In this document: positions 1-38,589 of the stretch, in pieces
Layout of the letters: each line of letters opens with the position of its first letter
Numbering within the stretch: position 1 is the stretch's first letter
NCBI GenBank assembly: GCA_017937705.1
Contig: JAGBDC010000030.1
Location: forward strand, 1-38,589
Source of the DNA: Alphaproteobacteria bacterium
GTDB lineage: Bacteria; Pseudomonadota; Alphaproteobacteria; RF32; CAG-239
Reading direction: 5' to 3'
DNA length: 38,589 nt
Notes under the pieces: generated by a model
Seen by the model: the letters and a program-made list of their open reading frames with translations, nothing else
The model's database searches: none
Told to the model about the DNA's origin: nothing
Made by a program: the position numbers and the translations under genes

Positions 1-733
1 AATCGGAACTATCAGGGATAAGGGCTATAAGCTTGAGGACTTGGAGTTTATTATTGATAATTCAGATGGTGAAAAAGTTTATCTTCGTAAGCTTTTGACA
101 CATTCTATATCAGTAGAATTCCAAGGTAAGACCTATGATTTAACTGCCAAAGTAGAGCTCCGTAGATTTGTTGGTTATCATCCTTGCGTCGTGGAGAGTA
201 CTCTTATTGGTTCAGAAGCATATGTGTCAGGATCTGTGGTAGAGTCAGTGATGAATATTCATCGAGTTTACTCTGATGGAAAAGAGAATACAGATCCTAT
301 AATATGCGAACTTGGTGTTTTTTTAGAACCAAATGATGTGGATTATGTAGAGATATTTGGTTATAAAAATAACCTAACTATTATTGAATCCTCATTAAAG
401 CAAGGCGATACTAATTATCGTAGTACCGATCATGAGCATGTTGTATGCATTCGTCATAATGATTTTTGGAATGTCAGATATAATTATTTTGATATTAATA
501 TAAAGGTTATTTATGACGAAGCATGGTATGATGATGGTATTTTAAGATGTCAGTTCCCTAATGTTGAAATGACAAATATTAGTAGTGCTGTGCCGGAAGT
601 TGTATTTGAAAATTCAGGCACAAATGAGAAAGGCAATTATTCGGTATATTGGTTGAATCAACGTGTTACTGCTAATGTAGGAGAGCTTAATCTGGAGGCT
701 ACCGGAATCAAACAAATTGTTGCCTACGAGTAA
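1..733 (+). CDS. Unknown protein, 3' part only (cut by left window edge)
   Basis: The reading frame is open from base 2 and has no stop before 731-733, so the gene begins outside the window. The TTG at 41 is inside the open frame and has no Shine-Dalgarno, so I do not take it as the start. About 243 residues are visible. They look beta-rich and mostly polar, with no membrane segment, and I recognise no family. The first visible residues (TIRDKGYKL) recall the end of an OmpR-type winged helix, but nothing after them supports a response regulator. The end is marked by a strong hairpin shared with the convergent SMR gene. Certain as a coding region, function unknown. Confidence 0.75.
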   Translation, partial: IGTIRDKGYKLEDLEFIIDNSDGEKVYLRKLLTHSISVEFQGKTYDLTAKVELRRFVGYHPCVVESTLIGSEAYVSGSVVESVMNIHRVYSDGKENTDPIICELGVFLEPNDVDYVEIFGYKNNLTIIESSLKQGDTNYRSTDHEHVVCIRHNDFWNVRYNYFDINIKVIYDEAWYDDGILRCQFPNVEMTNISSAVPEVVFENSGTNEKGNYSVYWLNQRVTANVGELNLEATGIKQIVAYE

Positions 734-750
734 TCGGCAAATCTCTAATT

Positions 751-789
751 AAAAACACCGCTGTCTTTTATGACTGCGGTGTTTTTTTT
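751..789. terminator. Bidirectional intrinsic terminator
   Basis: An inverted repeat with arms AACACCGC and GCGGTGTT is flanked by A and T runs on either side. It lies between the ends of two convergent genes (733 and 806) and can serve both. Confidence 0.85.
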
Positions 790-805
790 GTAACAATTTA
801 TAAAA

Positions 806-1150
806 TTATCCTTGGATTGTGTTTGAGAATACGTTTAAGACAATAACGCCGGCAATAATCAATGCTAAGCCTATATATGCCGGAATGTCTAAATTTTCTC
901 CCAAGAAAAAATACCCGAATATAGAAATGAGAACAATTCCTAAGGCTGACCATATTGCATAGGCGATTCCTACCGGAATAATTTTTACTACTATGGCTAA
1001 AAGATAAGAAGCAACGACATAACCGACAACGGTAATTAAAGTTGGTATAGGTTTTGTAAATTGCTCTGATAATTTTAAGTAAAACGTTGCAACAGCTTCG
1101 CTTGCAATCGCTAAAACAAGCAAAATATACATAATTGTAATCTGACTCAT
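806..1150 (-). CDS. Small multidrug resistance (SMR/EmrE-like) transporter
   Basis: 114 residues with four hydrophobic segments, the normal size of an SMR protein. E18 in the first helix corresponds to EmrE Glu14, the membrane-embedded proton and drug binding residue. The GIAYAIWSALGIVLIS stretch matches the EmrE signature around Trp63, and the last helix has the usual small residues of the dimer interface. SMR proteins work as antiparallel dimers in the inner membrane and exchange protons for cationic compounds or guanidinium; which class this is cannot be told here. A Shine-Dalgarno GGAG lies about 6 bases before the ATG. It is monocistronic and convergent with the truncated gene to its left. 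Confidence 0.93.
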   Translation of the reverse strand: MSQITIMYILLVLAIASEAVATFYLKLSEQFTKPIPTLITVVGYVVASYLLAIVVKIIPVGIAYAIWSALGIVLISIFGYFFLGENLDIPAYIGLALIIAGVIVLNVFSNTIQG

Positions 1151-1209
1151 AAAAAACTCCGTTTTATTACACCTATGAATACAGGTTACTTCATATATTT
1201 TGAAATGTC

Positions 1210-1235
1210 AAAAGAAAGCTCCTCAAAAGAGGAGC
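1210..1235 (-). terminator. Intrinsic terminator of the recombinase gene
   Basis: GCTCCTC, a four-base loop and GAGGAGC (1218-1235), followed on the minus strand by TTTCTTTT. It lies just past the stop codon at 1245. Confidence 0.85.
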
Positions 1236-1244
1236 AAAAAAATA

Positions 1245-1844
1245 TTAGAATGATAAAGGATTCTTTTGTAAATATCTGTACAAAGTACCTCTACCGCATT
1301 TTAGATTTTGAGCAATATTTTTCATAGATAATCCTTCTTCTTTCATTTTTTTAACCTTATCTCTTTTGTCATCAAGCTTGTTTTTTCCTGTACTCCCAAA
1401 AGGTCTACCCAATTTTTTTCCGTCTTTTTTTACTCTTGCTAATGCTTCTTTAGTTCGAGAAGATATAAGAGTTCTTTCGATTTCTGCGGATAAAGAAAAA
1501 GCAAAGGCCAACACTTTAGACTGAATATCTGCTCCTAGGCGATAATTATCTTTTATGGTCCAAACCTGACAACCGATATTCATACAATATGATAAAATCG
1601 CCATTACTTGTAACAAATTTCTTCCTAAACGAGATAATTCGGTAGATATTAAAATATCGCCTTTTTTCAATCGCTTTAATAAATAACCTAATTTTCGCTT
1701 TTCTAATTTTTTTGTTGCACTGATTGTTTCTTTAATCCAAAAATCGATAATAATATTGTTTTTGTTGGCAAATTTTTCTATTTCAAATAATTGATTTTCG
1801 GTTGTTTGTTTATCCGTACTGACACGGATATATCCATATATCAT
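1245..1844 (-). CDS. Serine recombinase of the resolvase/invertase family (Mpi/Hin/Gin-like)
   Basis: 199 residues, the usual length of a small serine recombinase. The N-terminus reads YIRVSTDKQ with the nucleophile Ser at residue 9. The conserved ELSRLGRN motif follows near residue 70 with the active-site arginines, and the long E helix leads to the GRPFG linker near residue 147. The last 40 residues form a helix-turn-helix DNA-binding domain. The start of the protein resembles the Bacteroides master invertase Mpi, which flips promoters between short inverted repeats. Shine-Dalgarno AAGGAG lies 6 bases before the ATG. No invertible segment or clear crossover pair is visible beside it, so targets may be distant. 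It could instead be a resolvase left by a mobile element. Confidence 0.93.
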   Translation of the reverse strand: MIYGYIRVSTDKQTTENQLFEIEKFANKNNIIIDFWIKETISATKKLEKRKLGYLLKRLKKGDILISTELSRLGRNLLQVMAILSYCMNIGCQVWTIKDNYRLGADIQSKVLAFAFSLSAEIERTLISSRTKEALARVKKDGKKLGRPFGSTGKNKLDDKRDKVKKMKEEGLSMKNIAQNLKCGRGTLYRYLQKNPLSF

Positions 1845-1900
1845 GATTTTCTCCTTCGTTAAAGTTAATAACGATTTTTATGATATATCTTAAAACAATG

Positions 1901-1928
1901 TGGACAGATTAGGTTTTTGGTATATAAT
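1901..1928 (+). promoter_or_regulatory. Sigma70-type promoter of the small lipoprotein gene
   Basis: TGGACA (1901-1906), 16 bases, then a perfect TATAAT (1923-1928). The predicted transcript would have a leader of about 37 nt before the ATG at 1972. Confidence 0.7.
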
Positions 1929-1971
1929 GCGACGAAACTAAAATTATTATAAACCTTAAAATTTAACCAAA

Positions 1972-2184
1972 ATGAAGAATTATTTTAAGTTAATTGCTTT
2001 GTCGAGTGTTTTGTTTGTTATGAGCGGTTGTTATTCTTATACTGCAGTGAGTTATCCGGCACAAAAGTCACACCACAATTCGGAACCAAGTCCGATGTCG
2101 TCAAAGCCTGAGATACAAAAATCTTTGAGTATAAAACCGGCTCCTCCGGTTGATAACCATTTGCTTTATCTGCAAAGTAAATAA
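1972..2184 (+). CDS. Small lipoprotein, unknown function
   Basis: 70 residues. A charged start and a hydrophobic stretch end in VMSGC, a lipobox with the lipidated cysteine at residue 20. The mature part is about 50 residues, rich in Pro, Ser and Lys and probably unstructured. No family is recognised. It has its own promoter and terminator, which supports a real monocistronic gene. There is no Shine-Dalgarno; the leader instead carries AACCTT about 20 nt before the ATG, a pattern shared with other genes in this window (see findings). Confidence 0.75.
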   Translation: MKNYFKLIALSSVLFVMSGCYSYTAVSYPAQKSHHNSEPSPMSSKPEIQKSLSIKPAPPVDNHLLYLQSK

Positions 2185-2189
2185 AAAAT

Positions 2190-2242
2190 AAGTCAATTTT
2201 TTAGCGGTATCTTAAAAAAAGAACCGCTTTTTTATTTGACTT
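2190..2242 (+). terminator. Intrinsic terminator
   Basis: AGCGGT and ACCGCT arms (2203-2228) followed by TTTTTT, with an outer pair AAGTCAA/TTGACTT that lengthens the stem. It directly follows the lipoprotein stop. Confidence 0.75.
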
Positions 2243-2285
2243 CGATAAATGTTAGTGCTTAAACTTATTTCAATGGAGAAATAAA

Positions 2286-3284
2286 ATGACCAGAGATGAA
2301 GTTTTAAAACAAATAGGTTCTTTGAGTAAAGGTGAAGAAAGAGCAACGCTTCTTGAAGATGAAAATATAAGGAATGCGGTTTTAAGCAGCGGAGCAAATG
2401 TTACTCTTTACAGCGGTCAGCTACGAGAAGGTAGTTCATTTGAAGAACGTTTTTCAGATGTTTATATCGGTTTAATTCAACGAAAAAACAGACAAGGCAA
2501 AAAAGATGGGTTGGGAGCTTTGGGAGGTTTAGCCGAACGTACCGGTCATTTGGAATTTGCTCGTACTCCTAAAAGTGAAAGAATAAAGCTGCTCGGTCAA
2601 AAAGATGACGTTATTTTAGACGGTGAAAATGTAATATTAACTGATGATATGGAAATTATTCGTAAAAATAACGTAATGCGAGAAATGAGAGAAGAGTTGA
2701 GCGATTTAGGAATGGATGATATTTCAATTAATCCTGAAAAAATGGAACTTATCCCAATGCCCAAAGTAAAAGATGACAATTATATGATTAATATTTGGGA
2801 CGGAAAAGGTGAGTGTTATGCCATTACCCCATATTGTCATCTTTACGAAGATACAGAAAATTTAATGGAGAGAATAGTTGAAAAATCGTCTGAACAAGTC
2901 GGTGGCGAAGTTGTGTCATATCAAAAAGTAAATTTATTTGAGGTGTTATCTGCTTTTGGTAACAAAGGAACAAAAGAAGATTCCTTGGAAGATGGCAGAA
3001 ACGCAACAAAAGATTATCGTTACCCACATGAATATCTTGTTTCTTGGACGTTGGCTGCAAAAATGCTAAATCATAATCCAAAAGACATGATAAGCTTAGC
3101 GCAAGAAGTTCAACAAAAATCAGACCATCCGGTGTCTTTCTACAGAATAGCAAAAGCGACCGGTCAGACTATGGAAGACGTTGCGGAGATTATGGGAATT
3201 GATAAGGCAACTCTGCTAAAAATGGATGAAAAATCTTATGCGGCGGAAAAACAGAAAATGAGTGATTTTTCGGTTGAGAAATAA
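2286..3284 (+). CDS. Nudix-like hydrolase with an interrupted Nudix box
   Basis: 332 residues. GALGGLAER at 77-85 looks like the first half of a Nudix box, and REMREEL followed by LG at 132-142 is the second half (RExxEExxG), which carries the metal-binding glutamates. About 46 residues separate the halves where the normal motif has only a few. Nudix proteins cleave nucleoside diphosphates linked to another moiety; the substrate cannot be guessed. The C-terminal 60 residues (TGQTMEDVAEIMGIDKATL) look like a small helical, possibly helix-turn-helix, domain. The start is set by GGAG eight bases upstream. Nudix membership is my inference from the two half motifs. Confidence 0.65.
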   Translation: MTRDEVLKQIGSLSKGEERATLLEDENIRNAVLSSGANVTLYSGQLREGSSFEERFSDVYIGLIQRKNRQGKKDGLGALGGLAERTGHLEFARTPKSERIKLLGQKDDVILDGENVILTDDMEIIRKNNVMREMREELSDLGMDDISINPEKMELIPMPKVKDDNYMINIWDGKGECYAITPYCHLYEDTENLMERIVEKSSEQVGGEVVSYQKVNLFEVLSAFGNKGTKEDSLEDGRNATKDYRYPHEYLVSWTLAAKMLNHNPKDMISLAQEVQQKSDHPVSFYRIAKATGQTMEDVAEIMGIDKATLLKMDEKSYAAEKQKMSDFSVEK

Positions 3285-3350
3285 ACCAAAAGTTATATTG
3301 TAAAATTAGAAAGTTTTAATATAATCATTTAATATATAAGGCATATTATA

Positions 3351-3953
3351 ATGGTGAATAAATTGAAAAAAAATGCGACTTATGAAAAAGACTATCGTTT
3401 TGAGGCAGGATTTCCCGTTGATAGAGCTTGTGAGTTTATAGAAAACATAAAATCAGAGCTTGTAGGAAAACAAATAAACAGGATTCTTGTCAATGATTTT
3501 TGGGCTGATTATGACCAAATTAAAGCAGATAATCGTGACTACTATGAAACGGCTAAACATTTTTATCGAGAACACCCCGGAAGAGATTGTTTGATATGGG
3601 ATTGGATTATCATATTTGAAATCGGCGGAGAACAATTTGAAATATCTCTTTGGTCACCATATCGTTATAACTTAGGGCTTAACAAAATAGATATAGAAAC
3701 GATTATTGAAACTAAAGGTAAAAAAATAAAAGAATTTGCCCAATACATGGGAAACGAAAAACTTTATTTTGATGTGTCTTGTATTTTTGAAAAAGATATA
3801 ATTAATGGGCGAATAAAAGATATCATCATAACTTCAAAAAAAATGGATGATACGGATGAAGAAGTGTTGGAAAGTATCGTTATTTTGCTTGAAAACGGAA
3901 AAAATATAAAAATTTCAGAAGATTTTGATAATGTATCAGTTGATATAAAATAA
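3351..3953 (+). CDS. Unknown cytoplasmic protein
   Basis: 200 residues, no signal peptide and no membrane segment, rich in charged and aromatic residues. A WDWIIIFEIGGEQFEISLWSP stretch near residue 85 looks like beta strands. No family is recognised. A weak AAGG lies about 10 bases before the ATG. It follows the Nudix-like gene by 66 bases on the same strand with no terminator between, so the two may be co-transcribed, and a strong hairpin closes the unit. Its length and the paired terminator make it a credible gene. Confidence 0.7.
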   Translation: MVNKLKKNATYEKDYRFEAGFPVDRACEFIENIKSELVGKQINRILVNDFWADYDQIKADNRDYYETAKHFYREHPGRDCLIWDWIIIFEIGGEQFEISLWSPYRYNLGLNKIDIETIIETKGKKIKEFAQYMGNEKLYFDVSCIFEKDIINGRIKDIIITSKKMDDTDEEVLESIVILLENGKNIKISEDFDNVSVDIK

Positions 3954-3957
3954 AAAG

Positions 3958-3990
3958 AAGCTCTTGGAACAACCAAGAGCTTTTTTCATG
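3958..3990. terminator. Bidirectional intrinsic terminator
   Basis: Ten-base perfect arms AAGCTCTTGG and CCAAGAGCTT with loop AACAA. T-runs follow on both strands, between the convergent ends at 3953 and 4000. Confidence 0.92.
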
Positions 3991-3999
3991 AAAGTAACG

Positions 4000-4887
4000 T
4001 TACTCCCAAATACTGTTGACAACATAAGTCGGCTCGCCGGAATTTTGGTCAGAGATGTATTTGCAAAGATTCTCCTCGGTAATGTCCATACCGTTTCTTT
4101 TCATCATCTCTTCCGTAACACCGCCTTTGAGGGTAAGGCATGTATCAATACCAAAACGATTACCGGCCAAAATGTCGGTACGTAGAGTATCACCTACCAT
4201 CAAAGCATTGAGCATCATTCTGTTGGCATCGCTACCGATTGTTCGTCCAAGGATTCTTGCATCGGGTTTGCCGTAAACGACGGTTTTACCTCCCAGCTTT
4301 TCATAAGCGATACAGATGGCGCCTTGTCTTACAACAAAACGTCCGTCCTCACTGGCTACTTCATCGGGATTGGCTACAACCAAAGGAAGATCAAGCTGCA
4401 AAAGTTTCATCAACTCCGGCAAAAAGTCATAAATCTCTGTTCTGTCTTTGCCATCAATCTGAGGAACACCGCAATAAGCAAAGTCAGCCTCATTGATGTC
4501 ACAAAGCTCATAGGATGAGTTTTTCAGGATATCAGGAATTAAATCATCCGGACGCTTAAAATTGGCTGTTCCGAATACGCAATACTTTCTACCGTTAAGA
4601 GGCAGTTTTTCTCCCTGAATTTGCTCATAAGCAAATTGTCCCGAAGTGACAATGTCATCATAATGTTCACCCTTGAGAAGACCTTTCTTGGCATATCTCG
4701 CTTCACTATGTGCCGCTAAATTAGAGGCATTTGAAACCAGATAAACCTTTTTACCGAGCTGTTTGAGTTTTTTCAGTATCTCGAGAGCCTGCGGAATGAT
4801 ACCTTCTTTTGTGTTAATCACGCCGTAGATGTCAAACATTACTACATCATATGCCATAGCAATGTTAAGAAAGTTTTTTGAAATCAT
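4000..4887 (-). CDS. HAD-IIA family hydrolase (TIGR01459-like)
   Basis: 295 residues. Motif I is FDIYGVIN with the nucleophile Asp19; the usual second Asp is a Tyr (residue 21). As I recall, the alphaproteobacterial TIGR01459 group has Trp there (DVWG), so this is probably a family trait rather than damage. Motif II is VSNAS (51-55), the motif III lysine is in VYGKPDARIL, and motif IV is MVGDTLRTDILAG. HAD-IIA proteins are NagD-like phosphatases; the substrate is unknown. The ATG at 4887 gives ten more residues than a second ATG (MAYDVV). Neither start has a Shine-Dalgarno, but the promoter upstream is nearly perfect. Codon use is somewhat richer in G and C than the neighbours. Confidence 0.88.
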   Translation of the reverse strand: MISKNFLNIAMAYDVVMFDIYGVINTKEGIIPQALEILKKLKQLGKKVYLVSNASNLAAHSEARYAKKGLLKGEHYDDIVTSGQFAYEQIQGEKLPLNGRKYCVFGTANFKRPDDLIPDILKNSSYELCDINEADFAYCGVPQIDGKDRTEIYDFLPELMKLLQLDLPLVVANPDEVASEDGRFVVRQGAICIAYEKLGGKTVVYGKPDARILGRTIGSDANRMMLNALMVGDTLRTDILAGNRFGIDTCLTLKGGVTEEMMKRNGMDITEENLCKYISDQNSGEPTYVVNSIWE

Positions 4888-4917
4888 AATATATTAATAT
4901 TTAAAGTTACTGCGATG

Positions 4918-4946
4918 AATATAGCAACATTTATGTTTTTTGTCAA
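4918..4946 (-). promoter_or_regulatory. Strong sigma70-type promoter of the HAD-IIA gene
   Basis: On the minus strand TTGACA (4946-4941), exactly 17 bases, TATATT (4923-4918). The predicted leader is about 25 nt and contains AACTTTAAAT but no Shine-Dalgarno. Confidence 0.85.
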
Positions 4947-4959
4947 CTGTTTTGTCGAG

Positions 4960-6351
4960 TTATTGTCCGTAAACTGCAGAACTTTTATTTAGTGTATAAA
5001 TAGTGTTATCTTCAGGTAAATGATGATATACATATTCTACATTAGTTGTCGGAGCATTATACCACAATGGAAATCTGCTTAGGTTTTGCGGAAAAACTGC
5101 TCGTAATGTATTGTCAATTCTACGAGAAAAAGAGCTTTCAAAACTGGGAGAAGTAATGATATTGGCAATCATTATTCCATTAGGACTAAGTTGTTTTTTT
5201 ACCATACGGAAAAAATCTGCCGTAACAAAATTCAGCGGGATACTTTGTTTTGCCGAATAGACGTCAATCACAATCATATCATAAGTTTTTTTGTTATTTA
5301 TCATATATAAGTAAGCATCTTGAACGATAAATTTTTTGTTTTTGCCTAACGGCTTATGTAAAAATTTTTCTTCTGAAATTTTTTGCAAATCTTTTTCTAC
5401 ATCCAGATAAGTATAATTATTTGTATTATCATCGATACCAATTGTAAATCCTCCGGCTCCCAATATTAAAATGTCATGAGTTTTATCTTTAGGCAGAGTA
5501 TTTATAAAATTGTCATTAATAAAATTAACATATTCAAACATTAGGTGTTTATATTCGGATATTTTAGATGAACGAGAGCCATTAATTTGCATCAAATAAG
5601 ATTTCACATCACCATCGATTATATCTTCTCCGACAATTTCAAAACGAGAGATAGCATCATCTTTAACTAAAGTTTGTTCGCCGGTCATAAATTTTTCGTT
5701 ATTTACTGCAGACACCCAAATAATGAAAAATGCAGATAAAGCAATGCAAAATTTATATTGTTTTTTATTACTGAGCAAAAATAGGGCAATCGAACTTAAA
5801 ATTACTAATATAATAATTGTTGCGGATACGGATAACAAAGGCATAAAAATTAGAGTTGTAGCAATAGAGCCGGTTACGCTTCCCAATGTGTCCACTGCCA
5901 TAAAGCGTCCGGTATAATTTATGTCATAACGGTGAATAATACGCCCGATAACCGAAGTAATAAACCCCATAAATAAGGAAGGGGCGGCTAAAAATATTGT
6001 AGAATAGGTAATTACCAACCATAGAAAACTTTGTATTCCGCCTAAATACATTACATTAAAGAATATTTCCATCAGATAATAAGAACAAGAAATGATAAAT
6101 ATTGCGGTTAGAAAGATAATCATTTTTTGCATAATATTGCGAACAAGATTTGTCTTGAATTTTATAGTAGAACCCAAATAATAACCGATTGTCATAAACA
6201 GCAAAATAAAAGTGATGACAATAGATGTAATTAATGTATTTGAACCGACAAAATTAATTAGTTGTCGTAAGATAATCAGTTCAAAGGAAAGACTGGTATA
6301 GCCAAGAATAAAAACTATTGCCAATAACGCATATTTCAATCGGTTAGTCAT
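4960..6351 (-). CDS. Membrane-anchored spermidine-synthase-like protein
   Basis: 463 residues. The first 215 or so contain about seven hydrophobic helices, and the rest is a Rossmann-like methyltransferase/spermidine-synthase fold. Visible motifs are ILILGAGGF (nucleotide loop), YLDVEKDL (acidic residue after strand 2), VQDAYLYM, and IDVYSAKQSIPLNF. The last corresponds to the DAFSSDAIPVHLLT motif of fused membrane spermidine synthases, with the second Asp changed to Lys. No speD or other polyamine gene is near. It may be an aminopropyltransferase or another SAM- or dcSAM-using enzyme at the inner membrane. GAGGA lies 9 bases before the ATG. The gene ends 13 bases before the promoter of the HAD-IIA gene. 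Confidence 0.82.
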   Translation of the reverse strand: MTNRLKYALLAIVFILGYTSLSFELIILRQLINFVGSNTLITSIVITFILLFMTIGYYLGSTIKFKTNLVRNIMQKMIIFLTAIFIISCSYYLMEIFFNVMYLGGIQSFLWLVITYSTIFLAAPSLFMGFITSVIGRIIHRYDINYTGRFMAVDTLGSVTGSIATTLIFMPLLSVSATIIILVILSSIALFLLSNKKQYKFCIALSAFFIIWVSAVNNEKFMTGEQTLVKDDAISRFEIVGEDIIDGDVKSYLMQINGSRSSKISEYKHLMFEYVNFINDNFINTLPKDKTHDILILGAGGFTIGIDDNTNNYTYLDVEKDLQKISEEKFLHKPLGKNKKFIVQDAYLYMINNKKTYDMIVIDVYSAKQSIPLNFVTADFFRMVKKQLSPNGIMIANIITSPSFESSFSRRIDNTLRAVFPQNLSRFPLWYNAPTTNVEYVYHHLPEDNTIYTLNKSSAVYGQ

Positions 6352-6376
6352 ATTTAAATCCTCATTTTTTTGACTG

Positions 6377-6404
6377 ATTATATAACTAAAATTTAAAATA
6401 GCAA
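6377..6404 (-). promoter_or_regulatory. Candidate promoter of the spermidine-synthase-like gene
   Basis: TTGCTA (6404-6399), 16 bases, a perfect TATAAT (6382-6377) on the minus strand, about 25 bases before the ATG. The -35 box overlaps the upstream terminator hairpin. Confidence 0.5.
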
Positions 6405-6430
6405 CACCGCTCTTTTTAAGAGCGGTGTTT
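6403..6430 (-). terminator. Intrinsic terminator of the HAD gene
   Basis: Twelve-base arms AACACCGCTCTT and AAGAGCGGTGTT around a three-base loop, followed on the minus strand by a moderately T-rich run. It lies just past the stop at 6435. Confidence 0.8.
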
Positions 6431-6434
6431 AAGC

Positions 6435-7259
6435 TTAAAAGTTTGTCAATTTAGCATCGGACGCAATCTTATTGACGACATTTTTTACATATCGGTCAAT
6501 TTTCTTTCCGGCAGAATAGTCTGCGGGAGCAAAAATATTGACACGTCCCTCTTCAAACAGCCTTTCGGCTCTGCTTTTGGCTTTTTTGTTATAAGGCTGA
6601 AAAACTGAAATACAGTATCCTCCCAATCTTTTAATCATTGACATACAAGGAACATCAGTGTCACCGTCTCCAAAATAAATCATGTGACTAAATGGAACGG
6701 GACGATCCTCAATGGCCATTGGCGAGTTTACACTCTTATCCAAAGGATCGAGGCAACCTTTGTTAATGCGGAACAAATATTGTGTCTTGTCGGTATAGTT
6801 TACGACACGGGCAGGCCAAACAGCGGCTCCGTATTCGTCATACATATAAGACGAGGCATATATTTGTTTGAAATTTTTGGCAATTTTAGAACCAAGAGCA
6901 ATCTCTTCCAACCCTGATGAGATAATGTAGTGTGAGAGTCTGATGCCTTTTTGCAAAGCATAGGCGTTGATTCTGTCAAACCACTCTTCAACACCTTTGA
7001 AGAAGGTAATATCATCTCCGCATTTAACAAAATCTTCACGACGAAAAGCAACTTTACGAGCTTTAGCTTCTTCGAGCATACAACGCATATAGCTCAAGTT
7101 ACTGTCCGCACTTTCTTGTTGGGTCATCTTATCGCACTTGCTCCAAAAAATTTCGGGTGCAATGTTTAACATTTTTAAAAAGCCATACTCTTGCATATTT
7201 CCTGCGGCAAGAGTTCCGTCAAAATCGTAGATTAAAGCTACATCAACATATTTTTTCAT
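6435..7259 (-). CDS. HAD-family phosphatase (phosphoserine-phosphatase-like)
   Basis: 274 residues. Motif I is DFDGTL with Asp12 and Asp14. Motif II is in HYIISSGLEE, and motif IV is YFGDGDTDVPCM. A cap region lies between motifs I and II (about residues 20-100). Proteins of this type dephosphorylate small molecules; the substrate cannot be inferred. A basic C-terminus follows. The start is fixed by the motif I position; no Shine-Dalgarno is present, but ACCTT lies 14 nt upstream. It is divergent from the trp leader, sharing an intergenic region of 109 bases. G and C are more frequent at third positions than in the trpB gene next door. Confidence 0.88.
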   Translation of the reverse strand: MKKYVDVALIYDFDGTLAAGNMQEYGFLKMLNIAPEIFWSKCDKMTQQESADSNLSYMRCMLEEAKARKVAFRREDFVKCGDDITFFKGVEEWFDRINAYALQKGIRLSHYIISSGLEEIALGSKIAKNFKQIYASSYMYDEYGAAVWPARVVNYTDKTQYLFRINKGCLDPLDKSVNSPMAIEDRPVPFSHMIYFGDGDTDVPCMSMIKRLGGYCISVFQPYNKKAKSRAERLFEEGRVNIFAPADYSAGKKIDRYVKNVVNKIASDAKLTNF

Positions 7260-7286
7260 AATAAATCTAAGGTATATTTTTTTGTC

Positions 7287-7315
7287 AAAATAGCATAGGA
7301 ATTATAAAATTTCAA
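7287..7315 (-). promoter_or_regulatory. Promoter of the HAD phosphatase gene
   Basis: On the minus strand TTGAAA (7315-7310), 17 bases, TATTTT (7292-7287). A TTGACA nearer the gene (7288-7283) has no -10 that would leave room for a leader, so I prefer this pair. Confidence 0.5.
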
Positions 7316-7333
7316 TAGATTTTATTTTATACC

Positions 7334-7361
7334 TTGATTTTTGCTCAATAGGTTTTAATAT
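7334..7361 (+). promoter_or_regulatory. Promoter of the trp leader
   Basis: TTGATT (7334-7339), 16 bases, TAATAT (7356-7361). Transcription would start near 7368, at or next to the leader ATG at 7369, giving a leaderless reading frame. A leaderless trpL is known from Sinorhizobium meliloti, which supports the placement. Confidence 0.55.
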
Positions 7362-7368
7362 AGATACT

Positions 7369-7440
7369 ATGATTGATAATGATTTGAACATATTTATTTC
7401 AAGTATAAAAGTTGCTCCATGGAAATTCTGGTGGTGCTGA
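7369..7440 (+). CDS. trpL: Tryptophan leader peptide (attenuator peptide)
   Basis: A 23-residue reading frame that ends WKFWWC before TGA. It has three Trp codons, at residues 18, 21 and 22, all within five codons of the end. Trp is rare, so this clustering in a short frame 80 bases before a trpB gene is the hallmark of ribosome-mediated trp attenuation. No Shine-Dalgarno precedes it; the promoter position suggests a leaderless start, as in rhizobial trpL. The stop codon sits in the loop of a GGTGC/GCACC hairpin. I infer that lack of charged tRNA-Trp stalls the ribosome at 7429-7434 and changes RNA folding so that trpB is expressed. Confidence 0.8.
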   Translation: MIDNDLNIFISSIKVAPWKFWWC

Positions 7441-7476
7441 TGCACCGTTTTATCTGTTTTAAAAGGTTAGTTACCT
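7433..7476 (+). promoter_or_regulatory. Putative trp attenuator RNA
   Basis: Three overlapping pairings can be drawn. GGTGC/GCACC (7433-7446) is followed by a T-rich run. ACC plus TTTT with AAAAGGT (7444-7467, one bulged G) excludes it. A weak AGGT/ACCT (7464-7476) excludes the second. This resembles the 1:2, 2:3, 3:4 logic of attenuators, but no textbook terminator with a long stem is present, so the mechanism is not settled. Confidence 0.45.
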
Positions 7477-7520
7477 ACAACTGCAATCAATTTTCAATAA
7501 TGTATATAGGATTATAAGAA

Positions 7521-8702
7521 ATGGAAAATTCAAAAGGATTTTTCGGTGTTTACGGAGGTTCGTATATTTCCGAACAGTTACAGGCCGAAATGAATAAAAT
7601 TGAAAAAGCATATAATGAAATAAAAAACAATCAGCAATTTTTAGAGCAAATGCAATATATTCGTCGAACTTATCAGGGACGCCCGACCCCGATTACTTAT
7701 GCTAAAAATCTAAGTAAAAAAATTGGTGGAGGACAAATATATTTAAAAAGGGAAGACCTAAATCATACCGGAGCCCATAAATTAAACCACTGTATAGGCG
7801 AAGTTTTATTAGCAAAATTTATGGGTAAAAGCAAAGTGATTGCAGAAACCGGAGCCGGACAGCATGGAGTAGCGATGGCGACGGCAGCAGCATATTTAGG
7901 TTTGGAATGTGAAATTCACATGGGTAAAAAAGACATTATAAAAGAAAAACCGAATGTTTTGCGAATGCAGTTGTTGGGAGCAAAGATAATATCGGTTGAT
8001 AAGGGGCAACAAACCCTAAAAGAAGCTATCGATAGTGCTTTTGCATCTTATGCTCAAGATTATGAAAACAGTTTTTATTGTATAGGTTCCGTTGTCGGTC
8101 CTCATCCTTTTCCGACAATGGTAAGAGATTATCAATCAATAATAGGAATAGAAGCAAAAGAGCAAATGATTTTTGAAACAAATGCTTTGCCCGATGCAGT
8201 TGTTGCTTGTGTCGGTGGCGGAAGTAATGCAATCGGAATTTTTAGTGCGTTTATAGAAGATGAAAAAGTGAAGCTCTATGGCGTTGAACCGCTTGGAAAA
8301 GGTGATAAAGTAGGAGAAAATGCCGCTTCCATTGCTTTTGGAAAAGACGGAATATTGCATGGATTTAAGTCAAAAGTTATTATGGATGAAAATGGTGAAG
8401 TTGCACCGGTGTATTCAATAGCCAGCGGTTTAGACTATCCTTCTGTCGGTCCGGAACATGCATTTTTACATAGTATAAAAAGGGCGGAATATGTGCAAAT
8501 AGACGACAAAGAATGTTTGGAGGCATTCTATCTGTTGCCGAAAGTTGAAGGAATTATACCGGCATTGGAAAGTGCTCATGCAGTTGCCTATGCAATTAAA
8601 TTGGCTAAAGAAACCTCGAACGACTATAAAATATTAGTCAATCTTTCCGGACGTGGAGATAAAGATATGGACTATGTTGTCGAACATTATGGAATGCGAT
8701 AA
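7521..8702 (+). CDS. trpB: Tryptophan synthase beta chain
   Basis: 393 residues, full length. The numbering matches Salmonella TrpB almost exactly. The PLP lysine is Lys87 in HTGAHKLNH and the catalytic Glu109 is in AETGAGQHG. The phosphate loop is GGGSN at 232-236, Asp305 is in [10 protein letters not shown], and Glu350 is in the PALESAHA stretch. It joins indole and serine into tryptophan with PLP. Two substitutions next to the lysine are unusual (Thr88 to Leu, Gln90 to His). No trpA or other trp gene is in the window, so the partner alpha chain is elsewhere or absent. AGGA lies about 9 bases before the ATG. It is preceded by the Trp-codon leader and followed by a strong terminator, so it is transcribed alone. 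Confidence 0.96.
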
Positions 8703-8729
8703 AAATGGGGGAATATCCCCCATTTTTTT
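8703..8729 (+). terminator. Intrinsic terminator of trpB
   Basis: Nine-base arms AAATGGGGG and CCCCCATTT with loop AATAT, followed by a T run, starting one base after the trpB stop. Confidence 0.93.
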
Positions 8730-8747
8730 AGTTCAAAGAAAATACGA

Positions 8748-8776
8748 TTGAAAGAGACAGAATAAACTATTATCAT
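8748..8776 (+). promoter_or_regulatory. Promoter of glgX
   Basis: TTGAAA (8748-8753), 17 bases, TATCAT (8771-8776), with a leader of about 17 nt. GTTCAAA and TTTGAAC flank the region as an inverted pair about 45 bases apart, of unknown meaning. Confidence 0.65.
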
Positions 8777-8799
8777 ACTGTTTGAACGGAGTCGGGTGA

Positions 8800-10860
8800 A
8801 TGCAAAAAGATTTTCAAGGAGTCAGAGCTAAGAAAAATAAAACGGAGTTTTGCGTTCGTGCTCCTGCGGCTGAACAAGTAGATTTATGCCTTTTTACTCC
8901 TGATGAAAAAAGAGAAGTTCGTGTTCCTATGGAGCGTGATGATAATGGAAATTGGCATGCAGAACTTCCGGGAAACCTTGATGGGCAAAAATACGGATAT
9001 AGAAGTCATGGGGAATATAATCCTTATGTTCGCCATTTTTTTAATCCTAATAAGTTGCTTGTTGATCCGTATGCTCATGAATTGACCAGAAGTCTTCATG
9101 ATATAAGCGATTATGAAAAACATGTGTTGCTAAGCACTAATAATCTTAATTCAGCACCGGTAGCCCCCAAAAGTGTAGTTCGTTTTTTGGATAAGGAAGA
9201 ATTAGCAAAAAAATTTCCGTATTTATATCAAAAACCACATATAGATTGGGGAAAAACGCATATTTATGAACTGCATGTCGGTAATTATTCTGCCCAACAT
9301 CCCGATATACCGATACAAGACAGAGGAAAAATTTCTGCAATCGGACAAACTATCAATTATTTAAAATCGTTAAGCTATAATCAAATAGAATTAATGCCTT
9401 TGACTCCAACAATGGCAGATTGGCAACTGCAACAAACAAAAGGATTGTCCGATCAATGGGGATATAATCCGATAAATCATCATGCCATAGACCCTCGATA
9501 TGGTAATATTTATGATTTTTTAGCACTTATTAACGAGCTTCATAAAAATGGAATTGAAGTCAGTATGGATATGGTTTTTAATCATACCGGAGAATTTGGA
9601 ATTGATGATTTTTTGTTGTCGTATAAAGGGTTAGATGCGGAAGGTTATTATCGCTTTGACAACAAAGACGGATATAGCTTTGTTAATACTACCGGTTGTA
9701 AAAACGGATTCAATCCTAATACTGGTCAAGGAAGCCGTTTAATCAAAAACAGTTTAATGTTTTTTGCAGATACTTGCGGTGTTGATGCTTTTCGTTTCGA
9801 TTTAGCTGGAGATTGTGCATTAAATAATGATTTGATTTTTGATGCAAACGGCAAATTTATGCAAATAATAAGAGACGTTTCTGATATTACGGGAGTTAAA
9901 ATAAGCGGAGAGCCGTGGAGTGCCTGTGGGGGATATTATTTAGGACAAATGACCGGCTTAAGTGAGTGGAATGATAAACACGAAAAAACACTAAGACGAT
10001 TTATCCGAGGTGATTATGAACAAATCGGAAAGCTTGCCTTTCACATGTCGGGGAGTGAAGCCGCCGGAAAAATTAATATATTTACCAAGCATGATGGAGC
10101 GACCCAATATGATTGGGCCACATATTCGCAAAAAAATAATTTTGCAAATAACGAAAATAATCAAGACGGTTCTAATGATAACCACTACAGTCCTTCACAA
10201 AATGATGCTCAGCGCCTTATAAAAACGAAAACAGCACATGCAATGAATACATTGGCAAGAGGGGTACCATTAACATTGAGCGGTGATGAATTATGGCATA
10301 CACAAAATGGTAATAATAACGGATATGCTCAAAGTTTTCCGTTGCAATGGCAAAAATTCAGTAAAGAACAAAGAGAAAGATATGTTTTTGAAAGAAAAAT
10401 AAATGCTTTCCGCCAAGAACATCCTATTTTCAGTAGTATCGAAAATGCAACCCCCGATATTATGCCCAACGGCAAGCCGGCATGGGATTGGATAAACATT
10501 TACGGTGAAACAATGAAACAAAGCGATTGGGATTATAAGTATAATCGTTTTCTGGGATATGTTCTTAATGGCGAAGATAAATCCGGACATCGCTTCGATG
10601 ATGATTTTTTTGTTATGATGTCCGGAAATTCCGATTCAATAATGAAAGTTAATTTACCGGCAACTCCTCATCATGGTAATTGGCAAGTTGTGTTTGATAC
10701 ATCAAAATCAAATAGTGAAAAAGATATTTTTCAATATAGTTCGGGAGCGGAATATTATATAAAGCCGCATAGCATGGTTGTAATGACTTGTCGTCGCCCG
10801 CAATCAGATGAAAATAACCGCCAAATTATACCGATAACGAAAAGTGGCTACGACAGATAG
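8800..10860 (+). CDS. glgX: Glycogen debranching enzyme (GH13 isoamylase type)
   Basis: 686 residues. An N-terminal CBM48-like beta domain (about 5-110) precedes the GH13 barrel. The four conserved regions are visible: DMVFNH (257-262), FRFDLAG with the nucleophile Asp334, the acid Glu371 in SGEPW, and KHDG (430-433). A C-terminal beta domain ends the protein. It hydrolyses alpha-1,6 branch points of glycogen left by phosphorylase. No other glycogen gene is close, although in many bacteria glgX sits with glgB, glgC, glgA or glgP. A GGAG lies about 11 bases before the ATG. The stop is TAG, which matters for judging the amber codon at 37322. Confidence 0.92.
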   Translation: MQKDFQGVRAKKNKTEFCVRAPAAEQVDLCLFTPDEKREVRVPMERDDNGNWHAELPGNLDGQKYGYRSHGEYNPYVRHFFNPNKLLVDPYAHELTRSLHDISDYEKHVLLSTNNLNSAPVAPKSVVRFLDKEELAKKFPYLYQKPHIDWGKTHIYELHVGNYSAQHPDIPIQDRGKISAIGQTINYLKSLSYNQIELMPLTPTMADWQLQQTKGLSDQWGYNPINHHAIDPRYGNIYDFLALINELHKNGIEVSMDMVFNHTGEFGIDDFLLSYKGLDAEGYYRFDNKDGYSFVNTTGCKNGFNPNTGQGSRLIKNSLMFFADTCGVDAFRFDLAGDCALNNDLIFDANGKFMQIIRDVSDITGVKISGEPWSACGGYYLGQMTGLSEWNDKHEKTLRRFIRGDYEQIGKLAFHMSGSEAAGKINIFTKHDGATQYDWATYSQKNNFANNENNQDGSNDNHYSPSQNDAQRLIKTKTAHAMNTLARGVPLTLSGDELWHTQNGNNNGYAQSFPLQWQKFSKEQRERYVFERKINAFRQEHPIFSSIENATPDIMPNGKPAWDWINIYGETMKQSDWDYKYNRFLGYVLNGEDKSGHRFDDDFFVMMSGNSDSIMKVNLPATPHHGNWQVVFDTSKSNSEKDIFQYSSGAEYYIKPHSMVVMTCRRPQSDENNRQIIPITKSGYDR

Positions 10861-10880
10861 AATATATATTAAAAATCTAT

Positions 10881-10910
10881 TTGACAAATATATTTTTGTG
10901 TGCCACTAAT
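10881..10910 (+). promoter_or_regulatory. Candidate promoter of the gene at 10975
   Basis: A perfect TTGACA (10881-10886), 18 bases, ACTAAT (10905-10910). The -10 is weak and an alternative TAATAA lies one to two bases further on. Confidence 0.45.
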
Positions 10911-10974
10911 AATGGCGAAAGTGAATTTATAACCAACTTGTCCCACTTTAAAGCGGACTAAAAGGAGAAAGAAA

Positions 10975-11484
10975 ATGACAGTGACACATTATGTCAGTGC
11001 ACCTGACACAAAAGATAATGAGTTGAAAGCATTATTTGAAAATATTCAACTTATTGAAAAAAACAAATATCTGATAATTAGAACCCCCGAATATTACAAT
11101 ATAAGCATAACCGGTTTTGGTGTGTTCCCTTTGTATGTTCCGAGTGTAAAGCTTCATCTTGGCGATATGTTGATATTATGGGAACATACCGCATGGAAAC
11201 AAGATGATGTATATTTTTACAGCATGACAGGAAGTCCTTTATCCGGCAGCAATTCTTGCCGAGTATGGAGTGAAAAAAAAGGATTTCATCATGCTGAGTC
11301 CAAAACTTTCAGAGCATTATTAGCTCCTGCATATTCAGTTATTACTACCGGTTATCCTAATGTTGATGAGAAAGCCCCGATGGCCGTTACCGTACAAAAA
11401 AAAGAGCCATCGAAAATGACGATAACGGAATTAGTCGAAATATTAAAGAAGGAACCACCTCAATCTAATTGGCAACTTGCATAA
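10975..11484 (+). CDS. Unknown protein
   Basis: 169 residues, no signal peptide and no convincing membrane helix. The first 110 residues are mixed beta with several aromatic residues (EYYNISITGFGVFPLYVP, LILWEHTAWKQ). A linker rich in Lys, Pro and Val leads to a short C-terminal helix (MTITELVEILKKEP). No family is recognised. A perfect AAGGAG lies 7 bases before the ATG and a TTGACA promoter box lies upstream, so it is a real gene. It follows glgX on the same strand but is probably separately transcribed. Confidence 0.78.
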   Translation: MTVTHYVSAPDTKDNELKALFENIQLIEKNKYLIIRTPEYYNISITGFGVFPLYVPSVKLHLGDMLILWEHTAWKQDDVYFYSMTGSPLSGSNSCRVWSEKKGFHHAESKTFRALLAPAYSVITTGYPNVDEKAPMAVTVQKKEPSKMTITELVEILKKEPPQSNWQLA

Positions 11485-11505
11485 ATAACTTTAACTTAAC
11501 TCACT

Positions 11506-11532
11506 TTCAAAAAAGCCTCCGCAAGGAGGCTT
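11506..11532 (-). terminator. Intrinsic terminator of the divergent-PAP2 gene
   Basis: AAGCCTCC and GGAGGCTT arms with a four-base loop (11513-11532). On the minus strand a T run follows; on the plus strand the tail is not T-rich, so it mainly serves the minus gene. Confidence 0.82.
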
Positions 11533-11535
11533 AAA

Positions 11536-11988
11536 TTACATCATTAAAGAATAGTGTAATATTACAGCAATTATACATCCCAAAAAGAAACCGGCAATTA
11601 CTTCTTTGGGAGTATGTCCCAACAATTCTTTCAACTGAGCAGACTTGGTTTTCATGTCAGACTTATAAAAATCTTTTATCATTTGATTAACGATACGTGC
11701 AATATCTCCGGCATTTTTACGCAATCCGGCTGCATCATGCATAACGACCAGAGCATAGCCACTACTGAGTGCAAAGAATAAAGAATCAAATCCGGCAATC
11801 AGTCCGAGAGATGTTGTTAGTGCGCAAACTCCGGCACTGTGAGAACTGGGCATACCTCCGGTACTTGATAACATACCGACATCAATTTCTTTGGTTTTCA
11901 TATAATGTGTTAAAATTTTGAGGGCTTGTGCTATAAAAACACCCAAAAGCCCGCTGATTATAGCTTCATATCCGGTATTTAGAATCAT
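11536..11988 (-). CDS. Divergent PAP2 family membrane protein (DUF212, YuiD-like)
   Basis: 150 residues. The family signatures are visible: LSSTGGMPSSHSAG near residues 40-53, DAAGLRKNAG near 85-94, and LKELLGHTPKEVIAGFFLG near the end. There are about four hydrophobic segments. The SSHS and LGHTP motifs recall the vanadium haloperoxidase/PAP2 active site, so a membrane lipid phosphatase activity is possible but, as far as I know, unproven. It is monocistronic with its own terminator. Confidence 0.9.
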   Translation of the reverse strand: MILNTGYEAIISGLLGVFIAQALKILTHYMKTKEIDVGMLSSTGGMPSSHSAGVCALTTSLGLIAGFDSLFFALSSGYALVVMHDAAGLRKNAGDIARIVNQMIKDFYKSDMKTKSAQLKELLGHTPKEVIAGFFLGCIIAVILHYSLMM

Positions 11989-12098
11989 TTTTTCCTCATA
12001 AAATTGTATTATTACAGAATAACAGAATATAAAAAAATCAAAACGATATATACAAAGTTATAAACAAAAAAACTTTATGTCTGAAAAGCTGAATCCAA

Positions 12099-12127
12099 TT
12101 GACTTTTTTATACTTTTGGAGTAGGGT
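12099..12127 (+). promoter_or_regulatory. Candidate promoter of the 65-residue gene
   Basis: TTGACT (12099-12104), 17 bases, TAGGGT (12122-12127). The -10 has only the three key bases, so this is tentative. The leader would be about 53 nt. Confidence 0.4.
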
Positions 12128-12186
12128 ACAAGTATCCTAAATTATAATTATTCCGATTAATATAAACCTTCAAAACTTCACACATC

Positions 12187-12384
12187 ATGAAAGAAAAAGA
12201 CGAAAGCGGTTGGTTGTTCCCTGAGTTTTTCAAAGCTGCAGTGGACACTGAAGATCCCCTTCCTTTCGGCGCTCGTGTTTTGAGTGTTATGGTAGGAACA
12301 GGACTTATCATTGTAGAACCGATTGCTAAGATTGGTTCAGCTCTCGGACTTGATAGCGATTATGTCAGCGATAGTGATGATTAA
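12187..12384 (+). CDS. Small protein, unknown function (65 residues)
   Basis: 65 residues: a charged start, an FPEFFKAAVD segment, a hydrophobic stretch of about 18 residues from VLSVMVGTGLIIVEPI, and a very acidic tail (DSDYVSDSDD). It may be a small membrane-associated protein. No family is recognised. There is no Shine-Dalgarno; TATAAACCTT, identical to the leader of the lipoprotein gene at 1972, lies 17-26 nt before the ATG. An excellent terminator follows directly. Third positions are richer in C and G than in most of the window. Confidence 0.62.
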   Translation: MKEKDESGWLFPEFFKAAVDTEDPLPFGARVLSVMVGTGLIIVEPIAKIGSALGLDSDYVSDSDD

Positions 12385-12403
12385 TCGTTCTGTGCACAAG
12401 AAC

Positions 12404-12437
12404 AGGTTTGTGGTTACGCCCCACAAACCTTTTTTTG
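12404..12437 (+). terminator. Intrinsic terminator
   Basis: Ten-base arms AGGTTTGTGG and CCACAAACCT with a seven-base loop, followed by a T run, 20 bases past the stop of the 65-residue gene. Confidence 0.93.
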
Positions 12438-12718
12438 TTTCTGGAATATATAATGATAGCGTATTGAAGTAAACGGAACGTCTCTTTATGCACAAAAAGC
12501 GATATAATTCACATCATTTTAGAGGTAAACAGTGGGTAAAAAATCTGTTTTATTTATAAAAAACACGTTTTCTCATTCGGAGAAAACGTGTTCTTTTGTG
12601 CCATCATCATAAATGGATGTCATATCCTTTATGAATACACGCAAATTCAGATCGTTATCTTTTTGATAATACCAACAATCTTAGCTTCTTTAAGCATAAT
12701 GAAAAATTTTTCAGGTTG
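12438..12718. other. Gene-poor stretch
   Basis: Apart from the hairpin at 12556-12592 I see no convincing gene. A minus-strand frame of 16 codons (12697-12647, starting MLKEAKIV) lies between the 46-residue gene and its terminator; it lacks a ribosome site and I do not call it. Confidence 0.5.
12556..12592 (-). terminator. Intrinsic terminator of the 46-residue gene
   Basis: Thirteen-base perfect arms AACACGTTTTCTC and GAGAAAACGTGTT with loop ATTCG (12562-12592), followed on the minus strand by TTTTTATAAAT. It lies about 125 bases beyond the stop at 12719. Confidence 0.88.
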
Positions 12719-12859
12719 CTAACTGTTTTCTTTGAGCTTTTTAAGATCTTCGTCCATTTTTTTGTATTGGTCTTCAGTGAAACACATCCAAGCTACAATG
12801 AAAAGGATAAACACTATTGCGGTACAACCGACAAGGATACATGAAACAATTTTTAACAT
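12719..12859 (-). CDS. Small single-pass membrane protein (46 residues)
   Basis: 46 residues: MLKIVSCILVGCTAIVFILF begins one long hydrophobic helix that reaches about residue 27. A polar, Lys- and Glu-rich amphipathic tail follows (TEDQYKKMDEDLKKLKENS), possibly a short coiled coil in the cytoplasm or periplasm. No family is recognised. Support for a real gene comes from a near-perfect promoter upstream, a perfect 13-base terminator downstream, and use of preferred codons. There is no Shine-Dalgarno; AACTATTTAAAT lies 20 nt before the ATG, resembling the fadL leader. It could be a toxin-like peptide or a small regulator of a membrane complex; nothing seen decides. Confidence 0.7.
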   Translation of the reverse strand: MLKIVSCILVGCTAIVFILFIVAWMCFTEDQYKKMDEDLKKLKENS

Positions 12860-12906
12860 AACGCAATATTTAAATAGTTGAACAAATAATTTTCATCAGT
12901 GAAGAC

Positions 12907-12935
12907 ATGATAAAATATATTTGTTGAAAAATCAA
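12907..12935 (-). promoter_or_regulatory. Promoter of the 46-residue gene
   Basis: On the minus strand TTGATT (12935-12930), 17 bases, TATCAT (12912-12907). The predicted leader is about 40 nt. Confidence 0.68.
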
Positions 12936-12978
12936 ATATTTTTACGTTACAGATAAAAAATGATTTAGAAATTTAAAA

Positions 12979-13003
12979 CAAAAAAAAAGCACCTTAACAG
13001 TGC
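12979..13003 (-). terminator. Terminator of tRNA-Thr
   Basis: On the minus strand a short GCAC/GTGC hairpin (13003-12989) is followed by at least eight T. The stem is weak but the T run and position fit. Confidence 0.6.
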
Positions 13004-13013
13004 GTATAAGAAG

Positions 13014-13089
13014 TGGTGCCGACACACGGACTCGAACCGCGGACCCACTGATTACAAATCAGTAGCTCTACCAACTGAGCTATGTCGGC
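13014..13089 (-). tRNA. tRNA-Thr (anticodon UGU)
   Basis: 76 nt including an encoded CCA end. The acceptor GCCGACA pairs with TGTCGGC, the D arm is GCTC/GAGC, and the anticodon arm is ACTGA/TCAGT with loop TTTGTAA, giving anticodon TGT (reads ACA). The T arm has the TTCGAGT loop. All four arms close. Confidence 0.97.
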
Positions 13090-13105
13090 ATACTTTCTGG
13101 AAAGC

Positions 13106-13134
13106 CTTATATATGATACAAATATAGTTGTCAA
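13106..13134 (-). promoter_or_regulatory. Promoter of tRNA-Thr
   Basis: On the minus strand a perfect TTGACA (13134-13129), 17 bases, TATAAG (13111-13106), about 17 bases before the mature tRNA 5' end. Confidence 0.85.
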
Positions 13135-13152
13135 TAAAAAAATTATATTTTT

Positions 13153-13185
13153 TATAAAAAAACGGGCTCAATTTAGAACCCGTTT
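13153..13185 (-). terminator. Intrinsic terminator of the Q/P-rich lipoprotein gene
   Basis: AAACGGG and CCCGTTT arms (13160-13185), followed on the minus strand by a T-rich run. It lies ten bases past the stop at 13196. Confidence 0.82.
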
Positions 13186-13195
13186 GAAAATAAAA

Positions 13196-13660
13196 CTAAT
13201 TTTGTACCGGAACGATAACTACCGGACCATTATATTTTTTTGCCGGTACCGGAGTTGGTTCTGCCGGTGCAGTTTGTGTTTCGGTAACGGAAACGGTTTC
13301 TTTGACAACAGTTTGTGTTTGTTGCGGAGCTTGATAATATCCGCCGTTTACGGTTTGTCTTTCATAAGATACGTTTTCAAAATATCTTGGTTCATAAACA
13401 GTTCCGTAAGTTGTCTTTTTATAAATAACTTCTACCGGCTCACGTTTTGTACGAACTTCGCCCTGACAACTGCCGCAAGGTTGCGGTGTATATGTCGGAG
13501 CTGGCTGATAATATTGCGGTTGTTGTTGACATTCATAAACAGGTTGCTCTTCGCAAGGGCATTGTTCTTCTTCAACATATCCTGCACATTCATAATCATA
13601 GTTATTAGCACAGGCGGCAACAGATAATACAGTGCCTAATAAAACAAAAATCTTTTTCAT
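13196..13660 (-). CDS. Lipoprotein with Cys-, Gln- and Pro-rich low-complexity region
   Basis: 154 residues from the ATG at 13660. I choose this start because GAGG lies 7 bases upstream and the protein then begins with a lipoprotein signal (MKKIFVLLGTVLSVAAC); the longer frame from 13714 adds a polar stretch in front of the signal. The lipidated Cys is followed by an acidic, Cys-containing part with CPCEEQP and CGSCQGE pairs and Tyr/Gln/Pro-rich sequence. After it come a more ordered middle (EVIYKKTTYGTVYEPRYF) and a Thr/Val-rich tail. No family is recognised. It is probably an outer membrane surface or periplasmic protein; the paired cysteines could bind metal or form disulphides. Confidence 0.8.
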   Translation of the reverse strand: MKKIFVLLGTVLSVAACANNYDYECAGYVEEEQCPCEEQPVYECQQQPQYYQPAPTYTPQPCGSCQGEVRTKREPVEVIYKKTTYGTVYEPRYFENVSYERQTVNGGYYQAPQQTQTVVKETVSVTETQTAPAEPTPVPAKKYNGPVVIVPVQN

Positions 13661-13692
13661 TTTTGACCTCGTAAATGTTTGTGATTGAGATA

Positions 13693-13721
13693 AATATATA
13701 TATTTTTTATTCAAATCTCAA
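13693..13721 (-). promoter_or_regulatory. Promoter of the Q/P-rich lipoprotein gene
   Basis: On the minus strand TTGAGA (13721-13716), 17 bases, TATATT (13698-13693), about 33 bases before the chosen ATG. It supports that start rather than the one at 13714, which would lie upstream of the -10. Confidence 0.72.
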
Positions 13722-13725
13722 CAGT

Positions 13726-15102
13726 TTATTGTAAATTATACATAGACCAACGTTTTTTATGTATTTGTCGGTTTATTTTTTTGATAGTCCAAAAATATCC
13801 GCCACTAACAACCAATGCTCCACCAATCCAAGCCAATGGGCTGGCATAGCATAACCCGACAAAACCGAATTTGGAGGCTAAATAAATTGCTGCGAAAATT
13901 CTCATCAAAAGCTCGACAATGCTCGAAATCATCGGAGCTACGGAATTTCCCATTCCTTGACAAGAATTACGGAATATGAAAATTTGACCTAAAAATGTAT
14001 AAAATAAAATACTAATATTTAAATATGTCAAAGACATCGATATTACCGTATCCACCAATTCCGGTTGTTCTTTGGTAACAAAAATACCGATAACGTATTT
14101 CCCGCCCCAAAACATTAAAATTGCAAAAACAATACTCATCGCAACAGAAATCATTGAACTTTCAAACACTCCTCGACGGACTCTTCCGATTCGTCCTGCT
14201 CCATAATTTTGCGCTACAAAAGTTGCCATTGCGATACCCAATGATACCATCGGTTGAACCGCCAACTGTTCAACTCTCATTGCGGCGGTCATTGCGGCAA
14301 TTGTTTCAAAGCCAAATTTATTACATATTGTCTGAGTTACGGCAGCACTTATGGCAATAATTGAAAATTGAATGGCCATCGGTACGGCAATTCTTAAATG
14401 TTCTGCGCAAAATTTCCACTCGAGTTTCCAGTCAGAAGCTTCAGGTTTCAATATTTGAAAGTGCTTTTTCATATAAATAAGGCAACATATTACCGATAAA
14501 GTCATTGCGGTAACCGTGCCCAATGCAGAGCCTTCAACCCCCATTTTCATATAGTAGATAAATACAACATTAAGAAGAATGTTCATAAGTGTTGTAAATA
14601 CTAAGAAATAAAGAGGGGACTTGCTGTCCCCGAGTGCACGCATAAAACCGGACAGCAAATTAAACGCAACAATCATCACTCCGCCGAACCCGATTACCAA
14701 TAGAAATTTTTTGGTATCTTGATAAATTTCTTCGGGAACGTTCATTAAATGTAGCGTAAAATCCAAAAACAATAACATAATTGCGCTAAAAATTATGGTA
14801 AAGCTTAAGCTTAATGTCGTTGCCGTAGTTACTGAGCGACGTAATCGGCGATAATTTTTAGCTCCGAAACTTTGGGCGGAAATAACCGTTAGACCGTTTG
14901 TAAATCCTATGCTGACCATAATTAACAGGAAAAATACCGGAGCAGCAGCTCCAACTGCTGCCAAAGCTTTAACCCCGATAAGACGTCCGACCAATATAAT
15001 ATCGGAAATACTGTATAATTGCTGAAATAAATTGCTAATCAGCAAAGGAATAGAAAATGTGATTATCAACCGCAACGGGTTGCCCAAAGTCATATTTTGC
15101 AT
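13726..15102 (-). CDS. MATE family efflux transporter
   Basis: 458 residues with about twelve hydrophobic helices in two similar halves. The start NPLRLIITFSIPLLISNLFQQLYSISD is typical of the MATE family, with the VGRLIGVKALAAVGAA turn after it and the matching motif in the second half near AMRVEQLAVQP. MATE proteins exchange Na+ or H+ for organic cations and drugs across the inner membrane; the substrate is unknown. AGGA lies about 8 bases before the ATG. The stop lies just upstream of the lipoprotein promoter, so the two are separate units. Confidence 0.94.
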   Translation of the reverse strand: MQNMTLGNPLRLIITFSIPLLISNLFQQLYSISDIILVGRLIGVKALAAVGAAAPVFFLLIMVSIGFTNGLTVISAQSFGAKNYRRLRRSVTTATTLSLSFTIIFSAIMLLFLDFTLHLMNVPEEIYQDTKKFLLVIGFGGVMIVAFNLLSGFMRALGDSKSPLYFLVFTTLMNILLNVVFIYYMKMGVEGSALGTVTAMTLSVICCLIYMKKHFQILKPEASDWKLEWKFCAEHLRIAVPMAIQFSIIAISAAVTQTICNKFGFETIAAMTAAMRVEQLAVQPMVSLGIAMATFVAQNYGAGRIGRVRRGVFESSMISVAMSIVFAILMFWGGKYVIGIFVTKEQPELVDTVISMSLTYLNISILFYTFLGQIFIFRNSCQGMGNSVAPMISSIVELLMRIFAAIYLASKFGFVGLCYASPLAWIGGALVVSGGYFWTIKKINRQIHKKRWSMYNLQ

Positions 15103-15221
15103 TTTTTAGATTCCTAAAATATTTAATTAGCTGATATAAAACATCTTTTACGATTGTCAATAAATTTTCTCTTGTTATTTTTATTGCAAGCAATTATTAT
15201 GTAGCCGAATAAAAGGAGTTT

Positions 15222-16181
15222 ATGACAATGGCAATGATTAACGATGTTAATTTTTCGGATATATATATCACCCCTGGCAAACATGCTTATATGTGGAGCA
15301 GAAAAACTCCCTACGGTTTAAAAGAGGTTATGTTTGACGACTATGATGAATTTTTATCAGTCGTGGAAAAAGGTTATAAAAATGTTCCCAGCTATTTGAT
15401 TATATACAAAAAGTATAGCTATCGTGTGGAAAGAACCATTGCTTTAAAAGGGGTGCAATATTGTGTACGTAAGATGCCTTTGACGATTCCTAAAATTACC
15501 GAATTAGGAATGCCTGTTCCTGTAATGCGCCATTTAATGTCTTTAGGACGAGCTTCGGGTATGATTTTGGTTGCGGGTGCAACCGGTTCCGGAAAATCGA
15601 CAACTCTGGCAGCTTTGTTGCAACACTACCTGGTTAATGAAGGAGGTTACGCTTTTACTATTGAAGACCCGATAGAACTGCCGCTTGACGGTGTTTATAA
15701 AAATCCCAACGGAGAACTCGGATTGTGCAAACAAACTACTCCGCAAAACGGTAACTGGAAAGAATCTTTAAAATCGTCATTGCGTAGTTGTCCACGGTAT
15801 ATCATGTTAGGTGAAATTCGTTCTCCCGAAGTTGCTACTGAGGCTTTGCAAGCTGCAACATCCGGACACTTAGTGCTAACAACAATTCACTCAAATTCCG
15901 TTCCTGATGCCATCAATGCCCTTGTAAAATATGCTGCTGCTTCCACCGTGTCGGAAGATATGGCCTATGATTTGGTTTCTACCAGTATTTTGGCTTGCTT
16001 ACATCAACGCTTATACGGTGTACCTAAAAAATTACATCTAAGCTCATTGTTTGCAAATCCCAATGTTGAACAGGGATGTCAGGTTCGTGGTGCAATCAAG
16101 AGCGGAAAACTCAATTTTGCAACCATGATGGAAAGCCAAGTTATAAAAATGTCTAACGGACAACCGTTGTTTTCTTGGTAA
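15222..16181 (+). CDS. PilT/DotB-like secretion ATPase, orphan
   Basis: About 319 residues. The N-terminal domain opens with FSDIYITPG, like the SDIHI start of PilT and DotB. Walker A is GATGSGKST, the Asp box is TIEDPIEL, Walker B lies in MLGEIRSP, and the His box is HLVLTTIHSNS. These hexameric ATPases power retraction of type IV pili or type IVB secretion. No pilin, PilB, Dot or Icm gene is in the window. AGGAG is only 3 bases before the ATG at 15222 but 9 bases before the next ATG at 15228, so the real start may be 15228. The gene ends 3 bases from the convergent thioredoxin-like gene. Confidence 0.88.
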   Translation: MTMAMINDVNFSDIYITPGKHAYMWSRKTPYGLKEVMFDDYDEFLSVVEKGYKNVPSYLIIYKKYSYRVERTIALKGVQYCVRKMPLTIPKITELGMPVPVMRHLMSLGRASGMILVAGATGSGKSTTLAALLQHYLVNEGGYAFTIEDPIELPLDGVYKNPNGELGLCKQTTPQNGNWKESLKSSLRSCPRYIMLGEIRSPEVATEALQAATSGHLVLTTIHSNSVPDAINALVKYAAASTVSEDMAYDLVSTSILACLHQRLYGVPKKLHLSSLFANPNVEQGCQVRGAIKSGKLNFATMMESQVIKMSNGQPLFSW

Positions 16182-16184
16182 TCT

Positions 16185-16640
16185 TTAATTTCCCAAAAAA
16201 CTGTTGATTTGATATTCAACATGGTCGTCAAATGAAATTTTATCAGAAATCCAGTTTTGCAGATTTTCGATTTTTTCATATCCGAAACTTGAGCCGTCTT
16301 GAATGCGCACTAAAACGACTTCTAACGGTTGAGAAAGATTGTAGGTTGCTATAAAGCTATATTCTTGGTCATTTTGATAATTTATGATAAACAAATCATA
16401 TTTGTCTGCATATTTTTCATGATATAATTCTTCCAACATAGCCATTGCTTGCGGACAGCCGTAGCAATATTCATTATTATAAAAAATATAAATTATAGAT
16501 TTGTCATAATGAGGATATGCGGCATCAAAATATTCTTGCAAGGTCGGATTATCATCATAACTTCCTTCATATTGAGGCAACTGAGCATTTACGACCATAG
16601 CTTGGCAAAGCAGTAAAATGACAATGAAAAATTTATACAT
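16185..16640 (-). CDS. Secreted thioredoxin-fold protein with CYGC motif
   Basis: 151 residues. A signal peptide of about 19 residues ends VVNAQ. A YIFYNNEYCYGCPQAMAML stretch follows, a beta strand and helix with a CxxC pair as in thioredoxins, then a second strand (YDLFIINYQ). The later PLEVVLVRIQDG is near where thioredoxins have their cis-proline. It probably acts in the periplasm on disulphides or as a reductant, but the partner is unknown. It lies just downstream of pepP on the same strand, 17 bases away, so it may belong to the prmA-pepP unit. Confidence 0.7.
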   Translation of the reverse strand: MYKFFIVILLLCQAMVVNAQLPQYEGSYDDNPTLQEYFDAAYPHYDKSIIYIFYNNEYCYGCPQAMAMLEELYHEKYADKYDLFIINYQNDQEYSFIATYNLSQPLEVVLVRIQDGSSFGYEKIENLQNWISDKISFDDHVEYQINSFLGN

Positions 16641-16656
16641 TCTTTCCTCCGTTAAA

Positions 16657-18336
16657 TTATAACGGAGAACAAGCCCTTTCTAACCACTTTTGTTCTGCTT
16701 TATTTAATAAAGGAGCAATTACCGAATAAACAGTGTCGTGATATTGGTTAATCCACTCTTTTTCTCCGTTATTAAGTAAATATTCATCGATTAATCTAAA
16801 ATCAATGGGGGCAAGAGTAAGAGGTATAAATTTTAAAAATCCGTTGTTTTTTTCATCTTCAGCTACATAAACTAAATTTTCAATTCTTATTCCGAACTCA
16901 TTTTCTTTATAATACCCCGGTTCTATCGAAAGTACCATATTGGGTTTTATCGGATATGAAGACGACGACACACTCATACTTTGCGGTCCTTCATGCACAT
17001 TGAGAAAACACCCGACACCATGTCCGGTTCCGTGATTATAATCAAGTCCGAAATTCCATAATATACTTCGGCAAATAGCATCAAGACGAATTCCTGAAGT
17101 GTTATGAGGAAATTTTTGCGAGGACAAAGCAATATGCGCTTTTAAAACCATCGTAAATTTTTGTTTCATATCAGAAGTCGGAGTTCCTATTGCGATGGTG
17201 CGTGTGACATCTGTTGTACCGTCAAAGTACTGTCCGCCACTGTCTAGCAATAAAACAGAGTCGTTAATTATTTTTGATTGATTGTTTTTCGTGGGATGAT
17301 AGTGAACGATGGCCGAATTAATACCGGCACCGGCTATTGTTGCAAAACTTACCGAATGAAATAACTTTTGTTTTTTTCTGAACGAATAAAGTTTTTTTGC
17401 AATGTCTGTTTCGGATAATTCTTTTTTATTTTTATCTAACCAGTATAAAAATTTGCATAGTGCAACTCCGTCACGAATATGGGCATTTATTATTCCTTGA
17501 ATTTCAACGGGATTTTTTTGAGCCTTTTCGGTTGTGCAAATATCCGGAGAGTTAACGATGTTTATTTGATATTTTTTACAAATATCAAAAACAATATTAG
17601 GCGTATATTTAAAATCTGCGTTTATTTTTTTGCCGGATAAAGATTTAAATACTTGTTCCAGTTTATTTAACGGATATTTTGGTATTGAACAATTTGCCGG
17701 CAAAAGTAAATTATCTGCGAATAATAAAATTTCTCCATTTGCCGTTAAAAGAGCAAATGCTCTGACAATAGGAGTTTCGGGCAAAGCATTTGAGCGCAAA
17801 TTGGTGAGCCATGAAACATTATCGGCAGCACCGATGAAAATAGCATCGGCACTATTTTGAGCAATACATTTTTGAATTTTTTCTTCGCTACTCATTCCCG
17901 AAAATTCAATTTTGTGTTCAAATACTGTGGCTCGGGGTGTTTTTATAATTTCCGGCAGGGGTATAAAATCGGCATCGGCAACAAGCTTTCTCCAATCCTT
18001 AAATGTTGAAATTGATACTTGCCAAGGATTATAGCCTATTTTTTTATTTTTAAGATTATCTTTAATCCAATTTCTGAAATTATAGTTTTGATTTTCCACA
18101 ATAACGGTAACTTCTTTAGGGTTAGTCTGAAGTTTTGATTGTATTTCATATCTGCCGTCAACGAACAAAAAAGCATTTTCCTTGGTAATAACTATTTTTC
18201 CGGCAGAACCGTCAAATCCGGTCAATTCGGCTATTTTATTTTCGCTTGCTAAAATATCCTGCCCCAAAAAATGATTGTTTCGGCAAATTATTAAGGCATC
18301 GACATCCATTTGATTTTGAATATCTTTTATTTTCAT
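16657..18336 (-). CDS. Xaa-Pro aminopeptidase (M24B family)
   Basis: 559 residues from the ATG at 18336, chosen because GGAG lies 8 bases upstream and the ATG overlaps the prmA stop as ATGA; the longer frame to 18366 lies inside prmA. Two creatinase-like N-terminal domains precede the pita-bread fold. The metal ligands are visible: both Asp in LLDSGGQYFDGTTDVTRT, His in GTGHGVGCFLNVHEGP, Glu in IEPGYY, and Glu in GIRIENL. It releases N-terminal residues before proline and needs two metal ions, usually manganese. The length suits the long, three-domain branch of the family. Translation is probably coupled to prmA. Confidence 0.93.
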   Translation of the reverse strand: MKIKDIQNQMDVDALIICRNNHFLGQDILASENKIAELTGFDGSAGKIVITKENAFLFVDGRYEIQSKLQTNPKEVTVIVENQNYNFRNWIKDNLKNKKIGYNPWQVSISTFKDWRKLVADADFIPLPEIIKTPRATVFEHKIEFSGMSSEEKIQKCIAQNSADAIFIGAADNVSWLTNLRSNALPETPIVRAFALLTANGEILLFADNLLLPANCSIPKYPLNKLEQVFKSLSGKKINADFKYTPNIVFDICKKYQINIVNSPDICTTEKAQKNPVEIQGIINAHIRDGVALCKFLYWLDKNKKELSETDIAKKLYSFRKKQKLFHSVSFATIAGAGINSAIVHYHPTKNNQSKIINDSVLLLDSGGQYFDGTTDVTRTIAIGTPTSDMKQKFTMVLKAHIALSSQKFPHNTSGIRLDAICRSILWNFGLDYNHGTGHGVGCFLNVHEGPQSMSVSSSSYPIKPNMVLSIEPGYYKENEFGIRIENLVYVAEDEKNNGFLKFIPLTLAPIDFRLIDEYLLNNGEKEWINQYHDTVYSVIAPLLNKAEQKWLERACSPL

Positions 18337-19211
18337 TTGGTTTTCTCCATTAAAACAGCTCGCCAATTATCATCTTTGACAATTTCAATCAGTTCAAAAC
18401 CGAATTGTTTATATGTATCAACTACCCAATCAATTTGTTCCTCTATAAAACCGGACAAAACCGCATAACCGCCCAAAGAAGTGTTTTTTGCCAAATCTTC
18501 AGCCATTTCAATCAACGGACGAGCTAAAATATTGGCAAAAATAAGTTCAAACGGGGCTCTTGCAACAATTTGAGGGTTTGAATATCCGTTACTTTCCACA
18601 GCGTGCACTCTTTCCGACAAATCATTGTCTTTGGCATTTTGTAAGGTAACCGCAACCGCTTCTCCGTCAATATCAGCTCCGAGAGCCTGGGCATCATTCC
18701 ACAATTTACAAGCACTTAAAGCTAAAATTCCGGAACCGCATCCCATATCTAAAATGTTTTGAGCTTTATATCCTTTGGCATTTAATAAACTCAATATTTT
18801 TAAGCAAGAACGAGTAGTCTGATGTTGTCCGGAGCCAAAAGCTGTTGCCGCATATATTTTTATTGCCAATTTTGAAGTTTGCGGAGCTTTTTCTTCGTGG
18901 CTTCCGTATATATAAAAGTCTTCGGTTTCTATCGGTGGAAATTTAATGACATTTTTCGTCAACCAATTTGTGGCCGGAATAAATATACATTCATAATCGG
19001 GTAATTCGATTCCTAAGTTTTTTGCTATCGTTTTCATTTCTTCTTCATCGGGTTGTTTATGAGTATAACCGATATATTGTTCTTTTTCATCATCGGTATA
19101 ATCAATAGATACAACATCAAAAAAGTTTTCCGCAAAAGTATCAAATGCTTCATCAACCACATCTTGAGGAGAAAAAATTATTTGCCAACTGTTTCCACAT
19201 GTATTTGTCAT
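18333..19211 (-). CDS. prmA: Ribosomal protein L11 methyltransferase
   Basis: 292 residues. The SAM-binding loop is LDMGCGSGILAL, followed by the acidic GADIDGEAV, and the PrmA signature FANILARPLIEM is present near the end. TAFGSGQHQTTRSCL before the Rossmann domain is also typical (FGTGxHxTT). It methylates ribosomal protein L11 using S-adenosylmethionine. Its last codons overlap the start of pepP by four bases. Confidence 0.95.
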   Translation of the reverse strand: MTNTCGNSWQIIFSPQDVVDEAFDTFAENFFDVVSIDYTDDEKEQYIGYTHKQPDEEEMKTIAKNLGIELPDYECIFIPATNWLTKNVIKFPPIETEDFYIYGSHEEKAPQTSKLAIKIYAATAFGSGQHQTTRSCLKILSLLNAKGYKAQNILDMGCGSGILALSACKLWNDAQALGADIDGEAVAVTLQNAKDNDLSERVHAVESNGYSNPQIVARAPFELIFANILARPLIEMAEDLAKNTSLGGYAVLSGFIEEQIDWVVDTYKQFGFELIEIVKDDNWRAVLMEKTK

Positions 19212-19307
19212 AAAAAATTACCTATAAGTTACAATCTGTTGTTTACTAAATAAACTTTATAGTATATAAAAGTTAAAAATTATAAAAACTTTTGAAGAGA
19301 ATAAGAT

Positions 19308-20078
19308 ATGAAAGCTTTAAAAATATTAGGTTTGGTTTTGTGCTTGAGCGGTTGTATTTATGCCGGCGAGTTTGATGTGTTTCCTTGGCGTTCGGATGTT
19401 GTTGCCGGTCTTTCCGGTTATCAGATTGAATATCTGGACAGACAAAGTGAGAAACTGCTGAAAACGGAAGTGTTGCAAGAGTCCAGTTTTAAGGCAAACA
19501 AATTGTTGACAGCTTTTAAGGGCTACACCATTGTAGATACCAAGAGCTATTCTAAAAACTACTATGTTCAAGAATCTTTGGTTGCTCCCGAAGATGCAAA
19601 GTTGATTTCCGGTCTTGCTCCGACAGAAATTGAAGGTGGTAAAAAGTATGACATCATCGGACAAGTTGATATAAAAGATAAATTATATTATGTCTTAGCG
19701 TCAGGCAAACCGACTTATGTATTTTTAGCAGATGAAAATTATGTTCTCCAAGATCATATTGCTACTATCCGTGCCGATAAGTTAGTAATGATTGACGGCA
19801 AATTTATGATTACGCCTGAAAATTTCAAATTTGAGCCGATTACCAAAAGTCGTATTGTTCAAAGCGATATGGTTACCGGATTTGAAATTAAATATCAAGG
19901 TATCCAATCAGGTGCGATGGTTTTCTCTTTGTTAGAGTATGATGCAGGCGGACAAACCGGAGAATTTATTAATTACAGTTTTGAAAACAAGCCGGGAGTT
20001 ATTGAAATTGCCGGTATCAGAATTAAGGTATTCTATGCAGATGATTCCAAATTAGAATATATGATTATCGTTAAATAA
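19308..20078 (+). CDS. Unknown exported protein, probable lipoprotein
   Basis: 256 residues. The N-terminus MKALKILGLVLCLSGC is a signal with a lipobox (LSGC, Cys16); a signal peptidase I site at IYAG just after is an alternative. The mature part is beta-rich with YDIIGQVDIKDKLYYVL and a conserved-looking tail, and no family is recognised. It lies 25 bases before yebC on the same strand with no terminator between, so the two are probably co-transcribed. Only a weak purine stretch (GAAGAG) serves as ribosome site. It may be a periplasmic or outer membrane component. Confidence 0.75.
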   Translation: MKALKILGLVLCLSGCIYAGEFDVFPWRSDVVAGLSGYQIEYLDRQSEKLLKTEVLQESSFKANKLLTAFKGYTIVDTKSYSKNYYVQESLVAPEDAKLISGLAPTEIEGGKKYDIIGQVDIKDKLYYVLASGKPTYVFLADENYVLQDHIATIRADKLVMIDGKFMITPENFKFEPITKSRIVQSDMVTGFEIKYQGIQSGAMVFSLLEYDAGGQTGEFINYSFENKPGVIEIAGIRIKVFYADDSKLEYMIIVK

Positions 20079-20103
20079 GAAATAGATTGTAGGAGATTTT
20101 ACA

Positions 20104-20859
20104 ATGGCGGGACATTCCCAGTTCAAAAACATTATGTATCGTAAAGGCGCTCAAGACGCCAAAAAGGCAAAAGTATTTGCAAAATTAGCTCGTGATATTA
20201 CTTTGGCTGCAAAAACAGGTATGCCGGATCCGGATAAAAATCCTCGTTTGCGTTTAGCAATTCAGGCTGCACGTGCCGAAAGTATGCCTAAAGATAATAT
20301 CGAAAGAGCTATCGCCAAAGCAACACAGGTTGCCGGTGGTGATGATTATGTTTCTATGCGCTACGAGGGGTTCGGACCTAACAAAGTAGCAGTTATCGTA
20401 GAAGCATTAACCGACAATAAAAATCGTACTGTTGGTAATGTGCGTACCATTTTCGGTAAAAGAGGCGGTCAATTAGGTGACAGCGGTTCGGTGGTGTTCA
20501 ATTTTGAACATATCGGATATATCAAATATCCTTTAGAAGCAGCCGATGCAGATAAAATGTTTGAAAGTGCTTTAGAAGCCGGTGCAAATGATGTGGTTAG
20601 CGATGACGAATGTCACGAAATCGAAACCTTGCCGGAAGATTTGAACTTAGTAACCGAAGCTTTAGAAAAACAATTCGGAACTCCGTCTGCTTCTCGTTTA
20701 GATTGGAAACCGGTAGCAAAAGCTGATATTGATGATGTTGAAGCTGCTCGTAAGTTTTTAGAGTTCATTGATGCTCTTGAAGATGATGAAGATGTTCAAC
20801 ATGTATATCACAATGCCGAATTTTCCGAAGCTGTATTGAAAGCCTTAGAAGCGGAATAA
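20104..20859 (+). CDS. yebC: YebC/PmpR family protein (TACO1 type)
   Basis: 251 residues, the usual length. It opens with MAGHSQFKNIMYRKG, the family signature in its alphaproteobacterial form, followed by QDAKKAKVFAKLARDI and the PKDNIERAIAKA helix. Members of this family were annotated as transcription regulators; TACO1 and more recent work on bacterial YebC link it to translation of difficult (for example proline-rich) stretches. GGAG lies 8 bases before the ATG. A strong terminator follows. Confidence 0.97.
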   Translation: MAGHSQFKNIMYRKGAQDAKKAKVFAKLARDITLAAKTGMPDPDKNPRLRLAIQAARAESMPKDNIERAIAKATQVAGGDDYVSMRYEGFGPNKVAVIVEALTDNKNRTVGNVRTIFGKRGGQLGDSGSVVFNFEHIGYIKYPLEAADADKMFESALEAGANDVVSDDECHEIETLPEDLNLVTEALEKQFGTPSASRLDWKPVAKADIDDVEAARKFLEFIDALEDDEDVQHVYHNAEFSEAVLKALEAE

Positions 20860-20870
20860 TAAACCAACAA

Positions 20871-20899
20871 AAAAAGCCTCGCGATTTGCGAGGCTTTTT
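20871..20899. terminator. Bidirectional intrinsic terminator
   Basis: Twelve-base arms AAAAAGCCTCGC and GCGAGGCTTTTT with loop GATTT, between the convergent ends at 20859 and 20917. Confidence 0.93.
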
Positions 20900-20916
20900 T
20901 GTTATTCTTTTTCAGA

Positions 20917-21468
20917 TTAGAAATTGTATCTCAAACCTAAAGAAAATTCATCCATTGCATCAACATAAGATTTTTGATTGTATGTATGATGATACATACC
21001 ACGAACAGACCAATTTCCGTCGATGTTGTACTGAATACCTGCGTTCAAACGATAGCCTGTAGAGTGGTCTTTTTTAGTTCCGACGTATGTGTTTCTTGTT
21101 TTGAATGTATATTCACCGATACCGATACCGCCGATTAATTCAACCACACCATAACAACCTAAAGGTAAATATCCGAGAGCATCAACACCGTATGCGGTAA
21201 AGCGGCTGCTTGTATCTGCCCAATCGATATCTGTTCTTTTTTCAGCTTGTGACATTTGATAAAATGCTTCCAAACCAAAGTTACGATTAAATTTTGCACC
21301 GGCAATCAAAGAAGCTGAATTGTAGTCATCTTCAACAAAGCTGTTATATCCGTTAGACCAATCAAGAGTAGAGAAGTTATAGTCTACACCGGCATAAGGT
21401 TTAATTTCTGCATTTGCTGTACTAGCTAACAAGCAAGCGATACCTGCTAAAAGTATATTCTTTTTCAT
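20917..21468 (-). CDS. Small outer membrane beta-barrel protein
   Basis: 183 residues. A signal peptide ends STANA, and the mature protein opens with EIKPYAGVDYNF. Alternating strands rich in Tyr and Gly follow, and the chain ends in FSLGLRYNF with the C-terminal Phe of outer membrane barrels. The size suggests eight strands, as in OmpA-barrel or Opa-like porin-family proteins. It is probably a structural or adhesive surface protein; no specific function can be given. GAGGA lies about 8 bases before the ATG. Confidence 0.85.
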   Translation of the reverse strand: MKKNILLAGIACLLASTANAEIKPYAGVDYNFSTLDWSNGYNSFVEDDYNSASLIAGAKFNRNFGLEAFYQMSQAEKRTDIDWADTSSRFTAYGVDALGYLPLGCYGVVELIGGIGIGEYTFKTRNTYVGTKKDHSTGYRLNAGIQYNIDGNWSVRGMYHHTYNQKSYVDAMDEFSLGLRYNF

Positions 21469-21603
21469 TATATAATCCTCAAAATGTTTGTATAATATTG
21501 CAAAACTAAGTTCAAATAATTATATTTAGAACCATAATTTATTGGTTTGATATGAAAATTACATAAATATAATTTAGAAAAAGTTAAAAAAGGAGTTGTG
21601 GAT

Positions 21604-22545
21604 ATGAAAATATTAACATTAAACAATGACTGTGATATTCCGATGTTGGGGCTTGGAACATGGAAATCTAAACCGGGAGAAGTATATCAGGCAATTCGTT
21701 GGGCTTTTAAAATAGGATACAGGCATATTGATTGTGCGGCGGCTTATGGAAATCAAGAAGAAATAGGACAAGCAATTTTAGATGCAATCAATGAAAAAGA
21801 CATCAAACGTGAAGATATTTTTGTAACTTCGAAATTATGGAATGATTCTCATACGCCCGAAGATGTTATTCCGGCTTTACAAAAAACACTAAAAGAACTT
21901 AAACTCGAATATCTGGATTTATATCTTATGCACTGGCCTATTGCACAAAGAAAAGGAACTGGTCTGCCGCAAAATGACGATGATATGATTTCACTCAAAG
22001 ATATTCCGCTGGAAAAAACTTGGGCGGAAATGGAAAAAGCAAAAGAGATGGGACTTGTAAAAGCTATCGGAGTATCAAATTTTGGTATAAAAAGTTTGAG
22101 CAAGTTTATTGAAAATGCTAAAATTATGCCGTCAATGTTGCAACTTGAAAGTCATCCGTTTTTGCCGCAAGATGACATAATTGATTTTTGTAAAAAAAAT
22201 ATGATTGCGGTAACCGCATATTCACCATTAGGCTCCGGCGACAGAATTGATAAAAAAGATGATGAACCGTCATTAATGAATAATCCGATAATTATTGAAT
22301 TGGCTGAAAAGAACAAAATTACTCCGGCTCAATTACTGATTGCTTGGCATATAAACAGAGGAGTGGTCGTAATTCCGAAAAGTACAAAAGAAGAAAGATT
22401 AAAAGCTAATTTTTCTGCTCAATATGTTGCGTTGGGACAAGATGATATGAACAAAATTAAGTCATTAAGCGAACAAAAATATAGGTTTGTCAATGGCGAA
22501 AAATTTGTTCATGGAGATTATACGTTAGAAACAATATTCGGTTAA
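21604..22545 (+). CDS. Aldo/keto reductase
   Basis: 313 residues from the ATG at 21604, which has AGGAG eight bases upstream; a GTG at 21598 is only two bases from it. The catalytic tetrad is visible: Asp and Tyr in HIDCAAAYGNQ, Lys in VTSKLWN, and His in LMHWP. The NADPH-site signature VIPKSTKEERL is near the end. It reduces aldehydes or ketones with NADPH; the substrate is unknown. The closest general type is the plant and bacterial AKR4/AKR5 group, but I cannot assign it more exactly. Confidence 0.94.
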   Translation: MKILTLNNDCDIPMLGLGTWKSKPGEVYQAIRWAFKIGYRHIDCAAAYGNQEEIGQAILDAINEKDIKREDIFVTSKLWNDSHTPEDVIPALQKTLKELKLEYLDLYLMHWPIAQRKGTGLPQNDDDMISLKDIPLEKTWAEMEKAKEMGLVKAIGVSNFGIKSLSKFIENAKIMPSMLQLESHPFLPQDDIIDFCKKNMIAVTAYSPLGSGDRIDKKDDEPSLMNNPIIIELAEKNKITPAQLLIAWHINRGVVVIPKSTKEERLKANFSAQYVALGQDDMNKIKSLSEQKYRFVNGEKFVHGDYTLETIFG

Positions 22546-22548
22546 GAA

Positions 22549-22580
22549 AAGGGGGCAAATTCAGCCCCCTTAAACAATTT
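22549..22580 (+). terminator. Intrinsic terminator of the aldo/keto reductase gene
   Basis: AAGGGGGC and GCCCCCTT arms with a seven-base loop, followed after a few bases by ATTTTT. The stem is strong and the T run is delayed. Confidence 0.7.
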
Positions 22581-22631
22581 TTCATATTTGTAAAGTAGTA
22601 TATCAGCCAAAGAAAATTAACGAGGGGCAAA

Positions 22632-23954
22632 ATGCTAAATATATCTTCAGAAAAATTAGTTGAAATATTACAATCAAAATCAAAAGTTATATCAACAGAA
22701 ATAAATCAAATAATCACCGATAGCCGTAAAGCTGTATCAGGAGCCTTATTTATTGCTATTAAAGGCGAAAATTTTGACGGGCACCAATTTGTTAAAGACG
22801 TTTTTGAAAAAGGTTGTGAACTTGCAGTTGTTTCGCATCTGATTGAAAATTTACCGGCAGAAAAACAAATTGTAGTTGATGACACGGTAGATGCTTATGG
22901 AAAAATAGGTTCTTATAATCGTTCCTTATTCAAAGGAAAAGTAATAGGACTAACGGGAAGTGCCGGAAAAACAACAACGAAAGAAGAAATAAAATTTGCT
23001 CTTTCAGTTTTTGCAAAAACCTATGCAACCGGTGGAAATCATAATAATCATATCGGAGTACCGCAAAGCCTGTTAGAGATAGATATGGATGCAGAATATG
23101 CGGTTATTGAAATGGGTATGAGTTCAAAAGGCGAAATTTCTAAACTTGTTTCCTACGTAAAACCGGATATTGCGCTGGTGACTAATGTATATCCCATGCA
23201 CATAGAGTTTTTTGAAAATTTTGAAGGTATTGCTGAAGCTAAAGCCGAAATTTTTGAAGGATTGAGAGAAAACGGTGTGGCCATAATAAATGAAGATACA
23301 AATTTTGCCGAGATATTGGAAAAAAGAGCTTTAGCACACGGAGCTAAGGTTATAAAATTTGGAAAAAACAACCATTATAACGGAACCTTAGAACTGGAAC
23401 AAGACGGCGAAATTCAACAATATAATGCTTGGGCAGCACTCCGTGTTGTTGAAGCTTTAGGCTTAGATTGTGACAAAGCTGCAAAAGCTCTTAAAAATTT
23501 TGGCGCATTGGATGGCAGAGGTAAAAAACACCAATTAAAATTATCAAACGGAGGTGTTTATACGCTGATAGATGATAGTTATTCCGGACAACCTGAAGCA
23601 ATGAAAATTGCCGTGAAATCATTAGGGAAATTGCCCTGTAACGGTAGAAAAATTGCCGTTCTCGGAAAAATGGCGGAACTGGGAGATACTTCTAAAGAAC
23701 AACATATATCGGTCGGAAAAATTGTTGCGGAGAGCAATATAGATATTGTTATCGGAATTAAACCGGAAATGAAAGATATGCTTGCTCAACTTCCTGCTCA
23801 TATACAGCAATATTATTTTGATAATAAAGATGGTTTAGCAGACTTTTTACAAAATAAACTGTTGCAAAATAATGATATTTTACTTATAAAAGGGGCAAGA
23901 TATTCTTCAGAACTGTATAAAGTTACAGATGAATTGTTAAAGGGTAATATATAA
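22632..23954 (+). CDS. murF: UDP-MurNAc-tripeptide--D-Ala-D-Ala ligase
   Basis: 440 residues. An N-terminal UDP-sugar domain (with DSRKAVSGALFIAIKGENFDGH) is followed by the ATP loop LTGSAGKTTTKE, the TGGNHNNHIGVP motif, and EMGMSSKGEI, all MurF signatures. The C-terminal Mur domain has DDSYSGQPEAM. It adds D-Ala-D-Ala to the peptidoglycan precursor in the cytoplasm. The usual dcw neighbours (murE, mraY) are not next to it. GAGG lies 7 bases before the ATG. It is the first gene of a tight operon, with the nrdR ATG directly after its stop codon. Confidence 0.95.
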   Translation: MLNISSEKLVEILQSKSKVISTEINQIITDSRKAVSGALFIAIKGENFDGHQFVKDVFEKGCELAVVSHLIENLPAEKQIVVDDTVDAYGKIGSYNRSLFKGKVIGLTGSAGKTTTKEEIKFALSVFAKTYATGGNHNNHIGVPQSLLEIDMDAEYAVIEMGMSSKGEISKLVSYVKPDIALVTNVYPMHIEFFENFEGIAEAKAEIFEGLRENGVAIINEDTNFAEILEKRALAHGAKVIKFGKNNHYNGTLELEQDGEIQQYNAWAALRVVEALGLDCDKAAKALKNFGALDGRGKKHQLKLSNGGVYTLIDDSYSGQPEAMKIAVKSLGKLPCNGRKIAVLGKMAELGDTSKEQHISVGKIVAESNIDIVIGIKPEMKDMLAQLPAHIQQYYFDNKDGLADFLQNKLLQNNDILLIKGARYSSELYKVTDELLKGNI

Positions 23955-24434
23955 ATGAAGTGTCCGTTTTGTGGTTCTCTTGAAAGTCAGGTCAAAGATT
24001 CCAGACTTACCGAAGATAGCGCTTGTATTCGACGTCGCCGAGAATGTCCCGAATGCGGTTCTCGCTTTACTACTTTTGAAAGAGTTATGCTGCGAGAATT
24101 GGTGGTGGTTAAGAAAAACGGCGAAAAAATGCGTTTTGACCGTGATAAGTTAGCTCGTTCAATACAACTTGCGGTGCGCAAACGTCCGATAACTCCGGAA
24201 CGTGTTGATAAGATAGTAACATCTATTCAACGTCGTTTAGAAAGTTCCGGCGAAGCAGAAATATCATCGACAATCATCGGAGAATATGCAATGGATGCTT
24301 TGGCTAATTTAGACAAGGTTGCATACATTCGTTTTGCCTCGGTTTATAAAGATTTTTGTAAACCCAGTGATTTTGAGGAATTTGTAAATAAAATTGATGA
24401 ATTGGCAAAAGCCAAATCAAAAGAAGAGGAATAA
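23955..24434 (+). CDS. nrdR: Transcriptional repressor NrdR
   Basis: 159 residues. The zinc ribbon has Cys3, Cys6, Cys31 and Cys34, and an ATP-cone domain follows from about residue 48 ([16 protein letters not shown]). It senses ATP and dATP and represses ribonucleotide reductase genes by binding NrdR boxes. The ATG follows the murF stop without a spacer, so the two are coupled. In many alphaproteobacteria rib genes separate nrdR and nusB; here they are adjacent. Confidence 0.97.
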
Positions 24435-24438
24435 AATT

Positions 24439-24921
24439 ATGGGAAAGTTTGTTTCTGAAAAAATTAGAATGAAAACATCTGCTCGTTTGGCTGCAGTCCA
24501 AGCAACATATATGATTGCATATAGTCAGCTTCCGGTAGAAGAAGTTATCAGAGACTTTACAAACGGTGAAGTAGGACGTTATGTTCTTGCCGATAATGAA
24601 TTTGGCGGAGAAGAAGTAGTCGCCGTAGAGCCTATGGATAAAGCATATTTTGAAAACTTGGTTCGTGGAGTTCATTCCGATAAAGAAGATTTGGAAAAAT
24701 CATTAAATATGTTTTTAACCGGCGGTCGCAGTCTTGACAGATGTGACGGAACTTTACAAGCTCTGTTGCTTTGTGCAATGTATGAAATAGTGCATACGCT
24801 AGATGTAGATACAAAAGTCGTTATTCAAGAATATGTTGATATGGCTTATGCTTTCTTTAGCAAAAACGAGCCGAAAATGGTCAATGCTTTGTTAGATCAA
24901 ATTGCAAAACAAGTTAGATAA
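24439..24921 (+). CDS. nusB: Transcription antitermination protein NusB
   Basis: 160 residues from the ATG at 24439, set by GAGG about 10 bases upstream; a frame from 24394 would overlap nrdR by 40 bases. The all-helical NusB fold is suggested by TSARLAAVQATYM at the start and ALLLCAMYEI and VVIQEYVDMAYAF near the end, which match the family's second half. It binds boxA RNA with S10 and acts in rRNA antitermination. It follows nrdR by four bases. Confidence 0.92.
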   Translation: MGKFVSEKIRMKTSARLAAVQATYMIAYSQLPVEEVIRDFTNGEVGRYVLADNEFGGEEVVAVEPMDKAYFENLVRGVHSDKEDLEKSLNMFLTGGRSLDRCDGTLQALLLCAMYEIVHTLDVDTKVVIQEYVDMAYAFFSKNEPKMVNALLDQIAKQVR

Positions 24922-24933
24922 TAAAGGTTTTAT

Positions 24934-25452
24934 ATGGCAAAATTAAAAGTTTATGAATATCCTCATCCGGTATTGAAGCAAAAAGCAGAAAAAGTTGCAA
25001 AAGTTGATGATGAAATTCGCAGTTTTTTAGACGATATGCTTGAAACTATGTATGATGCCGTTGGTGTAGGTCTTGCTGCTCCTCAAGTAGGCGTTTCCAA
25101 AAGAATAGTTGTCATCGATGTTGCTCATCCGGATGAAGGAGAAGAACGTAACCCGATTTATTTGGTTAATCCGGAAATTATATGGCATTCAGACGAAGAA
25201 AGTTGTCAATATGAAGGTTGCTTGTCCGTACCGGACCAAAGTGCTGAAGTAAACCGCTACAAACAAGTTAGAGTTCAATACTTGGATTATAACGGTAAAG
25301 AATGTGAAATTATGGCAGAAGGCTTGCTTGCAATCGCTCTGCAACATGAAATAGACCATTTAGACGGTATTCTTTACATTGACAGAATAAGTCGCTTAAA
25401 ACGTCAGATGCTACTGAAAAAATTGCAAAAAATGCGTCAGGAAGAAGAATAA
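24934..25452 (+). CDS. def: Peptide deformylase
   Basis: 172 residues with the three family motifs: GVGLAAPQVG (motif I), EGCLS (motif II, metal Cys), and HEIDHLDG (motif III, two metal His and the catalytic Glu). It removes the formyl group from new proteins. Its stop overlaps the fmt start by one base (TAATG), pairing the enzyme that removes the formyl group with the one that adds it. Confidence 0.97.
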   Translation: MAKLKVYEYPHPVLKQKAEKVAKVDDEIRSFLDDMLETMYDAVGVGLAAPQVGVSKRIVVIDVAHPDEGEERNPIYLVNPEIIWHSDEESCQYEGCLSVPDQSAEVNRYKQVRVQYLDYNGKECEIMAEGLLAIALQHEIDHLDGILYIDRISRLKRQMLLKKLQKMRQEEE

Positions 25453-26342
25453 TGAAAATAGTTTTTATGGGAACTCCCGATTTTGCTCTTGTCGCTCTTA
25501 AAGAGTTGGCAAAAGAACACGAAATATTGGCTGTATATACCAAAGAACCGAAAATTTCAGGCAGAGGAAATAAATTAGTAAAGACACCGGTACATTCTTG
25601 GGCAGAAGAGCAGGGGATAGAAGTTCGCACTCCCAAAAGTCTGCGCAACGAAGAAGAACAAAAACGTTTTGCCGATTTAAAAGCAGACATTGCGGTTGTT
25701 GCTGCATACGGACTGATTTTACCACAACCGATTTTAGACGCATATCCTAAAGGATGTATAAATATTCACGCCTCTTTATTGCCTAGATGGCGAGGAGCTG
25801 CCCCCATTCAACGCAGTATAGAAGCCGGAGATAAGGTAAGCGGTGTGACCATAATGAAAGTTGCCGCCGGACTTGATACCGGAGATATGCTCCTAAAAGG
25901 AGAAGTTGAAATTACACCGGAAACAACCGGAGGTTCTTTGCACGATGATTTAGCAAAGATAGGAGCCGAATTAACAATTAAGGTTCTGAAAGATTGGGAT
26001 AACATTGTTCCAGAAGTACAAGATGATGCTTTAAGTTGCTATGCTACTAAATTGGAAAAAGAAGAGAGCATACTCAATACCGAAATGACAGCTGAAGATT
26101 TATGTCGCAAAATTATGGCCTTTAATCCTTATCCTGCAGTTTATTTTGAGCATAAAGACGAACGATTTAAGGTTTTGCGAGCTAAAGTTTCGAATGTCGA
26201 AAATCAAATCGGCAAAATTTGGCAACAAGGACAACAACTGTTTATCGGTGCTAAAGATAAGGCTGTTGAAGTAACGGAAATTCAAAGACAAGGCAAAAAA
26301 GCAATGTCTGTAGCTGAACTTCTGCGAGGATATTCGTTTTAA
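25452..26342 (+). CDS. fmt: Methionyl-tRNA formyltransferase
   Basis: 296 residues. FMGTPDFAL opens the protein, NIHASLLPRWRGAAPIQ carries the catalytic Asn, His and the SLLP loop, and GLDTGDML the catalytic Asp. The C-terminal OB-like domain binds tRNA. It formylates Met-tRNA for initiation using 10-formyl-tetrahydrofolate. It ends the murF operon and abuts the convergent GT2 gene with no spacer and no visible terminator. Confidence 0.96.
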   Translation: MKIVFMGTPDFALVALKELAKEHEILAVYTKEPKISGRGNKLVKTPVHSWAEEQGIEVRTPKSLRNEEEQKRFADLKADIAVVAAYGLILPQPILDAYPKGCINIHASLLPRWRGAAPIQRSIEAGDKVSGVTIMKVAAGLDTGDMLLKGEVEITPETTGGSLHDDLAKIGAELTIKVLKDWDNIVPEVQDDALSCYATKLEKEESILNTEMTAEDLCRKIMAFNPYPAVYFEHKDERFKVLRAKVSNVENQIGKIWQQGQQLFIGAKDKAVEVTEIQRQGKKAMSVAELLRGYSF

Positions 26343-27326
26343 TTAGCGCAATTTTATAGAGTTTTTATAACTTACTACCGGCAAAAGATTAAATAACATA
26401 ACTTTTGTTTTATATTCGTTTGCTTTAACCGACAAAATCGGTAAAAATCCGAACAAAGATATAATCGTGCGGCTATGGTCAACATCTGCATGAATGAGAG
26501 GTATAAAATCGAACAATAAAACCCTATGATGTTCCATTCGGTCTACGAACGTAATAATGGGAACTCCTCCGAACAGGCAAAAACGTCTGGTTCTGGTTGC
26601 TTTAGTTAGAAATTCTTGATAAAGTTCCGGGTTTTCTCTTTTTACAAAAGCATGTATTCTATGAGAAGTATCGGTCATCTCCGCAGACTGTATTTTGGAA
26701 GTATTTGTTGCATGTCTGCGATATTTAAACAATATTTCAGGAATATTGTGAAATTTAGTATGTTTTATCAATCGACACCATAAAGCATAATCCTCAGAAG
26801 GACTAAATTTTTTTTCATAACGAATGCCGTTCTCAATTAATACCGATTTTCTTATCATAGCTGCCGGATGAGATATTGCAGAAGTTCTCATCAGAGCTAA
26901 TTTTATATCTTTATCATCACGTGGATTTTTATTTTTTTTGTACTTTCCGGGAAATTGCTCAAATTTTGTAGAAACAACACCGACATCAGGATGAGTATCC
27001 AAAAAAGCTACTTCTCTGGCAAAACGAGTTGGAAGAGATATGTCATCATGATCCATAACAGCCAAATATTCACCTACGGCTAAATCTATGAGCTTATTTC
27101 TGGAATCTGAAATCCCCATATTTCGGTCGTTACGTAAATATTTTATTCTTTTATCATCATATTTTTTTATAATTTCCTCTACCGTCTTGTCAGAAGGGCA
27201 GTCATCTAAAATTAAAAATTCAAAATCTGTAAAAGTTTGTTCCAATATGCTGTCAATCGCTTCTCTCAAATATTGCGGATTTGTTTTATATACAGGCATC
27301 AAAACAGAAACTTTTGGCATATTCAT
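26343..27326 (-). CDS. Family 2 glycosyltransferase with C-terminal 20-residue repeats
   Basis: 327 residues. The GT-A domain starts PKVSVLMPVYKT, with ILDDCPSD as the nucleotide-binding Asp region, DHDD (about residues 92-95) as the metal motif, and SEDYALWCRL as the acceptor-side ED motif. Family 2 enzymes transfer sugars from nucleotide donors to surface polysaccharide. The last 77 residues hold four repeats of the form LFxxxP plus two aliphatic residues, at 251, 271, 291 and 311, exactly 20 residues apart. The ATG overlaps the stop of the GT4 gene upstream by four bases (ATGA), so the two are coupled. Confidence 0.92.
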   Translation of the reverse strand: MNMPKVSVLMPVYKTNPQYLREAIDSILEQTFTDFEFLILDDCPSDKTVEEIIKKYDDKRIKYLRNDRNMGISDSRNKLIDLAVGEYLAVMDHDDISLPTRFAREVAFLDTHPDVGVVSTKFEQFPGKYKKNKNPRDDKDIKLALMRTSAISHPAAMIRKSVLIENGIRYEKKFSPSEDYALWCRLIKHTKFHNIPEILFKYRRHATNTSKIQSAEMTDTSHRIHAFVKRENPELYQEFLTKATRTRRFCLFGGVPIITFVDRMEHHRVLLFDFIPLIHADVDHSRTIISLFGFLPILSVKANEYKTKVMLFNLLPVVSYKNSIKLR

Positions 27327-28489
27327 TTTTCACCTACTGTTGTATCAATCAATTTAGTCCACATAGCGATAACATTATCCGGAGCATAGGCTTTTACATC
27401 TTCAATAGCATTGCGGCCAAGCTCAATTCTTAATTGTTTGTCTGACATGAGTTTAGCTAATTTATTGGCGAAATCATCAATATCAGATGCCAACAAACCA
27501 TTATGATTATCAATAATCATTTCATTTACGGAAGGAGATTGTGCAAAACCGATAGTAGGAAGTCCCACGGCTTGTCCATCAGCTATGGCAAGACTGAAAC
27601 CTTCATATTTGCTTGGAAAAGCATGAATATCAGCATTTTTATATACAGATAATATATCAGTAGTATAACCTTTTATAATTACCCGGTCTTCAACACCATA
27701 TTTACGGGCAATATTCATAATCTCTTCGCCATATTGAGGATATTTATGCAAACCCCAAATATTTACTTCCCAATCAGGAAAATCTTTAGCAACCTTTCCA
27801 AATGCTTCGGCTAAAAGATGCTGGCGTTTCATATTCGGTTCTATACGGGCGACATAGATAATTTTTTTCTTTTCTGTGTTTAAATCTGCATAATCTTTAG
27901 GATCAATTTGTTGTACCATATTAGGGATTGTTAAGGCTTTCTTTGGTGAAAATTCTTTCGCAATCATGGGGATAAAAGAAGAAAGCAATGTTTGCCAAAC
28001 GGTTATTTGTTCAAAACAACGGTGATGAAACATTCTTAACGGCAAGATTTCTTTACGAATATTTTGATGGTTTTCATCTAAAGCCTCATATTGATATTTT
28101 CCGACAATCATTTGTGGTGTGCCATGTATCATCATAATAATTGGGATATTATGTCTTTGAAACATAGTAACGTTGAACAAATCCTTAGGAAAATAACAAA
28201 TTATTACATCGGGTTTTTCTTGTTTGATAAGTTTTTTATGACGAAAACAAGACGGAGTTATTTTGCATCGTATACGATGATACAGATTGATAAACGGATT
28301 ATCGGTTTTTCCGCTCAAATTAATGAGTTTAACTTTTGGATCAAAAGTAAGTTCATTTCCAACTTTTTTATATGTGTCGCAAACCACAGATATTTCATAA
28401 TCCGGGCGAGCTTTTTGTAATGCATTGATATATTGTACCAACCACTTAGTATTAAGTACGTTGCGGTTACGAATGAACATAAGTTTCAT
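27323..28489 (-). CDS. Family 4 glycosyltransferase
   Basis: 388 residues, GT-B fold. The C-terminal half has IIYVARIEPNMKRQHLLAEAF, a donor-binding start, and FPSKYEGFSLAIADGQAVGLP, the family's EX7E motif, in which the second Glu is an Asp. The middle has an MIHGTPQMIVGKY stretch. It probably adds a hexose to a lipid-linked or polysaccharide acceptor at the inner face of the membrane. GGAG lies 8 bases before the ATG. It is the first gene of the pair GT4-GT2 and is divergent from the pyruvyltransferase-like gene. Confidence 0.92.
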   Translation of the reverse strand: MKLMFIRNRNVLNTKWLVQYINALQKARPDYEISVVCDTYKKVGNELTFDPKVKLINLSGKTDNPFINLYHRIRCKITPSCFRHKKLIKQEKPDVIICYFPKDLFNVTMFQRHNIPIIMMIHGTPQMIVGKYQYEALDENHQNIRKEILPLRMFHHRCFEQITVWQTLLSSFIPMIAKEFSPKKALTIPNMVQQIDPKDYADLNTEKKKIIYVARIEPNMKRQHLLAEAFGKVAKDFPDWEVNIWGLHKYPQYGEEIMNIARKYGVEDRVIIKGYTTDILSVYKNADIHAFPSKYEGFSLAIADGQAVGLPTIGFAQSPSVNEMIIDNHNGLLASDIDDFANKLAKLMSDKQLRIELGRNAIEDVKAYAPDNVIAMWTKLIDTTVGEK

Positions 28490-28629
28490 ATTTTTACTCC
28501 GTAAATATTACCTTCCTGCTACAGTATAACTTAAAATAGCAATAGTCAAATACTTTGTTTTTGATAAAATGCAATATAAACACAAAGGAAACAGATTAAA
28601 CATATTATATTATATTATATAAAATTAGA

Positions 28630-28657
28630 TTGACTATATTCACAATCAATGTATTAT
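28630..28657 (+). promoter_or_regulatory. Promoter of the pyruvyltransferase-like gene
   Basis: TTGACT (28630-28635), 16 bases, TATTAT (28652-28657), with AAGGA near 28678 as the ribosome site. The rest of 28490-28687 is AT-rich with a TATTATATTATAT run and no gene. Confidence 0.72.
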
Positions 28658-28687
28658 CTTTTTTGATTTTAATTTAAGGATGAAAAA

Positions 28688-29707
28688 ATGTTCGGTAGAC
28701 TTTTTATACAATATATGTATGACGAAAAAAAAGGTTGGAAAAAAGAAGGTAATATAGGTGATTGTATTCAAAATATTGCAGTCGAAGAGTTGTACAAAAA
28801 AATTGGTATTCAGCCGAATGAATTGACCTTGGTTAACAGGGATAATCTGCAAAATTATCAAGGAAAACCAATAAAATTGGTTATGCAAGCATATTTTTCG
28901 TATGCTTATGGTCATTTCCCTTTTCCATGGTCTGATAATATATATCCTGTTTTTTTAGGTTTTCATCTTAATTCTACAAATAAATCTCGGAAAATTTTTA
29001 TAAAAAAAGATATGTTTAAAAAGTTGCAGCCATTTGAACCTATTGGATGTAGAGACAGAAATACCAGAGATTTTTTGATTTCAAAAGGTATAAAAGCTTA
29101 TTTTTCCGGTTGTTTAACTCTAACTTTAGACAAGAGAGAGACAGAACCTGAAAATGGTAAAATTTTTGTTGTTGATGTATATAAGAAAGCCTTTAAAAAA
29201 TTACCTAAAGAAATTTTAGATAAAGCAGATTTTTCTATTACACACGTATATCCATGGGATAAGAATAAAGAGATTGATTATAACGATGCCATCGAATTTG
29301 AAAACAAAGCCAGAGAAATATTAAAAATATATAAAGAACAGGCTTCATTGGTGGTTACATCAAGAATTCATGTCGCTATGCCTTGTATAGCAATGGGAAT
29401 ACCTGTTGTTTTTATTGCAAAAAACGTTAACAATGAACGATTTGACGTTTTACAAGGAATTGTGCCCATATATGATTATAGGGATATAAAATATATAAAT
29501 TGGAATCCGGAAGCTCCTGATATTAGTGAGTTCAAAAAGGTTGTTATTGAGAATGCCATTGCTCAAATCAAAGAAACTCAGAATAGGGCAGAAACAATTG
29601 AAGAGCTCAATAAAGTTACTTCCCAAATGTTTTCGATAAGATATTTACCCAAATATTTACATTTTCTCAGAAAAATCAAATATGGGATTAGAAAGATTTT
29701 TTCGTAA
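28688..29707 (+). CDS. Polysaccharide pyruvyl transferase family protein
   Basis: 339 residues. It opens with GNIGDCIQNIAVEELY, the family's GDxxxxxA start. PIGCRDRNTRDFLISKGIKA near 115-135 matches the conserved GxRD region, and VVTSRIHVAMPCIAMGIPVVFI near 223-244 the conserved S-R-x-H signature. These enzymes add a pyruvate ketal from PEP to sugars of exopolysaccharide or cell wall; some relatives transfer other groups. It sits opposite the GT4-GT2 pair, which supports surface-glycan work. The C-terminus is basic and may sit near the membrane. Confidence 0.86.
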   Translation: MFGRLFIQYMYDEKKGWKKEGNIGDCIQNIAVEELYKKIGIQPNELTLVNRDNLQNYQGKPIKLVMQAYFSYAYGHFPFPWSDNIYPVFLGFHLNSTNKSRKIFIKKDMFKKLQPFEPIGCRDRNTRDFLISKGIKAYFSGCLTLTLDKRETEPENGKIFVVDVYKKAFKKLPKEILDKADFSITHVYPWDKNKEIDYNDAIEFENKAREILKIYKEQASLVVTSRIHVAMPCIAMGIPVVFIAKNVNNERFDVLQGIVPIYDYRDIKYINWNPEAPDISEFKKVVIENAIAQIKETQNRAETIEELNKVTSQMFSIRYLPKYLHFLRKIKYGIRKIFS

Positions 29708-29742
29708 ATTGTACATAAATTGATATATTAAGTCGGATAACA

Positions 29743-29776
29743 ATAAAGCCCGTTCAAATGAGAACGGGCTTTATAT
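29743..29776. terminator. Bidirectional intrinsic terminator
   Basis: Thirteen-base arms ATAAAGCCCGTTC and GAACGGGCTTTAT with a six-base loop, between the convergent ends at 29707 and 29792. Confidence 0.9.
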
Positions 29777-29791
29777 TATACAAAGTCAAAA

Positions 29792-31045
29792 TTAGAAATT
29801 GTAGGTGATAGAACCTGCCAAGATATTAACTTTGTTTGTATATGTTGCATTGAATGCACCACGTCCTTCGTCACCATAGTGATTGCCACGCAAGTTAACT
29901 TTTGCTTTGTCAGCATCAATATATGTATAACCTACATTAAATGTTAACTTGTCATTATATTTATATTCAAGACCGGCAGAATACCACAAACGGCTACTGT
30001 CAGGAATACGAGGTGTACGATATTCGGTACCGACAGCACCTTGTTCATAAGCGATACCTAAACGCAACTTCCATTGTTCGTCGAGTTTTTTACTAACACC
30101 GAAAGCATAGAAAGATGTATCTTTCCAGCGTTCAGGAGTAAAGCTCATTTGACCATTTTTTTCGCCTTCAATAACTAAGTTTTTGAAGCTTGACCAATAT
30201 ACACGGTTATATTCGGCCATAACAGCCCAATCGTTATTGATTTCGTGATATGCGCCAATAGTTAAAGAAGCCGGAGTTGTCAAACGAGTAGAAATGTCTT
30301 GATTCATTCCCATAGCACCCAACAATCCGTCAAATTCGATATCGCCTTGTAATTTGTGGCGAACTTGGCTACGATATCCGATACCGAAACGAGTACCTTC
30401 GTTCAATTCGTATAAAGCACCTAATTGATATCCGAGGTCAACAGTAGTACCTTGTAATGTAGCTTTGTCTTCAATAACCGCAACTTGAAGGTCTTTTCTT
30501 ACACCATTGCGTAATTTAGCTTCAATATATTGAATTTGCAAACCTGCCCCGAATGACAATTTATCATTAGCTTTATAAGCTACCATCGGAGTAAAAGTTG
30601 CACTGATGATTTTTGATAATGTACCATGAAAACGACCGGACCAGTCATCGCCGTACTTGGTAATCATACCATAAGGGGTATTCATAGAAAGACCGGCTGT
30701 CCATTTTTCATTAATTTGATGAGAAAAATAAGCCATCGGAGATGCTGCAGGGTGAACAATGTTACCCATGTAGTCATTATGTTCGCCAAATTCGTTATTT
30801 GAATTGCGAGCAGAAGAGTTTGGAGAAATCCATGTTCCACCCAATTCGATTTGAGTTCCTTTATGGCGAGTTAAACCGGCCGGGTTAAAGAAAGAGTAAG
30901 AAATATCTTCTGCTCCGGCAGTTGCACCGGCATAAGCATTACCTTGTGCGGCAGCAGATTGTTCTTTTAAGAAAAATCCAGATGCGTTAGCATTTGAACA
31001 TGCAAGAACCACTCCGAGAGCAGTCAAAGTCAAAATTTTTTTCAT
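29792..31045 (-). CDS. fadL: Outer membrane long-chain fatty acid transporter, FadL type
   Basis: 417 residues. A signal peptide of about 21 residues ends SNANA. The mature protein begins SGFFLKEQSAAAQGNAYAG, the FadL plug-domain signature, followed by SYSFFNPAGLTR (matching the NPA motif). A 14-strand barrel with alternating Tyr and Gly follows, and the chain ends SITYNF with the C-terminal Phe. FadL proteins let long-chain fatty acids and other hydrophobic molecules cross the outer membrane by lateral diffusion. It lies divergent from aas, whose product could use the fatty acids. No Shine-Dalgarno is seen; AACTAAATTTAAAC lies about 25 nt before the ATG. Confidence 0.93.
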   Translation of the reverse strand: MKKILTLTALGVVLACSNANASGFFLKEQSAAAQGNAYAGATAGAEDISYSFFNPAGLTRHKGTQIELGGTWISPNSSARNSNNEFGEHNDYMGNIVHPAASPMAYFSHQINEKWTAGLSMNTPYGMITKYGDDWSGRFHGTLSKIISATFTPMVAYKANDKLSFGAGLQIQYIEAKLRNGVRKDLQVAVIEDKATLQGTTVDLGYQLGALYELNEGTRFGIGYRSQVRHKLQGDIEFDGLLGAMGMNQDISTRLTTPASLTIGAYHEINNDWAVMAEYNRVYWSSFKNLVIEGEKNGQMSFTPERWKDTSFYAFGVSKKLDEQWKLRLGIAYEQGAVGTEYRTPRIPDSSRLWYSAGLEYKYNDKLTFNVGYTYIDADKAKVNLRGNHYGDEGRGAFNATYTNKVNILAGSITYNF

Positions 31046-31376
31046 TGTAAATTACAGTTTAAATTTAGTTGAACATAAGTAACACTTTTGCGAAAGGAGG
31101 CTCAAGAGTTGAATTATTATTGATTATATTTTAAGCCTTAAAATAACCAGTCGCAACATAAAACTAAAAAATGTTACAGACAAGCTTTTAGCAAAAAAAT
31201 ATTAAAAAGCAAGAATATTTTTTTATCCCATTGAATATTTTTGCAAAAAACAAATAAATACAATATGTTATGATGCGATTGTTATAAAAAATGATATGGA
31301 AAGTTAATTTTTTCTTTACAAAAGGCTATACGTGATAGTAGAGTGAGGACAGATTTTAACAACGGAGATTAATGTC
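31046..31376. other. Divergent fadL-aas intergenic region
   Basis: 331 bases, very AT-rich, no convincing gene. It holds the two divergent promoters and a long aas leader. An AGGAGG near 31097 precedes only a four-codon frame (TTG start) and looks fortuitous. No clear FadR-like operator is recognised. Confidence 0.6.
31241..31269 (+). promoter_or_regulatory. Candidate promoter of aas
   Basis: TTGCAA (31241-31246), 17 bases, TATGTT (31264-31269), giving a leader of about 100 nt. Confidence 0.4.
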
Positions 31377-33545
31377 TTGCGAAATTTTGTAAGGTTCTGT
31401 TTAAGAGCCGTATTCTATATCTTCAAGGTTAGATTTACTTTCGACTTTGATGAAAAACAAACTCCTAAAAAGGGTGTTTATGTTTCAAATCACGTATCCT
31501 ACATGGATCCGGTTATCCTTTTTGCATTTCTGCCCGGAAATCCGGTTTTTGCCCTTAACGGACATTTGTACAGAAACAAATTTATCCGTTTTCTTATGCG
31601 TGAAGCTGATGTTGTTCCTTTCAATCCTATTGAACCGGGAGATATCAAAGAGCTCATTGCTAAAGTGGACAGCGGTCGTTTATGCGTGATTTTTGCCGAG
31701 GGACGAATTACCGAAAACGGTGGTTTAATGAAAATTTATGAAGCACCGGGATTGGTCGCCGATAAATCAAAAGCACCGCTGATACCGGTTTGGATTGATG
31801 GTCCGCAATACGGATATTTTTCAAAAACAAAAGGTAGATTGCCTCATCGTCCGCACCCGAAAATCAGAGTTATCGTCGGCAAACCTCGTCCGTTCAAGTT
31901 GAAAGATGAGTTGCGTCGTCAACGTGACCACATCAGTAATGAAGTGTATATGATTCTGCGTGAAATGAGCTTTGAAGTTAACTATAACAACGATATTTCA
32001 TTGTTTGCGATGTTGATGAAAGCAGCAAAAGTTCATGCTAAAAAAGGCTTGTTTCATCGTCCGAAGTTTGTTGAAGATATCAACCGTAAACCGCAATCAT
32101 ATCGTGACATTATCATCAAATCTTTTGTTATCGGTAAATATTTTAAACGCCGTACAAAGCCGGAAGAACATGTCGGTATGTTGTTGCCAAACTCTATAGC
32201 TGCTGTTTGTGCATTCTTCGGTTTAACAGCATATAGTCGTATTCCGGTTATGCTCAACTTCTCTGTAGGGGCTAAAAATATGCTCTCTATGTGCAAAACT
32301 GCAGAGGTTAAGTTAGTGATTACATCATTAATGTTTGTTAAAATGGGCAAACTAGAAGATGTAGTTGAAGCCATGGAAAAAGAAGGCGTTAAAGTTGTTT
32401 ATCTTGAAAAAATGGCTAAAGAAATCGGTTTGTGGGAAAAAATTAATGCTTATTTGCGTTACAAAATTAAACGTATTCCTCACAAAAGAGGTGGAAATCG
32501 CAAGGCTGTGATTTTGTTCACTTCCGGTTCAGAGGGAGCTCCTAAAGCCGTTGTATTGAGTCATGCCAACATTATATCAAACGTAAAACAATTATCTACA
32601 ATCGAAACACTGAATATGACGGATATCGTTTTCAACGCACTTCCGATGTTCCACAGTTTTGGTTTGGTTGTGAGCACATTGTTCCCATTGTTTGAAGGGG
32701 CAAAACTTTTCTTGTATCCTTCTCCGTTACACTACCGTGTTGTTGCAGAAATCGTATATGAAATCGGAGCAACAATTATGTTCGGAACAGATACATTCTT
32801 CCGTGGTTATGGTCGTATTGCTCACCCGTTCGATTTCCACAACATACGTTTTATGTACGGTGGTGCAGAAGCGGTTAAACCTGATACTCGCAATATGTGG
32901 ATGGAGCGTTTAGGTGTTCGTGTTACCGAAGCTTATGGTTCAACCGAATGTTCTCCGGTTATTACCGCCAACAATCGAATCTTCAATCGCTTCGGTTCTA
33001 TCGGTAAAATTTTGCCGGCTATTGAATACAAAATTGAACCGGTTCCCGGCATTGATAAAGGCGGTGAGTTGGTTGTACGTGGTCCGAATATTATGATGGG
33101 CTATATTATGCCGGACAATCCGGGAGTATTAGTTCCTTTAGAAGACGGATGGTATCACACCGGTGACGTTGTTGAGGTTGATGAAATCGGGTTTATGTTC
33201 ATCAAGGATCGTATTAAACGATTCGCAAAGATTGGTGGTGAAATGGTATCATTAAATGCCGTAAATGAGATGGTATGCAACGCATATTCTACTGATAACG
33301 AATATCAGTACGGAGTTGTTGCTACTCCTCACGAAAGCAAAGGTGAGCAAATTGTTTTGGTTACCAATAATCCTAATGTTACCCAAGAAGCTTTGCATAC
33401 ATATATCAGACAAAACGGTATGTCAGAGTTGTATTTACCGAGAGTTATTTTGCAAATGGAAAAACTTCCGATATTTGCAACCGGTAAAATGGATAATGTG
33501 ACATTAAAGAAAATGGTGATGGAAGAACTTGAAAACCAACACTAA
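31377..33545 (+). CDS. aas: Bifunctional acyltransferase / acyl-ACP synthetase (Aas)
   Basis: 722 residues, close to the 719 of E. coli Aas. Residues 1-200 form a PlsC-type acyltransferase with the NHVSYMD motif (His39, Asp44) and FAEGR (108-110). From about 210 comes an AMP-forming acyl-adenylating domain with FTSGSEGAPK (381-390), YGSTECSP, YHTGD, and FATGKMDN near the end with the catalytic Lys. Aas loads fatty acids on ACP with ATP and re-acylates lysophosphatidylethanolamine at the inner membrane. The start is TTG at 31377, nine bases after GGAG; an out-of-frame ATG at 31372 gives only five codons and overlaps it. The lplT permease often linked to aas is not here. Confidence 0.92.
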   Translation: MRNFVRFCLRAVFYIFKVRFTFDFDEKQTPKKGVYVSNHVSYMDPVILFAFLPGNPVFALNGHLYRNKFIRFLMREADVVPFNPIEPGDIKELIAKVDSGRLCVIFAEGRITENGGLMKIYEAPGLVADKSKAPLIPVWIDGPQYGYFSKTKGRLPHRPHPKIRVIVGKPRPFKLKDELRRQRDHISNEVYMILREMSFEVNYNNDISLFAMLMKAAKVHAKKGLFHRPKFVEDINRKPQSYRDIIIKSFVIGKYFKRRTKPEEHVGMLLPNSIAAVCAFFGLTAYSRIPVMLNFSVGAKNMLSMCKTAEVKLVITSLMFVKMGKLEDVVEAMEKEGVKVVYLEKMAKEIGLWEKINAYLRYKIKRIPHKRGGNRKAVILFTSGSEGAPKAVVLSHANIISNVKQLSTIETLNMTDIVFNALPMFHSFGLVVSTLFPLFEGAKLFLYPSPLHYRVVAEIVYEIGATIMFGTDTFFRGYGRIAHPFDFHNIRFMYGGAEAVKPDTRNMWMERLGVRVTEAYGSTECSPVITANNRIFNRFGSIGKILPAIEYKIEPVPGIDKGGELVVRGPNIMMGYIMPDNPGVLVPLEDGWYHTGDVVEVDEIGFMFIKDRIKRFAKIGGEMVSLNAVNEMVCNAYSTDNEYQYGVVATPHESKGEQIVLVTNNPNVTQEALHTYIRQNGMSELYLPRVILQMEKLPIFATGKMDNVTLKKMVMEELENQH

Positions 33546-33547
33546 TT

Positions 33548-33577
33548 AAAAAGAGGCTCAATTGAGCCTCTTTTTTT
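33548..33577 (+). terminator. Intrinsic terminator of aas
   Basis: A perfect palindrome centred at 33561/33562 (arms AGAGGCTCAA and TTGAGCCTCT) with flanking A and T runs. Confidence 0.9.
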
Positions 33578-33602
33578 TACCTTAAATAGTTTTTTAAAAA
33601 AC

Positions 33603-33631
33603 TTGACAAAAAAGACTAAAAGAGCTAAATT
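33603..33631 (+). promoter_or_regulatory. Promoter of the adenylate kinase gene
   Basis: TTGACA (33603-33608), 17 bases, TAAATT (33626-33631), with a leader of about 48 nt that contains ACCTAAATT and no Shine-Dalgarno. Confidence 0.72.
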
Positions 33632-33685
33632 TCAAGAAGTAAATGAAACAATTATCCATATTATTCACCTAAATTCAATTTTTTT

Positions 33686-34333
33686 ATGCGTAAAACAATT
33701 GTTATCATCTTTGGCGCTCCAGGTAGCGGCAAAGGTTTCCTTGTGGACTGTATCGAGAACGAGCTCGTAAACAGAAACATCGTAAGCAAAGAGAACATCG
33801 GACACATTTCTACCGGCGACCTTCTGCGTGCTGAGATTGCAGCTCAAACACCGCTTGGTCAGGAGATTGCACAGATTGTAAGCTCGGGAGGTTTGGTTTC
33901 GGATGAGGTTGTCAGCCAGCTGATTGAGAAGAGTCTCGACGGGCCTGAGGTACTCAAGTTCATCGACGGCTATCCTCGCACCGAAGCACAGCGCTTGACA
34001 TTGGCATCATTGCTCAAGGGTAAGGGCTACCGTGTCATCGCCCTCATGCGTGATACTCCGATTCCTCTGATTATGCAGCGAGTTTCGAAGCGAAGAGTTT
34101 GTCAGGATTGCAAGTGTACGCACAGCGTTGATGACGGCAAGTGTCCCCGTTGCGGTGGTTTGTCGCTCATCAGGAAGGACGACGCAGTCATCGAGAAGCG
34201 TTTGGCCGAGTATGAGAACAACACTGCCGGCCAGTGGAACTTCCTCGCACTGCTCGCAGATTCGATGTTGAAGGTTGACGGTTCTGAAGACGCCGAGGTT
34301 GCAGCCAAAGACATTGTGAAGAGGTACTTCTAG
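33686..34333 (+). CDS. adk: Adenylate kinase, zinc-LID type
   Basis: 215 residues, the usual length. P-loop GAPGSGKG, the NMP site STGDLLRAE, DGYPRT (usually DGFPRT), and a LID with CQDC and CPRC, four cysteines for zinc, followed by RKDDAVIEKRL. It interconverts AMP, ATP and ADP. Two things are odd: the P-loop is followed by Phe-Leu rather than Thr-Gln, which adenylate kinases nearly always have, and the gene is clearly richer in G and C at third positions (CTC, GAG, AAG, GCC) than aas before it or the genes after it. It may be acquired, or specialised for another nucleotide. No Shine-Dalgarno is present. Confidence 0.88.
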   Translation: MRKTIVIIFGAPGSGKGFLVDCIENELVNRNIVSKENIGHISTGDLLRAEIAAQTPLGQEIAQIVSSGGLVSDEVVSQLIEKSLDGPEVLKFIDGYPRTEAQRLTLASLLKGKGYRVIALMRDTPIPLIMQRVSKRRVCQDCKCTHSVDDGKCPRCGGLSLIRKDDAVIEKRLAEYENNTAGQWNFLALLADSMLKVDGSEDAEVAAKDIVKRYF

Positions 34334-34352
34334 TCTCAGAACTACCGACGAA

Positions 34353-34387
34353 AAAGGGTTTCGCTTGCGAAACCCTTTAAATTTTTT
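34353..34387. terminator. Intrinsic terminator (adk side)
   Basis: Eleven-base arms AAAGGGTTTCG and CGAAACCCTTT with loop CTTG, then a T run. The convergent SemiSWEET gene ends right beside it and A bases precede the stem, so it may work both ways. Confidence 0.9.
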
Positions 34388-34657
34388 TTATTTCTTCTGT
34401 GTTCGATTTTTGATAATCATAAACAATATGATTGCTGTAAATATTAGCGATATCGAATTAAAAACAATCATTTGAATTGAGGATAAATATATTCCGTATA
34501 AAATCCACGACACTATACCTATGACATATATAACATAGCTGGCACATGATAATCCTTCGACATTTTTGTATCGAATCGTTTTTATTGTTTGCGGCAAAAA
34601 ACATATTGCAGTGCAAATTCCTGCCATATATCCCAACAATTCTCCGACCAAATTCAT
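34388..34657 (-). CDS. SemiSWEET-type sugar transporter (PQ-loop)
   Basis: 89 residues from the ATG at 34657, chosen because AAAGG lies about 8 bases upstream and the size then fits SemiSWEETs (about 85-100); an earlier ATG at 34702 adds 15 residues without a better ribosome site. Three hydrophobic helices are visible. The first ends in FLPQTIKTIRYKNVEGLS, the PQ-loop motif followed by the typical charged turn. SemiSWEETs form dimers that let sugars such as sucrose or glucose pass the inner membrane. The substrate is not known here. Confidence 0.9.
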   Translation of the reverse strand: MNLVGELLGYMAGICTAICFLPQTIKTIRYKNVEGLSCASYVIYVIGIVSWILYGIYLSSIQMIVFNSISLIFTAIILFMIIKNRTQKK

Positions 34658-34825
34658 ACTATAACCTTTCATCAAGTTTAATTTTACTAATTCTATTCTC
34701 ATTATTAAATTTTACAATATAAAAATTTGACATAGTTGAATTATAAGGAAAACGTTGTCCGACTGTTGACAAATCTTGCTCTTATGTTAGCTTTTTTAAG
34801 TAATAACGCACTAAAGGAGAAAATT

Positions 34826-36013
34826 ATGACCAATCAGCCGACACGTTACATCGGAACATCTGTTTACGGCGTTAGAATGCCGATTATCAAACAAGGCGCA
34901 GATATTGCAAACATTATCAGTGATACGATTATTGAATCCACTAAGTCAGAATATCAGCCGCTTATTCTAAATAATGGTGATATTGTAGCAATAACCGAAT
35001 CATTTTTAGCTCGCGCTCAAGGTAATTACGCTAAATTAAGTGATATAGCAACCGAAGTTTCTTCTCGTTTTCCACAAGGAGATGTAGCTGTAGCTTTTCC
35101 GATCTTATCTCGCAATCGATTTGCCAAAATTTTAGAAGGTATTGCTCAGGGAGTTAAAGGGACAGTTTATGTTTGTTTGTCCTATCCGGCAGATGAAGTG
35201 GGTAATGCAATTATGGATGAAGACGATTTGTTCAATTCGGAAATAAATCCATATTCGGATATTATGGAAAAACAAGATTTTCGTGATAAGTTCGGTACAT
35301 ATAAACACCCGATAACCAATACTGACTATATTGAACTTTATGAAGCTGTTTCGCCGAATATAAAAGTTGTTTTACTCAATAATCCTAAAGATATTTTGAA
35401 ATATACAAAACAAGTGATTGTTGCCAGTATCCACGTTCGCAAGCGTCATAAAAAGATTTTGGTTGATGCCGGCGGAGACGTGATGACACTTGATGAAATA
35501 TGCAATACTCCGTCAGAAAACAGAGGTTGGAGCGAATTTGGAGTTCTCGGTTCTAATTTTTCGGATAAGGACAAATTGAAACTGTTTCCACGTGATGCGA
35601 TGAATTTTTGTAAAACGTTGCAAGAAATATTTAAGGCTAAAACCGGAAAACACATAGAGGTTATGGTTTACGGCGATGGTGGTTTCAAATGTCCGAAAAC
35701 CAAAATTTGGGAATTTGCCGATCCGGTCGTATCTCCGGGTTATACTTCAGGATTAGAGGGAATGCCTAACGAAATAAAAATAAAGGCCGTTGCCGACAAT
35801 AATCAAGGCAATTTGGAAGAGGCCATCAAAAAGGCAATAGATGAAAAAAACAAAGGTAGTGACAACTATTCATTAGGAACAACGCCACGTCAAATAACCG
35901 ATTTGTTAGGTTCGCTATGCGATTTAACAACCGGTTCCGGCGAAAAAGGAACTCCGGTTGTGCTGATAAAAGGATATTTTGATAATTATCTGACCGGCAT
36001 CCCTACCGAATAG
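34826..36013 (+). CDS. CofE-like ligase (coenzyme F420-0 glutamate ligase family)
   Basis: 395 residues from the ATG at 34826, set by AGGAG 7 bases upstream. The protein opens with IGTSVYGVRMPIIKQGADIANII, matching the start of CofE proteins, and continues with NNGDIVAITESFLARAQGN, the family's conserved GD and E-S region, then ILVDAGGDVM and MVYGDGGFKCP. CofE adds glutamate to F420-0, yet no other F420 gene is here and most alphaproteobacteria lack F420. It may be a gamma-glutamyl ligase for another acceptor. This is an inference from partial motif similarity. TTGACA at 34766 with TAGCTT 16 bases later may be its promoter. Confidence 0.75.
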   Translation: MTNQPTRYIGTSVYGVRMPIIKQGADIANIISDTIIESTKSEYQPLILNNGDIVAITESFLARAQGNYAKLSDIATEVSSRFPQGDVAVAFPILSRNRFAKILEGIAQGVKGTVYVCLSYPADEVGNAIMDEDDLFNSEINPYSDIMEKQDFRDKFGTYKHPITNTDYIELYEAVSPNIKVVLLNNPKDILKYTKQVIVASIHVRKRHKKILVDAGGDVMTLDEICNTPSENRGWSEFGVLGSNFSDKDKLKLFPRDAMNFCKTLQEIFKAKTGKHIEVMVYGDGGFKCPKTKIWEFADPVVSPGYTSGLEGMPNEIKIKAVADNNQGNLEEAIKKAIDEKNKGSDNYSLGTTPRQITDLLGSLCDLTTGSGEKGTPVVLIKGYFDNYLTGIPTE

Positions 36014-36026
36014 AAAAGTGTAATGA

Positions 36027-36060
36027 AAACAGCCCTCAGCTTAGCTGAGGGCTGTTTTTT
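36027..36060 (+). terminator. Intrinsic terminator
   Basis: Thirteen-base arms AACAGCCCTCAGC and GCTGAGGGCTGTT with loop TTA, followed by a T run. Confidence 0.93.
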
Positions 36061-36148
36061 AGTAGAAAATACAGACCATTTTAGAAAAAATTTACCATTT
36101 TCAATTATTAATAATAAAAAATAAAATTTTCAATTAATAGGTGGTTAA

Positions 36149-37324
36149 ATGGTGGATGTTCTTTTGACTATTAAGCTATTGGGTTTTCATCCTAAAAATG
36201 GTACGGATGGAGTTTATTCCAAGTCCTATAATGGTTATGAAATAAAAATCAATTATAATGCAGATTCTCCTGAAAAGTCAGAAATTGACTATGGAAAAAA
36301 GATTCTTTGTAATCGCAAGACAACTTGCAATTTCCATCAAGAAGAAACATTCGTTGTATTAGAGTGCGTTAATCGCTTACTTGAAAAAGGATATAAGCCC
36401 GAAAATATTGAATTAGAGAAATCTTGGGGTATGGGACATACTGAAGGGTATCTGGATATTCTTGTTAAAGATGAAGAAAATAAATCCTTTGCTATGATTG
36501 AATGTAAAACTTGGGGCAAAGAATACGACAAATATGTCAAAGAAACATTTACTCATAAAAATAAAAGTAAAGAAAATGATGGCGGTCAAGTTTTCACATA
36601 CTTGCAACAGGAGCCTAAAACAACTAAAGCCATCTGCTACTATGCCTCTCATGTTGTAGGTAAAAGTATTGAATATAAAAATGCTATTATTCATAATAAG
36701 GAGGATTGGGCAGAATTAAATCAAGTAGAAAGATTTAATCGCTGGTCTAAAACTTTTGAAACTAATGGTATATTTGAAGATGATATTCCTTTATACAGAG
36801 TTGAATCTAAAGCCATCAGAAGAAAAGATTTAAAGGAATTAAAAGAAGAAGATAGTCGTAAACTGTATGTTCAATTTGCAGAAATATTAAGACATAATGT
36901 TATTTCTGATAAACCTAATGCTTTTAATAAAATAATAAATCTTTTTTTATGTAAAGTTTACGATGAGGAAAAAGCTCCAAATGATGAGATGAAATTTCAG
37001 ATAAGAAAAGGAAACCACTATAAAACAGATGAAGAACTGTTAGAAGATTTGAATGATTTATATAAAGCAGGAATGAAGGAATATTTTCAATATGAAATTT
37101 CAGATTATACTAGAAATGATTTTGATTTGTTAATGAAGTATTTAGGAGATACTGATAAGAAGCCAGAATTTGAAGATTTATATAAGACATTGCGTTTGTA
37201 TAAGAATAATGAGTTTGCTTTTAAGGAAGTTTTTGATAAAAAGTCTTTTATTGATAACGCAAAAGTAGTTCGTGAAGTTGTTGAAATGCTTCAGAATTAT
37301 CAATTAAGATACACTAAAAAATAG
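36149..37324 (+). CDS. Restriction-modification fusion, N-terminal nuclease part, ended by TAG
   Basis: 391 residues before an in-frame TAG at 37322-37324. A PD-(D/E)XK nuclease site is visible: Asp103 in GYLDILV and Glu118-Cys-Lys120 in MIECKTWG, with EETFVVLECVNRLLEKGY before it, like the N-terminal nuclease domain of HsdR and Type IIG enzymes. A helical linker (about 230-391) follows. The same frame continues after the TAG, so the original protein was longer. AGGTGG lies about 5 bases before the ATG. If the TAG is read as a stop, the cell makes a nuclease domain without its methylase. Confidence 0.82.
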   Translation: MVDVLLTIKLLGFHPKNGTDGVYSKSYNGYEIKINYNADSPEKSEIDYGKKILCNRKTTCNFHQEETFVVLECVNRLLEKGYKPENIELEKSWGMGHTEGYLDILVKDEENKSFAMIECKTWGKEYDKYVKETFTHKNKSKENDGGQVFTYLQQEPKTTKAICYYASHVVGKSIEYKNAIIHNKEDWAELNQVERFNRWSKTFETNGIFEDDIPLYRVESKAIRRKDLKELKEEDSRKLYVQFAEILRHNVISDKPNAFNKIINLFLCKVYDEEKAPNDEMKFQIRKGNHYKTDEELLEDLNDLYKAGMKEYFQYEISDYTRNDFDLLMKYLGDTDKKPEFEDLYKTLRLYKNNEFAFKEVFDKKSFIDNAKVVREVVEMLQNYQLRYTKK

Positions 37325-38589
37325 CAATTTTTAGGAGATTTTTATGAAACACTGCTAAACGATAGTATTAAACAGGAAGCAGGACAATATTTTACGCCTG
37401 TTCCATTGACGCAATTTATAATTAAATCAATTCCACTTGAAGATATAATAAAAGAAAAGATTAATACTAGTGAATTAAACATTCTTCCATATGTAATTGA
37501 TTATGCATGTGGAACGGGGCATTTCTTAACTGAAATTATGGAAGAAATAAATGATATTATCAAAAACAAATTAGATGAAAATTCAATAGAAATGAATTCT
37601 ATCAAAAAAAGAATACAATCTTGGAAAATAGATGAATTTTCATGGGCGGACGAATATATCTATGGCATGGATTTAGATTATAGATTAATTAAAGCTTCAA
37701 AAATTAGTTGCTTTTTGAATGGAGATGGTAAAGCTAATTTATTACATGCTAATGGTTTGGCACCTTTTAATAGTGAAGAATATACAGGAAAATTGCATAG
37801 TGATGAGGTCAAACAAGACAATCCTACATTTGATATACTGATTGCAAATCCTCCATATGCTGTTGACGAGTTTGGAAAACACGCACTAAAAAATGGTGAG
37901 CAATGTTTCAAACTGTATAGTGATTTAACAGAGAAATCTTCTTCTATAGAATGTTTTTTTGTTGAAAGAGCCAAACAATTATTAAAAGAAGGTGGTATTG
38001 CAGGTATTGTTTTACCTGTTAGTTTGTTAACTAATGATAAAATTTATATCAAAACCAGAGAAATTATCCTTAAATACTTTGATATTAAAGGTATTCTCGC
38101 ATTACAAGATAATGCTTTTATGGCAACAAATACCAAAACAATTATTTTGTTTATGCAAAGAAGAAATAATACATATTGGGAACAAATCAATCTTGCAGTA
38201 CAGGCATTCTGTGATAACTATCATGATGTTACAGTTGCTGGTATAGAAAAAGCATTTTCAATATTCGTAGAAGCAAATTACGAAAATTTATCATTTGAAG
38301 ACTACGTTTCTATATTAAGAAACAATCCTTCAGAAATGGCTAAACAATCTGAATTCTATATAGAACATAAAGGTTTAAGCAATGATGCCCTAAAAACATT
38401 AGAACAAGATAAGATGCTTTATTTCTTTTTAGCTTATAATTCCAAATTAGTATTAGCAAACTCTGGAGAAAAAGCAGAGGAAAAACAATTTTTAGGTTAT
38501 GAATTTAAAACAGTAGACCACCAAAGGAAAATCAATATAAAAAGAGATGATAACAAAAATATTCAATCGTGCCTATTTTCTGATACGTC
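37325..38589 (+). pseudogene. Restriction-modification fusion, N6-adenine methylase part, cut by right edge
   Basis: Directly after the TAG the same frame stays open to the window end, more than 420 codons. It begins QFLGDFYETLL and QEAGQYFTPVPL, the usual start of HsdM-like N6-adenine methylases. SAM motif I is DYACGTGHFL (37499-37528) and the catalytic motif is NPPY (37847-37858); EEKQFLGYEFK lies near the right edge. No frameshift or second stop is seen, so only one codon breaks the gene. There is no good in-frame restart: an ATG at 37344 after TAGGAG is out of frame, and the first in-frame ATG (37538) lies after motif I. A TTG at 37406 lies before it but lacks a ribosome site. Confidence 0.82.

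Follow-up and report, generated by a model that had tools for sequence, protein, structure and literature searches.

The locus described here lies in a stretch of 38,589 nucleotides, hereafter the window, from an alphaproteobacterial genome (G000 in what follows) of 1.58 Mb in 34 contigs with a completeness of 99.15%. The closest relative bearing a name is a metagenome-assembled alphaproteobacterial genome from the colon of roe deer (L009, contig JAFTWG010000015.1). A single trpB gene, preceded by a short reading frame that closes with tryptophan codons, is flanked by two unrelated genes, and the following features can be recognised:

6435-7259, strand opposite to trpB: HAD-like gene, the upstream flank of trpB
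7334-7361, plus strand: promoter-like TTGATT (7334-7339), 16-nt spacer and TAATAT (7356-7361), 8 of 12 matches
7369-7440, plus strand: leader frame MIDNDLNIFISSIKVAPWKFWWC-stop, 23 codons with the ATG at 7369, no Shine-Dalgarno core upstream, probably leaderless
7420-7422 and 7429-7434, plus strand: Trp codons W18 and W21-W22, read from the sequence
7435-7437 and 7438-7440, plus strand: Cys codon and stop TGA, the end of the leader
7433-7446, plus strand: hairpin GGUGC-UGAU-GCACC, stem kept in G050 and G023 and compensated in G174
7447-7461, plus strand: U-rich tail GUUUUAUCUGUUUUA, 10 U of 15
7464-7482, plus strand: possible pairings AGGU/ACCU or AGUU/AACU, no U-run directly after
7508-7511, plus strand: AGGA, candidate Shine-Dalgarno of trpB by sequence reading
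7521-8702, plus strand: trpB, 393 aa, lone tryptophan synthase beta chain, catalytic motifs intact
8707-8720, plus strand: trpB terminator, hairpin and T-run found by the terminator scan
8800-10860: GlgX-like gene, the downstream flank of trpB

As the original prediction had it, trpB is a single gene with its own terminator hairpin. The same isolation was observed in the relatives, where the genes next to trpB include no trp gene: flagellin and a cytidylyltransferase-like gene in G050, Band_7 and (across a contig break that splits trpB) a carboxypeptidase in G023, and pilin-type genes and a methylguanine methyltransferase in G174. AsnA lies 3' of trpB in G092 and a KAP NTPase gene in G094, with no trp gene among the scanned neighbours, and G225 has a VTT-like gene (a weak match below the cut-off). 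The neighbours of the leader-trpB pair hence differ between the genera represented by G000/G002, G050 and G023; a comparison of the insertion site with G013 recovered an orthologue of the flanking HAD gene at 74% and no match for GlgX within 1.5 kb. Elsewhere in the window, a FadL/TodX-type outer membrane transporter (PF03349) is encoded at 29795-31045 on the minus strand and a protein with an F420-0:gamma-glutamyl ligase domain (PF01996) at 34736-36010 on the plus strand, the latter in an alphaproteobacterial genome.

The encoded protein scored 557.9 bits against TIGR00263 (cut-off 392.45), which places it among the TrpB1 equivalogs, and it carries GAHK, ETGAGQ, GGGSNA, LDYP.VGPEH and SGRGDKD, which we take to be the TrpB catalytic motifs. 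The Pfam models of TrpF and TrpA found no match in its own genome, and TrpC was not found in any of the seven trpB-bearing genomes of the family, that of the window included; the models of trpA, trpC and trpF were each positive in 14/14 control genomes. Nothing above the cut-off for TrpA appeared in the six other trpB-bearing genomes, one weak sub-cut-off match being seen in G151 (E 5.5e-4), although the absence of pathway genes weighs less in some of these relatives because their genomes are incomplete (G092 59%, G151 86%, G050 88%). TrpB itself is rare in this group: it is present in 2/14 genomes of the genus and, at E <= 1e-60, in 7/153 genomes of the family and 3/110 of its good-quality genomes. 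The idea of indole salvage put forward in the original prediction is strengthened by these data. Indeed, since trpA, trpC and trpF are not found in a 99%-complete genome, the simplest role of the lone TrpB is most likely the conversion of salvaged indole and serine into tryptophan; judging from these three genes, the bacterium is apparently unable to make tryptophan from scratch. Salvage of exogenous indole through TrpB is described for bifidobacteria of the gut, in which TrpB is fused to TrpC (PMC11085991).

According to PMC11917138, six positions govern the stand-alone activity of ancestral TrpB (the LBCA-type Res6 set E36, E42, T53, S187, A279 and M280). At these positions, mapped by hand, the residues in the TrpB of the window are Q, Q, T, S, F and K; this TrpB shares two of the six (T56, S190 in its own numbering) and so falls outside the LBCA-type stand-alone set. 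Phenylalanine at position 282 is common to 79/79 of the loci L010-L088 and to G002, G050, G023, G151, G174, G180 and G094, whereas G092 has Y and G225 has A. This position (window numbering) is placed within the alpha-beta interface with TrpA (PMC11917138), and F282 would suit a TrpB that works without TrpA, a fit which is no proof of activity. Lone-type TrpBs carry T56, S190 and F282 where S, T and N are found in 23, 23 and 22 of 26 ordinary alphaproteobacterial TrpBs, respectively.

Coming to the leader, the frame that had been claimed, 23 codons ending in WKFWWC and a stop 80 bases before trpB, is borne out in its coordinates, the gap between its stop codon and the trpB ATG covering 7441-7520. 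As in leaders of the trpL type, Trp codons are grouped in a short frame that precedes a trp gene. Frames that start with ATG, run for 8-40 codons and have WW within the last six residues occur twice in the window, as compared with a mean of 0.4 and a range of 0-2 in 20 Markov-1 simulations; the frame alone is thus only mildly unusual, and its significance derives from its conservation. The loss of the Trp codons in relatives keeping trpB, which the original prediction had named as contrary evidence, was looked for, and the frame turned out to be kept in G002, G050, G023 and G174, whose TrpBs show 70-98% identity. The leader peptide is MMINFDIENISFSKNTSWQFWWC in G050 (23 or 22 codons, depending on whether the first or the second ATG is taken as the start), MKQTSIDILTLNFNITGNIAWWC in G023 (23 codons) and MIMTSLVSFSSARVFWWR in G174, a member of another family of the same class (18 codons, to which an upstream in-frame ATG would add three). 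It ends in WWC-stop in G000/G002, G050 and G023, that is in three genera, and in FWWR-stop in G174; W18 is present in G000/G002 and G050 and absent from G023 and G174, and the tandem WW is invariant among the seven leaders compared. No leader frame was found before two TrpBs of the class at 62% identity, those of G151 (300 nt, with trpR directly in front) and G180 (350 nt). The G002 leader differs from that of the window at one position in 152, outside the frame, while trpB third positions differ at 25/393 (Fisher p 0.003); the leader does not stand out by this measure, because the preceding 148 bases, which lie partly within the next gene, differ at none.

The distribution of the leader was also examined at a wider scale. 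The pattern TGGTGGTGCTRRNGCACC matched exactly in 4/154 genomes of the order, each time about 75-80 bases before trpB, and in 5/154 when up to one mismatch was allowed, the fifth match (G108) not lying before trpB; the reversed pattern, used as a control, matched in 2/154. An exact wider pattern gave two matches in 385 sampled genomes of the class (the window and G195), with three for the backwards control. Two of these matches were judged to be due to chance: that of G108, a genome outside the seven with TrpB at E <= 1e-60, which by eye falls within coding sequence, and that of G195, where TGG replaces the stop. A covariance model (R1) built from four leader rows, three of them distinct, recovers its own leaders at E <= 4.1e-14 by construction and revealed no fifth member over the 154 genomes, the next best match having E 0.0156; the other matches (77/154 genomes at E <= 1, the four leaders included, with 0.0156 as the best of the rest) were taken as noise. 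A search of the order of G174, which comprises only three genomes, added no further member. Among distant TrpB loci, mostly from Clostridia, a WW frame of 8-40 codons occurs within 350 nt upstream in 1/79 (L064), and among TrpB loci of the class in 3/29 (L203, which is G174, L208 and L230, which is G225). The 18-base pattern matched 62 viral-contig stretches, none of which encodes TrpB at E <= 1e-10, and a TrpB search of viral contigs returned no relative. Rfam gave no match to 7250-7560 up to E 10; at E <= 0.5 over seven loci, the sole match overlapping a leader was Histone3 on the other strand of G050 (E 0.37), below its gathering score and at chance level.

One might argue that the frame arose by chance and has no function, trpB being constitutive or controlled elsewhere. 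The mild rarity of the frame (two found, 0.4 expected), a promoter that is weak when taken alone and a leader no better conserved between G000 and G002 than the bases preceding it would be in keeping with such an idea, which we nevertheless regard as highly improbable in view of a frame that is kept in three genera and also in another family, of exact-pattern matches that in the order occur only before trpB, and of the compensatory change in the stem described below.

The promoter placing the transcript start at the ATG fared less well than the frame: the pair TTGATT-16-TAATAT does end 7 nt before the leader ATG, a spacing that fits such a start, but its score is weak and is tied at 8/12 by the rival pair TTGATT-19-TATAGA, which ends 4 nt before the ATG. 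Since 95/1430 ATGs of the window score at least 8, the promoter score of the window is weak evidence and the spacing common to several leaders is a better one; the general promoter scan, which needs 9/12, does not list the leader promoter. A -10-like hexamer stands 7 nt before the ATG in 5/7 leaders (G000, G050, G023, G092 and G225), when counted from the first ATG in G050 and G225 (10 nt from the second) and, in G000 and G092, when the appropriate one of two equally scoring pairs is taken; the spacing is 9 nt in G094, and G174 has no clear promoter. Wherever a promoter is visible it scores 8 to 11 of 12, and all seven leader ATGs lack a Shine-Dalgarno core in front of them. The promoter spacing would thus fit leaderless transcription, in part depending on which ATG is chosen.

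The hairpin overlapping the Trp codons is indeed present and spans part of the last of them: its 5' arm GGUGC (7433-7437) consists of the GG of W22 and the Cys codon, and it forms five pairs (counted by script, as for the other leaders) with the 3' arm GCACC (7442-7446), so that the stop codon and one further base make up the loop. G000, G050 and G023 share an identical stem, with the loops UGAU, UGAG and UAAC, respectively, whereas G174 has GGCGC-UAG-GCGCC, in which one U-A pair has become C-G on both sides while Cys has become Arg; this suggests that the pairing, and not the peptide, is conserved, the compensatory evidence consisting of one pair in one lineage with a stem invariant among the other three. 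A 1:2 hairpin as in trpL, which takes in the last part of the Trp codons together with the stop, occurs in all four distinct leaders of this type. The simulated chance of a Watson-Crick partner for GGUGC just after the stop (loop 3-5) is 0.0009 per leader at the same base composition, and stem energies range from -6.4 to -7.6 kcal/mol. The 15 bases after the hairpin contain 10 U in G000, 9 in G050, 12 in G174 and 4 in G023 (one-sided chances of such U-richness 0.0068, 0.0255, 0.0002 and 0.77, respectively, values which cannot be multiplied because the 15-base window was chosen post hoc and the four lineages are related by descent).

That no classical strong terminator is visible was confirmed, as the terminator scan between leader and trpB shows only the Trp-codon hairpin itself, which it rates terminator-like (7430-7449, tail TTATCTGTTT); the GC-rich terminator with a downstream U-run that characterises the 3:4 pairing of trpL-type leaders was not found in the window. 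The switch had been called unusual, and this holds for the missing downstream terminator but not for the hairpin with the stop in its loop, which also occurs in G225, over the last Trp codon, and in G094, just after the Trp codons, each time followed by a further hairpin and a U-run (in G094 by reading only). As for the alternative pairings that had been proposed after the frame, they can be drawn, but they are no better than shuffled sequences (z -0.09 for 7429-7510 and +0.46 for 7369-7510). Fold z-scores from the Trp codons onward are -0.09 in G000, -2.75 in G050, -0.91 in G023 and -0.51 in G174, so that G050 alone clearly beats its shuffles. G050 has a 7-pair downstream hairpin without a U-run, while in G174 and G023 weak downstream hairpins are followed by U-rich sequence.

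On these grounds a classical three-way attenuator with the same tryptophan sensing might be considered, in which the Trp-codon hairpin would serve as the 1:2 pause hairpin, ACC-UUUU (7444-7451) would pair with AAAAGGU (7461-7467) as the 2:3 antiterminator, and AGGU/ACCU or AGUU/AACU would form a weak downstream terminator. This explanation is possible, if rather doubtful. It draws on the stop-in-loop hairpins of G225 and G094, which do have hairpins with U-runs further on, on some downstream hairpin being predicted in all four lineages, with U-rich sequence after it in G023 and G174, and on predicted folds of G000 and G023, which switch to the 2:3 pairing when the 5' arm is taken away. However, this removal yields no such switch in G050; G174 folds without the 2:3 pairing and its downstream hairpin differs in sequence; no U-run directly adjoins the downstream hairpins of G000 and G050; and the fold of the window region equals the shuffled level.

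Rho-dependent attenuation, again with the same sensing, would dispense with a terminator hairpin: a ribosome at the tandem Trp codons would shield a Rho-loading stretch, which its release at the stop would expose. The position of the Trp codons next to the stop and the absence of a strong intrinsic terminator are in agreement with this possibility, and a comparable proposal was made, by analogy with tna, for terminator-less actinobacterial cys leaders (PMC1262725); we nonetheless consider it unlikely, as it leaves the U-rich tails of three lineages unexplained. Even less probable is a translational control, in which the leader would alter access to the trpB start. A pairing AAUUUUC/GAAAAUU around this start is predicted in the 3' part of the G000 leader, but it is absent from the G050 and G023 folds, where the Shine-Dalgarno bases are unpaired with a probability of about 0.6 and of 0.6-0.9, respectively.

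Whatever the release step, a tryptophan-responsive control of trpB by ribosome stalling on the leader is probable in our opinion. The tryptophan-starvation switch for trpB that had been inferred is supported by the conserved frame and hairpin, the response itself being an inference. Stalling is the most economical reading because the invariant part of the conserved frame is the WW adjoining the stop, and that tryptophan is sensed in this way, at the leader Trp codons, appears from the sequences to be very probable. A control by tryptophan starvation also fits the gene, in agreement with the T-boxes of clostridial relatives (8/9 scanned) and with the Trp repressor gene upstream of trpB in G151. 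The leader would thus work like a trpL-like, ribosome-mediated attenuator of a single trpB, the product of which would turn salvaged indole and serine into tryptophan. With charged tRNA-Trp in short supply, the ribosome would slow down at W21/W22 and prevent the GGUGC arm from pairing, so that RNA polymerase would read on into trpB; when it is plentiful, the hairpin would form and, together with the U-rich tail, pause or release the polymerase.

The candidates for release are an intrinsic event at the Trp-codon hairpin, an intrinsic event at a weak downstream hairpin, or a Rho-dependent one. We give tentative credence, somewhat short of an even chance, to release at the single hairpin as the output step, and no single output mode rises above this level. 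The stem common to four lineages and the U-rich tail common to three argue for a one-hairpin device, whereas the weak stem energies and the lack of a U-rich tail in G023 argue against it. With a textbook ribosome footprint, moreover, a stall at the first Trp codon, W18, leaves the hairpin free, which would give the wrong sign. Terminators placed in the first 100 bp of an Escherichia coli coding region suffer little interference from ribosomes unless the polymerase pauses (PMC4824070), and a direct blocking by the ribosome would accordingly need a polymerase pause. In its most reduced form, the device would have the last Trp and the last sense codon as the 5' arm, the stop codon as the loop and the U-rich tail at once after the stem, with neither antiterminator nor downstream terminator, and it would have travelled with, or have been kept by, the stand-alone trpB. 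Such a minimal one-hairpin attenuator, forming with its trpB a self-contained indole-salvage cassette of tryptophan-auxotrophic Alphaproteobacteria, is a speculative possibility that we hold to be rather unlikely as a whole.

The phylogenetic tree of TrpB (a quick tree of 76 rows whose careful search is unfinished, 39/79 of the L010-L088 rows being excluded) groups the window, G002, G050 and G023 in one clade (support 99), near which, beside G180, the TrpB of G174 is poorly placed; clostridial and other TrpBs form a neighbouring group, and the ordinary alphaproteobacterial TrpBs lie on the far side of the tree together with G092, G094 and G225 (clade, support 96). The leader requires two changes on this tree, although it may have arisen only once; as placed there, the TrpBs of the class that have a Trp leader fall into two distinct sets. 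The second of these comprises TrpBs without a trpA after them, in G092 (L005), G094 (L006) and G225 (L230), with leaders that read NWWWFY, NLWWSFS and NWWWLS; their promoter spacing (7 nt in G092 and G225, 9 in G094) also fits leaderless starts, and downstream hairpins with U-runs are found in all three.

Other regulators precede trpB in other lineages. A T-box was detected upstream of trpB in 8/9 clostridial loci scanned (E <= 0.001; hand-picked from 79), namely L010, L012, L015, L018, L019, L021, L027 and L028 (within 2334-2873), only L019 exceeding the Rfam gathering score, so that at this score a T-box precedes trpB in 1/20 loci; the T-box core motif lies within 700 nt upstream in 47/79. 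The specifier position of the clostridial T-boxes reads UGG, by eye only, and L012 also harbours a divergent PALP-family gene (463 aa, 726-2117, minus strand), possibly TrpB2, with its own T-box (2194-2452, minus strand). A trpB-like gene under a T-box is reported from Dehalococcoides (PMC2494555). In G151 (L004), which belongs to the same family as the window, a Trp-repressor gene (1502-1810, minus strand; PF01371, E 1e-15) stands directly before a lone-type trpB, a related salvage gene that appears to be under a different control. The leader of the window sits where clostridial TrpB relatives carry a T-box, and we can only guess that one replaced the other, in a direction which the tree does not give.

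It is useful to compare this leader with the systems already described. Sinorhizobium meliloti is known to have a leaderless trpL in front of trpE(G) (PMC7298713). Like the leader of the window, this trpL is alphaproteobacterial, short and furnished with consecutive Trp codons, and a ribosome-dependent attenuation is to be expected in both; the transcript start at the ATG is known for the former and inferred for the latter. The S. meliloti trpL, however, acts on trpE(G), its host having three trp operons, and a terminator does form (PMC7298713), whereas the leader studied here stands before a lone trpB, with trpA, trpC and trpF not found and no strong terminator visible. It works, in other words, like a classical attenuator and is not filed as one because the downstream terminator is missing. 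The putative TrpL peptides encoded between trpR and trpB in Chlamydia are likewise predicted Trp leaders before trpB in a salvage setting, but they are longer (40 and 59 residues) and have trpR in front, and the one of C. trachomatis, described as atypical, is not validated (PMC3937554, PMC7755916); the leader of the window, by contrast, is short and conserved, includes a conserved hairpin and stands before one gene alone. A precedent for a one-hairpin device is offered by the ilvB leaders of actinobacteria, in which the regulatory codons and a candidate terminator hairpin overlap, although these leaders serve other amino acids and genes, have polyU-runs, and their mode of regulation is described as unclear (PMC1262725). 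The clostridial trpB T-boxes belong to a related TrpB and probably respond to the same input, the charging of tRNA-Trp, but they are tRNA-binding leaders and not translated peptides. In the trpR-trpB arrangement of G151, the trpB is of the lone type and from the same family, whereas the repressor gene lies directly upstream and no leader is found within 300 nt.

In the open-licence literature searched, no Trp leader before a lone trpB was recognised, which is not a claim of its absence from print. What is new here is that a lone salvage gene carries a trpL-like leader whose RNA switch is reduced. This leader is among the smallest candidate attenuators, and its diverged copies allow side-by-side tests of the minimal RNA structure. 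Different lineages seem to use different sensors before this gene, that is, a Trp leader peptide, a T-box and probably TrpR. Gut indole arises from bacterial tryptophanase (PMC11085991), so that the control of the conversion of indole into tryptophan is of ecological interest. If the reading proposed here is true, tryptophan attenuation would not be bound to a biosynthetic operon, and bacteria whose pathway has been lost could still keep one salvage enzyme under tryptophan control.
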